A stretch of 64,000 nucleotides of DNA, from positions 18,568-82,567 of the forward strand of contig JAADIO010000035.1 in NCBI GenBank assembly GCA_013151235.1. The letters run 5' to 3'. Shown here one piece after another: positions 1-64,000 of this stretch (its first letter is position 1; each line of letters opens with the position of its first letter). A model generated the notes under the pieces. That model searched no databases and was not told where the DNA came from. It worked only from the letters and a program-made list of their open reading frames with translations. The DNA is from Deltaproteobacteria bacterium. GTDB taxonomy: Bacteria > CG2-30-53-67. A program made the translations under genes and the position numbers.

Positions 1-561
1 GGGGTCGGATACTTCATCGATTACGCCGGGATAGGACTCGACGGAACCGTACTGAAGAGCTACACAGCGTTTCAGAAGAACCGTTTCTATCGGCTGTTGC
101 GGCCGGCACGGCTTCTCCGTCTTCTCCTCTACGGTCTGTTCCTCTTGCGTCACCTTGCATACCGACTCCCGCCGAACATCGAGATCCGCACCGGCGACGG
201 GGATGAACCCGTCCATACAGGGAAAGAGCATTCCCTTCAGGGTGTCGTCATCAGCAATATCCCCTACTACGCCGGCGGTTTTCCGCTCGCGCCAGAAACC
301 GATCCCTCCGGCGGTCTTTTTACGGTCACGCTGATAAAAGGTCTTCCGGATATCCTCCGTATCCTCTCCTCCCGGATTTCCCCCTCTCACCACATTCCCG
401 AAGCCCTCAGGCAGATCAACACCTCACGCCTGACCTGGTCCGTCCCGCCGGGCGTCCCATTCCAGTGGGACGGAGAATGGTCTTCCACCCCTCTCCCCCC
501 CTCCGGAACGGTCAAAGTCGCAGGACAAATACCGGTACTGATCCCCCTTTTTCAAAAATAG
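1..561 (+). CDS. diacylglycerol kinase family lipid kinase, C-terminal part
   Basis: The reading frame is open from the first base, so the gene begins upstream; 186 residues are visible. The stretch YAGIGLDG (about residues 8-15 of the fragment) matches the conserved Asn/Ala-GIGFD segment of the YegS/DgkB-type lipid kinases, and the rest has the length expected of their C-terminal beta-sandwich domain. Members phosphorylate diacylglycerol or related lipids at the inner membrane using ATP. The catalytic N-terminal nucleotide-binding domain lies outside the window, so the substrate cannot be judged. It ends about 75 bases before the DUF445 gene. Family assignment is fairly good, exact function open. 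Confidence 0.7.
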   Translation, partial: GVGYFIDYAGIGLDGTVLKSYTAFQKNRFYRLLRPARLLRLLLYGLFLLRHLAYRLPPNIEIRTGDGDEPVHTGKEHSLQGVVISNIPYYAGGFPLAPETDPSGGLFTVTLIKGLPDILRILSSRISPSHHIPEALRQINTSRLTWSVPPGVPFQWDGEWSSTPLPPSGTVKVAGQIPVLIPLFQK

Positions 562-635
562 ACCACGCGGGAAAATCGGTTTGCCTCCCCATTATATTAT
601 TGTTATAGTACCACTCTCGAACGGGAGACCTGATC

Positions 636-1259
636 ATGATCGACTGGCGTTATCTGACTCTTCCGGTGATCGGTGCCGTCATCGGATGGATCACCAACCT
701 GATCGCCATCAAGATGCTCTTCCGCCCCTACCGGCCGGTCAAGATTCTCGGCATGACCTTCCAGGGGTTGCTCCCCCGCCGGCGCAAAGAGTTTGCCCTC
801 AGCATTGCGAAGACGGTGGAACGGGACCTGCTCACGGCCGAGGATATCACCCGTTTCCTCGAAGATGTTCACTGGGAGGAGGAGGTGGAACGGGCCGTGG
901 AAGAAAGCCTGGAGAGCCGCCTCAAGAGCGGGAGGGTCAGGCTCCTGCTCAGGGCACCGATCTTCGGCCTGATCGGGCAGGAAGTGATTCGTCAACTGAA
1001 GGGAATCTTGAGCCGGACCATCATTGAAAAAGTCCGGGAACACAAAGGTCCCCTGGTGGAAAAGTTCCAGGATGCCCTGGAACTGGAAAAGATCATTTCC
1101 AGGAAAGTGGAAGGCTTCAACATGGAAAAACTGGAATCCCTCCTGATGAACCTGATCGCGAAAGAACTGTCCTATATCGAGCTGGTGGGGGCGGTCCTCG
1201 GTTTTCTCATCGGTCTGGCACAGATGGCGCTTTTGCTTTTTCTGAAAAATATTCATTAA
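636..1259 (+). CDS. DUF445 family membrane protein
   Basis: 207 residues. The N-terminus carries one hydrophobic segment (about residues 7-27, with the family signature GWITNLIAIKMLF), followed by the basic PRRRKEFA stretch typical of DUF445, a long charged helical middle, and a second hydrophobic segment near the C-terminus (about 180-203). This gives a hairpin-like protein anchored at both ends. The family has no settled biochemical role. A GGGAGA Shine-Dalgarno sits 7-8 bases before the ATG. The gene runs directly into rsmI with one base between stop and next ATG, so the two are probably co-transcribed. Confidence 0.85.
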   Translation: MIDWRYLTLPVIGAVIGWITNLIAIKMLFRPYRPVKILGMTFQGLLPRRRKEFALSIAKTVERDLLTAEDITRFLEDVHWEEEVERAVEESLESRLKSGRVRLLLRAPIFGLIGQEVIRQLKGILSRTIIEKVREHKGPLVEKFQDALELEKIISRKVEGFNMEKLESLLMNLIAKELSYIELVGAVLGFLIGLAQMALLLFLKNIH

Positions 1260-1260
1260 T

Positions 1261-2127
1261 ATGATGGCAACAGGGATCCTCTACATCGTGGCCACACCAA
1301 TCGGCAATCTGGAGGATATAACCTTCCGGGCCGTCCGAATCCTCAAGGAGGTGGATCTCATCGCCGCTGAGGATACACGTCACTCCTCCCGGCTTCTGAA
1401 ACATTACGGGATCACAACCCCCACAACCAGCTATCACGACTATACGGATTCGAAGAAACGTGCCTCTCTGATGCGCCGACTGGCGACGGGTGACAAGATC
1501 GCTCTCATCAGCGACGCCGGCACACCGGGGATCTCCGATCCCGGCTACCGGTTGATTTCCGAGGCGGTTGCCGGAGGGATCGAAGTGACGGCCGTGCCCG
1601 GTCCATCGGTCCTGACGGCGGCGCTCTCCGCAGCCGGTCTTCCCACGGATGCCTTCTATTTCAATGGTTATCTCCCGAACCGGGCCGCCGCCCGCCGTAA
1701 GGTGCTCCGATCCCTGGCGGAACGGCGGGAAACCCTGGTCCTCTATGAGGCACCCCACCGGATCACGGCCTCGCTTTCCGACATGAAAGACCTGCTCGGC
1801 AACCGGCGAATCGCCGTCTGCCGGGAGATGACCAAGCTCCACGAGGAGATCTTCCGGGGGAACCTGGAAGAAGCCCTGCAAAACTTCTCCACGCGGGAAA
1901 AGATCCGGGGGGAGTTTACCCTCGTTGTCGAAGGGGCGAAAAAAGACCCGGCTCTACCGGTCGACCTGAACCTTCCGGATGAAATCACCCGAGCCATGGA
2001 GGGAGCAGGAGTGAACCGGAAGGAGGCGGTGCGGATCGTCGCGGAACGGTTCGGCCTCCCGAAAAAGGTGGTTTACCGGGCAAGCCTAACGGACAAGGAT
2101 TCGCACTTACCATCATCACCTCGATGA
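1261..2127 (+). CDS. rsmI: 16S rRNA (cytidine(1402)-2'-O)-methyltransferase RsmI
   Basis: 288 residues, the usual length. RsmI transfers a methyl group from S-adenosylmethionine to the ribose of C1402 in the decoding centre of 16S rRNA. The N-terminus ILYIVATPIGNLEDIT and the following AEDTRHS are family signatures, and DAGTPGISDPG is the SAM-binding glycine loop of the tetrapyrrole-methylase fold. The C-terminal helical segment with GVNRKEAVRIVAERFGLPKK matches the RsmI tail. Two ATGs are adjacent (1261 and 1264); neither has a clear ribosome site, which fits translational coupling to the DUF445 gene that stops one base earlier. Confidence 0.95.
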   Translation: MMATGILYIVATPIGNLEDITFRAVRILKEVDLIAAEDTRHSSRLLKHYGITTPTTSYHDYTDSKKRASLMRRLATGDKIALISDAGTPGISDPGYRLISEAVAGGIEVTAVPGPSVLTAALSAAGLPTDAFYFNGYLPNRAAARRKVLRSLAERRETLVLYEAPHRITASLSDMKDLLGNRRIAVCREMTKLHEEIFRGNLEEALQNFSTREKIRGEFTLVVEGAKKDPALPVDLNLPDEITRAMEGAGVNRKEAVRIVAERFGLPKKVVYRASLTDKDSHLPSSPR

Positions 2128-2149
2128 ATTCATACAAAGGAGAAAATCG

Positions 2150-3277
2150 ATGGAACCGAGCAAAGTCTATTACGTCTCCGCCCGGGCGACCAAGTGGTCC
2201 TACCGGGAGAGCCTGGCGGGCCGTTTCGAGACACTTCTGAAAGAGTTCCAGGTCGGGAAGTACCTCAAGAAAAAAGACCCTGTGGCGCTGAAGATGCACT
2301 TCGGCTCCGAAGGGGCGCACAGGATCATCCGGCCCCTCTTCGTCCGAAAGGTGGTTGAGACCGTTCGCCGGGCGGGGGGAAAACCCTTTGTCACCGACAC
2401 CGTCCGGATCAAGGGACTTGACTACCTGAAGGTAGCGAACGAAAACGGAATCAACGAACAGGCCTGCGGGGCGCCGGTGATCCTGGCCGACGGAATCTTC
2501 GGCAATGATCACGTCTCCGTACCCTCAGGTTCGGAACAGGGGGAGGTCTTCGTCGCTTCCGCCCTTCATGACGCGCCGTCCATGATCGTCCTCTCCCACT
2601 TCAAGGGGCATGTCAATGCCGGAATCGGCGGGGCAATCAAGAACCTCGCCATGGGGGGGCTCTCCGGCTCCGACCGCAACCACGACTGGAAGCACGGCAG
2701 GGGGGGAATGCATACCCACCACACGGCCGGCAAGATCGAGTGGGAACGGGAACAGTGCAGTCTCTGCAACCAGTGCGTGGAGATCTGCCCTCTCGACGCA
2801 TGCTCTTTTGAAAACGAACTGTGGGAATACAATGCAAAAAAATGCTGGCGCTGCGGGCGCTGCGCCCGGGTCTGCCCCGAGGGGGCCCTTGATATGCCGA
2901 TGGATGAGGACCGCTTTCACCAGGGGATGGCGGAATCGACAAAGGCCGTTCTTTCCACATTTAAAGAACACCGCGTCCTCTACATTAACTTTCTGCTTGA
3001 AATCCAGCCGGAATGCGACTGCATGCCCGGCGCCGATGTACCGGTAGTTCAGGACCTCGGGATTCTGCTCTCCGACGATATCGTGGCGATCGACCAGGCA
3101 TCCTGCGACCTGATCCTCCAGAACCCGCCTCTCCCCGGATCCATGGCCGAGGACCGGGGGCTGAAGCCAGGGGACGACATCATGCTCAAGCTTCACAGAA
3201 TCGACGGCCGGAAACATATCGATGCGGCCTGTGCGCTGGGCCTGGGGAACAAGGAATATTCCCTCATCAAGACCTGA
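2150..3277 (+). CDS. DUF362 domain protein with two [4Fe-4S] clusters
   Basis: 375 residues. The N-terminal half is the DUF362 domain (KMHFGSEGAHRIIRP, GGKPFVTDT, HFKGHVNAGIGGAIKNLAMG). Residues about 203-219 hold CSLCNQCVEICPLDAC and 232-245 hold CWRCGRCARVCPEGA, two ferredoxin-type cysteine sets for [4Fe-4S] clusters. DUF362 ferredoxins are common in anaerobes and are presumed cytoplasmic electron carriers or oxidoreductases of unknown substrate. An AAAGGAG ribosome site lies 7 bases before the ATG. Nothing in the immediate neighbourhood (rsmI before, a signalling protein after) identifies a partner. Confidence 0.88.
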   Translation: MEPSKVYYVSARATKWSYRESLAGRFETLLKEFQVGKYLKKKDPVALKMHFGSEGAHRIIRPLFVRKVVETVRRAGGKPFVTDTVRIKGLDYLKVANENGINEQACGAPVILADGIFGNDHVSVPSGSEQGEVFVASALHDAPSMIVLSHFKGHVNAGIGGAIKNLAMGGLSGSDRNHDWKHGRGGMHTHHTAGKIEWEREQCSLCNQCVEICPLDACSFENELWEYNAKKCWRCGRCARVCPEGALDMPMDEDRFHQGMAESTKAVLSTFKEHRVLYINFLLEIQPECDCMPGADVPVVQDLGILLSDDIVAIDQASCDLILQNPPLPGSMAEDRGLKPGDDIMLKLHRIDGRKHIDAACALGLGNKEYSLIKT

Positions 3278-3283
3278 ATCGTC

Positions 3284-3311
3284 TTGACACCCGCCCCGAA
3301 AACGTTATAAA
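3284..3311 (+). promoter_or_regulatory. sigma70-type promoter of the receiver/HisKA gene
   Basis: TTGACA (3284-3289), 16-base spacer, TATAAA (3306-3311). Transcription would start near 3318, which excludes the ATG at 3313 as a start and supports the GTG at 3346. Confidence 0.7.
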
Positions 3312-3345
3312 AATGATAGGTCTGCTTCTCGAAAGGATTATACCG

Positions 3346-4023
3346 GTGGGAAAGATTTTGATTGTTGACGATTCCGAGGACAATCGCGAGGTACTGCGCG
3401 CCGTCCTGGAACACCAGGACTATGAGGTCATCTCCGCTGAGAGCGGCGAAGAAGCAATCCGCCTTGCCGTCGAGATTTCTCCGGACCTGATCCTGATGGA
3501 TGTCATCATGCCGGGGATGGACGGGATCACGACCTGCCGGACGTTGCATACCCATGACAAGACGCAGGGGATTCCGGTCATCATGCTGACGGCAAAAAAT
3601 GAACCGGAGGACTTGCAGCGGGGACTCGAAGCAGGGGCCGTGGACTACGTCAAAAAACCCTTCCTGATGGCCGAACTGATGGCACGAGTCAAGACCGCCC
3701 TTCGCCTGAAGGCCGCCCAGGACAAACTGGTGGTACAGGAAAAAAAGATCGCCGTCATGGAGCTGGCCGGGGCCGCCGCCCATGAACTCAACCAACCCCT
3801 CACCGTCATTAACTGTCAGGTTAAACTCCTTGAAGAAGCCCTCGAAGAAGAGGGGGTTTTTCCCGGCAGCCGGGAGATCGAAATCATCTATGAATCGGTA
3901 CGGAAGATGACGGAGATCATCCGGAAGATCGGGAACATTACGAAGTACAGAACCAAGGAGTATCTCCTCGGCGACAAGATCATCGACCTTGATGAAGCGT
4001 GCGAGGATGAAGTCGAGGAATGA
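3346..4023 (+). CDS. response regulator with C-terminal HisKA-like domain, no ATPase domain
   Basis: 225 residues from a GTG start that has GAAAGGA 8 bases upstream and lies downstream of a good promoter. Residues 1-120 are a receiver domain (KILIVDDSEDN acidic pocket, LMDVIMPGMDG with the phospho-accepting Asp, and the Lys in VKKPF). A helical linker (QDKLVVQEKKIAVMEL) leads into AAAHELNQPLTVI, which is a histidine-kinase H-box, and a second dimerisation helix ends the protein. The HATPase_c domain that should follow is absent: the frame stops about 75 residues after the H-box. It may be a receiver that is itself a phosphotransfer dimer. A kinase truncated by mutation is the alternative; no ATPase remnant is seen downstream. 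Confidence 0.8.
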   Translation: MGKILIVDDSEDNREVLRAVLEHQDYEVISAESGEEAIRLAVEISPDLILMDVIMPGMDGITTCRTLHTHDKTQGIPVIMLTAKNEPEDLQRGLEAGAVDYVKKPFLMAELMARVKTALRLKAAQDKLVVQEKKIAVMELAGAAAHELNQPLTVINCQVKLLEEALEEEGVFPGSREIEIIYESVRKMTEIIRKIGNITKYRTKEYLLGDKIIDLDEACEDEVEE

Positions 4024-4131
4024 CGTACGTTCCGCATTGCCTTTGACGTTGATCTTGCCTTTGCCGGATCCCGCTTTTCGCCGCTTGACCTGCTTCCTGC
4101 AAAATCGGGGGAAGTCCAGATATCTTTTCCC

Positions 4132-4159
4132 TTGACATCACGGCGGCAGAATGTTTAAT
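4132..4159 (+). promoter_or_regulatory. predicted promoter of the Rrf2 gene
   Basis: TTGACA (4132-4137), 16-base spacer, TTTAAT (4154-4159), about 48 bases upstream of the Rrf2 start codon. The palindrome at 4165-4178 covers the expected transcription start. Confidence 0.6.
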
Positions 4160-4164
4160 TTAGT

Positions 4165-4178
4165 AATTGAATTCAATT
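4165..4178. promoter_or_regulatory. 14-bp perfect palindrome, candidate Rrf2 autoregulatory operator
   Basis: AATTGAATTCAATT is identical to its reverse complement and lies 6 bases after the -10 box of the Rrf2 gene promoter. Rrf2 regulators (IscR, NsrR, RsrR) often repress their own promoter through AT-rich dyads; the assignment here is inferred from position. Confidence 0.5.
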
Positions 4179-4207
4179 GATTCATTTAACTATTTCCGGA
4201 ATCCTTC

Positions 4208-4654
4208 ATGGAATTGACTCGGGCTGCGGATTACGCCTTGCGGGGTGTTCTATATCTCTCCTTGCAACCGGAAGGGACCCTTTCCGTCATCAGCGAAATT
4301 GCCGAACAGATGGATATCCCCGAAGGGTTCCTTGCGCGAATCTTCCAGACCTTGGCCAAATCCGGCATCATCCGTTCCCACCGGGGCAAAAAAGGGGGCT
4401 TCTCCCTGGCTCTTCCGGCGGAAGAGATCAATATGCGGAAAGTGATTGAGACCATGGAGGGACCGATTCACCTGAACCGCTGTCTCAACGGATACGGCGA
4501 CTGCGGGCGTGGAACGCTCTGCTCCCTGCATGATGTGTGGTGCCGCATTCAGGAACAGGTGATTACGACCCTTGGTGAAACAACCTTCTCCTACCTCGCC
4601 CAACAGACGAAAAACAAGATGCAGGAACATCCCCCTGCCGAATCATCTTCATGA
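4208..4654 (+). CDS. Rrf2 family transcriptional regulator, probably Fe-S sensing
   Basis: 148 residues. The N-terminus MELTRAADYALRGVLYLS and the winged-helix stretch through IPEGFLARIFQTLAKSGIIRSHRGKKGGF are the Rrf2 DNA-binding domain. Four cysteines follow at residues 92, 99, 105 and 112 (CLNGYGDCGRGTLC then WC); three of them are in the position used by IscR/NsrR-type members to hold an Fe-S cluster that senses iron-sulfur status, nitric oxide or redox. It is a single-gene unit with its own promoter and a palindrome over the start site. Targets cannot be named; ribF downstream has a separate 140-base leader. Confidence 0.9.
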   Translation: MELTRAADYALRGVLYLSLQPEGTLSVISEIAEQMDIPEGFLARIFQTLAKSGIIRSHRGKKGGFSLALPAEEINMRKVIETMEGPIHLNRCLNGYGDCGRGTLCSLHDVWCRIQEQVITTLGETTFSYLAQQTKNKMQEHPPAESSS

Positions 4655-4794
4655 ATCAACGAGAGAAAGAGAACGATTCTTACGGAATAATTTTTTTCTG
4701 TCGCTGTATTTGCCAAGATCTTCTGTTGACAAGGCCACGGAGAGTATGAGAATGATATCAGAGTAGATTCGAACTCCTGATCCGGAATATCATC

Positions 4795-5742
4795 ATGCAA
4801 ATCATTCGCGACCTTGTCCAGCTGGAACATCGGTTTACTTATCCTGTCGTCACCCTCGGCAACTATGACGGGGTGCATCTGGGGCATCAGAAGATCTTTG
4901 AACAGGTGATGGCAAGAGCCCGGAAGATGTCCGGGACCTCAATCATCTTCACCTTCGAACCGCACCCTCTCAAAGTACTTTCCCCTTCCACGGCCCCACC
5001 GCTTCTGAATACCTTTCGACGGAAAATGGAACTCTTTGAGGCCTACGGCATCGAGGTCGTCATTTGCGCTGAATTCACCCGGGAATTAGCCGCCACACCA
5101 CCGGAGGACTTCATCAAAAACATTCTTGTCGATCAAGTCGGAGTAAAAGAAATTCTCGTGGGATATGACTACGCCTTCGGCCGGGGCAAACAGGGAAACA
5201 CCGACGCCATGGCGGAGATGGGAAGACGTTACGGTTTTCAGGTAGAGGTCATCCCGGCATTTACCCTGCATGAAGAAGTGGTCAGTACGACTCGAATCCG
5301 GGAGCTCGTGCGCCGGGGAGAGATCCGGAAGGTCTGTACTCTCCTTGGACGTTGCTACGCCAGCGAGGGGATTGTCACCGCCGGCGACCACCGAGGCAAA
5401 GGCCTGGGCTTTCCCACGGCAAACCTCGAATCCCATAATGAAATCTTCCCGAAACGGGGGGTCTATGCCGTACAAGTCGAATACAAAGACCGTCTCTTTG
5501 ACGGCGTGGCCAACATCGGGACCCACCCCACTTTCGGCGAAGGGCAGGTCACCATCGAGGTGCACATCTTTGATTTTCAGGAAGAGATCTATGGACAATT
5601 CGTCCGGGTTCTCTACCGGGAACGCCTTCGGGATGAACAGACCTTCGGTAGCAAGGAAAGTCTGGTCCGCCAGATCCATCAGGATATCAAGAAGACCAGG
5701 GAGATCCTTCAACCACACGGAAAGAAAGAAACATCCAAATGA
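4795..5742 (+). CDS. ribF: bifunctional riboflavin kinase / FAD synthetase
   Basis: 315 residues, normal length. The N-terminal FAD synthetase domain shows the nucleotidyltransferase motif GNYDGVHLGHQ and FTFEPHPLKVL, and VGYDYAFGRGKQGN. The C-terminal riboflavin kinase domain shows GIVTAGDHRGKGLGFPTANL (the PTAN motif) and GVANIGTHPTFG. It converts riboflavin to FMN and then to FAD in the cytoplasm. The stop codon overlaps the ATG of the next gene by four bases, so translation of the flippase-like protein is likely coupled. No RFN-type riboswitch was recognised in the 140 bases upstream. Confidence 0.95.
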   Translation: MQIIRDLVQLEHRFTYPVVTLGNYDGVHLGHQKIFEQVMARARKMSGTSIIFTFEPHPLKVLSPSTAPPLLNTFRRKMELFEAYGIEVVICAEFTRELAATPPEDFIKNILVDQVGVKEILVGYDYAFGRGKQGNTDAMAEMGRRYGFQVEVIPAFTLHEEVVSTTRIRELVRRGEIRKVCTLLGRCYASEGIVTAGDHRGKGLGFPTANLESHNEIFPKRGVYAVQVEYKDRLFDGVANIGTHPTFGEGQVTIEVHIFDFQEEIYGQFVRVLYRERLRDEQTFGSKESLVRQIHQDIKKTREILQPHGKKETSK

Positions 5743-6764
5743 TCAAATCACGTAAAATGTTCTGGTTCGGGATCATCCTCAGTCTCGCCCTCATCATCCT
5801 TCTTGTACAACGCACCGACATTCACAAACTTGCCCTCGCCTTCCGTCAGGCAAATTATCTCTACTGCCTGCCGGTCATTGCCGTCGCATTGCTCGGGATC
5901 CTGATCCGGGCATACCGCTGGGGTCATATCCTGGCCCCACTGCACCGGGCTTCCCGGAAAAATCTTTTTTCGGCCATGATGATCGGATTCATGGCGATTG
6001 ACATTCTCCCTGCCCGTATCGGAGAAGTTGCACGAGCCGTTCTGATCGGCAGAAAGGAACCGATCTCGAAAACCAGTGCGCTGGCAACCATTGTCGTGGA
6101 ACGACTCTTTGACATATTTACCCTGCTTCTGCTGCTGGTCTGGGTCCTCTTTGCCATGTCGCACTCCACACTTCCCCCGGTCTATATCCGTACGCTCAAG
6201 GCAGGGGGGACCATGATGGCGGCACTCTTCGTCGGGGTCCTCTTGTTTCTCGTCTTCCTCCGCTTCAATACCGGTGTCGCTCTGAACTTCGTCCGGTTCT
6301 GCCTGCGCCCCTTTCCCCACTCATTGCAGACAAAGACACTGGAATTGATGGACTCCTTTGTCGCCGGTCTGACCACGATCCGGATGGGAAGAGACCTTCT
6401 CTGGATCATCTTTTACTCCGTCCTTCTCTGGAGTCTCTACGGAATAGGAAATCTTTTTATGCTTCGTTCTTTCGGCATTCGAACACCGGTTTATGTTCCT
6501 TTTTACCTGGTGATCGTACAGGCCTTTGCCGTCGGGATTCCTTCCTCACCGGGGTTTGTCGGCACCTACGATGCAGCCGTCGTAGCCGGGCTGGCACCTT
6601 TCCATGCCGATGAAGCCGTCCGGCTCAGCTTCGCCCTCCTCTCACATTTTCTGATCTTCCTCCCGGTCATCCTCTACGGGCTCATCCTCCTCTGGAGAGA
6701 GCATCTCACCCTCGATGTCCTAGAAAGAGAGGCCGGCACGGAGCCGGAGGAAACGGAGGGATGA
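5739..6764 (+). CDS. lysylphosphatidylglycerol synthase-type (flippase-like) membrane protein
   Basis: 341 residues with about eight transmembrane segments (first at 8-24, last near 300-325). ILPARIGEVARAVLIGRK and the following ATIVVERLFDIFTLLLL are the signature of the UPF0104/LPG_synthase_TM family (the integral part of MprF and stand-alone relatives such as GlfT/AglD-like proteins). Such proteins move lipids or lipid-linked groups across the inner membrane. No aminoacyl-transferase domain is attached, so it is not a complete MprF. It overlaps ribF upstream by four bases and the small PP0621-like gene downstream. Confidence 0.85.
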   Translation: MIKSRKMFWFGIILSLALIILLVQRTDIHKLALAFRQANYLYCLPVIAVALLGILIRAYRWGHILAPLHRASRKNLFSAMMIGFMAIDILPARIGEVARAVLIGRKEPISKTSALATIVVERLFDIFTLLLLLVWVLFAMSHSTLPPVYIRTLKAGGTMMAALFVGVLLFLVFLRFNTGVALNFVRFCLRPFPHSLQTKTLELMDSFVAGLTTIRMGRDLLWIIFYSVLLWSLYGIGNLFMLRSFGIRTPVYVPFYLVIVQAFAVGIPSSPGFVGTYDAAVVAGLAPFHADEAVRLSFALLSHFLIFLPVILYGLILLWREHLTLDVLEREAGTEPEETEG

Positions 6765-6766
6765 TA

Positions 6767-7039
6767 ATGGGACGGTTTTTTGTCTTTCTTCTCTGGGGAT
6801 TGTTTGTCTACCTGTTATGGAAGGTTCTCTTTCCGGGCAGCAGACATCCGCACAGCGAGGAGACCCCGGAAACAACGATGGAGATCATGGTGCATGATCC
6901 GAACTGCAACACCTTCATCCCCCGCCCCGAAGCCCTCTCCAGAAAAATCGGCGGCAAAACACACTACTTCTGCAGCCGGAAATGCATGAAAGAGTTTCGT
7001 ACCCGTACGCACAAAGAAACCCCGAATCAGCAGACCTGA
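6767..7039 (+). CDS. small membrane-anchored PP0621/YHS-like metal-binding protein
   Basis: About 90 residues. One N-terminal membrane segment (FFVFLLWGLFVYLLWKVLF) is followed by a cytoplasmic or periplasmic domain MVHDPNCNTFIPRPEAL ... THYFCSRKCMKEF. The spacing of the single and paired cysteines with the Tyr-Phe matches the PP0621 / YHS-type treble-clef, probably binding zinc. An ATG at 6761 overlaps the previous stop but has GGAGG almost touching it; the ATG at 6767 has the same GGAGG at proper spacing and is preferred. Its last 13 bases overlap the end of the convergent acyltransferase gene. Confidence 0.75.
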   Translation: MGRFFVFLLWGLFVYLLWKVLFPGSRHPHSEETPETTMEIMVHDPNCNTFIPRPEALSRKIGGKTHYFCSRKCMKEFRTRTHKETPNQQT

Positions 7040-7728
7040 TTTCTGATAATGGTTCGGCGAAGACGATCAAGAAATCCGTTCCGGTCCGCACCGTCTGAAG
7101 GCTGAACATAGACCGGCTCACCAATAACCACATGGACGGTTCCCGGATGAAGACGGAATGTTTTTTTCGGCATCACCTCGAAGCTGCCGGAGATGCTTAC
7201 GGGGATGATCGGTGCCCCCGAGGCCTCGGCCAGGTAATAGCAACCTTTCTTGAAGGCATGAACCTTGCCGTCCGGAGAACGGGTCCCCTCGGGAAAGATC
7301 AGGACCGACTGTCCCTCACGAATCTTGTCGGCAGCGGCTTTGAGACTTCGACGGGCCCGCTCCCGGTTGGACCGATCGATCATGATGTTTCCATAGCGCC
7401 GCATGGCAAAGCTGAAGACCGGAATCCGGTACAACTCCTTCTTCGCGATCCAGCCGAGATGACGGGGAAGATAGCCCATCAGAACAAAGATGTCAAAATA
7501 ACCCTGGTGGTTGGAGGTAACGATTATCGCGGAGTCCACAGGCAGATTCCGTTCCCCCCGGACCTTGACCCGGACCCCGGAAGCGGCAATAATCGTCCGA
7601 GCCCAGAGCCTGGCGAAAAAATGGAGGCACTTCCCGCTGGAATCCAGAAAGGAAAAGACAACAATCAGACTGCCGCAGAGGACCGTCATGAAGATTCCGA
7701 CGGTCCAAACCCAGAGTGTGCGAATCAT
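7027..7728 (-). CDS. 1-acyl-glycerol-3-phosphate acyltransferase (PlsC family)
   Basis: 233 residues from the ATG at 7728, which has GGAGGA 4-5 bases upstream; a longer frame to 7776 starts before the predicted transcription start and lacks a ribosome site. An N-terminal membrane segment precedes the catalytic motif NHQGYFD (HX4D), then VLIFPEGTRSPDG, the two hallmarks of lysophosphatidate acyltransferases that make phosphatidic acid at the inner membrane. The gene converges with and overlaps the PP0621-like gene by 13 bases. Substrate specificity (acyl chain, lysophospholipid) cannot be told. Confidence 0.9.
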   Translation of the reverse strand: MIRTLWVWTVGIFMTVLCGSLIVVFSFLDSSGKCLHFFARLWARTIIAASGVRVKVRGERNLPVDSAIIVTSNHQGYFDIFVLMGYLPRHLGWIAKKELYRIPVFSFAMRRYGNIMIDRSNRERARRSLKAAADKIREGQSVLIFPEGTRSPDGKVHAFKKGCYYLAEASGAPIIPVSISGSFEVMPKKTFRLHPGTVHVVIGEPVYVQPSDGADRNGFLDRLRRTIIRNQVC

Positions 7729-7747
7729 GATTCCTCCAAATGGGGGA

Positions 7748-7776
7748 AGTATAATGGCCTTCAACGGATATTTCAA
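7748..7776 (-). promoter_or_regulatory. promoter of the acyltransferase gene
   Basis: On the minus strand TTGAAA (7776-7771), 17-base spacer, TATACT (7753-7748). The predicted start near 7741 leaves a short leader to the ATG at 7728. Confidence 0.65.
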
Positions 7777-7796
7777 GCTCTATCCATAGGAAAACA

Positions 7797-7826
7797 TTGA
7801 CTTTAGAAGGGTTTCTGCGATAGAGT
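7797..7826 (+). promoter_or_regulatory. predicted promoter of the MBL hydrolase gene
   Basis: TTGACT (7797-7802), 18-base spacer, TAGAGT (7821-7826). It is divergent from the acyltransferase promoter, about 20 bases apart from its -35 box. Confidence 0.5.
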
Positions 7827-7886
7827 AAACGAACGGTTCGCCGTTTGGAGCCGCAAACGATACCCCGAAGGGAGTCATCCGGTACC

Positions 7887-8666
7887 ATGACAATCAAGGT
7901 TCTTTTCCTGGGAACCGGGACATCCTCCGGCGTTCCCGCAATCCTCTGTTCCTGTCCGGTCTGTCGGTCTGCGAACCCGAAGAACAAACGGCTCCGTTCC
8001 TCCATCCTCATCAGTATCGGAGAGAAAAACATCCTGGTCGATACGGCAACGGACCTGCGGGAGCAGGCGCTGCGTTACCGGATCCCGAGGATCGATGCCA
8101 TTCTTTTTACGCACCCCCACGCCGACCATGTTCACGGCATCGACGAGATCCGCATCTACAGTTTCCACAGCGGAGAACCGATTTCCTGCTACGGGAATGA
8201 AGAGACGATCAAAACCATTCACCGGCAATTCCCCTACATTTTCGTACCCGAGGAAGAACGGCAAAGTTTTATCCCCCGCATCAACACTCATATCATTCAT
8301 GGTGCTTTTGAACTCTTCGGTCAGGAGATTATTCCGATCCCGATCCGGCACGGCAGTCAAACCATCCTGGGGTATCGGGTCGGGCCCTTCGCATACCTGA
8401 GCGACTGCAACGGAATCCCCAGGGAAAGCATCGAACTCCTGAAGGGCCTGGATCTCCTTATCCTCGACGCCCTGCGGCATCGGCCTCATCCGACCCATTT
8501 TTGTCTACAGGAGTCGGTGGAGACAGCCCAACGCATCGATCCCGAACGGACGCTGTTTACCCACATGGCACACCAGCTCGAACACGAGGAGTCCAACCGG
8601 TCTCTTCCCGGCAACATGGCGCTCGCCTTTGACGGGCAGGTCGTGGAATTTAACACGGCGCCCTAA
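7887..8666 (+). CDS. MBL-fold metallo-hydrolase, PhnP-like
   Basis: 259 residues from the ATG at 7887 (the frame extends to a TTG at 7845). The N-terminus VLFLGTGTSSGVPAILCSC PVC is followed by the metallo-beta-lactamase zinc motif HPHADHVHG, with further histidines HGSQ and HMAHQL near the end and YLSDCNGIP as the Asp-bearing loop. This arrangement resembles PhnP and other cyclic phosphodiesterases of the beta-lactamase fold. The cysteine group CSCPVC near the N-terminus is the position where PhnP has a structural zinc site. There is no phn operon nearby, so a phosphonate role is not implied. Confidence 0.85.
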   Translation: MTIKVLFLGTGTSSGVPAILCSCPVCRSANPKNKRLRSSILISIGEKNILVDTATDLREQALRYRIPRIDAILFTHPHADHVHGIDEIRIYSFHSGEPISCYGNEETIKTIHRQFPYIFVPEEERQSFIPRINTHIIHGAFELFGQEIIPIPIRHGSQTILGYRVGPFAYLSDCNGIPRESIELLKGLDLLILDALRHRPHPTHFCLQESVETAQRIDPERTLFTHMAHQLEHEESNRSLPGNMALAFDGQVVEFNTAP

Positions 8667-8682
8667 CCGAGTTCTCCTGCAG

Positions 8683-10434
8683 ATGAGAAAAAAAACCGCC
8701 AGAAAACAGCCGTCCATCCCCAAAGAAAAAACACTGAAGGTCATCCGTTCCTCCATCGCAAACAGGAAGAAGGAATGGCAGGGGAAGGAACGAGGAGATG
8801 GTTTCGTCATCATCCAGATCGACGGGCTCCCCCATCCGATCCTGATGCAGGCCTTGTCCGAAGGCTACATGCCCTTTGTACAAGGGCTCCTTGCATCGGG
8901 AGATTTTAATGTCAGTCGTTACCGTTGCGGAATCCCCGGCAACACCCCGGCCTCGCAGAGCGGGATCATGTACGGTGAAAATTTCGGGATCCCGGCCTTC
9001 CGATGGCTCGACAAACAGAACGACAGCCTTGTAAGTTTCAAGAACCCCCTCTCGGCACAAACCGTGGAACAGAGCATTTCCCAGGGAAAACGGGGGATCC
9101 TGGAGAACGGGAGCAGTTACATCAATCTCCTCTCGGGAGGCGCCAAACGCTCCGTACTAACCTTGAGCACCTTTCTGACGCAGGACATGCAGAAACGGAT
9201 CTCCGGACTCGCCATTTTCTTCCTTTTCTTTTTCAACATCATTCCCGTCTTCCGCTCCCTTCTTTCTTCCGTACTGGAACTGTTTCGGGAACTCTATGAA
9301 TACCTGGAGATCCGCCTGAAGGGAGGCGTACAAAAAAGTGAAGGATTCTTCCCGATGGTCCGGATCTTCTCTAATGTCCTGTTTTTTGAAGTCGCCACCG
9401 TTGGGGCACTCATCGACATCAATCAGGGAAGACCCTCCATCTGGCTGACCTACAACGGATACGACGAGGCCGCACACCAGCGTGGGCCGGAAACCAAATA
9501 TGCGCTCAAAACCCTTCGCGTGATTGATCGGGGGATTCGGAAAATCGTTCGCCAGATCCGGAAAAAACGTCGGGGAATGCACTACGATGTTTACATTCTC
9601 TCCGATCATGGACAACACCCCTCCATTCCCTTCCGCTACGAGTTCGGGGAAACCCTGGAAAACTTCATCTACTCCAAGGTCAAGGAAGGACGAATTGCCC
9701 AGTACGATTCCGGCGGGGATGTCAAGGATTACCTCATGCTCGCCCTGAGTTCCACTCTTTACAACTTTGCAGATCAGAACCTTTTTTTCATGCGGAGAAT
9801 CTTCAAACGGATCGCAAAATACATCGAGCGGAACATCCTTCCGGAAGAAACCCGAAAGATCACCGGGAACATCTCCATCGTTAACTCCAGCCCCATGTCC
9901 AATCTCTATTTTAATATCGACCGTGGACGAGTCGATTTGGAACAGATTGAACGGGTCTATCCCGGTCTGGTGGGAGCCCTCGTCCGCCACAAGGGGATCG
10001 GCCTCATCCTCGCCCGGTCGGACGGTGATCCGATGATCCTCTCCCGGGCAGGTCGGGTCTTCTACCATCACGGCAAAAAACGGATTGACGGAGACGATCC
10101 CCTGAGCGGATTCGAGGATGCGGAATTAATCGAAGCGGAAATCCTTCAGCAATTCTCCATGCCGAACGCCGGAGACCTCGTCCTCTACGGCGCCTTCAAG
10201 GAAGGGCGGATCATCAACTTCGAAGAACAGATGGGCGGTCACGGGGGAATCGGCGGGATGCAGAACACCCCCTTCATCCTCTATCCCAGCCGGATCAAGT
10301 ACGCCTTCCACTCCATCCGGAATTCCAGGGAGCTCTATCCGGTCTTTTCAAAATACCTCGGGAAACCATCCCCCCTGACCCCCTCCCCACCCGATCAAGG
10401 CCACGCTCTGATGGAAGGGGCAGACCAAGAGTGA
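8683..10434 (+). CDS. alkaline phosphatase-fold phosphodiesterase, membrane-associated
   Basis: 583 residues from ATG 8683, 16 bases after the MBL gene; the frame stays open to a TTG at 8629. Metal and nucleophile positions of type I phosphodiesterase / nucleotide pyrophosphatases can be followed: D47 (IQIDG), T88 (GNTP, nucleophile), D261 and H265 (YDEAAHQ), D308/H309 and H312 (SDHGQH), and H520 (GGHGG). A hydrophobic segment (AIFFLFFFNIIPVFRSLL, about residues 173-190) lies between the nucleophile and the second metal motif. The product is probably a membrane-attached hydrolase of phosphodiesters or sulfates; the natural substrate is unknown. Confidence 0.8.
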   Translation: MRKKTARKQPSIPKEKTLKVIRSSIANRKKEWQGKERGDGFVIIQIDGLPHPILMQALSEGYMPFVQGLLASGDFNVSRYRCGIPGNTPASQSGIMYGENFGIPAFRWLDKQNDSLVSFKNPLSAQTVEQSISQGKRGILENGSSYINLLSGGAKRSVLTLSTFLTQDMQKRISGLAIFFLFFFNIIPVFRSLLSSVLELFRELYEYLEIRLKGGVQKSEGFFPMVRIFSNVLFFEVATVGALIDINQGRPSIWLTYNGYDEAAHQRGPETKYALKTLRVIDRGIRKIVRQIRKKRRGMHYDVYILSDHGQHPSIPFRYEFGETLENFIYSKVKEGRIAQYDSGGDVKDYLMLALSSTLYNFADQNLFFMRRIFKRIAKYIERNILPEETRKITGNISIVNSSPMSNLYFNIDRGRVDLEQIERVYPGLVGALVRHKGIGLILARSDGDPMILSRAGRVFYHHGKKRIDGDDPLSGFEDAELIEAEILQQFSMPNAGDLVLYGAFKEGRIINFEEQMGGHGGIGGMQNTPFILYPSRIKYAFHSIRNSRELYPVFSKYLGKPSPLTPSPPDQGHALMEGADQE

Positions 10435-10494
10435 GACCCCAAGAAGCAATCGGATGGGCACTCTGAAACGTTTGAGATTCAATTAGAAATGAAA

Positions 10495-10773
10495 TCAGGC
10501 AACCACTTTCCGGGGAAGGATCATACGCCGGAACCGACCGCCGATTCGGCGAATCAGATGCAGGGCAAGCCGGCGGTGCAGGTTCCAACGCTCCATGGCG
10601 AGTGCAATGCAAAAGCCCCCCCAGAAAGAGAAAGATGTTCTCGTTGGCGTAGGGTCGCGCAATGGCGACGCTGTTCATGATCCCCAGGAGCGGAAACAAC
10701 AACAGCGGCGCCAGCGCCGTGACCGGAATGGGGATTGCCTCGGTCATCCAGCAACAGACCATCAGAACCGCCT
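10495..10773 (-). pseudogene. relic of a DASS (SLC13) anion transporter
   Basis: Read on the minus strand from about 10773, the peptide AVLMVCCWMTEAIPIPVTAL followed by PLLLFPLLGIMNS and ENIFLFLGG is the conserved second helix region of divalent anion:sodium symporters. At a run of G residues near 10620 the frame must shift by one base to continue as FCIALAMERWNLHRRLALHL and IRRIGGRFRRMIL, which is again the next part of the family sequence, ending at a TGA (10497-10495). An in-frame TAG precedes the fragment. Only about 90 of the normal 450-500 residues remain, so this is a truncated, frameshifted remnant. The rest of the 10435-10834 gap shows nothing else I can name. Confidence 0.7.
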
Positions 10774-10834
10774 ACAGAGACTTCCCGGCTTCTCTAAGAA
10801 TCCCCAATAAATGGATGGACGGTGCCCCTGAGAC

Positions 10835-11632
10835 TTAAAGCGCTTCCTTGCGGCGTTGACGTTCGCGCAGATCATCCTTGGTCCATACATAGGGAAGATC
10901 AATCACCGTTCCCGCAGGAAGTTTTTCGGCCGCATAGCGCAAACAGTCGAGCAAGATATTTTCGTGTGTAATGGAATCTCCCACATCGCCGAGGGTCAGG
11001 CCGAAGGGATGACGAAGATAGAGGGCCAGGGAGGGCTTCACCTGCAGGGTGATCTCCCGCACCAGGGAGATCGAGACCGTGCACAGGCCCATCCGGTCGA
11101 GAACTCTCTGAATCAGTCCCACGGACTGGCTACAGACCGGTCAGGAGGGCACCAGGATCACGAGATCGACTCCGTCATCGAGAAGCGCGCCGCCAACCAA
11201 AGGCACCCGTTCCGCGATCAGTTTTTCCGGAAAAGGAACATACCCCATGAAAGAGAAATGTCTCGGAGCCGCCTCACGGATCGCCCCTTCGATCCGCAGC
11301 TGTTTCAACAGTCCCAAGGGGAAAACGCAGTCCAGGTCTTTCAATGCGCGCTTCGTGTCGTAGCCGGGATGGGCTAAAGCGATCTCTTCCGGATCGATAT
11401 CGTTCGGGATAACCCGAAAGCTGTCATCTCCCAGCTTATTGCGGGTGGAAAACGGCCCCTGACGATTGCGCAAATAGGCTCCTGATGTGGTGACCAGTGC
11501 AACCCGGCATTGATCAACCGGTTTTCCAACGGGATGGTGATCGGTCGGCCGGCTGAAGTACATCCATTCAAAATCAGGCAGGATACGGCTTCGGATATAG
11601 TCTCTTTCAACCTCTGCGAAGTTCAAACTCAC
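10835..11632 (-). CDS. predicted selenoprotein, glycine/betaine/D-proline reductase selenoprotein B-like (in-frame TGA = Sec)
   Basis: Two frames in the same phase are separated only by a TGA at 11143-11141. Read through, the product is 265 residues: the segment before ends GVDLVILVPS and continues U-P-V-C-S-Q-S-VGLIQRVLDRMG, giving a UxxC redox motif at residues 164-167. This is the layout of the short GrdB/PrdB-like family, whose members occur with Sec or Cys at this site. Directly after the TGA the mRNA can fold: CCGGTC (11140-11135) pairs with GACCGG (11098-11093), and CAGTCC (11128-11123) with GGACTG (11119-11114) around a GTG loop 18 bases from the TGA, like a bacterial SECIS. Start is a GTG with AGGAG 5 bases upstream. 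Function: likely a thiol/selenol reductase of unknown substrate. No selABC genes are in the window. Confidence 0.82.
11093..11140 (-). promoter_or_regulatory. SECIS-like hairpin within the coding region
   Basis: Lower stem of 6 bp (11140-11135 with 11098-11093) and upper stem of 6 bp (11128-11123 with 11119-11114) with a GTG apical loop at 11122-11120 that begins with G. The loop starts 18 nucleotides after the UGA, within the distance known for bacterial SECIS elements that bind SelB. It sits inside the coding sequence, as in formate dehydrogenase genes. Confidence 0.65.
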
Positions 11633-11676
11633 TGACTCCTTTTCCTTTCGTCGCGACCGAGAGCCTCTCCGGAAGG

Positions 11677-11859
11677 CTTAGTGGCCCTATTCGTAAATAC
11701 GGTGGCCTGTCTGCGTGCGGCCCGCCCGCACAGGCAGGCCTCGTCTTCGTTGCGCTCCCTACACCGTACCACAGGGGGTACGCTTCAGTCGCGTGCCTTG
11801 ATGAGACCGTCCTGCGACCCTCTCGGTGCGTCACAGTATTTGCGAACAGGACCTCTTGG
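11677..11859 (+). repeat. MITE-like element, copy 1
   Basis: About 183 bp. It begins CTTAGTGGCCCTATTCG then TAAATACGGTGGCCTG and ends with the near-inverse CACAGTATTTGCGAACAGGACC, so it has imperfect terminal inverted repeats of roughly 22 bp (consensus end GGnCCTrTTCGyAAATACnGTG). Internally a GCCTGTCTGCGTGCGG / GCCCGCACAGGCAGGC pair can form a hairpin. A copy in inverse orientation lies at 17527-17730. Its right end supplies the last codons and stop of the nrtS-like gene. It encodes no recognisable transposase; short ORFs in it are by-products. Confidence 0.75.
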
Positions 11860-12136
11860 GATCATCAGATTGTTGTTCCCGGAGGGCTGTGATTTGTGAG
11901 TGCAATGAAACTCCAAAGGGCACGATGAAACAGAGGACCACTTGAATGAAACTTCTTTTTGTAAGGGCTTCTCCAAATAGAAGATCAGTGTGATTAATCA
12001 GCACGAGCATGATCCCCACGATCAAAGAAACACGCGTTGCCCGAAGAAATATTTTTATGGATGTTTCCCTTTGTGTTCTCAAAAATCGTTCTCTACCTCG
12101 GAAATTGTCCCCTATTCTTTTCTGTTCTTCAACCAA
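11831..12136 (-). CDS. nrtS: nitrate/nitrite transporter NrtS-like small membrane protein
   Basis: 101 residues with two hydrophobic segments: ATRVSLIVGIMLVLINHTDLL (about 33-53) and VVLCFIVPFGVSLHSQI (about 66-82). The IN-H-D-LLFG pattern between helices and the VPFGVS end resemble the small NrtS family described as nitrate/nitrite transporters. The frame opens with TTG at 12136, overlapping the end of the unknown gene upstream by 25 bases; no better start is visible. The final residues RSCSQIL and stop lie inside MITE-like copy 1, so the original C-terminus was probably altered by its insertion. The family call is by pattern only. Confidence 0.6.
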   Translation of the reverse strand: MVEEQKRIGDNFRGRERFLRTQRETSIKIFLRATRVSLIVGIMLVLINHTDLLFGEALTKRSFIQVVLCFIVPFGVSLHSQITALREQQSDDPKRSCSQIL

Positions 12137-12516
12137 TGGAACAGACCCTTGCTTCCCTGAACCGGAGCTATGGTAGGCGGCTTTTCCCTCGGGTCATCAA
12201 GCTTCATTTCCCACCATGCCTTCGGGCTTCTGGTGCCGCAGGAAGCACACTGATAGGGGTCGTAGATTTTGATCCAACTCGGCTGATCCGGTATATGTAC
12301 ATAGACCCAGCCCGCGCCCCGCTTGCGGTTTTTGACATCCTCAATTCTTGCCGCCAGAAAGGTTGAAGCCTCCCCTGCCTCGGCTACAAAGAGTGTCTCC
12401 ATCCCTTTCTCCGGGGAGTGGATATACCAGGGGCCTCGGGTTTGGATTCTCGTAACCAGTTCGTCTGCCCGTTCCCATGTGAGAAGCCCGGTTAGCGGTT
12501 TGGAGTGATTGGACAT
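12112..12516 (-). CDS. conserved-looking protein of unknown function with a CxxC motif
   Basis: 134 residues, soluble, no signal peptide. I do not recognise the family. It has a GPWYIHSPEKGMETLFVAE segment, a central KRGAGWVYVHIPDQPSWIKIYDPYQCASCG, and a basic C-terminus. The single CxxC (CASCG) could bind metal or be redox active. The ATG has AAGGAG 9 bases upstream. It lies between the CMD-like gene and the nrtS-like gene on the same strand, 38 bases after the former, and likely belongs to the same transcript, under TetR control. Confidence 0.65.
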   Translation of the reverse strand: MSNHSKPLTGLLTWERADELVTRIQTRGPWYIHSPEKGMETLFVAEAGEASTFLAARIEDVKNRKRGAGWVYVHIPDQPSWIKIYDPYQCASCGTRSPKAWWEMKLDDPREKPPTIAPVQGSKGLFHWLKNRKE

Positions 12517-12554
12517 GGTTGCGGTCTCCTTCCTATCATCCGGTCAGGTAAAGA

Positions 12555-13085
12555 TTAAAAATCGATGTCCACCTGCAAGGCATCCAGAAATCTATTAAAA
12601 GAGGTGAAGAGTTCCATGACACCAAGGGCCTCAATGATTTCCGCATCGCTGACGCCGGTCTTGCGAAGGGCATCAAATTCGTCCCCCGTGATCTTCAACG
12701 GTTCCCGGCTCGCCTTCCGTGCAAAGCGGATCAAGGCCTGTTCTTGGGCATTAAAATCAGCCTTGTCGATCTGTTCCGTGATGTTTTGGATCTCTTCCTC
12801 CGAAACGCCGATCGATTTCAGCGCACCCGTATGGGCCGCGACACAATAGGCACAGCTGTTGTCCTTGGAGACGAGAACGGCGATGGTCTGCTTGACCTTC
12901 TGGTTCAGATCTCCCTGCACCATCACCGCCTTGACCTTGTTCCAGTTGGCTTCCAAAAGGGGGGGATAGTGGGCGTAGGTCCTGAACAGATTGGGCACCA
13001 TACCAAACTCTGCTTCAACTTCCTTGAATATTTCCTGGACTTGACTGGAAAGGTTTTGCGCTTCCGGCGGCTGAATCCTAGACAT
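12555..13085 (-). CDS. carboxymuconolactone decarboxylase / AhpD-like protein
   Basis: 176 residues from ATG 13085, which has AGGAGG 8 bases upstream (a GTG at 13094 overlaps the ribosome site). The motif CAYCVAAHTGAL is the CxxC...H active site of AhpD-like alkylhydroperoxidases, and the helical pattern with LIRFARKASREP and GVSDAEIIEALGVMELFTSFNRF matches the CMD family subgroup often called peroxidase-related. Such proteins reduce peroxides through the cysteine pair. The promoter carries one of the two TetR-type operators found here, so the regulator at 13175-13762 probably represses it. Confidence 0.88.
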   Translation of the reverse strand: MSRIQPPEAQNLSSQVQEIFKEVEAEFGMVPNLFRTYAHYPPLLEANWNKVKAVMVQGDLNQKVKQTIAVLVSKDNSCAYCVAAHTGALKSIGVSEEEIQNITEQIDKADFNAQEQALIRFARKASREPLKITGDEFDALRKTGVSDAEIIEALGVMELFTSFNRFLDALQVDIDF

Positions 13086-13136
13086 GATGAACACCTCCTA
13101 TAATACAGGTTAACAAAATAACCGCCCAAATTATAA

Positions 13137-13150
13137 ACCGAACGTCCGGT
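13137..13150. promoter_or_regulatory. TetR-type operator at the CMD gene promoter
   Basis: ACCGAACGTCCGGT, a near-perfect 14-bp palindrome. It lies just upstream of a minus-strand TATAAT (13135-13130), inside the -35/-10 spacer, so a bound repressor would block polymerase. It matches the site at 13782-13795 at 11 of 14 positions. Confidence 0.65.
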
Positions 13151-13174
13151 ATAATAATGTGCAAAAAAAAGAGA

Positions 13175-13762
13175 TTATTCCTTCAAACCAATCAATACCT
13201 CAAGGGATTTCAAACAGTTTTGGAACAATCTTTCATCCTTTTCAAGTCTAGCCATCATGATGCAGCCTTCCAGCGTTGAAACCACATGACGGGCTAGCAG
13301 GTGGGCGGAAAGATCGTTCCGTACTTCGCCTGAAACCTGTGCGTTTTTGATAACGTCCTGAAGTTTTTCTACCCATTCTTCAAAGATCCCTCTGATAAAG
13401 TTTGCGAAGAAAGGCTCCTTGTCACTCATTTCCAGGGCGGTATTTCCGAAGATACACCCTCCCACGAAACCATTGCTTTTATGCTTTTTGAATACACATT
13501 GAAAGAAACGGCGGAGTGATGCACCCGGTGTTGTACCGGAGAGGGAGCGGTTGAGAAACTCCAGGAATTCTTCCCTGGCCTTTTTCAGGATGGCAAGAGC
13601 CAGGGCATCTTTCCCTTCAAAATGAAAATAGAGACTCCCTTTTTTCAGCCCCGTGGCCGCAACCAGATCATTGATGCTGGTGGCTCCAAATCCCTTCTGA
13701 TGAAAAAGACGGGTCGCCTCGGAAAGTATTTTTTCCCGCGTCACCCCCCCTTTGGTTTGCAT
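13175..13762 (-). CDS. TetR family transcriptional regulator
   Basis: 195 residues from ATG 13762, with GGAGG 4-5 bases upstream; the longer frame to 13774 is less likely. The N-terminal helix-turn-helix is clear: TREKILSEATRLFHQKGFGA then TSINDLVAATGLKKGSLYFHF. The C-terminal ligand domain has a single cysteine (GGCIFGNTALEMS), a pattern of the AcuR/NemR-like branch that responds to reactive electrophiles or unsaturated compounds, but that is only suggestive. Identical operator types in its own promoter and in the CMD gene promoter argue for autorepression and control of the adjacent operon. Confidence 0.9.
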   Translation of the reverse strand: MQTKGGVTREKILSEATRLFHQKGFGATSINDLVAATGLKKGSLYFHFEGKDALALAILKKAREEFLEFLNRSLSGTTPGASLRRFFQCVFKKHKSNGFVGGCIFGNTALEMSDKEPFFANFIRGIFEEWVEKLQDVIKNAQVSGEVRNDLSAHLLARHVVSTLEGCIMMARLEKDERLFQNCLKSLEVLIGLKE

Positions 13763-13781
13763 CTCGCCTCCCACACCAAAA

Positions 13782-13795
13782 ACCGACCGTTTGGT
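13782..13795. promoter_or_regulatory. TetR-type operator at the tetR promoter
   Basis: ACCGACCGTTTGGT lies immediately after the -10 box of the minus-strand tetR promoter, covering the transcription start. It shares the ACCGAnCGTnnGGT core with the site at 13137-13150. Confidence 0.65.
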
Positions 13796-13797
13796 CT

Positions 13798-13826
13798 ATA
13801 TTAGTCTCCCGAAAAACATTTGTCAA
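13798..13826 (-). promoter_or_regulatory. promoter of the tetR gene
   Basis: Minus strand TTGACA (13826-13821), 17-base spacer, TAATAT (13803-13798). The operator at 13782-13795 begins two bases downstream. Confidence 0.75.
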
Positions 13827-13951
13827 GTGGATTCTGTTGCCAAGCTTCCTTCTCCTGTGATATTTTAGAATAAATAACCAGGGTATTCAAGAACCGGGAG
13901 AAGCCCCCTTCCCCGGTCCAAAACCGAAAACATTTCCGGGAACACCATTCC

Positions 13952-15067
13952 ATGATCAAAGAAATAAAACTGCGGGGGAATCTCTCCGAAATCTCCGTTG
14001 CCCAGGTCTTTCACGCCCTCTCCATCTCCGGGACCACAGGGATTTTCCAATGGTCCTTCGGCCTGGTCGAAAAGAAGGTATATATCCACCAAGGGCGGAT
14101 CGTCTTCGCTACCTCCAACCGGCTCAGCGAACGCCTCGGCGAATCCCTCTTCCGGCAGGGACGGATTCGGGCCGTCGATTTTATCCAGGCCTCCAGCCGG
14201 ATCACGGAAACGAAACGGCTCGGGCAGATCCTGATCGAGATGGGGGTCCTGAACAAGGAAGAGATCAAGGAAGGGATCATTGCACAGGTGCGGGAGATCA
14301 TCGACAGTCTCTTCAACGAGTCCCAGGGGGAATATACATTTCTGGAACAGGAAAAACTGCCGAAGGAGGTAATCACCCTCGACATCAATACACAGGAATT
14401 GATCGTCAGGGGGGTCCAACGGATTACCGACTGGGATCTGATTTTGCAGACCCTGACCGGCATCGATGCCATCCTTGAGCCGTCGGCCAATGCGGAGCAA
14501 AAACGGATCGACGTTCCACTCTCGGAAGATGAGCAGAAGATCCTCCAACTTGTGGATCGAGAAAAAAGTGTCGCGGAGATCTGTGCCGCTGTAGATGGTA
14601 ACGACTTTGAGACCTGCCGGACCCTGATGGCCTTTCTCTGTGCCAACCTGATTCGGAAGATCTCCGATACCGAGATCGCCGTGGTCGAGGAAAAGAAAAC
14701 AAGCCGTTTCTTTGAAAAAACCGTCCACTGCTACAACCGTCTCTTCTCTTATACCTACCGTTATCTCGGCGAAAAGGTCGGAAAACTAGGCGACAAGAAT
14801 CTCTCCCACTATCTGGAGGAAATCAAGGGCGACTATCCGGTCCTCTTCAAAGGAATTTTTCTGATGCCCGACGGAACCCTGGCGACGGAGGTCCTGAAAG
14901 AAAACTTTGGCCAGTTGGAAGAAAGGGGAAGGAATGAAAGACTCCTCGCCGGCCTGAAGGCCCTTCTGGCGGCGGAACTTTCAGCCACACGGGAGTCCCT
15001 CGGTGCGACGGAGGAGACCTTCGTCATCTCCCGGCTGAAAGAAATCATGGAAGGGATGAAAAAATAG
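13952..15067 (+). CDS. DUF4388 (PATAN-like) domain protein
   Basis: 371 residues, soluble. The N-terminal 110 residues (LRGNLSEISVAQVFHALSIS, TTGIFQWSFGLVEKKVYIHQ, GRIVFATSNRLSERLGESLF) are the DUF4388 domain, found in deltaproteobacterial gliding, predation and signalling proteins. A middle winged-helix-like segment (PLSEDEQKILQLVDREKSVAEIC) and a charged helical C-terminus follow. Function unknown; members are thought to be regulatory adaptors. It converges on the GlnD/GlnE-like gene, 19 bases away, and is preceded by a 190-base gap after the tetR start. Confidence 0.85.
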   Translation: MIKEIKLRGNLSEISVAQVFHALSISGTTGIFQWSFGLVEKKVYIHQGRIVFATSNRLSERLGESLFRQGRIRAVDFIQASSRITETKRLGQILIEMGVLNKEEIKEGIIAQVREIIDSLFNESQGEYTFLEQEKLPKEVITLDINTQELIVRGVQRITDWDLILQTLTGIDAILEPSANAEQKRIDVPLSEDEQKILQLVDREKSVAEICAAVDGNDFETCRTLMAFLCANLIRKISDTEIAVVEEKKTSRFFEKTVHCYNRLFSYTYRYLGEKVGKLGDKNLSHYLEEIKGDYPVLFKGIFLMPDGTLATEVLKENFGQLEERGRNERLLAGLKALLAAELSATRESLGATEETFVISRLKEIMEGMKK

Positions 15068-15086
15068 ATCGTCCGATCACTCCGGA

Positions 15087-17480
15087 TCAGCATTTCCCGG
15101 AAGAGATCAACACCTCCGAAATCTCCCGTACTCGTTCCATCTTCGTTTCCACTTGGCGAACCAGAGCGGCAGAATCGCTCCAACCTTTCTCCAAGAATGA
15201 CAAAGGAACGTCGAGGGACGTTCCAACCTCTTCCGGCAAACCGATAAGACAGAGCATCCCCCTAAGATCATTGAAAAAACGCTTTGTCGAAAAGAGGACA
15301 TCATACAATCCGGCATGCACCGGGTCCTTCTCTTTCAGGAGCAAAAGCGTTCGGATCGGAGATGTTTCATAAATCTCAAATCGGGCCTTCAACAGACAGA
15401 TCACCAGAGAAATATCAAAGATCCCGCCCTTGCCCTGCTTGAGGTCACACTCCCCCGCCAGGGTATCTGCATAGTCATGCCGTTCCTGCAATTCCCGGAC
15501 AAGATCGCGGACCAGCCGTTCCTTGTCCCGGAAAACCCTTCCCGCAATGATCTCCTCTTCAAAGCGCCGGTGCAACACCGAATCTCCGAAGACCCGTCGG
15601 GCCCCCAACAATTCGGTCCTTTCAATATAGTCCTCGGGTTCACGCCGATCGAGATAGGCCGCAAGCGCATTGAAGGGGATCACAAAAGTTCCGATCTTTT
15701 CCGCAATCCGATGATGAGGGAAATTCCCGACACGGGTCAGTTCCCGGTGCATCCGGTGAACGGCGCCCTGCAGGGACGCCGGGTCCAGACGGTCGGGATC
15801 ACAGAGAACGAACATGTCGTAATCATTGTCAAGAGCACGTCCCTCGGCATTGCCCCCCGTTGCATAGATCGCGAAACCGGAACGCCCGGTAATTCCCGCC
15901 TCCCGGCAGGCAAACCGCACCAGGTACCGGACATATCGATCCATATAGCCGGCGCGGGCAAAACGCTTCGTCCGAACGGCATGCAGGGCATAGCTCAAAA
16001 ACGACAGGTCATGACAGTCATGAAGGGTTTCATAGCAATCGGGAAAGACAACGGTCCCGGCAAGGGAGGCATAGATTCTTCCCGCAGTCCGACGAAAACG
16101 CCCGGGATCGGGAATTCCTTCCGAGGGGAGAACATCCCGTTTGACAAGACGGAGGATCTTTCTTTCGATTCGTCGCCTGCAAAAGACCTGAATGAATTCA
16201 ATATACTTTTTGAACTCCTCTTTAAAAAGGCCGGAAACCTCCCGGATCCGCCTGGAATAGCGGAAATAGCTTCGGAGCAGGACCGTCGAGGGGTGAACCC
16301 CTTCCGGTTCCCCGTACCCCATCAGGAGGGCCACACGGTCCAGAGCCGCCCGGCAATGTGCATCGGTATAAAAGACCCCCTCCTCCTGAGCATAGATCAG
16401 ATGCAGAAGAAAACGGAGGAGTTCCATAAAGGCCAGAGACTCTTCCAGGGAGGCATACTCCTCCTGCATGGCAGGGTCCATCCGCTGCAAGCTCTTGAAG
16501 ACCTTCCAGAAATGTCCCCCCACGATACCAAGGTTTGCCCGCCGGGCGGCAATCAGGATTTTGGCCAGCCGGAGACCGTCCACCTTGGGGACGATCTCCC
16601 CGCTGCGGGTCCGGTGGGCGGCCAGAGAGCGGATCTCTTCCACCACCCCCCGAATGAATCCTTCATAGTAACGGTTATCCAGGCCGGCCCGGTAAGTATA
16701 CCTCCGCACCACCCGCTCCTGAAACTCCTCGAAGAGAGAAATACTTCCCGCAATCGGCACGGCCCCGAAGAGCTGGGTAATCACAACCAGGTTCGTCCGT
16801 TCCACATCCATGAGTTCTTCATAGACATCGATACAGGCGGAAAACCACTTGGAGCCGGAGTGTTCCGACAGATAGAAATGCATCTGCGTCGCCCGGCGGT
16901 ACATCTCCCGGTTGAGCTTCCCCACCAGGCGGTTCAGCGCGGCCAGGTCACCGCCTGCACGGTGAATAATCCCGACATCAATATCATCCTGGTCCCGCCG
17001 GGCACCCACGTGACAGATCACAAACTCGGGAAGGTTCTCCTCCCCTTCCGAAAGGATATCAAGAAACGACCGGATCAGAGCGGAATAGAGGAGGGAGAAC
17101 TTCGCTTCCGCTCGCAGCAATACCTCCTTGTAGGAAGCCGTCCGGTTCGTCACGCGGGGACGATCTTTTTCCAGCAATGCGAGACAGTCAAGGTTCAGGA
17201 AAATTAACTGGAGTGCGTAATAACAACCGAGAAGATCTAAAGCTTCCTCACGGCTCCGGGCAAGATGACGGATCAGCTCCATTTCCTCCACGCAGAAGGG
17301 AGAAATCCTGTCGAGGCGAACCAGGGAGAGAACCCGTCCTTTTTCCATTCGGTCAAGCAGTTGGGGGAGGAACCTTGAAATGATGTGAAGATTTTTCCGG
17401 TAATGATTTCCCAGAAGCGAAGCTTTCCCGATCCGTTCCGTAAGGCGGGCCTCAATCCGGCAGCGTTCACGTTCCGGCAT
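15087..17480 (-). CDS. large GlnD/GlnE-like nucleotidyltransferase family protein
   Basis: 797 residues. The C-terminal third has a nucleotidyltransferase core IYATGGNAEGRALDNDYDMF with the acidic residues D551-N-D553-Y-D555, followed by DLKQGKGGIFDISLVICLLK, the pattern seen after the catalytic domain in glutamine synthetase adenylyltransferase (KLGRGGIRDIEF) and PII uridylyltransferase. An N-terminal region (about 160-250: VICHVGARRDQDDIDVGIIH, LNREMYRRATQMHFYLSEHS) looks like a second, divergent transferase domain, again as in GlnE. Neither GlnE nor GlnD proper: no HD or ACT domains are evident, and the length is shorter than GlnE. ATG has GAGAGGGG upstream. Target protein unknown. Confidence 0.75.
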   Translation of the reverse strand: MPERERCRIEARLTERIGKASLLGNHYRKNLHIISRFLPQLLDRMEKGRVLSLVRLDRISPFCVEEMELIRHLARSREEALDLLGCYYALQLIFLNLDCLALLEKDRPRVTNRTASYKEVLLRAEAKFSLLYSALIRSFLDILSEGEENLPEFVICHVGARRDQDDIDVGIIHRAGGDLAALNRLVGKLNREMYRRATQMHFYLSEHSGSKWFSACIDVYEELMDVERTNLVVITQLFGAVPIAGSISLFEEFQERVVRRYTYRAGLDNRYYEGFIRGVVEEIRSLAAHRTRSGEIVPKVDGLRLAKILIAARRANLGIVGGHFWKVFKSLQRMDPAMQEEYASLEESLAFMELLRFLLHLIYAQEEGVFYTDAHCRAALDRVALLMGYGEPEGVHPSTVLLRSYFRYSRRIREVSGLFKEEFKKYIEFIQVFCRRRIERKILRLVKRDVLPSEGIPDPGRFRRTAGRIYASLAGTVVFPDCYETLHDCHDLSFLSYALHAVRTKRFARAGYMDRYVRYLVRFACREAGITGRSGFAIYATGGNAEGRALDNDYDMFVLCDPDRLDPASLQGAVHRMHRELTRVGNFPHHRIAEKIGTFVIPFNALAAYLDRREPEDYIERTELLGARRVFGDSVLHRRFEEEIIAGRVFRDKERLVRDLVRELQERHDYADTLAGECDLKQGKGGIFDISLVICLLKARFEIYETSPIRTLLLLKEKDPVHAGLYDVLFSTKRFFNDLRGMLCLIGLPEEVGTSLDVPLSFLEKGWSDSAALVRQVETKMERVREISEVLISSGKC

Positions 17481-17526
17481 AATCCCCTCTCCCGGGAGAA
17501 AAGATGTGTTTCAGGTCCGGTGAAAA

Positions 17527-17730
17527 CTTAGTAGTCCTGTTCGTAAATACTGTGACGCACCGAGAGGATTGCAGGATGGCCTCATCAGGGCGTGTAACAA
17601 AGGCATACCCCTGTGGTACTGCAGAGAGCACAACGTAGAGGAAGAAGCCGTCCTGCGGCACTCAAATGCCTGCCTGTGCGGGCGGGCCGCACGCAGACAG
17701 GCCACCGTATTTACGAATAGGGCCCCTTAG
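17527..17730 (-). repeat. MITE-like element, copy 2 (inverted relative to copy 1)
   Basis: About 204 bp. Read on the minus strand it starts CTAAGGGGCCCTATTCG and TAAATACGGTGGCCTG and ends CGCACCG then GTGACAG... in the same order as copy 1, finishing with the GTCCTGTTCGTAAATACTGTG end in inverse. Terminal repeats and the internal GC-rich hairpin are shared; the central part differs by about 20 bases in length. Its left terminus overlaps the stop codon of the YhaM-like gene (TAA within CTAAG). The other end is 46 bases before the GlnD/GlnE-like start. The whole gap 17481-17726 is this element plus a short leader. Confidence 0.75.
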
Positions 17731-18761
17731 AAGAGGGTCGGAGGGTCCTCCGCCCGGGCCTTCTCTTCTTCCACCGGTTTCTCCAGCGAGAGCGGTGGAG
17801 ATTTCTCCGATTCCCGTTTCCGGTCAAACCCCTTGAAAACATACTGACCAAGAAGGGAATGATACTTGCTCCATCGTTCCGGGGAAGGATCGGCCATGAG
17901 CTGACGGAAGACTTGCACCTTGGCATCAAGATCGTCCAACATGTGGAGTACGAGGGCCTCCAGGGTCATCGGTTTAACCGGTGAACCGAACTCCTCCCGA
18001 CCGTGATGGGAGAGCAGAAGATGTTTTAAAAGGAGCGCCTTCTCTTCCGGAAAGGAGGGCAGAGACCGGATCACTTCGGAGATCCACTCGAGTTCGATGG
18101 AAATATGCCCGAGGAGCCGCCCTCGATCCGAATAATCGAAGCCGCGAAGATAGGTAAGCTCTTCCACCTTCCCCAGGTCATGCAGAAGGATGCCGGTCCG
18201 GAGGAGATCCCGGTCCAGCTCGGGATAATGGGGGGCCACCCGTTCCCCTAATCCAAAGAGGGAGAGCGTATGTTCGAGAAGACCGCCCAAGTAGGCATGA
18301 TGCATCGCCTTGGCGGCAGGCGCCCGGCGCATCTTGTCTGCAAGGGAGGGGTCCTCGAAGATAGACTGCAGGAGTTTCCGGTAGTCGGGATCCGCCACCG
18401 TCTCCCGTGCCGCCGTCAACGCCGTCCACATTTCCTCCGGGTCCCGGGCGGAAGAAGGAAGAAAATCAGCAGGATCAATCGTTGCATCCTCCACACGGAC
18501 GAGGGACTGCAGGCTCATCTGGAGTTTTCCGTTATACTCCGTAACCTGCCCCGCCACCTGAAGAAAGTCCCCTTTCGAAAATTCCTGCGCCACCCGGTCG
18601 GCCTTCTCCCAAACCTTGGCATCGATCTCGCCGGAACGGTCACCTAATTTCACCGTTAAAAATGGTTTGCCTGCCCGCGTCGTGGCCAAACTCTTTGCCC
18701 GTACCAGATAGATTCCGCTGACCTTTTGTCCCTCCGCCAGTTCTGCAATCCTGCATCCCAT
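17727..18761 (-). CDS. YhaM-like 3'-5' exoribonuclease (OB-fold plus HD domain)
   Basis: 344 residues. An N-terminal OB-fold (GQKVSGIYLVRAKSLATTRA, GDRSGEIDAKVWEKAD, GDFLQVAGQVTEYNGKLQM) is joined to an HD phosphohydrolase domain (KAMHHAYLGGLLEHTLSLF, LLHDLGKVEELTY, LKHLLLSHHGREEFGSP). This two-domain order is that of YhaM, a 3'-5' exoribonuclease, in which the HD metals do the cleavage. The ATG has AAGGGGAG 4 bases upstream. The stop codon lies at the edge of MITE-like copy 2. Confident family; nuclease activity here is inferred. Confidence 0.88.
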   Translation of the reverse strand: MGCRIAELAEGQKVSGIYLVRAKSLATTRAGKPFLTVKLGDRSGEIDAKVWEKADRVAQEFSKGDFLQVAGQVTEYNGKLQMSLQSLVRVEDATIDPADFLPSSARDPEEMWTALTAARETVADPDYRKLLQSIFEDPSLADKMRRAPAAKAMHHAYLGGLLEHTLSLFGLGERVAPHYPELDRDLLRTGILLHDLGKVEELTYLRGFDYSDRGRLLGHISIELEWISEVIRSLPSFPEEKALLLKHLLLSHHGREEFGSPVKPMTLEALVLHMLDDLDAKVQVFRQLMADPSPERWSKYHSLLGQYVFKGFDRKRESEKSPPLSLEKPVEEEKARAEDPPTLF

Positions 18762-18773
18762 TTCGCTCCCCTT

Positions 18774-18842
18774 CCATGGAAAAGATTCGGTGGCATCCCG
18801 CCTTCGTCGGTTTCCGGCATGCTACTATATCTTTTTCCATGG
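18774..18842. repeat. inverted repeat upstream of the YhaM-like gene
   Basis: CCATGGAAAAGAT (18774-18786) and its inverse ATCTTTTTCCATGG (18829-18842, one extra T) flank 42 bases in the leader of the minus-strand YhaM-like gene. A minus-strand promoter-like pair TTGAAC (18852-18847), 17 bases, TATAGT (18829-18824) overlaps the distal arm. Could be an operator dyad or a leader hairpin; unassigned. Confidence 0.4.
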
Positions 18843-18869
18843 GGAAGTTCAAGCAGAAGACAGAATCAT

Positions 18870-19658
18870 TCATCTATGTTGTCGGGACCGGCGGGGAATC
18901 CCGAAGATCCCGACGAGACCTATCCCCAGGAGGAAGAGACTGGCCGGTTCCGGAACGGCACTTATTTGATGTATCTCCGCAGGGGAGAGACAGTAATCAT
19001 AAATTTCAAGATCGTCAAGCATCCCCGAGAAGTACCAGGGATTGTTTCCCCCTTCCATGCGGGTCATCCCCATGATCATCGGGGAACCGGTCCTGCTGTA
19101 GTTGAAGACATACCCCTGGCTGCCGACCGGCACCCCATCGATGTAGAGGTACATGTTCCCGAACTGAAAGGCCGTTGTCAAATGGTGCCATTGACCGTCA
19201 TTGACGGCAAAGGGAGACTCTATGACGGCCACTTTCGTACCTGCACGAGGGCTCTCGTCCAGGGCCACATGAGCCTTGCCGTCGACCATCCTGACGGAGA
19301 AACCATGATTGGTCCCGTACCAGGCATCAGGATCGGAGCTGAAGATCGTCCCGATCGAGGTCTGAGTGGTCTGAAACCAGGTAGCGAAGGTAAAGACCGC
19401 CGGCTGCAGGACATCATCGAAATGGACATAGTCGTCGACACCATCGAAGGAAAGAGCACCCGCCGGGTTGCCAAAACGGTCGGCAACAAAGGTCCCCCCC
19501 ATCACCGTCCCGTCATAACCATTTCCCGTGGCATCCATGGCGTTTCCATCAAAGGGAAAGTAAGCCACCGGTCCATCAATCGGTGCAGCACCCACGGGCT
19601 GCCAGGCAAAGAGAATGCAGGGCATCAGGAGAAGGATAGAGAGGATCTTTTTCATCAT
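18870..19658 (-). CDS. secreted LamG-fold protein with PEP-CTERM sorting signal
   Basis: 262 residues. Residues 1-24 form a signal peptide (ILSILLLMPCILFAWQPVGA). The middle is a concanavalin A-like LamG domain: PVAYFPFDGNAMDATGNGYD, ALSFDGVDDYVHF, WHHLTTAFQFGNMYLYIDGV, GMLDDLEIYDYCLS. The C-terminus has VPEPASLFLLG, a hydrophobic run and the basic end PRRSRQHR, the tripartite PEP-CTERM signal recognised by exosortase. The protein would be exported, cleaved and attached at or released from the cell surface, probably with exopolysaccharide. No exosortase gene is within the window. Confidence 0.88.
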   Translation of the reverse strand: MMKKILSILLLMPCILFAWQPVGAAPIDGPVAYFPFDGNAMDATGNGYDGTVMGGTFVADRFGNPAGALSFDGVDDYVHFDDVLQPAVFTFATWFQTTQTSIGTIFSSDPDAWYGTNHGFSVRMVDGKAHVALDESPRAGTKVAVIESPFAVNDGQWHHLTTAFQFGNMYLYIDGVPVGSQGYVFNYSRTGSPMIMGMTRMEGGNNPWYFSGMLDDLEIYDYCLSPAEIHQISAVPEPASLFLLGIGLVGIFGIPRRSRQHR

Positions 19659-20044
19659 CGGCTCCTTTCATAAAGAATGATTGAGAAAAGAGGGATTCGC
19701 TCCACGGTTCCGGAACCGGAAATCAGATTCCTTCCAATCCGTTCAAAAGCACAATACATGCCAACTTCTCCAGCAACCAGAAACCCGGAAGAAGGCCTTG
19801 TGAATCAAAGAGAAAGCCCGGAGTACCGGCACGACCGAACGGGGAAGAACCCTCGTGTCGGATCAATATTCTGACAACCGTCAGATGTTCAACAAAAAAA
19901 GAAGAACCTTCCCCGGCCAGGAAAAACCGGAACAGTGCTGCATCTGTTTCCGGCAAAATCGGGGGAAGCCCCGGAAAAAATTGGAGGTTGACGTGGAGGA
20001 GGTCCGACTGTATCCTGCCTCAAGGAAGGAGACATACACTGTTA
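19659..20044. other. intergenic region between divergent LamG and two-component genes
   Basis: No convincing gene. It contains a hairpin CCGGAACAG (19927-19935) / CTGTTTCCGG (19944-19953) and, at its right end, the promoter and ribosome site of the response regulator. The short ORFs here have no recognisable content. Confidence 0.5.
19988..20016 (+). promoter_or_regulatory. predicted promoter of the two-component operon
   Basis: TTGACG (19988-19993), 17-base spacer, TATCCT (20011-20016), then AAGGAAGGAG at 20022-20031 ahead of the ATG at 20045. Confidence 0.5.
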
Positions 20045-20722
20045 ATGCGTATCCTGCTGATCGAAGATGACGCAAAAACGGCAGAGTTTATCCTGAAGGG
20101 ATTGCGTCAGGAAAATTATGCTGTCGATCATACAACAAACGGAGAGGACGGGCTCCACCAGGCCTGCACCACTCCCTACGATGCAGCGGTTGTTGACGTC
20201 ATGCTTCCGAAGCTGGACGGATTGGAAGTCATCCGGAAGATGCGCAACCGGGGGGTACAAACCCCGGTGATCATTCTCAGCGCCCGAAGTACAGTGCATG
20301 ACCGTGTTTGCGGTCTGCAGGCAGGAGGAGATGACTACCTTGTCAAGCCCTTTGCCTTTTCGGAATTAACAGCCCGGATCCAGGCGCTTCTTCGCCGATC
20401 CGCACCCGTCAATACTCCGATGACCCTGAGCGTCGGAGACCTCACAATGGACCTGGTACGTCGCAAGATCTTCCGCGGGGGAGTTTCCATCGAACTTCAG
20501 CCAAAGGAGATGGCCCTGCTCGAATACCTGATGCGGAACACGGGAAGGGTGATCTCCAAAACCATGATCATGGAGCATGTCTGGGATTACAATTTCGATC
20601 CCCAGACGAATGTCGTGGAATCCCGGATCTGCCGCCTGCGCGACAAGATAGACCGTCCGTTCAGGGAAAAGCTGATCCACACCATCCGGGGTATCGGATA
20701 TGTCCTCGAGAAAAAAACATAG
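20045..20722 (+). CDS. OmpR-family response regulator (CusR/CopR-like)
   Basis: 225 residues from ATG 20045. The receiver domain has the acidic pair in LIEDDAKTAEF, the phospho-Asp in AVVDVMLPKLDG and Lys in LVKPFAF; the C-terminal winged helix has ELQPKEMALLEYLMRNTGRV then ISKTMIMEHVWDYNFDPQTN and VVESRICRLRDKID. The Asn-Val-Val-Glu and the residues around the recognition helix are those of the CusR/CopR/IrlR heavy-metal branch. The stop overlaps the kinase start by 23 bases, and the downstream TolC-MFP-RND genes are the likely targets. The metal or stress sensed is unknown. Confidence 0.9.
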   Translation: MRILLIEDDAKTAEFILKGLRQENYAVDHTTNGEDGLHQACTTPYDAAVVDVMLPKLDGLEVIRKMRNRGVQTPVIILSARSTVHDRVCGLQAGGDDYLVKPFAFSELTARIQALLRRSAPVNTPMTLSVGDLTMDLVRRKIFRGGVSIELQPKEMALLEYLMRNTGRVISKTMIMEHVWDYNFDPQTNVVESRICRLRDKIDRPFREKLIHTIRGIGYVLEKKT

Positions 20723-22130
20723 ACCCTTCCGGACCGTAACCTTCCGCCTCACCTTGGGATACGCGCTTCTTTTCAGCATCCTATCCGTAGCCGCCTTCGG
20801 CTGGGCATACATGGCGATCATATCCGGGTTCAACGACCAGTTAGACCGCAACCTGAAGGGTGATACCGTAGAGTTCGAAACCCTCTACATGGAAAAGGGA
20901 CTCGGCGCCCTGCAGAAGGAGTTCGACCGGGAATCGGAATCGGACGGCAGGAACCGCGTATTCATGGAGCTGATCTCCGGGGACGGGAGGATACTGGCCG
21001 CATCGGACCTCGAGGCCTGGGGTTCCCTCCCTCCACGGCCCACCGCGGTGAAGGATAAACAGGAGCGGATCCGGTTCCGCACACTCACGCTTCCGGACCG
21101 GGAAGATCCCGTCCGCACCGTATGCAAGGAGATCCCGGGCGGCAAGATCCTCCGCATAGGGAGGACCCGCGAAGAAAACGAAATCCTCGTGCGCAAGCTG
21201 AGGGAGATATTCGGAACCACATTGACCGTACTGATCCTCCTCGGCGGACTGGGCGGCGGTGTGGCAGCGAGGCGTGCCATGGCAGGGGTGTCACGGGTCA
21301 CGGAAACAGCCCTCAGGATCGGCCGGGGCCATCTATCCCGCAGGGTCCCGCCGGGCAACGAAGGAGAGGAGATCGAGGCCCTGGCCAGCGCCTTCAATGC
21401 CATGCTGGAACGTATCGACTCCCTCGTCTCAGGCCTGGAAGAGGTCATACACAACATCGCCCACGATCTGAGGAGCCCGCTGACGAGAATCCGCGGCATC
21501 GCCGAGACGACCCTGACCGGCCCGGATGACCCGGCAGCATACCGGGAGATGGCCGGAACGGTCGTGGAAGAGTGTGACCGCCTGGTCGGTCTTATCCAGA
21601 CCCTGCTGGAGATAGCCGAAAACGATGCCGGCGCTGCGGAGATCCCCATGGCCGGGGTCGACATGGCCGGCCTGCTGAAGGATGCCGTCGAACTTTTCGA
21701 GGCGCCGGCCGAAGACAGGCGGATAGGGCTGGAAGCAAATATCTCCGGCGAACCGGTGCTTATCGACGGCGACCCGCGCCGTCTCCAGCGGGCCGTGGCA
21801 AACCTGCTCGACAACGCCATAAAGTACACCTCCCCGGGGGGGAGGATCAACGTATCGGCCCGCCGGGAGGATGGATCGGTCAGGATCGACATAACCGACA
21901 CCGGAATCGGGATAGACCCGGACAAGCAATCCCGCATATTCGACCGTTTCTACCGCATCGCCCCGGCCCGCACCACTCCCGGGAACGGGCTCGGCCTGAG
22001 CCTCGCGCGATCCGTTATCAGGAGACACCACGGGGAGATCTCCGTCACCAGCACACCCGGAATGGGAAGCACCTTCACCATCCGGCTCCCCGCACGGAAG
22101 GATCATCCTGAAAATCATGATCCAGTATGA
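20700..22130 (+). CDS. sensor histidine kinase, partner of the preceding regulator
   Basis: 476 residues. Two membrane segments (about 16-40 and 178-198) bracket a periplasmic sensor of about 135 residues. A HAMP region (ETALRIGRGHLSRRVP) precedes the H-box NIAHDLRSPLTRIRG with H255, then the ATPase boxes NLLDNAIKYTSPGG, DTGIGIDPDK, FDRFYR and GNGLGLSLARSV. Architecture is that of CusS/IrlS heavy-metal or envelope-stress kinases. The sensor part lacks obvious His/Met metal clusters, so a metal ligand is not supported directly. Overlaps the regulator gene by 23 bases. Confidence 0.9.
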   Translation: MSSRKKHRPFRTVTFRLTLGYALLFSILSVAAFGWAYMAIISGFNDQLDRNLKGDTVEFETLYMEKGLGALQKEFDRESESDGRNRVFMELISGDGRILAASDLEAWGSLPPRPTAVKDKQERIRFRTLTLPDREDPVRTVCKEIPGGKILRIGRTREENEILVRKLREIFGTTLTVLILLGGLGGGVAARRAMAGVSRVTETALRIGRGHLSRRVPPGNEGEEIEALASAFNAMLERIDSLVSGLEEVIHNIAHDLRSPLTRIRGIAETTLTGPDDPAAYREMAGTVVEECDRLVGLIQTLLEIAENDAGAAEIPMAGVDMAGLLKDAVELFEAPAEDRRIGLEANISGEPVLIDGDPRRLQRAVANLLDNAIKYTSPGGRINVSARREDGSVRIDITDTGIGIDPDKQSRIFDRFYRIAPARTTPGNGLGLSLARSVIRRHHGEISVTSTPGMGSTFTIRLPARKDHPENHDPV

Positions 22131-22215
22131 CCGGATTGTCATGTTGGGGTCACGGCGGGAGCAAAGAAGACTGTTATGATACGGCCTTGATGAATAATCC
22201 GGAGGGAAAGAGCCT

Positions 22216-23871
22216 GTGAAACGCGCGGTCCCGGTCGCCCTGTCGGCCTTAATCATGTTTTACATCCTGCCCCTGGGAATCCGTCCCCTCATGATTCCTG
22301 ATGAAACACGCTACGCGGAGATCCCCCGGGAAATGCTGCAAACCGGGGACTGGGTGGTCCCCCGCCTTGACGGTCTCCGTTATTTCGAGAAACCGGTCCT
22401 GGGATACTGGATCGAAGCGGGAGCACAGTCGCTCTTCGGGCAGAACCGGTTCGCCGCCCGTTTTCCTTCGGCCCTCTCCGCCCTCCTGACCGCCTGGATG
22501 CTTTTCATCCTTGTCCGCAGGTTCGGCGGGGGAAGGTTGCCGGGAATCACGGCATTCTTCATCTGCCTGACCAGCCTGGAGGTCTTCCTGTTGGGAACCT
22601 TCAATGTCCTGGACGGTCTTTTCAGCCTCTTCCTTACGGCGGCCATGGTCTTATTTTTCTTCGCCCACAGAGAAACCGGCCCATGGAAGAAAGGCCGCCT
22701 TCTCGCCCTCTCCGGCGCATCCTGCGGGCTGGCCTTCCTGACCAAGGGCTTCCTGGCATTCGCCATCCCGGTCGCGGCTGTCGTTCCATACATGATCATG
22801 GAACGCAGGACGAAAGAGCTGCTCCGGGTTTTCCTGATTCCCGCCGTTTCTGCCCTGCTGGTCGCACTCCCCTGGTCCCTGGCCGTCTTCCGCAGGGCGC
22901 CCGATTTCTGGAGGCACTTCTTCTGGGTGGAACACATAAGGCGATTCTTTTCCGGCGACCCGCAACATCCCCAGCCGTTCTGGTTCTTCGTGCCCGTACT
23001 CCTGGCGGGAGCGCTCCCGTGGTCCTTGCTTTTCCCGGCCGCCTTCCGCGGACTGAAGGGAAGACGCCCCATGGATCCGCTCACCCGGTTCGCCCTGTGC
23101 TGGCTCCTGTTCCCCTTCATTCTCCTCTCCGCCTCGCACGGCAAACTGATCACCTACATCCTCCCCTGCTATCCGCCCCTCGCCGTACTGTTAGCGTCCG
23201 GACTGCACGCATATCCCGCAAAGGAAGAAAAAAAAGCATTCACCGCGGCGGCACCGGCCGCGGCAGGCCTTGCAGCACTCCTTGCAGCGTTCCCGGTCTT
23301 CATCCGGTGGACCCGGCTTCCCGGAGTGCCGGGTTACGGACCCGGGGAGGCCATGAAATGGGCGGCCGCATCCCTTCTTCTACTGGGCGCAGCCCTCTTC
23401 TTTCTCTTTTCGGCGCGATCAGGGCAGCGGGAGAACCGGCCGGCGCTTTACACTATCGCCGCCTGTCTCATGCTGGCTTCCATATATTTTTCGGTCCCGG
23501 ACCGGATCCTGCAGGCCAGGTCTCCGGGGCCTTTCCTGCTGAGTCACAAGAAGGAGGCAACGGGCAGGACCATCCTGGTCTCGGAGGGAGGGCTCGCACC
23601 GGCCCTTTGCTGGTACTACAAAAGGAACGATGTCCTCATCCTCGAAGACGAGGCGGGTGAGCTGAAGTACGGTCTTGGTTACCCCGATGCCGAAGACCAT
23701 GGAATAAGCCTCGGGCGGCTCGCCGAACTCGTGCGCGAAACCTCCGGGACGGGCCGCCGGGTCGTCCTGGTCGGCAGGACCCGTCTGTACGAATCCTGGA
23801 GGAAGGTCCTTCCCGAACCGGTCAGTGAAGAGAAAGATGTGACGGGGACATTCATCATCGCCGGGTTCTGA
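22216..23871 (+). CDS. ArnT-like glycosyltransferase (GT39/PMT superfamily)
   Basis: 551 residues, GTG start with GGAGGGA 9 bases upstream. About 11-12 hydrophobic segments; the first periplasmic loop has IPDETRYAEIPREMLQTGDW with the catalytic-type Asp-Glu, and LRYFEKPVLGYWIEA follows, both strongly ArnT-like. ArnT moves 4-amino-4-deoxy-L-arabinose from undecaprenyl phosphate to lipid A at the periplasmic face, which lowers binding of cationic peptides and metals. No other arn genes are present, so the donor sugar is uncertain. Its place between a two-component system and an efflux set suggests a shared envelope-defence regulon. Confidence 0.85.
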   Translation: MKRAVPVALSALIMFYILPLGIRPLMIPDETRYAEIPREMLQTGDWVVPRLDGLRYFEKPVLGYWIEAGAQSLFGQNRFAARFPSALSALLTAWMLFILVRRFGGGRLPGITAFFICLTSLEVFLLGTFNVLDGLFSLFLTAAMVLFFFAHRETGPWKKGRLLALSGASCGLAFLTKGFLAFAIPVAAVVPYMIMERRTKELLRVFLIPAVSALLVALPWSLAVFRRAPDFWRHFFWVEHIRRFFSGDPQHPQPFWFFVPVLLAGALPWSLLFPAAFRGLKGRRPMDPLTRFALCWLLFPFILLSASHGKLITYILPCYPPLAVLLASGLHAYPAKEEKKAFTAAAPAAAGLAALLAAFPVFIRWTRLPGVPGYGPGEAMKWAAASLLLLGAALFFLFSARSGQRENRPALYTIAACLMLASIYFSVPDRILQARSPGPFLLSHKKEATGRTILVSEGGLAPALCWYYKRNDVLILEDEAGELKYGLGYPDAEDHGISLGRLAELVRETSGTGRRVVLVGRTRLYESWRKVLPEPVSEEKDVTGTFIIAGF

Positions 23872-23911
23872 CCCATGACGGGCGGGGCCCTTTCCGGAAA
23901 GATGTGAAATC

Positions 23912-25300
23912 ATGAACTGCCTGCTGAAGAACATTGCGCCTGTCCTGCTCATCCTCTCCGGCTGCGCCCTCTACCACCCGCTGCCGCTGACCCCGGCGAG
24001 TGTATCGGCTGCGCTGGCCCCGCCGGAGATGGGCAAGGTCCGCATCCTGGCAAAGAGACTGAAACACCCGATCCTGAAACCGATTGCTTTCGATGAACGG
24101 GACGGGCTCTCACCAGACGAGGCCGCCGTCCTCGCCGTGATCGCCAACCCGGGCCTTCGCGCTGTCCGGGACGAACGGGGTATCGCCGCGGCACAGCTCA
24201 TCCAGGCCGGGATCCTGCCCAACCCCGTCCTTTCCCTCAGCATGGAGCACCCGACAGGCGGTCTGACGGCGGGAACCACGGACGCCTACGGCTCGCAGCT
24301 CGACTGGGAGATCACGTCGCTCATCACCTACGCCTCCAGGAAGAAGGCCGCCGCGGCGAAGGCGAAGGCCGTCGATCTTTCCGTGGCGTGGCGGGAATGG
24401 CAGGTCGCCCAGGCGGCCAGGCTTCACTGCCTGAGGCTCCACTGGACCGGGAAGAAGATCTCCCTGCTTGAAGCATCACGCAAAGATCTTCTCAGGACCG
24501 TGAAAACGGTTGAGACGGCGGTGGCAATAGGGGCAAAGACCGGGGTGGACCTCGCCGCGGCGAAGGCCGAGCTGAACGGGACCAAAACCCGCCTGGCGCG
24601 GATGGAGGGGGAACGTGAGAAGGAGCGACTCGCCCTGAACCGGGCCGCGGGATTCCCGCCGGGGCGGGTCCTCCCCATCGAGGACGTATCGCCCTCCACC
24701 GTATGGCTGGAGAAGTACGGGACAGCGCAGCCACGCCCGGAGCGGAGCCGTCTTGACCTGATCGCGCTGAGGATGGGATACGAAAGCCGGGAGGCGGAGT
24801 TGAGGGCGGCGGTACTCTCCCAGTTCCCGAAGATCGGAATCGGCCTGATCCACGCCCGGGACACGGGGGACGTGATCACCACCGGCCCGGCCGTCACCTT
24901 CGAGTTCCCCCTCTTCGACCGGAACCGGGGACGGATCGCGCTGGAGCAGGCCACGCGGAAGAAACTCTTCGACGAATATACGGCCCGGGTCTTTGAGGCC
25001 CGCTCCGAGATCGCCGGGATCATGAAGATGGCGAAGAACCTGCGGACCATGATCGAACTGGGAAGAGAGGCCATACGGGTCCAGAGGCACCTTGTCAGGA
25101 CCTACGGAGCAGCGCTCAACCAGGGGAACGCCGATATCCTCAGTTACTACGGGGCCGCAAACAGGCTCAGGGAAAAGGAGTTGGAACTGGCGGACCTGCA
25201 GGAGAAGATGACCGATCTCGGTGTCGCCCTCGAATCTGCATTGGGCAGGCCTGTTCCCCTCTTCAGGAAACACCGTCCCGCACAGGGGGTGAAACCATGA
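23912..25300 (+). CDS. TolC-family outer membrane efflux lipoprotein
   Basis: 462 residues. The signal peptide ends in a lipobox LILSGC (Cys about residue 18), so the mature protein is lipidated. Two long helical OEP repeats follow: the first with VLAVIANPGLRAVRDERGIA then AQAGILPNPVLSLSME, the second with LIALRMGYESREAELRAAVL and FPLFDRNRGRIALEQA. These are features of the CusC/CzcC outer-membrane channels of RND efflux pumps. Its TGA overlaps the ATG of the RND relic by four bases. Confidence 0.88.
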   Translation: MNCLLKNIAPVLLILSGCALYHPLPLTPASVSAALAPPEMGKVRILAKRLKHPILKPIAFDERDGLSPDEAAVLAVIANPGLRAVRDERGIAAAQLIQAGILPNPVLSLSMEHPTGGLTAGTTDAYGSQLDWEITSLITYASRKKAAAAKAKAVDLSVAWREWQVAQAARLHCLRLHWTGKKISLLEASRKDLLRTVKTVETAVAIGAKTGVDLAAAKAELNGTKTRLARMEGEREKERLALNRAAGFPPGRVLPIEDVSPSTVWLEKYGTAQPRPERSRLDLIALRMGYESREAELRAAVLSQFPKIGIGLIHARDTGDVITTGPAVTFEFPLFDRNRGRIALEQATRKKLFDEYTARVFEARSEIAGIMKMAKNLRTMIELGREAIRVQRHLVRTYGAALNQGNADILSYYGAANRLREKELELADLQEKMTDLGVALESALGRPVPLFRKHRPAQGVKP

Positions 25301-25520
25301 GAACGCTTCTTGCCGGGTACGGCCGGGCAGGATTTTCCCCCGAGGAGGCACTGATCCAGGCGGGGAAGAACCGTATGCGCCCCATCGCCAGGACCACCGC
25401 AGCGGCGATCCTGGCGCTGATGCCCCTATTTCAGACCTTACGGTACAGATGTTCCTGGTCCTGATGGTTCTCCCGGTACCGGTCCGGGTTCTCATGGAGG
25501 GAAAGAAAAGAGGAGAATGA
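25297..25520 (+). pseudogene. relic of a heavy-metal RND permease (C-terminal pieces)
   Basis: The 55-codon frame at 25297-25464 reads EEALIQAGKNRMRPIARTTA then AAILALMPL, the conserved TM11 region of CusA/CzcA permeases (usual form: EAGRxRMRPIxMTTLAAILALLPL). After it the match stops, and a +1 frame from about 25436 reads LTVQMFLVLMVLPV followed by VRVLMEGKKRGE and stop at 25518-25520, which is the extreme C-terminus of the same proteins. Thus about 30 residues between them, and the whole first ~900, are missing. The fragment is still coupled to the tolC-like stop by ATGA and overlaps the start of the adaptor gene. Confidence 0.65.
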
Positions 25521-26623
25521 AATTGAAGAAGAAGATCTCGGTCCTTCCGGCCGTCGCCGCGATGATCCTCCTCGCCACCGCCGCCGTGACGGGGTACAGA
25601 TGCAACAGCCGCCTCTCTCCCGGCGGAAACGCCCCTCCCCACCGGAGGGCCGGACCGGGCCGGATCCGGACGGTCACCCCCGGACGGAGGAGTTTCACCG
25701 TCCGGATCCCGTGGTTCGGAAAGGTGGAGAGCAAGACCGCCGTTTCCATCATCGCACCGGAGAGGGGACGGATCGTTTCCGTGGATGCCCCCGATGAATC
25801 AACCGTAATGAAGGGAACGGTCCTGTTCACTCTCGGCGGACCGCGGATCCGGGCGCGTTCCGCGACCCTGCGGGCAAGGATCGCCTCCCTCCGCAGGCAG
25901 GCCGCCCTGGCGGGAGAGATCGTGACCCTGAAACGGGAGGCGGTCGCCGGGAAGATGGCCCGCAGGGAAGAGCTCCTCTCCGCGGAGGAATCCCTCGCAC
26001 GCATCAGATCAAGGCTGAAGGCAGCCGAAGAAGAACGGGCCGCCCTGCGGCGGATGATCCGGATCCGGGCGCCCCGGGAGGGGGTGATGACAAGGCGCCG
26101 CGTCAACCCCGGCCAGGAGGTAGGGAAGGGAGCGGTCCTGGCCGAACTGGTCCCGGCGGGATCCCTGAGGATCGCGGCCACCCTGTTTCCACCCGGGAAT
26201 GTCGCTCTCACCGGGCTTTCCGCCGTTGCGGAGCCCGCATCCGGCGGGTCCGTCTCCGTGACCGTCACGAAGGTATTGCCGCAACGCACGAAGGAAGGCG
26301 CCTCCACGGTCTGGCTGGAAGGCCCGGATGTTGACGGGCACTTCGCCCCGGGGGAGTCCGTGTCGGGTCATCTGATCCTTGCCCGGCATGAAAAGGCCCT
26401 CGCCATCCCCCGCCCTGCCGTCGTCTACGACGACAGGGAACGGCCCTTCGTCTTCGTGAAGAGACCGGATGGATATCACCGGCAGCCGGTGAAGACGGGT
26501 GAGACAGAAGGCGGCTGGGTGGAGATCAAAGAGGGGGTCGGGGAGAAGGACCGGGTGGTCGTGGAGGGGGCCTATGAACTCTTCTACCGTGACTTCAACC
26601 GTATCTACAAGGTCGAGGACTGA
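25517..26623 (+). CDS. RND efflux periplasmic adaptor (membrane fusion protein)
   Basis: 368 residues. A single N-terminal membrane segment (VLPAVAAMILLATAAVTGY) anchors it. RIPWFGKVESKTAVSIIAPE and the paired RIRAPREGVMTRRRVNPGQE then VGKGAVLAEL form the two halves of the lipoyl-like domain around an alpha-helical hairpin (ARSATLRARIASLRRQAALA to AEEERAALRR). Beta-barrel and membrane-proximal domains follow (ALAIPRPAVVYDDRERPFVF, VEIKEGVGEKDRVVVEGAYE). It links the inner-membrane RND permease with the TolC-like channel. The ATG overlaps the end of the RND relic. Confidence 0.9.
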   Translation: MKLKKKISVLPAVAAMILLATAAVTGYRCNSRLSPGGNAPPHRRAGPGRIRTVTPGRRSFTVRIPWFGKVESKTAVSIIAPERGRIVSVDAPDESTVMKGTVLFTLGGPRIRARSATLRARIASLRRQAALAGEIVTLKREAVAGKMARREELLSAEESLARIRSRLKAAEEERAALRRMIRIRAPREGVMTRRRVNPGQEVGKGAVLAELVPAGSLRIAATLFPPGNVALTGLSAVAEPASGGSVSVTVTKVLPQRTKEGASTVWLEGPDVDGHFAPGESVSGHLILARHEKALAIPRPAVVYDDRERPFVFVKRPDGYHRQPVKTGETEGGWVEIKEGVGEKDRVVVEGAYELFYRDFNRIYKVED

Positions 26624-26659
26624 CGGATTCGGGATGAGTCCGTCCGTGAGGTGCAACCG

Positions 26660-29600
26660 ATGCGGAGTTTCCTGCGTTTCATAATCAGAAATCCCATGGC
26701 CGTGATCCTGGCGGCCGCCGCCATGAGTCTCGGCGGCATCTACTCGGCCCGGCACATGCCGGTCGATCTCTTCCCCGACCTCAACATCCCCGTCGTCAAC
26801 ATCATCACCCACGATCCCGGGGCGGCGCCGGAAGAGATGGAACGGCTCGTCTCCCGGCCGATCGAGGACGCGGTCCGGTCCATCGTAGGCGTGAAACGTG
26901 TGGCCTCCATCTCCGTGCAGGGGATCTCCCGGGTCACCGTGGAATTCACGCGGGGAACCACGGTCCGCGATGCCCGGCAGCTGATCCAGGCCCGGCTGGG
27001 ACGGGTCGGCGCAGCCCTCCCGGCGGGTGTCATCCCGCGGCTCGAAAGCATCGGCACCACCCTCCAGGAGGTCTGCGGTTACATCCTCTACGGGGCCGGC
27101 GACCCGGTCACCCTGCGAAGTATCGTCCGCCACGAACTGTCGAGCAGGATCATGGAAGTGGACGGGGTCTCCTCGGTGGAGGTCCTCGGAGGGGACCGGC
27201 GGGCCTTCGATGTGGAGATCGAACCCGGGACGCTGATCCGTCTCCGTATCGGCATCGACGATATCCTCGCCCTCCTGAAAAGATCGAACCGGTCGGTGAT
27301 CGCCGGGTATATCGACCGGTCCGGCCGGGAATACTTGATCCGCGGCGACGCGCGCATCCGGACACTCGGCGATATCCGCTCCCTCCCGGTCCCGCTTCCG
27401 GGGGGACGATCCGTGCGGCTGGGGTCGATCGCGAAGATCCGGGAAGGCCGCGTGCCGAGACACTACACGGTCCACGGAGACGGTGTCCCGGCAGTTGCAA
27501 TGATCGTGCGCAAACAGCCGGGGGCAAGCACGGTCCGGGTGGCGGAGGGTGTTGAAAGAACGATCCGTGCCCTGGCTCATCTCCTGCCGCCGGGGACCCG
27601 GGTGAAGAAGTTCTACGATCAATCGGAGATCATCCGGGAGTCGCAGGGGGAGATCCTGCGGGATCTCCTGATCGGGGCCGGGCTGGTCATCCTGGTCCTC
27701 TACCTCTTCCTCGGATCGTTCCGGCCGACCTGGATCGTGGCACTGACCATCCCCGTCACCTTTCTTGCCACCCTCGCCGTCCTCGGCGCGGCGGGGGAAG
27801 GACTCAACATGATCACCATGACGGCGCTGGCGCTCGCCGTCGGCATGATCGTGGACGATGCCATCGTCGTGATGGAGAGCATCTGCCGGCACGGCAGCCT
27901 GACATCCTCGGCACGGGATGCGAGTATCGAGGGAACGCTTCAGATCGCGGGTCCCGACGCCTCGGGGACACTGACCACCGTGGCGGCGTTCCTGCCGATG
28001 GTGATCGTCACCGGGATCACGGCGCTTTTCCTCCGGCCCTTCGGAATCACGGTCAGCGCCGCCCTCCTCGTCTCCCTCGCTCTATCCCTGACCCTGGTGC
28101 CGGTTCTTGCCGGCCGCAGCCCCTCGACCGTCTTCCGGCGGAACGGCTTTCCCGGCGCCCGGCTGATCGCCCGGCTCGACGGGATGCTCCAGACCGTCCT
28201 GAGGTTCTCCTTCCGGCACAGAGTGACGGTCCCGGCCCTTGCCGTTCTTTCTCTCGCCATCGCAGGGCTTCTCGCCTGCCACAGCAAGGTCTCCCTTCTG
28301 CCGCCCGTCGACGAGGGGGCCATCCTCGCGGAATACACCATGCCGCCGGGCACGTCCCTTTCCGAAAGCAACCGGATCGGGGGAATCGCCGAACGGATCG
28401 CCCTGGCGGACCCGGACGTCTCGTCCGTCTACCGGAGGACGGGTTCCCCCGGCATCGGCTACCAGATCGAAGGGGTCAACCGCGGGGAGCTGCTGATCAA
28501 GCTGAAGCCGAAATCCGCACGGACCCGGCGGGTCACGGAGATCATCCGTTCCCTGAAGGGCTCCTATTCGAAACTGCGGGGAGCCGTCTTCATCTACCAC
28601 CAGCCGACGCAGGAGAAGATCGACGAAAGCTTTTCAGGACTACCGGCGCTCTTCGGTGTCACGGTCTACGGGGACGACATGGAGACCCTGACCGGACTGG
28701 CCGGACGGGTGGAAGAGATCCTCGCCGGAGAACCGGGGATCTCGAATGTCGTAAACAACACGAAGATCAAGGTCCCGGAGATCCATGTCCGGATCGAACC
28801 CCGCCGTCTCGAACAGTACGGAGTCAGCACCGGTCCTCTGCTGGACACGATCCGGGCCGCCCGCTTCGGCATAGAGGGAACACGGATCATCCGGCAGAAG
28901 GAGGTGGTCTCCGTAAGGGTCCGGATCAGGACGCACGGTCCGCTGGATCTCCGGAAACTCCGGGATCTGCCGGTCGGAACCGCCGGCGGCGGCTGGGTCC
29001 CGCTGAAACGACTCGCGGAGATCACCATCGACCACGCCCCGGCCGCCGTCACACGACTGAACGGCCGCCGGGAGATCACCCTCGTCGCCGAGGTGGAGGG
29101 GAACATCCCCGCTGCGGTCCGGCGGCTGCGCAAACGGTTCCGCTCCATCCCCCTGCCGGAAGGGTACAGCATCGGCTTCACGGGACAGTACCGGGTACTC
29201 ATGAAAACGATGCACGACATCATCCTGGCGCTTGTCACGGCGGTTCTCCTTATCTACCTCATCATGGTCATGCAGTTCAAGTCATGGCTCCAGCCGCTGA
29301 TCATCCTTGCGGCCGTTCCCCTGTCGCTGGCCGGCGCGCTGGCCGCGGTCTTTCTCACGGGACACGCAATCGACCTGTCCGTCGGCATGGGGGCCCTCAC
29401 GCTGGCAGGGATAGCCGTCAACAACGGCATTCTCCTGATCGACACCGCCAACCGGGAAGCGGCCTCGGGCAAGGATATGGCCGGGGCCATCATCGCTGCC
29501 GCCTCCGTGCGTCTCCGGCCGATCCTCCTGACGAGCCTGACCACCATCGCCGCGCTGCTCCCCTCCGCGGCCGGTCTCTCCGCCGGTTCCAGAATCTTTC

Positions 29601-29734
29601 AACCCTTCGCGGTCTCGGTGATCGGCGGGCTGATCACCGCCACATTCGGCACACTCGTCGTGATCCCCACGCTGGCACTTTCCCGAAAACTCGTTCCGGA
29701 TGCCCCGACGAAAAATCATCAGGTTGCAGATTGA
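26660..29734 (+). CDS. RND efflux permease
   Basis: 1024 residues from ATG 26660 (a GTG at 26651 is in frame). Twelve TM segments and two large periplasmic loops as in AcrB/CusA. N-terminal MAVILAAAAMSLGGIYS and MPVDLFPDLNIPVVNI are typical. The TM4 motif GMIVDDAIVVMES carries D399-D400, equal to the proton-relay pair of AcrB; CusA-type pumps have a different pattern (VDAAIV). The methionine triad of copper pumps was not found. So it is likely a hydrophobe/multidrug-type permease rather than a metal pump, although the family order TolC-MFP-RND and the regulators look CusA-like. Substrate unknown. Confidence 0.9.
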   Translation: MRSFLRFIIRNPMAVILAAAAMSLGGIYSARHMPVDLFPDLNIPVVNIITHDPGAAPEEMERLVSRPIEDAVRSIVGVKRVASISVQGISRVTVEFTRGTTVRDARQLIQARLGRVGAALPAGVIPRLESIGTTLQEVCGYILYGAGDPVTLRSIVRHELSSRIMEVDGVSSVEVLGGDRRAFDVEIEPGTLIRLRIGIDDILALLKRSNRSVIAGYIDRSGREYLIRGDARIRTLGDIRSLPVPLPGGRSVRLGSIAKIREGRVPRHYTVHGDGVPAVAMIVRKQPGASTVRVAEGVERTIRALAHLLPPGTRVKKFYDQSEIIRESQGEILRDLLIGAGLVILVLYLFLGSFRPTWIVALTIPVTFLATLAVLGAAGEGLNMITMTALALAVGMIVDDAIVVMESICRHGSLTSSARDASIEGTLQIAGPDASGTLTTVAAFLPMVIVTGITALFLRPFGITVSAALLVSLALSLTLVPVLAGRSPSTVFRRNGFPGARLIARLDGMLQTVLRFSFRHRVTVPALAVLSLAIAGLLACHSKVSLLPPVDEGAILAEYTMPPGTSLSESNRIGGIAERIALADPDVSSVYRRTGSPGIGYQIEGVNRGELLIKLKPKSARTRRVTEIIRSLKGSYSKLRGAVFIYHQPTQEKIDESFSGLPALFGVTVYGDDMETLTGLAGRVEEILAGEPGISNVVNNTKIKVPEIHVRIEPRRLEQYGVSTGPLLDTIRAARFGIEGTRIIRQKEVVSVRVRIRTHGPLDLRKLRDLPVGTAGGGWVPLKRLAEITIDHAPAAVTRLNGRREITLVAEVEGNIPAAVRRLRKRFRSIPLPEGYSIGFTGQYRVLMKTMHDIILALVTAVLLIYLIMVMQFKSWLQPLIILAAVPLSLAGALAAVFLTGHAIDLSVGMGALTLAGIAVNNGILLIDTANREAASGKDMAGAIIAAASVRLRPILLTSLTTIAALLPSAAGLSAGSRIFQPFAVSVIGGLITATFGTLVVIPTLALSRKLVPDAPTKNHQVAD

Positions 29735-29759
29735 CAAATCTGATGTTCTTTGTTATATT
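29731..29759 (+). promoter_or_regulatory. strong consensus-like promoter after the RND gene
   Basis: TTGACA (29731-29736), 17-base spacer, TATATT (29754-29759). The -35 box overlaps the RND stop codon. It would drive the small secreted-protein ORF at 29784. Confidence 0.65.
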
Positions 29760-29783
29760 TCATTGCAGTAGCGAGCGGAAAAA

Positions 29784-30251
29784 ATGGCTGTGACACAGGG
29801 ACACAACAAAACGTTTCGCAAGGCACTGACGTGGGTCTGCATTTTCTTTCTTATTCAGACCCTGCCTGCTCTCCTTGGAATGTCTTTTCCGGGAGAAATG
29901 GGTGTAGGTGCGGTTTCTGCAGCCGTCTTCGGCGAGAGAAGATCAGCACCGGAATCCTTACTTTCCTCTTCCCGACTTTCGGACTCGGCACAAGATTTTT
30001 CGGCCTTTACGCTCTTGCAGTTTCCTCTTCTGCATGATCAGGCCGCCAGACCGTCGGCTCTTTCGGGAGACGCAGAGATTCCCTTTCCCTCAAGGGACCC
30101 GGATAATCTGGATGATCTTCCGACCTCTGCCAGAACACATCGGGCTTTCCGGACTTTCCCCGGGGAAAAGACAAGCGCCCTTCCGACGTTGTTTTGTATA
30201 TCCGCCCGTTCCAATGCAATCTTTCTTTTTAATCAGGCCTTTCGAATTTAA
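29784..30251 (+). CDS. hypothetical secreted or membrane-anchored protein
   Basis: 155 residues; I recognise no family. The N-terminus has a basic start (KTFRKALTW) and a hydrophobic segment VCIFFLIQTLPALLGM, consistent with a signal peptide or anchor. The rest is Ser/Arg/Phe rich with no repeats or cysteine motifs (one Cys near residue 140). A strong promoter sits 25 bases upstream and the leader contains GAGCGGAAAAA before the ATG. A competing frame (29908-30363) covers the same bases, so the coding call is uncertain. The 30252-30447 gap that follows has nothing I can name. Confidence 0.4.
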   Translation: MAVTQGHNKTFRKALTWVCIFFLIQTLPALLGMSFPGEMGVGAVSAAVFGERRSAPESLLSSSRLSDSAQDFSAFTLLQFPLLHDQAARPSALSGDAEIPFPSRDPDNLDDLPTSARTHRAFRTFPGEKTSALPTLFCISARSNAIFLFNQAFRI

Positions 30252-30447
30252 AATCTCCCTGCCGGATCCATATCTTCCATTTTCCCTCTTCCTGTACCGG
30301 CCGTCAGGCCCTTTTCCGGCAAAGACGGTTGAGGACCAAGTGGACGCAACCGGGGTTGAGTAACCTTTTCTGAAAAGAACCGATCCCTGTCGGCAAGTCA
30401 AACAGGAAGCGCTTTACAGATCCGAACAACAACGGGAGGAATATAAA

Positions 30448-30867
30448 ATGAATCGACGCATAATGGTCGTGGATGACGATCCCGGCATCCTGCTGAGTAC
30501 AACTTTTTTCCTCAAGCAGGCCGGATTTGAAGTATCTCAGGCCGCCAACGGACGGGAGGCACTCCGGAAACTTCTCGGAGCACAGCGGAGAAGAATTCCT
30601 TATGATCTTCTGATCACGGATAACCAGATGCCGGAGATGTCCGGTCGCGAACTGTTTCAGGAAATCCGACTCTACACCCGCTCACTGCCCGTCTTCGTGG
30701 TTTCCGGCCTGTGGGATGCGGGCTTTGCAAGAGAACTGGAAGCAGACGGCCGCGCCGCCTTTTTCCTGAAACCCGTCGATCTGGAAGAATTCGTTACAGG
30801 GGTGAAATTTCACATGGAAGGGTCCGGGCGAACCTGGAAGGATCTTTCATCACGACTGGTTTCATGA
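30448..30867 (+). CDS. single-domain response regulator
   Basis: 139 residues, receiver domain only. RRIMVVDDDPGILLS gives the acidic pocket, LLITDNQMPEMSG the phospho-accepting Asp, FVVSG the conserved Thr/Ser position and FLKPVDL the Lys. No output domain follows; the protein ends about 20 residues after the receiver. Such CheY-like proteins act by binding a partner or as phosphate sinks. GGAGGAATATAAA stands before the ATG. It precedes the moxR gene by 70 bases on the same strand; whether it is functionally linked to the Bat operon is unknown. Confidence 0.88.
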   Translation: MNRRIMVVDDDPGILLSTTFFLKQAGFEVSQAANGREALRKLLGAQRRRIPYDLLITDNQMPEMSGRELFQEIRLYTRSLPVFVVSGLWDAGFARELEADGRAAFFLKPVDLEEFVTGVKFHMEGSGRTWKDLSSRLVS

Positions 30868-30937
30868 AATTCGGAATGCCGAATGAGTAGAGGACAAAAA
30901 TTTTTCGACATCACCCACTGAAAAGGAGAACAACACC

Positions 30938-31924
30938 GTGGACGCAAAAGCACAGGAAGCCAACGCACGGCTGGAAGAGAAAACCCTGCTGGTCAAACGA
31001 CTTGAAGGAGAAATCTCGAAGGTCCTCGTGGGCCAGCGTGACCTGCTGGACCGGCTCCTGATCGGGCTGCTGGCCGACGGGCATATCCTCGTGGAAGGGG
31101 TCCCCGGCCTGGCGAAGACCACCGCAGTCAAGACCCTGGCAGCGGCCATCCGGACGACCTTCCAGCGAATCCAGTTCACACCGGACCTCCTCCCGGCCGA
31201 CCTGATCGGCACCCGGATCTACCTGCCGAAAACAGGCGAGTTCACCACCAAGAAAGGGCCTCTTTTCGCAAACATCATCCTGGCCGACGAGATCAACAGA
31301 GCGCCGGCAAAGGTGCAAAGCGCCCTTTTGGAGGCAATGCAGGAGCGGCAGGTCACCATCGGCGAAGAGACCTTTGCACTCCCCCGCCCCTTTCTGGTCA
31401 TGGCCACACAGAATCCGATTGAACAGGAAGGAACCTATCCCCTGCCCGAAGCTCAGGTCGACCGGTTCATGTTGAAAATCACCATCACCTACCCCGGCCG
31501 GGAAGAGGAACGGGAGATTGTGAAACGCTTTGCCGGTCGGCCGGAATATACCGTCCAGCCCGTCCTAACCCCCGAGGAGATTCTCGACCTGAAGGAGGCC
31601 ACCACGAAGATTTACCTCGATGAACGGCTCTCCGACTACATCGTCGACCTCGTCCAGGCAACGAGGAACCCCGGGGATCATGGTCTCCCCCTCGGTTCCA
31701 TGATTCAGTACGGGGCCTCCCCCCGTGCCTCGATCTACCTGAACCTCGCCGCCCGTGCTCACGCCTTCCTCCGGGGACGGGGGTATGCAACACCCGAGGA
31801 CATCAAGTCCGTCGCTCACGACGTGCTCCGCCACAGGGTCATCCTCTCCTACGAGGCCGAGGCGGAAGAGATGACCCCGGATGAAGTAATTCAGCAAATT
31901 CTGGACAAAGTTGAAGTCCCTTAA
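30938..31924 (+). CDS. MoxR family AAA+ ATPase
   Basis: 328 residues. Walker A GVPGLAKTT, Walker B IILADEINRAPAKVQSALLE, sensor MATQNPIEQEGTYPLPEAQV then DRFMLKI, and the AAA lid at the C-terminus (SPRASIYLNLAARAHAFLRG) are all present. MoxR ATPases act as chaperones for proteins with VWA domains, inserting metal or remodelling complexes. It heads an eight-gene plus-strand operon with DUF58, two VWA and TPR proteins. The start codon is not ATG-led by a perfect ribosome site (GTG at 30938 after AAAAGGAGAACAACACC). Its stop is 49 bases before the DUF58 ATG. Confidence 0.93.
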   Translation: MDAKAQEANARLEEKTLLVKRLEGEISKVLVGQRDLLDRLLIGLLADGHILVEGVPGLAKTTAVKTLAAAIRTTFQRIQFTPDLLPADLIGTRIYLPKTGEFTTKKGPLFANIILADEINRAPAKVQSALLEAMQERQVTIGEETFALPRPFLVMATQNPIEQEGTYPLPEAQVDRFMLKITITYPGREEEREIVKRFAGRPEYTVQPVLTPEEILDLKEATTKIYLDERLSDYIVDLVQATRNPGDHGLPLGSMIQYGASPRASIYLNLAARAHAFLRGRGYATPEDIKSVAHDVLRHRVILSYEAEAEEMTPDEVIQQILDKVEVP

Positions 31925-31973
31925 GAACCGTTACTCCTTCTCTTCTGAACAGCCGGCAGTCAGGGAGGTTGCG

Positions 31974-32861
31974 ATGTCTCTCGATGCGGAAACCATCCGG
32001 AAGATCCGGAAGATTCACATCATCACCAATTACCTTGTCAATGACATTATGACAGGAGAATACCATTCCGCCTTCAAGGGATTAGGGATGGAGTTTGCCG
32101 AGGTCCGGGAATACCAGCCGGGAGACGACATTCGAACCATTGACTGGAACGTGACGGCCCGGACGGGCCGCCCCTTCGTCAAATCCTTCCAGGAGGAACG
32201 GGAACTGACGGTCATGCTCTTAGTGGACATCTCCGCCTCAGGTTCCTTCGGAACCTTCCGGACGAAGAATGAAGTCGCCGCCGAGATCGCCGCAACGCTC
32301 TCCTTTTCGGCCATCAAGAACCAGGACAAGGTGGGTCTTCTCCTCTTTACCGACCGCGTGGAGAAATACATCCCCCCTCGGAAGGGACGGAGCCATGTCT
32401 GGCGCGTCATTGAAGAAGTCCTCGAGTACCGCCCGGAGTACCGGGGAACCGATCTTTCGGCGCCCCTGGAATATATCAACCGGGTCCTGAACCGTAAGAC
32501 AATCTGCTTCCTCCTCTCAGACTTTCTCGCCGCCGGTTTTGAACGCCCCCTCCGGGTCGCCTGCCGACGGCACGATATGATTGCCGTCACCCTGACCGAC
32601 CCGCGGGAAACGGTCCTCCCCGCCGTGGGTTACCTGAAACTGCTGGACGCAGAAACGGGTGAGATCCTCATCGTGAACACCCGGGATCCCGAAACAAGGC
32701 GGACCTACACCGACCGGTGGCGGGCAGCGCGGGAAAAAACGGTGAAGATCTTTCGTTCCCTCGGGATCGACCACATCGAGATCCGCACCGACCGTCCCTA
32801 TGTAGAAGATATCATGCGATTCTTCCGTCTCCGGGAAAAACGGAGGACAAGGATAAAATGA
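31974..32861 (+). CDS. DUF58 domain protein
   Basis: 295 residues from ATG 31974, which has GGGAGG 5 bases upstream; the frame continues upstream to 31911 without a ribosome site. EYHSAFKGLGMEFAEVREYQ, PGDDIRTIDWNVTARTG and the following KSFQEERELTVMLLVD are the DUF58 signature; the latter leads into a VWA-like fold with LLVDISASGSFG (DxSxS). DUF58 proteins accompany MoxR ATPases almost everywhere, probably as clients. No membrane segment. Its stop overlaps the ATG of the next gene (ATGA). Confidence 0.93.
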   Translation: MSLDAETIRKIRKIHIITNYLVNDIMTGEYHSAFKGLGMEFAEVREYQPGDDIRTIDWNVTARTGRPFVKSFQEERELTVMLLVDISASGSFGTFRTKNEVAAEIAATLSFSAIKNQDKVGLLLFTDRVEKYIPPRKGRSHVWRVIEEVLEYRPEYRGTDLSAPLEYINRVLNRKTICFLLSDFLAAGFERPLRVACRRHDMIAVTLTDPRETVLPAVGYLKLLDAETGEILIVNTRDPETRRTYTDRWRAAREKTVKIFRSLGIDHIEIRTDRPYVEDIMRFFRLREKRRTRIK

Positions 32862-33850
32862 AGAACCTGCTGTCGGACATTCCGATTCGGCGGCTCTTCC
32901 TGCTGCTGGTTCTCCTGCTAATAACAACAGCAGCCGGATCGCCGGCGGAAACCGATGCTCCCCGGACTCCTTCCGCCCCGGTCACGCTAAAAGCCCGCCT
33001 CTCTCCCGAAGAGGCGACCATCGGCGACCGGATTGCTTATTCCCTGACCCTCACCCGCGCGCACAAGGTTCTGATGGAATTGCCGGAGCCTCCCCGTTCC
33101 ATAGACGGGGTCACTCTCCTCAAGGTCGAGAAAAAGGCGCCGAAGAAGGAGGGGGACCGGATCGTCGAAAGCAGAAGTTACCTCTACCGCGTTGACCGGA
33201 CGGGGACGATCGTATTCCCTGCACTGAAAGGAACCTGTCTTTCCGACGGCAAGGAAATCACCGTGGCAACCCGGGCGCTGACCCTGACGGTCCGCTCCCT
33301 GCTGCCGGCAAAGATGAAGGACATCCACGAGATCAAGCCGCTTGAACCGGCGGGGTTCTATCTTCCCATCCCTTTTCTCATCGCAGCAGGCCTTCTCCTC
33401 CTCGCCCTCCTCGTTGTCGTCTTCCTGAGGCAGCGGCGAAAGAAACGGGCCGATCTTCCCTTCGTCGAAGCGGTCCGCTCTCCCCGAGAAGAGGCGGAAG
33501 AGGCGTTGAACAAACTGGCAGCTTCAGGCCTGATCGAGAAGGGGGAATTTAAAAAATACTGTTTCCGCCTCTCAGAGATCTTTCGGCGATACCTGGAACG
33601 AAGGTTCCGATTTCCCGCCGTGGAGTCAACCTCCGAGGAGATCCGGCACAACCTGAACACCCTCCCTGCGGAAGAGAAGTTAAAAGAAGAGGTGCGTCTT
33701 TTTCTCCGCAACACAGACCGGGTAAAATACGCCGGCCATCAGGCGGAGCGGGAAGAGATCGACGGGGAAACGGAACGGGTCCGAACCTTTGTGGCCCTCA
33801 CATCGCAGGAAGGGACTTCGGAGAAGGAGGCAGAGCATGTGGCGTTTTGA
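32858..33850 (+). CDS. membrane protein of the moxR/bat operon (DUF4381-like)
   Basis: 330 residues. Signal peptide (RRLFLLLVLLLITTAAGSPA), a periplasmic beta-rich domain (VTLKARLSPEEATIGDRIAY, similar in form to a BatD repeat), one membrane segment (FYLPIPFLIAAGLLLLALLV, about 168-190) and a cytoplasmic C-terminus EEALNKLAASGLIEKGEFKK followed by YLERRFRFPAVESTSEEI, which is typical of the small helical domain after the membrane segment in DUF4381/BatD-like proteins. It sits between DUF58 and the first VWA gene and overlaps both (4 and 14 bases). A scaffold role for the VWA proteins is inferred. Confidence 0.8.
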   Translation: MKNLLSDIPIRRLFLLLVLLLITTAAGSPAETDAPRTPSAPVTLKARLSPEEATIGDRIAYSLTLTRAHKVLMELPEPPRSIDGVTLLKVEKKAPKKEGDRIVESRSYLYRVDRTGTIVFPALKGTCLSDGKEITVATRALTLTVRSLLPAKMKDIHEIKPLEPAGFYLPIPFLIAAGLLLLALLVVVFLRQRRKKRADLPFVEAVRSPREEAEEALNKLAASGLIEKGEFKKYCFRLSEIFRRYLERRFRFPAVESTSEEIRHNLNTLPAEEKLKEEVRLFLRNTDRVKYAGHQAEREEIDGETERVRTFVALTSQEGTSEKEAEHVAF

Positions 33851-34829
33851 CGATCCCTGGAATCTGATTCTCCTCCTGATCATCCCCATCCGGATCTTTT
33901 TCCATCAGCGACGGCAGAGGGGAGCACTCCTTTTCTCCGGTCTGCAGACCGCCAAATCTCTCCCCCGGACGGGGACGGTTTCCGCCTCATGGGGGCCTTT
34001 GCTGCTGCGATCGGCTGCTCTGCTTTTTCTGATCGTCGCCCTCGCCCGGCCCCAGTCGGGTCGAACCACCACGGAGGTCCTGACCAAGGGGATCGACATC
34101 ATGCTCACCCTCGACACCTCGGGGAGCATGAAGGCCCTCGATTTCGAAATTAAAGGAAAACGGATCAACCGTCTCGCCGTGGTCAAAAAGGTCGTGGCAA
34201 AATTCATCAAAGGAAGAGAACATGACCGGATGGGAATGGTGGTCTTTGCCGGGAATGCCTACACCCAGTGTCCTCTGACCCTCGACCGGGGCGTTCTTCT
34301 GACCCTCCTCGACCGCGTCGAGATCGGACCGGCCGGGGACGGGACGGCCATCGGATCCGCCCTGGCCACGGCGGTCAAACGACTCAAGGACTCAAAGGCA
34401 AAATCGAAGGTGGTGATCCTCCTCACCGACGGCCGGAACAACACCGGAAAGATCGATCCCGAGACGGCAGCCGAACTGGCCAAAAACTACAACATCAAGG
34501 TCTACTGCATCGGCGCGGGCACGAAAGGCCCGGCCCCTTTCCTGGTCGATTCCTTCTTCGGGAAACGCTATGTCTATCAGAATGTGGACATCGACGAGAA
34601 AACCCTGAAAATGATCGCCGCAACCACAGGGGGCCGGTACTTCCGGGCCACCGATACCAAGGGACTTGAGGCAATCTACAAAAAGATCGACAGTATGGAG
34701 AAAACGAAGGTGAAGGTCAAGGAATACAGCGAATATACGGAGGAGTTCGCCTGGTTCCTGATCCCGGGACTTTTCTTTCTGGGACTCGAGGTCGTACTGG
34801 AAAACACATTTTGGAGGAAGATCCCCTGA
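33837..34829 (+). CDS. batA: VWA domain membrane protein, BatA-like
   Basis: 330 residues from ATG 33837 (GAGAAGGAGG upstream), overlapping the previous gene by 14 bases. Two N-terminal hydrophobic segments (LILLLIIPIRIFF and LLLRSAALLFLIVALARPQS), a von Willebrand A domain with the metal-ion site TLDTSGSMKA (DxSxS) and LLTDGRNNTG, and a C-terminal membrane segment (WFLIPGLFFLGLEVVL). This is the standard BatA/BatB architecture from the Bacteroides aerotolerance operon. The VWA site would hold Mg2+ and bind partners in the periplasm. Confidence 0.88.
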   Translation: MWRFDDPWNLILLLIIPIRIFFHQRRQRGALLFSGLQTAKSLPRTGTVSASWGPLLLRSAALLFLIVALARPQSGRTTTEVLTKGIDIMLTLDTSGSMKALDFEIKGKRINRLAVVKKVVAKFIKGREHDRMGMVVFAGNAYTQCPLTLDRGVLLTLLDRVEIGPAGDGTAIGSALATAVKRLKDSKAKSKVVILLTDGRNNTGKIDPETAAELAKNYNIKVYCIGAGTKGPAPFLVDSFFGKRYVYQNVDIDEKTLKMIAATTGGRYFRATDTKGLEAIYKKIDSMEKTKVKVKEYSEYTEEFAWFLIPGLFFLGLEVVLENTFWRKIP

Positions 34830-34883
34830 TCTTTTTCCCGCTTCCATCTTTCGATGGGATCGGGAAAAAAGATATGTACATCC

Positions 34884-34962
34884 CCCCTTTTCCAAAGGGG
34901 AGAAGAGAATCAGGGACACCAAAAAACCTCTACTCCTTATAACCTCCCCCTTTTGAAGGGGG
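34884..34962. repeat. two similar hairpins between batA and batB
   Basis: CCCCTTT-TCC-AAAGGGG (34884-34900) and CCCCCTT-TTG-AAGGGGG (34946-34962), each a perfect 7-bp stem with a 3-base loop, in the otherwise unusual 155-base gap of a tightly packed operon. They look like two copies of a short palindromic intergenic repeat and may alter transcript stability. Confidence 0.55.
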
Positions 34963-34984
34963 ATTGAAAGAGAGAAAAAAACCG

Positions 34985-35992
34985 ATGCATTTTAAAAACG
35001 CACAACTCCTGCTCCTCCTGTGGCTCGTTCCCCTCTTGGGGCTCTTCTATCTCTGGTCCTTCAAGAGTCGGGACCGGTGCCTTCGGACCTTCTGCAATAA
35101 TCCCGCCCTGCTGCCCCGCCTCCTGCACGGCGTCCACCGGAAGCGGCAGCGGATGAAGGCGGCCCTTATCGTCGTCGCTATTGCACTCTCCATCGTAGCC
35201 TTGGCACGCCCACGCTGGGGATTCCGGTGGGAAGAGATCAGGCGACGGGGTGTCGATATCGTCGTAGCCCTCGACGTCTCACAGAGCATGATGGCGACCG
35301 ACGTCGATCCGAACCGCCTGGAACGGGCAAAACGGAAGATTCAGGACCTTCTGACCATGCTCAGGGGAGACCGAATCGGGCTGGTCGCCTTTGCCGGGAG
35401 CAGTTTCATTCAGTGCCCCCTGACCCTCGACTACGGCGCCTTCCGGATCTTCCTCGATGGGCTCTCCCCGGACCTGATCCCCGTACCGGGTACGGCTGTC
35501 GCCCGGGCCATCGAGACTTCCCTGACCGCCTTCGATCCGAAACTCAGGACTTCCAAAGCCATCATCCTGATCACCGACGGCGAAGATCACGGCGGCAATC
35601 CCCTCAGCGCTGCGAAGAAAGCGAAGGAAGCCGGGGTGAAAATTTTTACCATCGGCATCGGCAAACGGGAAGGCGCCCCGATTCCCCTGGCCGGTCCCGG
35701 CGGGGGATTTAAGAAGGATCATTCCGGCAATCTCATCCTGACCCGTCTTGATGAGGAAACCCTGAAAAAGATCGCCTTGACAACGGGCGGTGCCTACGTT
35801 CATTCTGTCACGGGTGATATGGACCTGCAGTCGATTTATCTGAAGGGGATCCGAATGGGAATGAAACAGACCGAATTGGCGACCCGTCGTAAGAAACGAT
35901 GGACGGAGCGATTTGAATGGCCCCTCATGGCGGCGGTTTTTCTCCTGATCGCAGAGGGGTTTCTCCGGGAAGGGGGACGGGAGGAGGCATGA
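34985..35992 (+). CDS. batB: VWA domain membrane protein, BatB-like
   Basis: 335 residues from ATG 34985; the frame runs back to a TTG at 34964. Two hydrophobic segments (LLLLLWLVPLLGLFYLWS, AALIVVAIALSIVALARP), VWA domain with ALDVSQSMMATD (DxSxS), LVAFAGSSFIQCPLTLDYGA and ILITDGEDHGG, and a C-terminal membrane segment (WPLMAAVFLLIAEGFL). Close paralogue of the batA product, as usual for the pair. Its stop overlaps the ATG of the TPR gene (ATGA). Confidence 0.88.
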   Translation: MHFKNAQLLLLLWLVPLLGLFYLWSFKSRDRCLRTFCNNPALLPRLLHGVHRKRQRMKAALIVVAIALSIVALARPRWGFRWEEIRRRGVDIVVALDVSQSMMATDVDPNRLERAKRKIQDLLTMLRGDRIGLVAFAGSSFIQCPLTLDYGAFRIFLDGLSPDLIPVPGTAVARAIETSLTAFDPKLRTSKAIILITDGEDHGGNPLSAAKKAKEAGVKIFTIGIGKREGAPIPLAGPGGGFKKDHSGNLILTRLDEETLKKIALTTGGAYVHSVTGDMDLQSIYLKGIRMGMKQTELATRRKKRWTERFEWPLMAAVFLLIAEGFLREGGREEA

Positions 35993-36819
35993 TCCGGCAT
36001 TTTCTGGTAATCTTTGGCTGTCTGAGTACCCTGCTTCTCACCGGGCACTCCCTCTGGGCCGCATCCCCCACCCGGGCGATGAAAGAGGGGATACGGGCCT
36101 ATCACGCGAAAAAATACAAAGAGGCTCTCACCCACTTTGAAGCAGCGGAAGTCGAAGCACCGGACGATCCGAAGATCCGCTACAATGCCGCTGCCGCCCG
36201 ATACCGCACCGGTGACTTTGCATCCGCAGCAAAAGAATTCGGACAAGTCCTTTCGAAAACCGAAGACCCGAAACTCCGGGCAAAGGCCTACTACAACCTC
36301 GGCAACACGGCCTTCCGAGAAAAAGACCTGAAGGCCTCCTCCGGATTCTATCGTAAAGCACTCTCCATTGACCCTGAAGACCGTCAGGCCAAGGAAAATC
36401 TCGAGTTCGTCCTGAAAGCGATCAAACAGCAGAAGCAGCAGAAACGGAAGCAGAATGGGAAAACAACCAAGAATCAGGCAAAACCGAAAGAAGATCAAAA
36501 AACAGAACCGACACAAGAGACACGGAATTCCGCGCAGAAAGAAGGAACGGGGAAAAAATCACCGCAACCAACAACCGGGAAGAACAAGGAACAAAAACCT
36601 CCGGAAGGGAAAATTCATGAAACCGGAGGGGGAAAAAAGAAGGGGCTGAAAGGGACCGGGACCAACGCTCGTCCGGACCATCCCGTTGAGGGGCATCCCC
36701 TCTCCCCGGAGGAGGCGGAACGGCTGCTCAATTCCCTGAGTGATGATCAACGGGCCTACTTCCGGAAGCAGGCGGCACGGGAAGCCCCCAACAGGAAAAA
36801 CGTCGTGGAAGACTGGTAA
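35989..36819 (+). CDS. batC: TPR protein of the Bat operon, BatC-like
   Basis: 276 residues from ATG 35989 (GAGGAGGC upstream, ATGA overlap with the previous stop). Signal peptide (FLVIFGCLSTLLLTGHSLWA), then about three tetratricopeptide repeats (GIRAYHAKKYKEALTHFEAA, IRYNAAAARYRTGDFASAAK, AYYNLGNTAFREKDLKASSG). The C-terminal 110 residues are low complexity, rich in Lys, Gln and Thr (a stretch of QKQQKRKQNGK and similar), and end in HPLSPEEAERLLNSLSDDQR. Periplasmic location and partner binding through TPRs are inferred. Confidence 0.85.
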   Translation: MIRHFLVIFGCLSTLLLTGHSLWAASPTRAMKEGIRAYHAKKYKEALTHFEAAEVEAPDDPKIRYNAAAARYRTGDFASAAKEFGQVLSKTEDPKLRAKAYYNLGNTAFREKDLKASSGFYRKALSIDPEDRQAKENLEFVLKAIKQQKQQKRKQNGKTTKNQAKPKEDQKTEPTQETRNSAQKEGTGKKSPQPTTGKNKEQKPPEGKIHETGGGKKKGLKGTGTNARPDHPVEGHPLSPEEAERLLNSLSDDQRAYFRKQAAREAPNRKNVVEDW

Positions 36820-36821
36820 GC

Positions 36822-38591
36822 ATGAAAGAAAACGATTTCAAAAAGATGGGGGAAATTTTACTCCTCATGGTGTCGCTTCTGCTCCTCTATCAACCGGCGC
36901 AAGCCGGGGAGCTCTCCGTCACGGCCGGCGTCGACCGGAACAGGATCACCCTGGAAGACATGGTTCGTCTGACCATCAGCGTCTCGGGGAGCCGCAAAAC
37001 GCCTGAACCGGAGCTGCCCGACCTGCCCGACTTTGAGATTGCTTCCCGGGGGCGTTCCTCCCAGGTTCAGATCATCAACGGGTCCTACTCCTCCCGGATG
37101 GATTATACCTATCTTCTTGCACCGCAAAAAACGGGGAGACTCACCATCGGACCGGCGATCATCCGTTTTCAAGGAGAAATCTATCGAACCGATCCGATTA
37201 CAATCCGTGTTGAAAAGACCCGCCAGTCGGAAACCGAGAACCGAGATCTTTTTATCACCACGGAAGTCGATACCGCCAAACCTTACGTGGGGCAACAGGT
37301 AATCTATACCTTCCGCTTCTTCCGCCGGGTCCAGGTGGACAACGCGTCCCTGGAAAAATTGGATTTCAACGGTCTTCAGGTGGAAGACCTCGGCAAGGAA
37401 AAATCCTACACAACGGTTAAAAATGGAATCCGTTACCAGGTCACGGAGTTTCGCAGGATTCTTTATCCCGTCCATGCAGGGTCCTTGACCCTTCCGACCG
37501 CAACGCTAAAGTGCGATATTCCTTATGGACAGCCCAGTCCCTACGATATTTTCAATTTCGGCACGGAACGTTCCCGAACGAAGATTCTCCGGTCGAAACC
37601 AATCACCCTTCAGGTCCGTCCCCTGCCGGAACAGGGGAAACCGAAAAACTTTTCCGGGCTGGTCGGTAACTTCAGTCTGATTGCCCAATTAGGGAAAGAA
37701 GAGATTGAGGAAGGAGGATCGGCAACGCTGACCATGACGGTGATGGGAACGGGAGATCTTACCGGTGCACCGAGACCCAAGATCGAAGGCCTGCAGCATT
37801 TCAAAACTTATGATGATCAACCGACCCTCACCCGGGAGACCCGTCAGGACCGGGTCCTTTCCCGGAAGGTCTTTAAAACCGCTCTCGTTCCGATGGAACC
37901 GGGGACGATCACCATCCCAGGCGTCTCGATTTCCTTCTTCAACCCCGATGCCGGACAGTACCAGAAACGGAAAGCCGGCCCCTTTATCCTGAAAGTCCGA
38001 CCGGCTGCGACGAAGGAGGAAATCAACCTGACCGATGCGACCCCGGCGGTGCCCATCCGGAAAGGGATCAAAATCGTCGGTCGGGACATCCTCCCAATCG
38101 TCACCGGCCTCGACACCTTCAAAGACCGCTCGTTTTCCCTGACCTCTCCGGGAGTGATGGGTCTCTGTTTTATCCCCCCCTTTGCGTTTCTCGTCATTTT
38201 CCGAATCAAGCGGGAACAAGAGCGGCGAACCACGGATATCGGCTATGCCCGGAGCAAGCGGGCCTGGAGCCATTTTGAAGCAGGTATCAAGGAAGCCCGG
38301 ACCTTGATCCGTCAGGGTAATTCCCGAAAGCTTCATGCCCATCTCGCCCGAACCCTCCAGTCCTATCTCGGTGCCAAGATGAATCTTGCCGGAGAGGCCC
38401 GGACGCCGGCCGAGCTGAAGGAGGCCCTGGCCTCCCGCCTGAACGATCCGTCCCTGCCGGAGGAGATTCATCGGCTGCTGCGGGAACTGGAGTACCGGCA
38501 GTTTGCACCTGAAAAAGAGGGGAGCCACGATGGCACATCCGACCTTGATCGGGTCGTAAAGGTTTGCAAAAAGGTGGAGAAAAAACTATGA
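36822..38591 (+). CDS. batD: BatD family protein
   Basis: 589 residues. Signal peptide (ILLLMVSLLLLYQPAQAGEL), then repeated beta-sandwich modules with the BatD pattern (VTAGVDRNRITLEDMVRLTI, ELPDLPDFEIASRGRSSQVQ, LLAPQKTGRLTIGPAIIRFQ, ITTEVDTAKPYVGQQVIYTF), a membrane segment (GLCFIPPFAFLVIFRIK, about 446-462) and a cytoplasmic helical C-terminus. Two bases separate it from batC and it overlaps batE by four. In Bacteroides and Leptospira the bat genes affect stress tolerance, but the biochemical role is open. Confidence 0.9.
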   Translation: MKENDFKKMGEILLLMVSLLLLYQPAQAGELSVTAGVDRNRITLEDMVRLTISVSGSRKTPEPELPDLPDFEIASRGRSSQVQIINGSYSSRMDYTYLLAPQKTGRLTIGPAIIRFQGEIYRTDPITIRVEKTRQSETENRDLFITTEVDTAKPYVGQQVIYTFRFFRRVQVDNASLEKLDFNGLQVEDLGKEKSYTTVKNGIRYQVTEFRRILYPVHAGSLTLPTATLKCDIPYGQPSPYDIFNFGTERSRTKILRSKPITLQVRPLPEQGKPKNFSGLVGNFSLIAQLGKEEIEEGGSATLTMTVMGTGDLTGAPRPKIEGLQHFKTYDDQPTLTRETRQDRVLSRKVFKTALVPMEPGTITIPGVSISFFNPDAGQYQKRKAGPFILKVRPAATKEEINLTDATPAVPIRKGIKIVGRDILPIVTGLDTFKDRSFSLTSPGVMGLCFIPPFAFLVIFRIKREQERRTTDIGYARSKRAWSHFEAGIKEARTLIRQGNSRKLHAHLARTLQSYLGAKMNLAGEARTPAELKEALASRLNDPSLPEEIHRLLRELEYRQFAPEKEGSHDGTSDLDRVVKVCKKVEKKL

Positions 38592-39442
38592 AGAAGATTC
38601 CTTTCCTGCTGATCCTTCTCCTGCCCCTTCTGCTGCTGACTCCGCAGACGGCAAGTCCGGAGCATAAAAACGCACTCGCCCTCTTTCTCAAGGCAAACGA
38701 ATCCTATCAGAAAGGCGATTACGAATCGGCCCGGGATCTCTATACCCGAATTCTCGATCAGGGGATACGGAATGGGATTCTTTACTATAACCTGGGAAAC
38801 ACCTATTACCGGCTGGGCCGGACCGGCAAAGCTATCGAGAACTACCTTTCGGCCAGGGAATGGATCCCGCGATCGGAAGACCTGGAGGCCAACCTCCGCT
38901 ACGCCCGGGAAGAACGGAAAGACCGGATCGAAGCGACGGGCGGCATACTGCGGGAACTCTTCTTCTGGTATTACCGGATGTCGTTTCCGGAAATGGTCCG
39001 GATCTTTCTCTTGAGCAACGTAATTTTCTGGGGCACCGCAGCCGGCCGTCTCTTTTCCCGGCGGCCCTTTCTCCGGGGGCTTCTCTACATTTCACTCCTG
39101 TTCGGGCTGACCATGGGAATCACGGCGGCGACCCGTTACCTCCAGACCCGGCTGCACCGACCGGCCGTCATCATCGTGCCGAAGGCATCGGTACGATCCG
39201 GAATGGACCCGGAGAGTACCACCCTCTTCGTCCTTCATGACGGTGCAGAGGGATGGATCGACCGAACCCGGGACGGCTGGGTCCTCTTCCGCCTCCCCTC
39301 CGGAAAAGAAGGATGGCTGAAAAAGGCCCAGGTCGGCAAGGCCGCCTTGCCTTACATGACAGAGAAAAAGTCAGGCTCATCATCCTTCTCGGAATCCGTA
39401 CCTTCCCAACAAGGTGCGCTGCCCCACCGTCAACGGGTATAA
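38588..39442 (+). CDS. batE: TPR and SH3-like protein, BatE-like
   Basis: 284 residues from ATG 38588 (overlap with batD stop). Signal peptide (IPFLLILLLPLLLLTPQTAS), TPR repeats (ANESYQKGDYESARDLYTRI, LYYNLGNTYYRLGRTGKAIE), two membrane segments (MVRIFLLSNVIFWGTAAG and LLYISLLFGLTMGITAATRY) and a C-terminal bacterial SH3 domain (VIIVPKASVRSGMDPESTTL then FVLHDGAEGWIDRTRDGWVL). This is the BatE layout and closes the operon. It converges on the hybrid kinase gene 57 bases away. Confidence 0.87.
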   Translation: MKKIPFLLILLLPLLLLTPQTASPEHKNALALFLKANESYQKGDYESARDLYTRILDQGIRNGILYYNLGNTYYRLGRTGKAIENYLSAREWIPRSEDLEANLRYAREERKDRIEATGGILRELFFWYYRMSFPEMVRIFLLSNVIFWGTAAGRLFSRRPFLRGLLYISLLFGLTMGITAATRYLQTRLHRPAVIIVPKASVRSGMDPESTTLFVLHDGAEGWIDRTRDGWVLFRLPSGKEGWLKKAQVGKAALPYMTEKKSGSSSFSESVPSQQGALPHRQRV

Positions 39443-39499
39443 AGTTCCTGCTCTGGATCTCATGCGGATCAGGACAGGGGGAAACTGAAACAAACAACG

Positions 39500-42196
39500 T
39501 TAACGCTCCGCCTCCAGTGCATGGGAAACCGCTTCACTGAGTGTCGCTAATTGATAGGGCTTGGCGGCCACGGAGGCAAAACCATAGCTTCTGTAATCGG
39601 CCATGATCGGGTCGTCTGCATACCCGCTGGAAACAATCGCCTTAATCTGCGGATCAATATTCAGGAGTTTCCCAATTACCTCCTTCCCTCCCATTCCACC
39701 CGGAATGGTTAGATCCAGGATGGCAACCCTGAAAGGATCTCCACTCTCAAAGGCCTTTGAATAAAGTTCGATCGCCTCTTCTCCATCTTTGGCCCCTTCG
39801 ACCCGGTAACCAAGATGCTTCAAAATCTCACCGGCGACTCTCCGGATGGACGGTTCGTCATCCATGACCAGGATACGGCCCGTCCCGCGAAGCGGGGCAA
39901 GTCTTTCTTCTTCGGCCTTCTCCGGAACATTGGAAGAAGCCGGGAGGTAAATGGAAAAGGTGGATCCATGCCCCGGGCTGGAGTAAACGGAGAGATGCCC
40001 CTTGTGTCGCTGGATGATGGAATAGCTTCCGGCCAGACCCAACCCACTCCCCTTCTGCTTTGTTGTAAAATAGGGATCAAAAACCCGTTGTTGATATTCC
40101 ATGGGAATACCGGTCCCCTCATCGGTCACATCGATCCGGACATAGTCCCCCTCGGGCAAAGGAACATGCTTTCCGTGGGAGAGGCGGACATTCTTGCAGG
40201 AAATTCGGAGCACCCCGCCGTCGGGCATTGCCTGCTCTGCATTGAGTACCAGATTATGAATTACCTGGCCGATCTGGCCTTCATCGATCTCCACGGCGGC
40301 AAGTCCCCCGGGGAACGACATCTCGGAACGTACGTTGGACCCCCGTAAGGCAAAGGCTGTCGATTCCCGAACCACCTTTTCAACCGTTGTCGTTCGGATG
40401 ACCGGCGCACCTCCTTTCGCAAAGGTCAACAACTGCTGCGTCAGCTCCCGGGCACGCAATGTCGCCTTTTCCGCGTCCATGATCAACCCCTTCACATGCT
40501 CATCCGTGGAAGACTGATACTGTGCGAGGGAAAGATTCCCGAGGATCACCGTAAGAAGGTTGTTGAAGTCGTGGGCCAATCCTCCGGCCAGAAGGCCCAG
40601 GGATTCAAGTTTCTCCTGTTTCAACAGCTCCTGCTCCATCTTTTTGCGGAGAGTAATGTCCCGGATAATTCCCTGAATATAATCCCTGCCCTTCAGACGA
40701 AGACGTTGCAGATTAATCTCCGCATCAAAAAGACCACCATCCAGACGTCGGTGCCGCCATTCGAATACCGGACAATCACCTGCCAGTGCGGCCCGGATCA
40801 TTGTTTTGCTCTTTTCTCTGGATGAAACTCCATCCGGTTGGATACCGGGAGAAAGGTCATCCGGCCGTTTTCCGACAATCTCCTCACGCACCGCACCAAA
40901 AAGTTCCAGCACCCTCGGATTGCAATCAATGATCGTAGGTTCCCCCCCTTCCAACTGAAGAAGGAGTACACCGTCCGCTGCACTATCGAAAAGGGCTCGG
41001 AACTTTTCTTCCGACTCCTTAAGGGCATGGTCCGACCGGGTCCGTTCGTCGATTTCCTTTTGTAACTGTTGGTTTACACGGCTCAGATTTCCAAGATATC
41101 GTTCCCGCTGCACATACCGCCGTGCCACCAATATAAGTAAAACGGAAACAAATCCCGTACAAAGGAGTCCGGAGAACAATGCAGCCCGTGCCTCATAGGG
41201 ATGAAACGTAGCAAGCAAGGCGGGCGCAGGATAAGCAACAAGGTCCCATCTGCGTCCCGGCACGGAGAGCGGAGTTCGTCGGAACAACTTTTTGAGCAGG
41301 ACCGGAAGGCCGCCGGGCCGGAGGGAACCCTTCGACTCTTTTCGCGTCCGGGAGGCATGGGTGTAAAGAATCGTCTTGCCGCCCCCTTCTTCGACTTCGA
41401 TAATTTTATAATTAACACCCAGTTTCTCCGTCCCCCGCAAGACCTCTTCAAAAACATCACCGAGCTGAAAAACACCCAGGGCAAAACCTTTCAGATTTTT
41501 TCGCTGCGCCTCATTCCCTGCATGGGAAGGCGTGGATGCATAGAGCGGCTGTATCGCGAAAAACCCGTTATGCTCACCAAAATTCGTGAGAGGGGTGCGA
41601 GTGACAATCGTCATCCGGCCACGATCCCGTGCGGCAACCAGAGAGGCCGCAATCACCGGATCCGAAGCCAGGTCGAAGCCGATCATCTTCTCGTGTATTG
41701 CGGAAGGTTCAACCCTGACCAGCGGATCGTACGAGGAGCGGGATCCGGCGGAAATGATTTTTCGACCTGGCCCCCTCTCCGTAATCCGGAAGGTCGGGCC
41801 TTCCTCTGTCCGGAATGCCGCCTCAAATGCTCTCCGGTCGGGACCGGAAACCGGCTGCACCCACCCCAGGGCATGGATTCCGGGATGGTCTGCAAGGTAA
41901 CCGCTCACGAATTTCCGGAATTCATTTTTGGTTACATCGACGGAGGAAGCATAAAAATCGGCAATTTCCTCAACCCTTGCCAACGAATGATTGAACCCTT
42001 CCTGAAGGTCCCGGGCATGTGTCTCCGCCCGGAGTTGGAATTCCGCGGCAAAAAGCCGGACCTGCCACTCCATGACCTTGTGATAGAGCACAAAGGACAA
42101 AACAATCCCGATCACACTGTTTACAATGACCAGAAACGTCCAGCGGGAAAAAGAGGAGACTTTCGGTTTCGTGAAAACTTGAGCCCTGGGCGCCAT
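39500..42196 (-). CDS. CHASE-PAS hybrid sensor histidine kinase with C-terminal receiver
   Basis: 898 residues. A membrane segment (WTFLVIVNSVIGIVLSFVLY), an extracytoplasmic CHASE domain (to about residue 330; HPGIHALGWVQPVSGPDRRA), a second membrane segment (ALFSGLLCTGFVSVLLILV), a PAS domain (EEKFRALFDSAADGVLLLQL), the H-box LAGGLAHDFNNLLTVILGNL typical of NtrB-like HisKA kinases, ATPase boxes (NLVLNAEQAMPDGG, DEGTGIP, KGSGLGLAG), then a receiver domain (ILVMDDEPSIRRVAG, AILDLTIPGGMGG). CHASE domains bind small external ligands. It is a single gene; no output partner is adjacent. Confidence 0.92.
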   Translation of the reverse strand: MAPRAQVFTKPKVSSFSRWTFLVIVNSVIGIVLSFVLYHKVMEWQVRLFAAEFQLRAETHARDLQEGFNHSLARVEEIADFYASSVDVTKNEFRKFVSGYLADHPGIHALGWVQPVSGPDRRAFEAAFRTEEGPTFRITERGPGRKIISAGSRSSYDPLVRVEPSAIHEKMIGFDLASDPVIAASLVAARDRGRMTIVTRTPLTNFGEHNGFFAIQPLYASTPSHAGNEAQRKNLKGFALGVFQLGDVFEEVLRGTEKLGVNYKIIEVEEGGGKTILYTHASRTRKESKGSLRPGGLPVLLKKLFRRTPLSVPGRRWDLVAYPAPALLATFHPYEARAALFSGLLCTGFVSVLLILVARRYVQRERYLGNLSRVNQQLQKEIDERTRSDHALKESEEKFRALFDSAADGVLLLQLEGGEPTIIDCNPRVLELFGAVREEIVGKRPDDLSPGIQPDGVSSREKSKTMIRAALAGDCPVFEWRHRRLDGGLFDAEINLQRLRLKGRDYIQGIIRDITLRKKMEQELLKQEKLESLGLLAGGLAHDFNNLLTVILGNLSLAQYQSSTDEHVKGLIMDAEKATLRARELTQQLLTFAKGGAPVIRTTTVEKVVRESTAFALRGSNVRSEMSFPGGLAAVEIDEGQIGQVIHNLVLNAEQAMPDGGVLRISCKNVRLSHGKHVPLPEGDYVRIDVTDEGTGIPMEYQQRVFDPYFTTKQKGSGLGLAGSYSIIQRHKGHLSVYSSPGHGSTFSIYLPASSNVPEKAEEERLAPLRGTGRILVMDDEPSIRRVAGEILKHLGYRVEGAKDGEEAIELYSKAFESGDPFRVAILDLTIPGGMGGKEVIGKLLNIDPQIKAIVSSGYADDPIMADYRSYGFASVAAKPYQLATLSEAVSHALEAER

Positions 42197-42321
42197 TTCC
42201 CCCTCCCCTCATCCTTACTCAAGAAGGTTCATTTATGGTAAAAAGTGTAACGGTCTCAGGATGCTTCTGCTTTTCCACAGGAGAAGACGAGAGGAGTGTA
42301 AAACCGGAGAAAGAAAAAAAA

Positions 42322-43932
42322 CTATTCCTCTTTTGCCGCCGCTTTCCGCCGGGGCCGCCTTTTCCCCTTTGGTTTTTTTGTATGGGAGCCGTTATCGTCG
42401 ATCTCATTTTTCTTTTCCACTATGCCGGGATGCTCAACCTGTTTCTCCGTCTTCTCTGCTTTCTTCTCAATAAAATTGAGCCGGTAGAGATGATGATACA
42501 GGTCCGGTTTCCCTTTGAGATGAATTCTTACCTTGTGTGACATCTCCATATTGACAATCTCGCTCCGTTTTCCGTTCAGCAGGAACTCGGCAAGATCCAT
42601 GGAGACCTCCCCCTCCACAGCGGAAACATTTCCCTTGGCCACATGCATCTGTATGGTCCGGAGGATCGTCAAGGCAATCGACTCCAGGGACCGTACACGA
42701 CCCGTTCCTCCACATCGATCACAAGGTAGATAGGTCCCTTCCTCAACCGGGGCATGAATTCGCTGACGGGAAATCGAGAGCAGACCGAAACGGGAGATCG
42801 TGGAGATCTCGGTCTTGGCCTTTTCCCCTTTCATGCAGGCCTTGATGCATTTCACAACTTCCTGTTGATGTTTCTTGTTCAGCATATCGATAAAATCAAC
42901 AACGATCAAACCGCCCAGATCGCGAAGACGCAACTGCCGTGACACTTCTTCGGCCGCTTCCATATTGGTATGAAAAGCGGTTTCCTCGATCCCTTTGGCC
43001 CGCATTGATTTTCCTGAATTTACATCGATCGAAACCAGCGCCTCCGTCGGTTCGATCACAATCGAGCCGCCCGATTTCAAGGGAACTTTCCGCTCGTAGA
43101 TCCGCTCAATCTGTTCCTCCAGATTATGCTTGGCAAAAATCGGTTTAGCCCCCTGGTAAAGTTTCACTCGATTTCGGTAACGGGGCATGATCTGTTTAAA
43201 AAAGGTCGTCGTCTTTTTATAGACCTCCAGGTTGTCGATCAGAATCTCCTTGATCTCCGTCGTAAAATAATCCCGAATGGAACGGATCACAAGGTCCGAT
43301 TCCCGGTAGACCAGTGATGGGATCTCCTGTTCCGTCGCATCATGGAGGATCCGATCCCAAACCTTGAGAAGAAACTTCATTTCACGGGCCAGAACGGTCT
43401 TGGGCATTCCCAACCCGGCGGTCCGAATGATCACCCCGAACCCCTCAGGGACCTTCAGATCTTTCAGAATCTTTTTCATCGCTGACCGCTCTTCATCATC
43501 CTCGATCTTCCGGGAGACCCCACCACTCTTGCTCCCCGGCATGACAACCAGAAAACGGCCGGGAAGAGAGAGATACGTCGTCATGTAGGCCCCTTTTTGA
43601 TCTCGTTCCTCCCGGACCACCTGGATCAGGACCTCCATTCCCTTCTCGATCACATCCTGAATGCGCGGCCTACCCTTGGCGTTTTTCCGGCCTTTATAAT
43701 AGGAATGATGAATCTCCCGAAAAGGAAGAAATCCATTTTTGCGTTCCCCATACTCGACAAAGGCCACCTGGAGACTCGGTTCCACCCGCACCACCGTCCC
43801 TTTGTAGATATTGCCTTTATGCCGTTCGGCGGCGGCCGTCTCGACCCCCAACTCTTCCAGAACGCCATTGTCTACAATCGCAACACGGCTTTCTTCCGCG
43901 TGAATCGCGTTGATCAACATCTGTTTTGCCAT
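42322..43932 (-). CDS. ribonuclease E/G
   Basis: 536 residues. S1 RNA-binding domain (KGNIYKGTVVRVEPSLQVAF), RNase H-like and catalytic parts with the metal-binding LVSIDVNSGKSM (Asp) and GLIVVDFIDMLNKKHQQEV (Asp), and the zinc-link CDRCGGTGRV that joins two protomers. The short Lys/Arg-rich tail (KKPKGKRRPRRKAA) could bind RNA or a degradosome partner. It lacks the long scaffold of E. coli RNase E and is nearer RNase G in size, so I give no symbol. ATG has GGGAGAAACG upstream. It is last in the tig-clpP-clpX-yihA-ppi cluster. Confidence 0.93.
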   Translation of the reverse strand: MAKQMLINAIHAEESRVAIVDNGVLEELGVETAAAERHKGNIYKGTVVRVEPSLQVAFVEYGERKNGFLPFREIHHSYYKGRKNAKGRPRIQDVIEKGMEVLIQVVREERDQKGAYMTTYLSLPGRFLVVMPGSKSGGVSRKIEDDEERSAMKKILKDLKVPEGFGVIIRTAGLGMPKTVLAREMKFLLKVWDRILHDATEQEIPSLVYRESDLVIRSIRDYFTTEIKEILIDNLEVYKKTTTFFKQIMPRYRNRVKLYQGAKPIFAKHNLEEQIERIYERKVPLKSGGSIVIEPTEALVSIDVNSGKSMRAKGIEETAFHTNMEAAEEVSRQLRLRDLGGLIVVDFIDMLNKKHQQEVVKCIKACMKGEKAKTEISTISRFGLLSISRQRIHAPVEEGTYLPCDRCGGTGRVRSLESIALTILRTIQMHVAKGNVSAVEGEVSMDLAEFLLNGKRSEIVNMEMSHKVRIHLKGKPDLYHHLYRLNFIEKKAEKTEKQVEHPGIVEKKNEIDDNGSHTKKPKGKRRPRRKAAAKEE

Positions 43933-43979
43933 CGTTTCTCCCGATACCTCACAGGGAACCCCTTCACCGGGGATTCATT

Positions 43980-44546
43980 CTACTTCAAATAAGCCTTCTG
44001 AATATGGATCGGTTTCAGGGGGTTGTCTCTTCGATCCCTGGGAGCCTGGACGATCTTGTCCACCACGTCCATCCCCTCCACCACTTTTCCGAAGACCGTG
44101 TATTTGCCGTCCAGGTAAGCCGCCCGGGCTACGCAGATAAAAAACTGGGAACCGGCACTGTTTGGATCCTGTCTCCTCGCCATCGAAAGGGTCCCTCGTA
44201 CATGATGGTGAGCATTGAATTCCGCCGGGATGGTATAACCCGGTCCGCCCATTCCATCATTGTTGCGGTTATGATCCTTCGTATTGGGATCTCCGCCCTG
44301 AATCATGAAACCGGGGATCACCCGGTGGAAATAGGTCCCGTCATAGAAACCCTCCCTGATCAACTTCTTGAAATTTTTAACCGTCTTCGGCGCGTCCTCG
44401 GGATAAAAAGAGAGTACGATTTTCCCCGCATCCGTCTCGAGAACAGCCAGGGTATCCTTTTTCTGTTTGGCCGCAAAACCCTGTCCCGAGAGCAGGGAGA
44501 AAATAACAACCAATGAAACCATGACGGAATAGACTTTCCATTTCAT
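43980..44546 (-). CDS. cyclophilin-type peptidyl-prolyl isomerase, exported
   Basis: 188 residues from ATG 44546 (AAGGAG upstream); the longer frame to 44603 runs into the yihA coding region. Signal peptide (VYSVMVSLVVIFSLLSGQGF), then the cyclophilin core with YFHRVIPGFMIQGGDP, the catalytic Arg in FHRV, SAGSQFFICVA and YTVFGKVVEGMDVVDKI. It catalyses cis-trans isomerisation of prolyl bonds, here in the periplasm. The ATG overlaps the yihA stop (ATGA). Confidence 0.92.
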   Translation of the reverse strand: MKWKVYSVMVSLVVIFSLLSGQGFAAKQKKDTLAVLETDAGKIVLSFYPEDAPKTVKNFKKLIREGFYDGTYFHRVIPGFMIQGGDPNTKDHNRNNDGMGGPGYTIPAEFNAHHHVRGTLSMARRQDPNSAGSQFFICVARAAYLDGKYTVFGKVVEGMDVVDKIVQAPRDRRDNPLKPIHIQKAYLK

Positions 44547-45157
44547 TTTTTCTTCTCCTTTTCGGCGCCGCCGGTTTTCAGGAACTCTTGCAAGCACTCC
44601 CAAACTTGATCTTTCCCGTTGGAATCAGCAGCCGAAAAGAGTACCAGCGGTTCCTCCTTCGGGATGCCGAGACCGAAGCGAATCATCGAAGCCTGTTTGA
44701 AATTCTTCTGCCGGGAGAGTTTATCCGATTTGGTGGCTACAGTCAATACAGGGATCCGATGATAGAGCAGATATTCCCGCATGACCTTGTCCGAAGCGGC
44801 AGGTGGGTGCCGTACATCAACAATATGAACGACAGCGGCCAGAAGAGGATTCCGTTCCAGGTAACGCTCCACCATCGGCCCGAACCCCTGCCGGACGGAC
44901 GCCGGCACTTTTGCAAAGCCGTACCCCGGCAGATCGACAAAATGAAAGGTTCCATTAATCCGGAAAAAATTGATAGTCTGAGTCCGGCCGGGCCGGGAAC
45001 TGGTCTTGACGAGCCGTTTCCGGTTCAACAGTGTGTTGATAAGAGAGGATTTCCCCACATTGGAACGTCCGGCAAAGGCAATCTGCGGAATCTTCTGCGG
45101 TGGATAGTCTTTCTTGTGTACTGCGGAGACAACAAACTCGGCGGCATGAATCTTCAG
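44543..45157 (-). CDS. yihA: ribosome biogenesis GTPase YihA/YsxC, CTG start
   Basis: 204 residues if read from a CTG at 45157. GTPase motifs: G1 [13 protein letters not shown]2 Thr in [13 protein letters not shown]3 [10 protein letters not shown]4 TKSD, and G5 SAAD. The first ATG in frame is only at 45058, inside G1 (MGKSSLI... would start from GTG read as Met of NVGKSS), which would lose the essential N-terminus. Upstream residues [20 protein letters not shown] match the normal family N-terminus. The only fitting start is CTG, which has AAGGAG 5 bases upstream and overlaps the clpX stop as CTGA. It acts in 50S assembly. Confidence 0.9.
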
Positions 45158-46395
45158 GCGGACTCCTTCTGCTCATAAATGAGCAACGGCTGTTCCTCCC
45201 CCTTGACCGCCTCTTCGGAGACGACACATTCCTTGACATTCACCTGAGAAGGAAGATCGTACATCACGTCAAGCATGACATTTTCCAGGACCGCCTTCAA
45301 TCCCCTGGCACCGGTCTTCCGTTTCTGGGCGATTCCGGCAACGGCCGTCAGGGCTTCATCGGAAAACTTCAGGGAGACTCCTTCAAACTCGAAGAATTTC
45401 TGGTACTGCTTGACCAATGCATTCTTCGGTTCGGTCAGAATCCGGACGAGGGCGGACTCGTCCAGTTCATCCAGGGCGGCATAGACGGGAAAACGGCCGA
45501 CGAATTCAGGGATCAGACCATTCTTCAGGAGGTCTTGCGGCTCCACCTGGCACAGAATTTCTCCGATCGGTTTCTCTTTCCGGCTTTCCACCTTCGCCCC
45601 GAAGCCCATCGATTTCTCGCCGATCCGGTTCTCAATCACCTTATCAAGTCCCACAAAGGCACCGCCGCAGACAAAGAGAATATTGGTCGTGTCGACCTGG
45701 AGGAATTCCTGATGGGGGTGTTTCCGTCCTCCCTGGGGGGGGACATTCGCCGTCGTCCCTTCAATGATCTTCAGGAGGGCCTGCTGAACCCCCTCTCCGG
45801 AGACATCCCGGGTAATTGAGGGATTCTCCGTCTTCCGGGCAATCTTATCGATCTCATCGATATAGATAATCCCCTGCTGCGCACGTTCCACATCGTAGTC
45901 AGCACTCTGGAGGAGCTTCAGAATAATGTTTTCCACATCCTCTCCGACATAGCCCGCCTCCGTCAGGGTCGTGGCATCCACAATGGCAAAGGGGACATCG
46001 AGGATCCGGGCCAGGGTCTGGGCCAGAAGTGTTTTCCCACATCCGGTCGGACCGATGAGAAGGATATTGCTCTTCTGCAGTTCCACATCCCCAAGCTGTA
46101 CCCTCGAAGCAAGCCGTTTGTAATGATTGTGTACGGCGACGGAAAGAATCTTTTTGGCCCGGGACTGACCGATCACGTAGTCATCGAGAATTCTTTTGAT
46201 CAACCGGGGCTCCGGGATCTTCTCGAACTTATCCACCTTCTTGACCTGCTTGTCCTCCGCCAAGATCTCGTTACAGAGGTTGATACATTCATCACAGATA
46301 TAGACGGTATGCCCGGCAATCAGCTTCTTGACATCTTCCTGACTCTTCCCACAGAAAGAACAGCGGAGGTTTTCCGAGCCCTTATTCTTTTTCAT
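45154..46395 (-). CDS. clpX: ATP-dependent Clp protease ATP-binding subunit ClpX
   Basis: 413 residues, usual length. N-terminal zinc domain [20 protein letters not shown] then [10 protein letters not shown] (four Cys), Walker [13 protein letters not shown], Walker [14 protein letters not shown], sensor and pore loops, and the ClpP-binding tripeptide as IGF-type loop in [13 protein letters not shown]. It unfolds tagged proteins and feeds them to ClpP. Eighteen bases after clpP; stop overlaps the CTG of yihA. Confidence 0.97.
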
Positions 46396-46413
46396 TCCAT
46401 ACTCCCCGACGGT

Positions 46414-47022
46414 CTAACTCGTTTTTGTCTCTTCTGCCGGATTGCGCTGCACGATCACTTCATCGATCAATCCGTACTCCCTGGCTTCCTTCCCGTCCAT
46501 AAAATAATCCCGGTCCGTATCCTTCTGGACTTTCTTGATTGTCTGTCCCGTATGCCGGGAGAGGATCTCATTCAGGGTCTCCTTGACCTTGAGCATCTCC
46601 CGGGCATGAATCTCCACATCGGATGCCTGCCCCTGGAACCCGCCCAGGGGTTGGTGGATCATGACGCGGGCATGAGGAAGAGCATACCGTTTTCCTGCCT
46701 CACCGGCCGCAAGCAGAAGTGCCCCCATGCTGGCCGCCTGACCGATACAGATTGTGGAGACCTTCGGCTTGATGTACTGCATGGTATCATAGATGGCCAG
46801 ACCGGAGGTCACAACCCCCCCCGGCGAGTTGATATAGAGGTTGATATCCTTGTCCGGATCATCGGCTTCCAGAAAAAGGAGCTGGGCAATAATCAGGTTG
46901 GAGACATAATCATCAATGGCTGTCCCCACAAAAACAATCCGGTCCTTCAGCAGGCGGGAGTAAATATCATAGGCACGCTCGCCTCGCGCAGTCTGTTCAA
47001 CCACCATCGGGATCAGGGTCAT
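46414..47022 (-). CDS. clpP: ATP-dependent Clp protease proteolytic subunit ClpP
   Basis: 202 residues. Catalytic triad: Ser in [14 protein letters not shown], His in [16 protein letters not shown], Asp in TDRDYF. The [13 protein letters not shown]-terminus and the Asn-rich [11 protein letters not shown] oligomer loop are conserved. Forms the tetradecameric protease with ClpX, encoded immediately downstream. Confidence 0.97.
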
Positions 47023-47090
47023 TCCATCGCTCCTTTGGGAAATTCAAGAGAAGGAAAGATCATAAAAAAGGAGGGGAGTTTCGAGCTGTT

Positions 47091-48422
47091 TTATTCCTTT
47101 TCCTCGGGACTCCCCTTATCTGTAACTTTAGCATTTTCGAGCAGAAAGTCAAGAACCTTTTCGTCTAAAAGCCCCATGCGTAAGGGTTCAATGGAACCCA
47201 TCTTAATATTGTAAAACTCCAGCAATGCTTCCTTGGTCATGGAATTTTTCATGGCCTCTTCTTCAAGGGCCGCTTCCATTTCCGCTTCCGAAAGGGTGAT
47301 CCCTTCTTTCTCGGCAATCTTCTCACTGATCAGACTCCAGGTCACGTCCTGAAGCGCTTGTTTTTCCAGCCACATATCTTTTTCCGGCTCCAGGTCCGGC
47401 TCCGAGGTCCCTTCGAGAAGTCCGAATCGTTCCATCAGGGAATGTTTCTGACGAGCCACCATAACCTCCGGAACCTCCACCGGATTCCTCCGAATAATTT
47501 CCTCCTTCAGATTCTTACGAAGATCCTCTTTTCGTTTCATCTCTTCCTGTTCCCGGTATTTCTCCCGAATCTTCTCTTTCAGTTCATCCAGCGTTTCAAA
47601 CTCTTCCCCCATATCTTTGGCAAACTCATCGTCCAGTTCCGGCAGCCGTTTCTCTTTAATATCCTTGACGGCAATCTTGAAAACCGCCTCCTTCCCGGAA
47701 ATTTTTTCCTCTCCATAATCTTCGGGAAAGGTAAGCGTCAGCTCCTTTTCCTCCCCCTTTTTCATTCCGATGATGCCCTCTTCAAAGCCGGGGATCATTT
47801 TGCCGGTTCCCAGTTCCAGAAGATGGTTTTCAACCTTTCCTCCGGGAAAGGGTTCCCCGTCGATGGTCCCCTCGAAATCCGCTTCCACCACATCCCCCTT
47901 CGCCGCAGCGTGGGTTTCATCTTCGTAAGATGACAGTTCCGCATGCCCGTCACGCATCGTCTCCAAGACTCTTTTCACAACCCCATCCGCTTCTTCCACC
48001 TTCCGGTCAGGGACCGGAATACCGAGATAATCCCGGACATCAAATTCCGGCAGCACATAAACCGTTGCCTCAAAATGAAAAGGGTCGCCTTCCTTCAAAT
48101 GAACACTCCGAATAACCGGCAGATCCACGGGCTGGATCTTCGCCTTCGTGACGGCCTTGTCAAAATAACTCGGCAAGAGCCGTTGCACAAGATCCTCTTC
48201 CACATCCCGGCCGAAACGTTGGCGAACCATCCGAATCGGAACCTTTCCCGCACGAAAGCCCGGAAGTTTCACTTTCTTTTGAAAGGTTCGATAGCTTTTT
48301 TCCAGAACCGTAGAAATTTCATCCGCCGAAACCTCTACCGTCAACTCTTTTTTGGTGGGACTTACATCTTCGAGCTTGTATGAAAAATCCCCTGCTTCCT
48401 CATTCACCATTCCGGTTTCCAT
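47091..48422 (-). CDS. tig: trigger factor
   Basis: 443 residues from ATG 48422, which has GAGG 5 bases upstream; alternatives are ATG at 48446 and 48410. The ribosome-binding N-domain shows LPGFRAGKVPIRMVRQRFG (the GFRxGxxP signature), followed by the FKBP-type domain (GDVVEADFEGTIDGEPFPGG, FEEGIIGMKKGEEKELTLTF) and the helical chaperone C-domain. It binds nascent chains at the ribosome exit. First gene of the tig-clpP-clpX cluster. Confidence 0.94.
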   Translation of the reverse strand: METGMVNEEAGDFSYKLEDVSPTKKELTVEVSADEISTVLEKSYRTFQKKVKLPGFRAGKVPIRMVRQRFGRDVEEDLVQRLLPSYFDKAVTKAKIQPVDLPVIRSVHLKEGDPFHFEATVYVLPEFDVRDYLGIPVPDRKVEEADGVVKRVLETMRDGHAELSSYEDETHAAAKGDVVEADFEGTIDGEPFPGGKVENHLLELGTGKMIPGFEEGIIGMKKGEEKELTLTFPEDYGEEKISGKEAVFKIAVKDIKEKRLPELDDEFAKDMGEEFETLDELKEKIREKYREQEEMKRKEDLRKNLKEEIIRRNPVEVPEVMVARQKHSLMERFGLLEGTSEPDLEPEKDMWLEKQALQDVTWSLISEKIAEKEGITLSEAEMEAALEEEAMKNSMTKEALLEFYNIKMGSIEPLRMGLLDEKVLDFLLENAKVTDKGSPEEKE

Positions 48423-48555
48423 CCTTTCCTCATGAACCGGAATCATCCGGTTCTGACCGATACGTATTTCCTCTTCGCGGGAGACCCCATGGATTCTCTT
48501 ACGCCGACCTTCCTCTGCGTTCCCCAGCTACACCCGGACTGTCCATGTATGCAAC

Positions 48556-48641
48556 TGGTGCGAGAGGGGGGACTCGAACCCCCAACCGCATTGCGGGCTA
48601 GATCCTAAATCTAGTGCGTATACCCGTTTCGCCACTCTCGC
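48556..48641 (-). tRNA. tRNA-Leu (UAG)
   Basis: 86 nt with encoded CCA. Acceptor stem GCGAGAG pairs with CTCTCGC before discriminator A and CCA. Anticodon loop TTTAGGA between CTAGA and TCTAG gives anticodon UAG (reads CUA/CUN, Leu). T-arm GGGGGTTCGAGTCCCCC and a long class II variable arm (CCCGCAATGCGG) are present, as required for tRNA-Leu. It lies upstream of the tig gene in the same direction, preceded by a consensus promoter. Confidence 0.95.
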
Positions 48642-48974
48642 GAAAAAACACGGCAAGATCCCCGGTCGGCATCATGGTCTGTCCATCCGCATCCGCGATG
48701 CAATCAACCGCGAAGAATCATTGAAAATCGAAAGTTATTATAGACACTTTTTCCACACTGTCAACAAATTGTTTCCCTGTACACCCGGGAATCAGACAGG
48801 ACGGAATTCCTCCCATATTCTTCCTTCCCCTCCAAAAAAAACTTGCCCGATTTCACCTGTGCCGGTTAAAATGAACTTATAAGGAAAGAGAGTTGCTCTG
48901 GAACAGATACCGGCCGACATCAATGATTTCACGGCAATCGGCAATGGCAGTCAATCAACGGAGGAGAGGAAACC
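48642..48974. other. 333-base gap: tRNA promoter and two-CW leader
   Basis: Left part holds the minus-strand promoter of tRNA-Leu. The right part is the leader of the two-CW gene with GGAGAGGAAACC before its ATG. No ORF of interest. Confidence 0.5.
48737..48764 (-). promoter_or_regulatory. consensus sigma70 promoter of tRNA-Leu
   Basis: Minus strand TTGACA (48764-48759), 16-base spacer, TATAAT (48742-48737): both hexamers are perfect. The predicted start near 48730 lies about 90 bases before the mature tRNA, so the transcript needs 5' processing by RNase P. Readthrough could also feed tig-clpP-clpX. Confidence 0.8.
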
Positions 48975-49280
48975 ATGGCGGAGAAACTCAACTGTTGGGA
49001 GATCAAGAAATGCGGCCGGGAAGAGGGAGGCGACAAAACAAACGAGATGGGTGTCTGTCCGGGGGCATCGGACAGTTTTAGTGACGGAATCAACGGCGGG
49101 AAAAACGGCGGCCGGATCTGCTGGGCCGTGGCCGGTACCTTCTGCGGCGGGAAGGTTCAGGGATCATATGCAGTTAAACATCTCTCCTGCATGACCTGCG
49201 AATTCTTCAAAAAAGTCGAAGCGGAGGAAGGGATCGGCAAGTTCAAAATTCTGCCCCCCCACCAGGTGTACCCCAAATAG
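48975..49280 (+). CDS. two-CW domain protein
   Basis: 101 residues, eight cysteines. Two CW units: NCWEIKKCGRE near the start and ICWAVAGTFCGGKVQGSYAV in the middle, followed by CMTCEFFKKV. This is the small two-CW family found in anaerobic deltaproteobacteria, thought to sense redox or bind metal through the cysteines. It stands alone between tRNA-Leu and the Arg-rich small gene, which is convergent. Confidence 0.85.
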   Translation: MAEKLNCWEIKKCGREEGGDKTNEMGVCPGASDSFSDGINGGKNGGRICWAVAGTFCGGKVQGSYAVKHLSCMTCEFFKKVEAEEGIGKFKILPPHQVYPK

Positions 49281-49348
49281 TTTATGGATGGAAGAAAAGA
49301 TCCGTTCCGCCCCCGGTCGGGCGAAAATCCGGAAAACCTTTTAATCCC

Positions 49349-49519
49349 TCAGCCGGAAACTTCACTGCGGCGTTCCCGCTGCCGACGAACCACCGTCCTC
49401 CGGTCGTAAAGCTTCCTGCTTGGCGTATAGAACCCGTTTTCAGAGTAGGTTCTTCGATCAATGCCGCTACGCCGGTCGACGCCGGATCTTCGGTCCAAAC
49501 CTGTCCGCCGCTCCTTCAT
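49349..49519 (-). CDS. small Arg-rich protein with DRR repeats
   Basis: 56 residues from ATG 49519, which has GGAGGGGG just upstream; the frame extends to 49591 without one. Composition is strongly basic, with a repeat TGLDRRSGVDRRSGIDRRTY (the unit is G-x-DRRS, three times), a second part RKLYDRRTVVRRQRERRSEV. No hydrophobic segment. Function unknown; nucleic acid or acidic-surface binding is only a guess. It follows the ClC gene on the opposite side of its stop, 78 bases away. Confidence 0.7.
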   Translation of the reverse strand: MKERRTGLDRRSGVDRRSGIDRRTYSENGFYTPSRKLYDRRTVVRRQRERRSEVSG

Positions 49520-49597
49520 ACCCCCTCCATATAAATAGCCTTCATCCGGAATCGTTTTTTTTAAAGATATCAGAGAATGACATTCTGTCAAGACGGA

Positions 49598-51691
49598 TCA
49601 GAGGTTTTTTAATCTCCGCAGAGTCTCTTCCGGTCCCGCCATCAGCAGCAGATCCTCCCTTTCGATGACGGTATCCGGTTTCGGCATCACATCCGGCATA
49701 TCCCCTCCCCTTCCATGCGTCTTCTCCGGTTTCTTTATCAGATAGACCTGTACGCCGTAACGCCGACGCAGGGCCAGCTCCTGCAGATTTTTCCCAACAA
49801 AAGAAGCGGGCGCCTTCATCTCGATCAAGGCAAAACCATTGGACAGGGTCTCCATCCCGTTGCCGCCGACTCGATCCATTCCCTCCCGGATCTCCGCCAG
49901 GGTATCCTGTTTGAAGATCTCACGGTTATAGGCCTCGATCACCTCCGTTTCCCGGACCCGCCCCAGGAGCCTGGTCGGGTCGCCGGCATCCAGGACGGGG
50001 ATCTCCGCCAGGTCGGTTCTGCCGAAAAGGTGCATCGCCTGATCCAAGTTATCCCCGGGGTGAAGTACGGGAAACTCCGTGGAGATCAGGTCCTTTGCCA
50101 CGAGCAAGTCCTTCAGGGCATCAACATCCCCCAAAATCATGGAAAGGTCTTTCAGATTGATCGTGCCGAGGAAGTGACGGTCCTTCCCGAAAACATAGAA
50201 AACCCCTTCCCGCGAATCGGCCATCTGGTGAACCAGTTGACGGAAAGGCAGATCTTCCTGAATCGGCTCGACCGTATCAATCACATCGCGGACATGCAGC
50301 TTTCGGAGGACATTCATCTCCTTCCCCTGAAAAATATTGATTCCCCGGAGCGCCAGTTTCAGGGTGTAGATCGATTCCTTCTCCAGTTTGTTGGCCACAA
50401 GCGAACTGACGATACAGCTGATCATGAGCGGCAGGATGATCTTATAATCATTGGTCAATTCGAAGATAATCAGGATCGCCGTAATTGGTGCATGCGTCGC
50501 CCCGGAGACCACGGCCCCCATGCCGACCAGGGCATAGGCCCCGGCCGCGGCGGTCATCGAGGGAAAGAAGGCATGGACGGCCGAACCGAAAAAACCGCCG
50601 GACATGGCCCCGATAAAGAGGGAGGGGGCGAAAATCCCGCCGGAACCGCCGGAACCGAGCGTAACCGACGTTGCGACCAGCTTCACGAAGATCAGGAGAA
50701 AAAGGAAATACCAGGTCAGCTGCCCATGAAGGGCGAGGTTGATCGTCTCATAGCCGACCCCGAAGATATGGGGAAAACCAATCGCGATCATTCCGATCAT
50801 GATTCCGCCGACCGCCGGCTGAAGCGCCTCGTGGATCGGCATCCTTTCAAAGGCGGATTCGGAGTAATAAAGGACCCGGATAAAGGCGAGAGCAACAATT
50901 CCGCAGAAGAGTCCCATGCCGAAATAGAAGATTAATTCATAGGGACTGACGAGATGGTAGGGAGGAACTTCGAAAGCGGCAAAATCGCCGAGGTAGTGGC
51001 GGGAAACAACCGTGGCCATGACCGAGGAGATCACGATCGGGCTGAACCGGGTCAGTCCGAAATCGCCGAGAATGATCTCCACGGCAAAGAGCGCCCCGGC
51101 GATGGGGGCGTTGAATGCAGCGGCAATCCCCGCTGCGGCGCCGCAAGCCACGAAGGTCCGAAGGCGCCTCCCCGAGACCATGAACAACTGGCCGATGGTA
51201 GAACCAATACTGGAGCCGATCTGTACCACCGGCCCTTCCCTGCCGACGGAACCACCGGTCCCGATGGAAAGGGCCGAGGCCAGCGCCTTGATCAAAGCCA
51301 CCCGGGGGCGGATCACACCATCCCGGATGACCACTGCCTCCATGACCTCCGGGACCCCGTGCCCCTTCGCCTCTTTGGCGAGATAGTAGATCAGGGGCCC
51401 CACGATCAGCCCGCCCGCCGCGGGAATCAGGATCTTTTCGTACCAAGGGAGTCCGGCCGCAAGATCGAGAATGTTTAAACCCGGCCCGAAAGAAACTTCC
51501 TGGAAGAACTTGATCATGAAACGGACGCCGATCGCCCCGAACCCCGCGAGGAGCCCGATCACGATCGCCACAAGGATCACGAAGGTGTGCTCCGTCATCT
51601 TCATCCGCTCCATGCGGAATGTCAGATAGCGCTTCCACGCCTGAAGCAGGCGTCCCCGGAGGGGAATTTTTTTGGCCGTGTCAACCTTCAA
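49598..51691 (-). CDS. ClC chloride channel/transporter with CBS and TrkA-C domains
   Basis: 697 residues. ClC filter motifs are present: GHGVPEV (usually GSGIPE), GGSVGREGPVVQIGS with the gating Glu, and GSGGSGGIFAPSLF (GxFxP). Ten or more membrane helices occupy residues 38-430. Two CBS units follow (VRDVIDTVEPIQEDLPFRQL, ISTEFPVLHPGDNLDQAMHL) and a C-terminal RCK/TrkA-C domain (NGFALIEMKAPASFVGKNLQ). In place of the first Ser of the filter is a His (GHGVPE), which may affect anion choice. Cl-/H+ exchange or fluoride export is not decidable. Confidence 0.9.
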   Translation of the reverse strand: MKVDTAKKIPLRGRLLQAWKRYLTFRMERMKMTEHTFVILVAIVIGLLAGFGAIGVRFMIKFFQEVSFGPGLNILDLAAGLPWYEKILIPAAGGLIVGPLIYYLAKEAKGHGVPEVMEAVVIRDGVIRPRVALIKALASALSIGTGGSVGREGPVVQIGSSIGSTIGQLFMVSGRRLRTFVACGAAAGIAAAFNAPIAGALFAVEIILGDFGLTRFSPIVISSVMATVVSRHYLGDFAAFEVPPYHLVSPYELIFYFGMGLFCGIVALAFIRVLYYSESAFERMPIHEALQPAVGGIMIGMIAIGFPHIFGVGYETINLALHGQLTWYFLFLLIFVKLVATSVTLGSGGSGGIFAPSLFIGAMSGGFFGSAVHAFFPSMTAAAGAYALVGMGAVVSGATHAPITAILIIFELTNDYKIILPLMISCIVSSLVANKLEKESIYTLKLALRGINIFQGKEMNVLRKLHVRDVIDTVEPIQEDLPFRQLVHQMADSREGVFYVFGKDRHFLGTINLKDLSMILGDVDALKDLLVAKDLISTEFPVLHPGDNLDQAMHLFGRTDLAEIPVLDAGDPTRLLGRVRETEVIEAYNREIFKQDTLAEIREGMDRVGGNGMETLSNGFALIEMKAPASFVGKNLQELALRRRYGVQVYLIKKPEKTHGRGGDMPDVMPKPDTVIEREDLLLMAGPEETLRRLKNL

Positions 51692-51790
51692 AGGCTCACC
51701 CGCGCAGAATCTCTTTTGAAGGGGAAAAATACAGGTCTCTTTTTTATCTTTGCAAAGTCACGTTGTGAAGTCAACAGAAACATAATGGAA

Positions 51791-51819
51791 TAGACAAACA
51801 AAGGGATTTGCAGTATAAA
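51791..51819 (+). promoter_or_regulatory. predicted promoter of the nfeD-slipin operon
   Basis: TAGACA (51791-51796), 17-base spacer, TATAAA (51814-51819), about 50 bases before the nfeD ATG. Confidence 0.55.
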
Positions 51820-51869
51820 ATGGAATGCATACAGCGGCTGAAAAGTTTTGCTCACTTTCAGGAGGTTTC

Positions 51870-53159
51870 ATGAAAAACTTCCTATGCGTCCTGATCCTCG
51901 CAGCAGGATTTCTGTTCCTGCCTGTTTCTGCGTTTTCCGATGAGAGCGTCGCCTACCACATCGAAATCGACGGTGTCATCAATCCCGTCGCTATGGACTT
52001 CATCAAAAAGGCCATCCTGAAGACCGAGAAGGAGCAGGCCGAATGCCTGATTCTGGAACTCGACACACCGGGCGGGTTGGGAGAATCGATGCGGGAGATC
52101 GTCAAAGCCATGTTAAGCGCCACAATCCCCGTGATCGTCTACGTGGCCCCCAACGGAGCGAGGGCCGCATCGGCGGGGGTCTTTATTACCCTGGCCGCCC
52201 ATGTGGCCGCCATGGCGCCGGGAACTCATATCGGGGCCGCCCATCCCGTCAAGGCAGGCGGAGGATCGATGGGAAAAGAGATGGCACGGAAAGTGGAAAA
52301 CGATTTTGCCGCCTATATCCGATCCCTGGCAGGACAGCACGGACGGAATGCGGAGTGGGCGGAAAAGGCGGTCCGGGAGAGCGTTTCCATTACGGCATCG
52401 GCCGCCCTGAAACTGAACGTCATCGATCTCATCGCGAAAGACCTTCCCGATCTGCTGACCAAGATCGACGGCCGGAAGATCACGGTCAACGGAAAGCCAT
52501 ATACGCTGGACACAAGAGGGATCAAGGTCCGCGAGATCCACCGGGGCATGCGGTACCACATCCTGGATACCCTCTCCAATCCGAACGTCGCCTACATCCT
52601 GATGATCCTCGGTTTCTACGGTCTCTTTTTCGAGATCGCCAATCCCGGCGCCATCCTTCCCGGCGTGGTCGGGGGGATCAGCCTGATCCTTGCCTTCTAC
52701 GCATTCCAGTCCCTGCCGATCAACTACGCGGGACTTCTCCTGATTCTTCTTGCGCTCATCCTCTTCGTGGCGGAGGCACTGGTCATCAGTCACGGAGTTC
52801 TTGCAATCGGAGGGATTGTCGCCATGACCTTAGGTTCTTTCATGCTGATTGAATCGCCCCTTCCTTTCCTCCGGATCTCCCTTTCCGTCATTCTTCCGAC
52901 CGTGGCGCTCACCGCTCTCTTTTTCCTGATGATCGTCGGCTTGGCCGTCAAGGTCCACAGGAAGAAGCATGCCTCCGGACCGGAGGCCCTCATCGGCGAA
53001 ACAGGCAAGGCGGAGACCGATCTCGACCCGGAGGGAACGGTCTTCCTCCACAGCGAACTGTGGCAGGCCGTCGCCTTCGAACGGATCGAGAAGGGAACGA
53101 ATATAGAGGTGACCGGCCTTCAGGGACTGGTCCTCAAGGTACGGCGGAAAGAGCCATAG
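51870..53159 (+). CDS. nfeD: NfeD-type membrane-bound serine protease
   Basis: 429 residues from ATG 51870 (AGGAGGTTTC upstream). Signal peptide ([20 protein letters not shown]), ClpP/crotonase-like protease domain with [20 protein letters not shown] and [20 protein letters not shown] (catalytic Ser in SAG), a Lys partner in [15 protein letters not shown], then four membrane segments and a C-terminal OB-fold (NfeDC). NfeD proteases act with stomatin-like partners; the slipin is encoded 22 bases downstream. Confidence 0.92.
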
Positions 53160-53181
53160 AAACCCGAAAAGGAGACCCATC

Positions 53182-53967
53182 ATGATCATGCAAATGCTCC
53201 CCTTGATTGTCATCATCGCCTTTGTCCTCTTTTCCATCATCAAGGTCGTCCGGGAATACGACCGGGCCGTGGTCTTTCGGCTGGGACGTTTCCACGCCGT
53301 CAAGGGACCGGGATTAATCGTCCTGATCCCTTTGATCGACCGGATGGTCCGCGTCTCCCTCCGGACCGTCACCATGGATGTTGATCCCCAGGATGTCATC
53401 ACCCGGGACAACGTTTCCATGAAGGTTAATGCCGTCCTTTACTTCCGGGTCCTCCAGGCGGACAAGGCAATCATCGAGGTAGAAGACTATCTCTACGCTA
53501 CCTCCCAGTTGGCCCAGACCACGCTCCGGAGCATCATGGGACAAGCGGAGCTCGACGAGATCCTCTCGGAACGGGACAAGATCAACCATGAACTTCAGCA
53601 TGTCCTCGACAAGCAAACCGACGCATGGGGAATCAAGGTCTCGCTCGTCGAGGTCAAGCATATAGATCTGCCCCAGGAGATGCAGCGGGCCATGGCCCGG
53701 CAGGCCGAAGCCGAGCGGGAACGGCGCTACAAGGTGATCCATGCCGAAGGGGAGTATCAGGCGGCCACAAAACTTTCCGACGCATCCATCATCATCGAAA
53801 AACACCCGATCGCCCTCCAACTCCGCTACCTCCAGACCCTAAGTGAGATCGGTACGGAAAACAACTCCACGATTCTCTTTCCAATCCCGATCGATCTTCT
53901 GACCCCCTTTCTCCGGCAGGGGAAGAAAAAAGGGGGGGAGAGCACGGATGAACTGCCGCAAACATAA
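53182..53967 (+). CDS. slipin / SPFH domain protein
   Basis: 261 residues. One N-terminal membrane segment ([17 protein letters not shown]), then the SPFH core: [60 protein letters not shown] and a helical coiled coil rich in [20 protein letters not shown]. Slipins form membrane rafts or rings and are often the substrate of the adjacent NfeD. Operon with nfeD. Confidence 0.93.
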
Positions 53968-53997
53968 AGAGAAAACAAGAAGGAGTGATCCCGCACC

Positions 53998-56037
53998 ATG
54001 ACCGCAAACGTTCGACATCTCTCCGTCTGTCCCCTCGACTGTCCCGACACCTGCGGCCTGATCGTCAACATCGAGCAGGGACGGGTCGTCTCTCTCGCGG
54101 GGAACCCGGCCCACCCCTACACGCAGGGCTATATCTGCGGCAAGATGCGCCGTTACCCGGAAAAGATCTACTCCCCCGGGCGAATCATGACCCCGCTGCG
54201 GCGGACCGGTCCGAAGGGTTCAGGCACCTTCGAGCCGATCTCCTGGGACGACGCCCTCGACGAAATTCATGACCGCTTTCAGGCAATCATTGACCGATAC
54301 GGCGCCGAGGCGATCCTTCCCTACTCCTATTCGGGGACGATGGGACTGATCCAGCGAAACGCCGGGCATCCTTTCTTTTACAAACTGGGTGCGAGCCGCC
54401 TCGATCGGACGATCTGCTCCAGCACGGCCGAGGCTGGATGGGACTATGCCGCAGGACGCGGGATCAGCCACGATCCCGAAGGGATGGCGGATTCCGACCT
54501 GATCCTCCTTTGGGGAATTAATGCCGCCTCCACGAATTTGCATATCCTCCCCTTCGTAAAGGCGGCCCGGTCCAAAGGCGCCCCCCTCATCGTCATCGAT
54601 CCGTACCGGAACCGGACGGCGAAAATGGCCGACCGGCACCTCATGCTGAAACCGGGGACCGACACGGCCCTGGCCCTCGGGATCATGCATCTCCTGATCG
54701 CAGAGGGATGGATCGACCGGAATTATATTGACGGGATGACCCTCGGGTTCGATGCCCTCCGAGATCAAGTACGGGATTTTCCCCCGCGGCGAACGGCAAA
54801 AATCACCGGCCTGACGGAAACAGAAATCCGGGATCTGGCTCAATCCTACGGGGAGGCCGACGCCCCCTTCATACGCCTCGGCATGGGAATGTCCCGGCAA
54901 CGGGGAGGCGGAATGGCGATCCGGAGCGTGGCCTGTCTCCCGGCCCTGACGGGAGCCTTTGCAAAACGGGGCGGGGGGATCACCCTCATGACCGGATCCT
55001 ATTTTGAACTCGACATGGAGGCGGTACAGGGAGAAGCACTACTGGCCGGTCGAACCCCCAGGACCTTCAATATGATTCATCTTGGTCGAATCCTCACGGA
55101 GCCGCAGGGACCCCCGGTCAAGGGGCTCTTTATCTATCACTCCAACCCGGCGGCAACAGCACCGCGGCAGGGCAAGGTGATGGAAGGACTCCGCCGGGAG
55201 GACCTTTTCACCATCGTTCATGAACAGGTCCGGACGGATACCGTAGATTACGCAGACCTCGTGCTTCCGGCCACCACCTTTCTGGAACATACCGACCTCT
55301 ATAAGAGCTACGGCCACTGCTACCTGCAGTATGCCGCCTCGGCCCTGCCTCCCGTGGGAGAGTCAAAATCGAACCGGGAACTCTTTCGTCTTCTGGCCGA
55401 CCGATTCGGTTTTACGGACCCCTTCTTTTCACGCACCACCGACGAAATCATCGAAGAACTGATCGCTCCTCCATCGTCTTTTCGAAACGGTATTAACCTT
55501 GCTCTCCTGAAGGAGAAAGGGTTCGCCCGTCTGAACGTTGACCGCGGCGGCAATCCCTTCGAAAACGGGTTCTTTACCCCCTCGGGAAAATTCGAGTTCT
55601 ATTCGGAATCGATGAAAAAGTCCGGCCTTCCCCCCCTGCCGGACTACCGGCCGCCGGAGCCGGAGGAACGGACACGCTATCCCCTGATCCTCATAACCCC
55701 GCCGGCGCATCACTTTCTGAACAGCACCTTCAGCGGCATCGAATCGATCCGTATTCTGGAGAAGGAACCGTCCCTCTGGATCCATCCCGACGATGCGGAA
55801 GCACGCGGGATTCATAACGGAGATCCGATCCGTCTTTTCAACGATGAAGGAGAATGTTCCCTTCCCGCCCGGGTCACAGGAGAAACGGGGCGAGGGGTGG
55901 TTGTCGCCGAATCGGTCTGGTGGCCCAAGTCGATGCAAGACAACATCGGGATCAACGCCCTCGTCTCCGATGAAGAGGCCGATATGGGGGGCGGCCCGGC
56001 CTTTCACTACAGCCCGGTGGAGGTCATACGGCAATAG
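53998..56037 (+). CDS. molybdopterin oxidoreductase, DMSO reductase superfamily
   Basis: 679 residues. N-terminal [4Fe-4S] set CPLDCPDTC with a fourth Cys in GYICGK, the CX3CX3C form. Molybdopterin-binding regions follow (SYSGTMGLIQRN, LLWGINAASTNLHILPFV, IVIDPYRNRTAKMADRHLML, GMGMSRQRGGGMA), and the C-terminal dinucleotide-binding domain (LILITPPAHHFLNSTFSG, WIHPDDAEARGIHNGDPI). TICSSTAEAG is near the Mo-ligand region, but the ligand residue is not certain. No TAT signal or electron-transfer partner subunits are adjacent, so it is probably a cytoplasmic single-subunit enzyme. Substrate unknown. Confidence 0.85.
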   Translation: MTANVRHLSVCPLDCPDTCGLIVNIEQGRVVSLAGNPAHPYTQGYICGKMRRYPEKIYSPGRIMTPLRRTGPKGSGTFEPISWDDALDEIHDRFQAIIDRYGAEAILPYSYSGTMGLIQRNAGHPFFYKLGASRLDRTICSSTAEAGWDYAAGRGISHDPEGMADSDLILLWGINAASTNLHILPFVKAARSKGAPLIVIDPYRNRTAKMADRHLMLKPGTDTALALGIMHLLIAEGWIDRNYIDGMTLGFDALRDQVRDFPPRRTAKITGLTETEIRDLAQSYGEADAPFIRLGMGMSRQRGGGMAIRSVACLPALTGAFAKRGGGITLMTGSYFELDMEAVQGEALLAGRTPRTFNMIHLGRILTEPQGPPVKGLFIYHSNPAATAPRQGKVMEGLRREDLFTIVHEQVRTDTVDYADLVLPATTFLEHTDLYKSYGHCYLQYAASALPPVGESKSNRELFRLLADRFGFTDPFFSRTTDEIIEELIAPPSSFRNGINLALLKEKGFARLNVDRGGNPFENGFFTPSGKFEFYSESMKKSGLPPLPDYRPPEPEERTRYPLILITPPAHHFLNSTFSGIESIRILEKEPSLWIHPDDAEARGIHNGDPIRLFNDEGECSLPARVTGETGRGVVVAESVWWPKSMQDNIGINALVSDEEADMGGGPAFHYSPVEVIRQ

Positions 56038-56097
56038 ATCCTCTCCCCTGCCGGATTCTCTGTCCCCCGAAGATCACCCGGTGTGGTTTTCATGCAG

Positions 56098-56126
56098 TTG
56101 CAAAATTCACACATCTACTTTATAGT
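56098..56126 (+). promoter_or_regulatory. predicted promoter of the complex III operon
   Basis: TTGCAA (56098-56103), 17-base spacer, TATAGT (56121-56126), about 96 bases before the first gene. It lies in a 184-base gap, with nothing else noted. Confidence 0.6.
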
Positions 56127-56221
56127 ACTCCTCATAATCCTCACGGCTTTCGTTTGATCCCTGTATTTTCTTTAAACGGACGAAGACACATAAGGATCGC
56201 ACAATCGTTGAGAGATGGTTT

Positions 56222-57484
56222 ATGACGGAGCTTCTCGGGAAACTGATTCTTCACTCTTCTCCGGCCTTTTGGCAGATTATTCGTTATATCCTGTTCGGAG
56301 CAACACTCACCTTCTTCGCCACAGCCGGACTTGCTCTCGGAGGATCGATTCTTTCCGTCACCGCATTTCTGTCCGACCCGAAGGGAACGGCATCCTTTTC
56401 CCGCACTCTCTCACAGCATCTCATGGAAGCGTCCCTCTTCAATCCCTGTTCCCTGATGCTCCTGATCCTTCTTCCACTCTTGACGGCCGGACTGATTTCA
56501 ACTTCCCTTTTTCACCTGACTCTGAAATTGGGCTCAAACCTCTGGCCCGGGATCCTGCTCCTCGCCTTTTCCGCATCGATCCTTCTCCTCCTCTACGGGC
56601 TACAGACTTCTTCCGGACATTTCTCCACTGCCGGGCGTCTTTTAACCGGAGCAGGCGGGACGGCGCTGCTCCTTCTCTGCTACCTGATGGTCATTGTCCA
56701 GACGGGAAGTTACATGAACACGGAGCTGTGGCGGTACTCGGATCGGCCTCTGACCTTCTTTCCGACCTGGAACAACTGCGCCCGGATCACCCTCTATCTT
56801 CTTCTCGCACTGGCCATCACCGGGGCCCGGCTTCTTCAAAACGCAAGGGCAACAGAGGCGGACGGCCGCATCCGGAATACCGCACGGGGAATCACACTGG
56901 CTGCACTCCTTTTTCTGGCGCCCTTTGTCACCGCCGACCTGTATACCCTCCCGGTGGCGGCCCTGCGAAGAGCGGACTATCTCCTGGGAGGCACCGCCCT
57001 TCTCCTCTCCTGGGGAGCCGGGATGATCCTGATAGAATCTTTCCGCAGGGATCATCCGCGCACCGGCACGGTGGTCCTCGTCCTGGTCCTTCTCAGTTTA
57101 ACGGCAACGGTCACCCTCGACGATCTCGGCCGGGAGCAAGCCACGACAGAAAAGATGGCCCTGCTGCAGCAAGTAACGGCGGTAGAGAAACAAGTTGCGG
57201 TACCGGCGCCCGTTGAACAAAAGAACGCCCTCTATGCCGCCGGCGAGGCGATCTACAACAGGACCTGTTCCGCCTGTCACCGTTTCGACACCCGGCTGGT
57301 GGGGCCTCCTTACAACAACGTGATCCCGAAGTACCGGGGAAAGATTGAAGAACTGAAGTCCTTCATCCGTACCCCGGTCCAGCGCAACCCCGGCTACCCG
57401 GCCATGCCGAAACTCGGCCTCAAAGAGGAGGAGATCAACGCCGTGGCGTACTTCCTTCTTGAAAAAACAGGGGGCGGGCAATGA
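56222..57484 (+). CDS. multi-TM membrane protein fused to a C-terminal cytochrome c domain
   Basis: 420 residues. About eight membrane segments occupy residues 15-305 (IIRYILFGATLTFFATAGLA first; GTVVLVLVLLSLTATVTL last). A linker leads to a class I cytochrome c domain with CSACH (C349-H353) as the heme site and M395 (YPAMPKLG) as the likely distal ligand. I do not recognise the membrane part with confidence. It is first in the alternative complex III operon and overlaps actA by four bases, so it probably hands electrons to or from that complex; in standard operons the monoheme cytochrome (ActE) is a separate gene, missing here. Confidence 0.8.
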   Translation: MTELLGKLILHSSPAFWQIIRYILFGATLTFFATAGLALGGSILSVTAFLSDPKGTASFSRTLSQHLMEASLFNPCSLMLLILLPLLTAGLISTSLFHLTLKLGSNLWPGILLLAFSASILLLLYGLQTSSGHFSTAGRLLTGAGGTALLLLCYLMVIVQTGSYMNTELWRYSDRPLTFFPTWNNCARITLYLLLALAITGARLLQNARATEADGRIRNTARGITLAALLFLAPFVTADLYTLPVAALRRADYLLGGTALLLSWGAGMILIESFRRDHPRTGTVVLVLVLLSLTATVTLDDLGREQATTEKMALLQQVTAVEKQVAVPAPVEQKNALYAAGEAIYNRTCSACHRFDTRLVGPPYNNVIPKYRGKIEELKSFIRTPVQRNPGYPAMPKLGLKEEEINAVAYFLLEKTGGGQ

Positions 57485-57993
57485 TGATCCGGATCCTGCA
57501 GCTCCTGATCACAGGCTATTTCGGAATCTTTCTGCTCCTTGCGACCGGACTGGGTGTGGGATGGAGCCGGATGAATCTCTCGCCCGAACAGCCGATCGCC
57601 TTTCCCCATACCATCCACGCAGGCCGGCTGGGGCTTCCCTGCAACTTCTGCCATCTTTATGTGCGACGCGGGAAACAGGCGACCGTGCCGCCGATTTCGG
57701 TCTGCATGTCGTGCCACAAAAACATTGCGGTGGACCGGCCGGAGATCGTCAAACTGACCGGCTACTATGAGCGGGGAGAACCGATCGCCTGGAACCGGAT
57801 CTACAAGGTCCCCCCTTTTGTCTATTTCACCCACAAACGTCACATCAAGGCGGGGATCGACTGTTCCGCCTGTCACGGTGAGGTCCGGGCCATGAAGCGG
57901 GTCCGGCGGGTCCGCTCCCTGAAAATGGGGTTCTGTGTCACCTGCCACAAAAGCAAGGGGGCGCCGCGGGATTGCGCGACCTGTCATAAATAG
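57481..57993 (+). CDS. actA: pentaheme cytochrome c, ActA
   Basis: 170 residues. One N-terminal membrane anchor (LLITGYFGIFLLLATGLGVG) followed by five CxxCH heme sites: residues 54-58, 75-79, 128-132, 152-156 and 165-169. This is the number and spacing of the ActA subunit of alternative complex III, a quinol:cytochrome c (or oxidase) oxidoreductase. A 125-base gap holding a repeat separates it from actB. Confidence 0.9.
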   Translation: MMIRILQLLITGYFGIFLLLATGLGVGWSRMNLSPEQPIAFPHTIHAGRLGLPCNFCHLYVRRGKQATVPPISVCMSCHKNIAVDRPEIVKLTGYYERGEPIAWNRIYKVPPFVYFTHKRHIKAGIDCSACHGEVRAMKRVRRVRSLKMGFCVTCHKSKGAPRDCATCHK

Positions 57994-58024
57994 ATGAAAA
58001 ATAAAAAACACAAAAAGATGATCT

Positions 58025-58114
58025 CACCGCAGAGACTCAGAGAAAAGACAAAGAATTTTTCCTGTCTTCCTTTGCGTGCTCTGCGTCTTGAGTGAGCGCA
58101 ACGAACGGGCGGTG
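58025..58114. repeat. degenerate palindromic intergenic repeat
   Basis: CACCGCAGAGACTCAGAG (58025-58042) and, in inverse, CTCTGCGTCTTGAG (58079-58092) to CGGTG (near 58110) form a weak inverted repeat in the actA-actB gap. A related half-unit, TTCACCGCAGACGCCGAGG then GCGCAGAGG, starts at 63671. Such ACCGCAGAGACGCAGAG-type repeats occur between genes in many genomes. Confidence 0.55.
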
Positions 58115-58118
58115 ATTA

Positions 58119-60887
58119 ATGATGAAACGACGTGATTTTTTAAAGGCCGCAGGCGCCCTGTCGAGCGCCTCCATGCTTTCCGCCTGCGGGAAGAAGGGCG
58201 AGCCGGAAAAGCTGATCTCCTACCTCGTCCCGCCCGAAGAGGGGGTCATCCCCGGCGAGGCGGTCTTCACCCCTTCAACTTGTACGGAATGCCCGGCACA
58301 CTGCGGTCTCCGGGTAAAAACCATTGACGGTTTTCCCCGGAAGCTGGAAGGGAATCCCGGTCATCCCGTCAATCATGGAGCCCTCTGCATGCGGGGGCAG
58401 GCCGCCCTTTTCCGCCTCTACCATCCCGACCGGATCCGCACCCCACTGATCAGGGATGCGGGCGGCGATTTTCAACCGATCCCCTGGGAGAAGGCCCTGG
58501 AGCAAATCACTACCGCCCTGCGCGGACCTGGGAAAAAGAAACATCTCTATCTTTCCGGCAGAACCACGGGGACCCTCGTCACGATGATCGATAAATTCTG
58601 CAAAACCGCCGGCATCGAAAGAGCCCCCGAGTTCGAACCCTACTCCCACGGTGCCCTCCGCACGGCCTATGGAAGGCTCTTCGGTACCTCCGACCTTCCC
58701 GGGTACCGGATTAAAAAGGCTGATTTTCTTCTGACTCTGGGCGCCGATATCCTGGAGACCTTCATCACTCCCGTCTCCTTTGCCGGGCAGGTTGCCGACC
58801 GGAAGGAAGATGCATCCTTTACCTGGACACACATCGAACCCCATGTGTCCCTCACGGGGATGAACGCAACGAATCGCCTCACCCTGCATCCCGGAAGCGA
58901 GCCGGTCCTCCTCCGTTTTCTCCTCCGCTCCATTCTTGGAAAAAAGATAAACCCCTCACCGGATACTGAGCGGATCCTTTCCTTCCTTCCAGCCCTCACA
59001 CTCCGGGAAACCACCCGAAGAACCGGCCTTGCCCGGGAACAAATCCTCCGGATAGTCAACCACTTTGCGGAGGCGAAACAACCCCTCCTGATCACCGGCG
59101 GGGTTTCTACCGGGCACGGCGACGGATTGCAGACCGCCCTTTTGACCGTTCTGATCCAGTGGAGTTTGTCGATGAACGAAGAAGGGACTATCGATTTTTC
59201 CCGCACGGAAAACTACGGTTCGCTGGGAACCTTCTCGGACCTGATGGTTCTCATGGACGAGCTGGAGCAAAACAGAATCGGCGTCCTCTTCCTTTCCCGG
59301 GCAAATCCCATCCATGCCATGGCGCAGGAGTATCACTTCCCGGAGAAACTTGCAAAAGCCGACCTCGTCGTCGCGTTCACCGACCTGATGGACGAGACCG
59401 CAAAAGAGGCCGACCTGATCCTGCCATTGTCGCACCCCCTCGAGTCGTGGGGAGACGCCGAACCGCAGCGGGGAATCCATTCGCTGATCCGGCCCGCTTT
59501 GCGCAAGCAATACGACACTTTCCCGGAAGCGGAGATTCTTCTTCAACTTCAGGACAGAATCCTGGGGCGCCCGCTGAAAACAGATTACGCGGAGATCCTT
59601 CGGTCGGCATGGCACAGCCTTTTCGGTGCTGAAGGGACGGAGGCATTCATGCAGCAAGGATATCGAAAGATCCCCCTCCCGGAAAGAGAGACATTTCTCG
59701 ATCTCTCCACTCTCTCATCGTCTACGTTTCAGAAAAGCCCGCAATCTCTTGAAGGACAGGTATTGATCGTCACTCCGTCGATCCGGACCTTCGATGGACG
59801 GAGCCGGCCCCTCTCCCTTCTCTACGAGGTCCCCGACCCCCTGACGACAATCACCTACGGAAAATGGGCCTCCATCGGAGAGCGGACGGCCACTTCAGCC
59901 GGCCTTACTGATAAGGACAGGATTGTCCTTAAGACCCCCGGCGGAAAGATGACGCTTGCGGCAAAGGTTCAGCCGGGCCTGCCGGAGGGGGTACTCGTCG
60001 TCCAGCGGGATCTTTTCGAAAGCGCCCCCCTGCCGGGGAGTCCGGAGACAGGGGAAATCCTTCAAGTCTCTAAAAAAATGTTCCTTGAAAAAACCGGGGG
60101 TCCTGTGCGGATTCCGGTCCTCTCCGGGTCGACTTCACAACACGGACGGGGGCTGATCCCCATGAAGGAGATCCATCACCACGAACGGATCAGCCTCTAT
60201 CCTCCACAGGAATACGCCGGGTACCGCTGGGCCATGGCCGTCGATCTCGACCGCTGCACAGGCTGCGCCGCCTGCGTGGCTGCCTGCTACGTCGAAAACA
60301 ATGTCCCCATCGTCGGACGGGCGGAACATTTAAAGGGGCGGGAGATGTCCTGGCTCCGGATCGAGCCCTATTACAATGACGGCAGGGCCGAATTCCTTCC
60401 AATGATGTGCCAGCAGTGCGACGACGCCCCCTGCGAGACGGTTTGTCCGGTCTATGCGGCCTACCACAATCCCGAGGGACTGAACGTGCAGGTCTATAAC
60501 CGCTGCGTGGGAACCCGCTACTGTTCCAACAACTGCCCCTACAAGGTTCGCCGCTTCAACTGGTTCGAACACCGGTGGGAACCGCCTCTCGACCGGATGA
60601 TCAACCCGGAGATCTTCGTCCGGTGGAAGGGGGTCATGGAGAAGTGTTCCTTCTGCATCCAGCGGATCCGGAAGGGACACGACACCGCAAAGGACAGGAA
60701 GAGAAAAATCAGGGACGGGGAGGTAATCCCCGCCTGCGGAGAGAGCTGCCCCGCCGGGGCGATCACCTTCGGGAACCTCCTCGACCGGAAGAGCCGGGTC
60801 CACCGGCTGGCCCATTCCGGCCGGGCCTACCGGGTCTTTGATGAACTCGGCACGGAACCGGCGGTCTACTACCTGCGGAAGGTCTGA
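58119..60887 (+). CDS. actB: molybdopterin-like and ferredoxin fusion subunit, ActB
   Basis: 922 residues. TAT signal with RRDFLK (residues 4-9). The N-terminal 650 residues resemble molybdopterin oxidoreductases (CTECPAHCGLRVKTIDGFPR with a fourth Cys in ALCMRGQ) but in this family no Mo is bound. From about residue 713 a four-cluster ferredoxin part follows: CTGCAACVAACY, CQQCDDAPCETVCP, CVGTRYCSNNCPYKV, CSFCIQRI and CGESCPAGAI, for [4Fe-4S]/[3Fe-4S] centres. It would carry electrons on the periplasmic side of complex III. Confidence 0.92.
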   Translation: MMKRRDFLKAAGALSSASMLSACGKKGEPEKLISYLVPPEEGVIPGEAVFTPSTCTECPAHCGLRVKTIDGFPRKLEGNPGHPVNHGALCMRGQAALFRLYHPDRIRTPLIRDAGGDFQPIPWEKALEQITTALRGPGKKKHLYLSGRTTGTLVTMIDKFCKTAGIERAPEFEPYSHGALRTAYGRLFGTSDLPGYRIKKADFLLTLGADILETFITPVSFAGQVADRKEDASFTWTHIEPHVSLTGMNATNRLTLHPGSEPVLLRFLLRSILGKKINPSPDTERILSFLPALTLRETTRRTGLAREQILRIVNHFAEAKQPLLITGGVSTGHGDGLQTALLTVLIQWSLSMNEEGTIDFSRTENYGSLGTFSDLMVLMDELEQNRIGVLFLSRANPIHAMAQEYHFPEKLAKADLVVAFTDLMDETAKEADLILPLSHPLESWGDAEPQRGIHSLIRPALRKQYDTFPEAEILLQLQDRILGRPLKTDYAEILRSAWHSLFGAEGTEAFMQQGYRKIPLPERETFLDLSTLSSSTFQKSPQSLEGQVLIVTPSIRTFDGRSRPLSLLYEVPDPLTTITYGKWASIGERTATSAGLTDKDRIVLKTPGGKMTLAAKVQPGLPEGVLVVQRDLFESAPLPGSPETGEILQVSKKMFLEKTGGPVRIPVLSGSTSQHGRGLIPMKEIHHHERISLYPPQEYAGYRWAMAVDLDRCTGCAACVAACYVENNVPIVGRAEHLKGREMSWLRIEPYYNDGRAEFLPMMCQQCDDAPCETVCPVYAAYHNPEGLNVQVYNRCVGTRYCSNNCPYKVRRFNWFEHRWEPPLDRMINPEIFVRWKGVMEKCSFCIQRIRKGHDTAKDRKRKIRDGEVIPACGESCPAGAITFGNLLDRKSRVHRLAHSGRAYRVFDELGTEPAVYYLRKV

Positions 60888-60903
60888 CGACAGGAAGAGA
60901 GCC

Positions 60904-62226
60904 ATGGAAAAATCGATGCAGAGAAACGAACGGATCGAAAGGGAAATTCTCTCGGCCATGAAGAGACCGGGGGCACTCTACTGGATCGCCCTCTTCTTCT
61001 GCGGGTCGGTTTTTATCGTGGGGATGCTCTTCTGGGGACACCAGTTGAAGACCGGCCTCGGCGTGGCCGGGATCTCCCATCCCGTAGCGTGGGGAGTCTA
61101 TATCACCAATTTCGTTTTCTGGGTCGGGATTGCACACTCCGGGACACTGATTTCCGCCGTACTCTTTCTCTTCCGCGCAAAGTTCCGGACCAGCTTCAAC
61201 CGGGCGGCCGAGGCGATGACCGTCTTCGCCCTGATGGTGGCCGGCCTCTTCCCCCTGATCCATCTCGGGCGGACCTGGGTCTTCTACTACCTCCTTCCGT
61301 ATCCCAGCCAGCGGATGATCTGGCCCAACTTCCGGTCTCCCCTCGTATGGGACGTCTTCGCCATCAGCACCTACCTGACGGTGAGCCTGATCTTCTTCTA
61401 CGTCGGAATGATCCCCGATCTCGCCATCATGCGCCGCCGCTTTACCGGCATACGCAGCCGGATCTACCAGGTCCTCTCCCTCGGATGGGAAGGCAGACTC
61501 GGTGAATGGAGAAACTACGAGCAGCTCTACCTCTTTCTCGCCGCCTTCGCCACGCCACTGGTGGCCTCGGTCCACTCCATCGTATCGTGGGACTTCGCCA
61601 TGAGCATCCTCCCCGGATGGCACACCACGATCTTCGCCCCCTACTTCGTGGCCGGGGCGATCTTCTCGGGGACGGCCATGGTCATCACCCTCGTCGTCCC
61701 CATGCGGAAGGTCCTCTCCCTGGAGAAATACATCACCGTCGATCACATCGAATCGATCGCCAAGATCCTCCTCTTCACCTCGTTGATCGTTACCTATGCC
61801 TACATCGTGGAACCGGCCCTCGCGGTCTACGGGAAGAACCCCTTCGAGATCGAGGCATTCCGCTACCGGGCCTTCGGCGACTACAGCCCTCTCTTCTGGA
61901 CCATGATCCTCTGTAACTCGATCCTGCCGCTAACCCTCTTCATAAAACGACTGCGGCGAAACATCATCTTCCTGTTCATCCTCTCTCTCCTGGTCAATGT
62001 CGGGATGTGGCTGGAACGGTTCGTCATTATCGTCAGCAGCCTGGCGCGGGACTACACCCCCTACGCCTGGGGCACCTATCACCCCAGTCTCGTGGAAGTC
62101 GGAATCACCCTGGGCGGGTTCGGCCTCTTCTTCTCGGCCTACCTGATCTTTCTCAAGACCCTTCCCGTCCTCTCCATTACCGAGATCAAGGAGCGCAGTG
62201 ATGGCACAAAAAATCATTCTGAATAA
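60904..62226 (+). CDS. actC: NrfD-family quinol-binding membrane subunit, ActC
   Basis: 440 residues from ATG 60904 (AGGAAGAGAGCC upstream); the frame runs back to 60838 in the actB tail. Ten membrane segments, with GVYITNFVFWVGIAHSGTLI and WLERFVIIVSSLARDYTPYA typical of the NrfD/PsrC family. It binds menaquinol at the membrane and couples to ActB. Ends in the overlap with actD. Confidence 0.92.
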   Translation: MEKSMQRNERIEREILSAMKRPGALYWIALFFCGSVFIVGMLFWGHQLKTGLGVAGISHPVAWGVYITNFVFWVGIAHSGTLISAVLFLFRAKFRTSFNRAAEAMTVFALMVAGLFPLIHLGRTWVFYYLLPYPSQRMIWPNFRSPLVWDVFAISTYLTVSLIFFYVGMIPDLAIMRRRFTGIRSRIYQVLSLGWEGRLGEWRNYEQLYLFLAAFATPLVASVHSIVSWDFAMSILPGWHTTIFAPYFVAGAIFSGTAMVITLVVPMRKVLSLEKYITVDHIESIAKILLFTSLIVTYAYIVEPALAVYGKNPFEIEAFRYRAFGDYSPLFWTMILCNSILPLTLFIKRLRRNIIFLFILSLLVNVGMWLERFVIIVSSLARDYTPYAWGTYHPSLVEVGITLGGFGLFFSAYLIFLKTLPVLSITEIKERSDGTKNHSE

Positions 62227-62638
62227 CCGGGAAGACTTTGTCCGGAAGTTGAAAGATCTGATCAACGGGGGGGTCCCGGCGGACAAGATCGATGCGCAGT
62301 ATCCCTACCCGGTCCATGAAGTGGAAAAGATCCTGGGGCGCAGACCCGGCCCGGTTCGCTACTTCACCCTCATCGGGGCGGTAACCGGATTTGCCGCGGG
62401 ATTCGGACTGACGATCTACACCGTCTTAAGCTGGCCGATGATCACCGGGGGGAAACCGCTGATCTCGATCCCCCCCTTCCTCCTCATCGCCTACATCCTG
62501 ACGATTCTCTTCGGGTCCGTCGCCGCTTTTGCAGGCTTCCTTTTCGTCTCCATCCTGCCGAAGATCGGACGGCTCTTCGCCCCCCTCCCCGAAGCTGGAA
62601 ACCGCTTCATCATCACCATCCGGGAGGGAAACCAATGA
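62201..62638 (+). CDS. actD: DUF3341 membrane subunit, ActD
   Basis: 145 residues from ATG 62201 (AAGGAG 7 bases upstream). DUF3341: an N-terminal cytoplasmic part with DAQYPYPVHEVEKILGRR, then two membrane segments (YFTLIGAVTGFAAGFGLTIY, FLLIAYILTILFGSVAAFAG). Small accessory subunit of alternative complex III. Overlaps actC and actF by short stretches. Confidence 0.9.
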   Translation: MAQKIILNNREDFVRKLKDLINGGVPADKIDAQYPYPVHEVEKILGRRPGPVRYFTLIGAVTGFAAGFGLTIYTVLSWPMITGGKPLISIPPFLLIAYILTILFGSVAAFAGFLFVSILPKIGRLFAPLPEAGNRFIITIREGNQ

Positions 62639-63660
62639 GCCGAAGCCAACCCGATTCTCCCCTTCTCTACCTCCTGACAGGGATCGTTGCCGGGGGCATC
62701 GCCTTCCTCGAACTCGGTCCCTTCCGCGGGAACGGAAGTTCACTCCTCCTCACACTGGTCTTCTGGACCGCCGTCGTGGAGGGGTGCATCGCCGTGGCCG
62801 CGATCTGCGACCTCGTTCATGCCCGGTGGATCGTCACCCTGAAAAGGGAACTCCTCTCGCCGGCTCCCTTGCTCTTCCTGCTGCTGTTCCTCTTTTTGAT
62901 CCTGGGACTCAGGCTCGATCTCTATTCCTGGTCTTCACACCCCGGTCGATGGCTGAATCGACCCTTTTTTCTCATTCGCAACATCATCATCCTTCTGATC
63001 ACCCTCGCCGCTGCCATTCATTATGCCGCCCGGAGCCGCCGCAACGATGGAAAGACGAACACCGCCGCCGTCCTCTACCTCTTCGCCTTCGTCCTCGCCC
63101 AGTCGATGGTCGCCTACGACTGGGTCATGCCGCTCGACGATCCCTGGTACAGCACTCTGTTCGGTCCCTACTTCTTCGTGGAAGCGATTTACTGCGGCAT
63201 CGCCGTGGCGGGGATCCTGTACGGGATCCGTTTCAGGGGGGAAGTACGCCATGACGGAAAAGCAAAGGAATTTCTACGGGACATCGCAACACTGACCTTC
63301 GGCTTCTCCATCCTCTGGGGCGGGCTCTTCTTCACCCAGTTCCTGGTCATCTGGTACGGGAACCTTCCGGAAGAGGTACTCTACCTGGTCGACCGGGTCA
63401 GCGGCACCCCCTGGTTGGCGCTCTCCTGCTCCGTGATCGGGGCCTTCTTCGTCGCTCCCTTCTTTCTCCTCCTCCCCCGCCAGACCAAGACCGCCCCCGC
63501 TATGGTCGCCTTCGTCTCCCTGATCATTCTCGGGGGATTGATCATCGAACGGATCCTCTTCCTGAAACCGGTCCTTTCCCTTTCCACGATGATCTTTTTG
63601 CCGGAGTTTCTGGGGATGTTACTTCTCTTCGTTCTGCAGATGGGCAGACACAGGGGATAA
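62635..63660 (+). CDS. actF: NrfD-like membrane subunit, ActF
   Basis: 341 residues, about ten membrane segments (first LLYLLTGIVAGGIAFLELGP). VAYDWVMPLDDPWYSTLFGP then YFFVEAIYCGIAV is a marked ActF/NrfD pattern, as is WGGLFFTQFLVIWYGNLPEE. Second quinone-type membrane subunit of alternative complex III. ActE, which normally lies between ActD and ActF, is absent. Confidence 0.9.
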   Translation: MSRSQPDSPLLYLLTGIVAGGIAFLELGPFRGNGSSLLLTLVFWTAVVEGCIAVAAICDLVHARWIVTLKRELLSPAPLLFLLLFLFLILGLRLDLYSWSSHPGRWLNRPFFLIRNIIILLITLAAAIHYAARSRRNDGKTNTAAVLYLFAFVLAQSMVAYDWVMPLDDPWYSTLFGPYFFVEAIYCGIAVAGILYGIRFRGEVRHDGKAKEFLRDIATLTFGFSILWGGLFFTQFLVIWYGNLPEEVLYLVDRVSGTPWLALSCSVIGAFFVAPFFLLLPRQTKTAPAMVAFVSLIILGGLIIERILFLKPVLSLSTMIFLPEFLGMLLLFVLQMGRHRG

Positions 63661-63951
63661 GGCAAAAGCATTCACCGCAGACGCCGAGGGCGCAGAGGAA
63701 AACAGGACAAGGGAAAGGCAAGATCAAGGGCAAAAAGCAAAAGCATTAAACCACGGGGAACTCGGGGAGTCACGGGGAAAAGCATGCGCCATGAAGGACA
63801 TGAAGATCATGAAGGAATGGAAATCGTCCACAAAACCTGTAGCGTCCCGGTTGATCCGGGACGGCGCTTTTCACTCCGGTTGTGCAAAACGAAACGATCA
63901 TCTAAAATCGAAAGACGGAAATGACACAATCATGGAAAGAGGTGCAACATC
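63661..63951. other. intergenic region with repeats and a terminator-like hairpin
   Basis: Holds a half-unit of the CACCGCAGAG repeat (63671-63698), a GGGGAACTCGGGGAGTCACG stretch, an ATGAAGGAC/ATGAAGATC/ATGAAGGAA series of period 9-10, and the hairpin at 63841-63872. No gene seen. Confidence 0.55.
63841..63872 (+). terminator. terminator-like hairpin after actF
   Basis: AGCGTCCCGG-TTGAT-CCGGGACGGCGCT followed by TTT: inner stem GTCCCGG/CCGGGAC of 7 bp with outer AGCG/CGCT, ending in a short T-run. About 180 bases after actF, so it may end that operon. Confidence 0.45.
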
Positions 63952-64000
63952 ATGAAATATTCATACCTTCATTTCGGGATCATGCTACTGGCATTCTGGA
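63952..64000 (+). CDS. start of an unidentified gene, cut by window end
   Basis: ATG at 63952 with AGGTGCAACATC (AAAGAGG) upstream. The 16 visible residues (MKYSYLHFGIMLLAFW) are hydrophobic, so a signal peptide or membrane anchor is likely. Too short to name; location after actF suggests another respiratory subunit. Confidence 0.45.
   Translation, partial: MKYSYLHFGIMLLAFW

Follow-up and report, generated by a model that had tools for sequence, protein, structure and literature searches.

The gene at 10835-11632 on the minus strand of the window, i.e. of the whole stretch of 64,000 nucleotides analyzed, very probably encodes a genuine selenoprotein, in which the UGA at 11143-11141 would be read as selenocysteine (Sec) to give a PrdB-like protein of the GRDB family with a U-P-V-C redox motif. 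The initial annotation had described two same-phase frames parted by a single TGA and interpreted them as a selenoprotein gene with a SECIS-like fold. The first part, the observation of a single TGA-interrupted gene, is confirmed, with the addition of the omitted strand, and the interpretation is supported by what follows. From 11632 to 10835 the reading frame comprises 163 codons, the TGA (codon 164 counted from 11632), 101 further codons and a TAA at 10837-10835. The joined translation carries U-P-V-C as had been claimed, with the Cys codon at 11132-11134 also placed by the alignment of homologues. Depending on the start codon the product is 263-265 amino acids long (265 counted from 11632). 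TTG at 11626-11624 is the more likely start than GTG at 11632, because AGGAG at 11640-11636 sits 9 nt before the TTG, and in the alignment two homologues have their ATG at this place; the GTG is merely 3 nt from AGGAG. GC content by codon position is similar on the two sides of the TGA, 0.63/0.40/0.61 and 0.65/0.40/0.65. Read as one, the two frames recover a gene that is likely to be split in two by ordinary annotation.

It had also been proposed to look for selA, selB, selC and selD elsewhere in the source genome, a draft of 2.62 Mb in 73 contigs that is 99% complete, and all four are present: tRNA-Sec with 73.3 bits (cut-off 47), SelB with 422.6 bits (cut-off 242), SelA with 620.4 bits (cut-off 268) and SelD with 370.4 bits (cut-off 125). 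The SelD gene (contig C43:16238-17158 of the source genome, G000) has its own in-frame TGA in the motif GAG-U-ACK, which makes SelD the second predicted selenoprotein of this genome. Selenoprotein SelD is a well-known type.

A scan of genome contigs with the single sequence returned only three relatives, and the wider sample comes from 386 diverse genomes searched with a profile, 46 of which contain homologues. The nearest relative, with 82% identity, belongs to another genus of the same family (L031), and the other three closest, with 52-54% identity, come from metagenome-assembled genomes (MAGs) labelled Acidobacteria, Blastocatellia and uncultured bacterium. All four have TGA at the aligned codon. 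The Sec reading would have been refuted by the absence of selB or selC, which are both present, or by homologues that do not align Sec or Cys at this codon; among 59 homologue loci it is TGA in 52, Cys in three, Gly in two and Ser in two. It is also informative to compare the distribution of tRNA-Sec, which was above cut-off in 39 of the 40 genomes that carry a TGA homologue (all but one assembly in 820 contigs) and in 39 of 80 control genomes without a homologue (Fisher p about 1.2e-8), keeping in mind that some matches close to the cut-off could come from different tRNAs whose variable arm is likewise long. Six genomes contain non-TGA homologues only, and of these the two with Cys have tRNA-Sec while the four with Gly or Ser do not. 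In the latter (Ser in L086 and L087, Gly in L082 and L088) the redox residue has been lost, and the protein has probably taken on a different role. A separate case is Acetoanaerobium noterae (NZ_CP154629.1), where a PrdB gene with an in-frame TGA lies in a stretch without a listed gene; the gene table of this genome in our collection is nearly empty, therefore the missing entry may reflect the table and not the annotation.

The SECIS-like region directly behind the UGA was delimited to 11105-11140 (minus strand) by folding and by comparison of homologues. Its conserved upper part is the hairpin CAGUCC-GUG-GGACUG, a 6-bp stem (11128-11123 with 11119-11114) closed by the 3-nt loop GUG (11122-11120) with G in first position, 18 nt past the UGA, just as the initial annotation had placed it. 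Of the two 6-bp stems described there only the upper one stands, as the second is interrupted by a bulge into 4 + 2 pairs and is weakly conserved (pair 13-33 in 9 and pair 12-34 in 19 of 42 homologues). Bacterial SECIS elements have been delimited by a loop of 3-9 nt, a stem of 4-16 bp, a distance of 16-37 nt from the UGA, a G within the first two loop positions and a minimum free energy of at most -7.5 (PMC13188914); here the loop has 3 nt with G first, the stem 6 bp, the distance is 18 nt and the energy -13.1 kcal/mol over 47 nt. The G at the start of the loop adds no independent support, since that place is occupied by a Val or Gly codon, which begins with G regardless. The fold energy of the single sequence is unexceptional (z = -0.17 against dinucleotide shuffles), and against synonymous recoding the single sequence gives p = 0.29 for energy and p = 0.022 for pairs in register. 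What raises the hairpin above chance is the comparison between homologues, and not the fold of the single sequence. With the register fixed behind the TGA, the mean number of pairs formed, out of 9, is 7.0 in Sec homologues, where synonymous recoding by the codon usage of the respective gene predicts 5.2; in non-Sec homologues it is 4.3 where 4.5 are expected.

The clearest signal comes from the third base of a Gly codon (positions 25-27), which is free to vary synonymously and pairs with a base in a Ser, Thr or Ala codon. This third base is A (twice G) opposite Ser TCN, T opposite Thr ACN and C (once T) opposite Ala GCN, so that it pairs in all 32 non-redundant Sec homologues having that Gly, 29 times as a Watson-Crick and three times as a G-U pair. 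Shuffles gave a mean of 15.6 Watson-Crick pairs and none of 20000 matched the observed value, with the reservation that shuffling ignores relatedness; the pair types also reappear in separate branches of the maximum likelihood (ML) tree. This covariation at synonymous sites indicates that the hairpin is under selection as RNA, that is, as a recoding signal. When a draft MAG shows an isolated TGA within a frame, the cause is frequently a nonsense mutation or an error of sequencing or assembly, with a broken product, and a degraded transporter remnant does adjoin this gene. Such an origin is refuted here by the covariation and by the recurrence of TGA at this codon in independent genomes of other phyla, it further disagrees with the sel genes in the genome and the coding pattern that persists past the TGA, and we consider it almost certainly wrong.

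The initial annotation likened the product to the short GrdB/PrdB-like family, and this placement holds. Pfam GRDB (PF07355) matches with 26 bits against a gathering score of 22, over profile positions 221-345 of 347, and the best NCBIfam model is PrdB (TIGR04483), with 109.6 bits (E 1.5e-31), far under its equivalog cut-off of 300. The GrdB model TIGR01917 gives 35 bits against a cut-off of 602, over positions 222-381 of 431. What does not hold is any hint that the protein is D-proline or glycine reductase itself. Both of these enzymes rely on a partner subunit with a pyruvoyl group to activate the substrate. That partner's family, PF09338 (PrdA/GrdE), was not found in the 73 contigs of the source genome with a model shown to detect PrdA, although a draft of this kind may lack such a gene by incompleteness. 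The same model matched in seven of the 49 genomes tested and was without a match in 41 of the 48 others besides the source; in three of the seven the homologue copies group with GrdB-type sequences.

That the protein is nevertheless the Sec subunit PrdB or GrdB of such an enzyme, working with a pyruvoyl partner, is suggested by the PrdB model being the best match, by the GRDB match and by the identical position of UxxC. The PrdB of Enterococcus raffinosus (WP_081630564.1), encoded in a prdC-prdA-prdB-prdD cluster, does resemble the window protein in length and Sec position, with about 30% identity over 82% of the query, but it scores 399.7 on TIGR04483 and has U-G-T-C in place of U-P-V-C, and no prdA, prdC or prdD adjoins the window gene. 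Similarly, GrdB, GrdF and GrdH (selenoprotein B of glycine, sarcosine and betaine reductase, PF07355) share the C-terminal GRDB part with UxxC, while the profile's N-terminal two thirds have no counterpart in the window protein and a partner of the GrdE family was not found in its genome. The ML tree unites the window protein with its four close relatives in one clade (99/99) and puts true PrdB and GrdB-type sequences on a different branch. From these scores, the partner family not found and the tree we reject both D-proline and glycine reductase as its identity, and a role as subunit of either is very unlikely. Another comparable case is the "selenoprotein B family protein" of Roseomonas haemaphysalidis (WP_207415257.1), which has C-P-V-C at the Sec position and no prd genes alongside, but it carries Cys for Sec, is 28% identical and adjoins SelO instead of AhpD.

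Structure comparison yielded no closer assignment. A search of solved structures by sequence gave no match. An AlphaFold2 model from four sequences reached a mean pLDDT of 80 (the other four models about 41-43) with a generic alpha/beta fold, for which Foldseek returned no match at E <= 0.001. Its VIA-align list was topped by matches to unrelated families with Z 8-9, which we treat as common architecture. As a kind, PrdB-like selenoproteins are widespread and have been known since 2005, since UxxC families called "proline reductase PrdB" are listed among the commonest marine selenoprotein families in the reports on the Sargasso Sea (PMC1088965) and GOS (PMC2398784). As described there, these proteins are similar to the present one in UxxC, the PF07355 type, a predicted SECIS and their number outside amino-acid fermenters, a likeness of description and not of sequence; an AhpD-like neighbor is unmentioned in the parts of these reports considered here.

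Upstream of the window gene, on the same (minus) strand, is a gene run headed by a TetR-family regulator (13175-13774) with a promoter-like site at 13826-13798. The regulator is followed by a CxxC-containing AhpD-family peroxidase-related protein (12555-13094; TIGR01926 122.5 bits, cut-off 81.8; PF02627), a 134-aa protein with no Pfam or NCBIfam match (12112-12516) and an NrtS-like small membrane protein (11831-12136; NF038050 44.3 bits, cut-off 25). Directly downstream, on the same strand, the short segment 10295-10762 is similar to the beginning of a transporter for anions or citrate (CitMHS, with 19.5 bits, under cut-off) and is apparently a degraded gene. The related genus L031 retains the TetR, AhpD-like, 134-aa and NrtS-like genes, with insertions, and has the AhpD-like gene about 3 kb off; in the MAGs L029 and L030 the AhpD-like gene is immediately upstream. 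In L028 no more than its 5' part is left, between about 2.9 and 2.7 kb upstream of the TGA; this fragment runs in frame into TonB-receptor-like sequence, which could be a fusion, a recombination scar or an assembly join. Within the stretches examined no same-strand AhpD-like gene was found at homologue loci outside this five-member clade (L087 has one weak match on the opposite strand), where distant or further-off relatives could be missed by a profile built from the window's AhpD type and on contigs that end early. Across the 59 loci compared, no neighbor gene is common to the whole family.

On homology, motif and neighborhood, we tentatively suggest, at somewhat less than even confidence, a stand-alone selenol/thiol oxidoreductase distinct from D-proline and glycine reductase. 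SelB with Sec-tRNA-Sec very probably recognizes the hairpin directly behind the UGA and inserts selenocysteine, whose selenolate could then attack an oxidized or electrophilic substrate; the Cys of UxxC would resolve the Sec as a selenenylsulfide, and electrons might be returned by the CxxC protein of the upstream AhpD-like gene or by another thiol system. Reduction of such a substrate through a selenenylsulfide is the most likely chemistry for the UxxC protein because the pyruvoyl partner was not found. Less settled is the electron donor. There is an even chance that the selenoprotein is real while the AhpD-like gene is incidental and electrons come from a general thiol system such as thioredoxin, which would be in accordance with the other family members that have no such neighbor, with the lack of a neighbor common to the family and with the distance of about 3 kb in the related genus. 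This is opposed by the upstream same-strand place of the AhpD-like gene, kept between the small phylum of the source and Acidobacteriota MAGs at 53% identity, and by the change of the remaining neighbors while the AhpD-like gene stayed upstream. By this argument from neighborhood, the best candidate for electron partner within the five-member clade is the CxxC protein of the AhpD type. The wider proposal, a PrdB-like subfamily in which the Sec-containing UxxC protein is paired with an AhpD-type CxxC protein for a PrdA-independent redox reaction, is a possibility that we regard as rather unlikely.

From these results we can conclude that most sampled genomes with a "PrdB-like" selenoprotein are without the partner family required for D-proline reduction, and for this reason the family name "PrdB" misleads. 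The AhpD-type neighbor kept in the five-member clade is the one new and testable lead on function. If the pairing is true, UxxC and AhpD would constitute a reductase or peroxidase system that depends on selenium and has no relation to the Stickland fermentation of amino acids.
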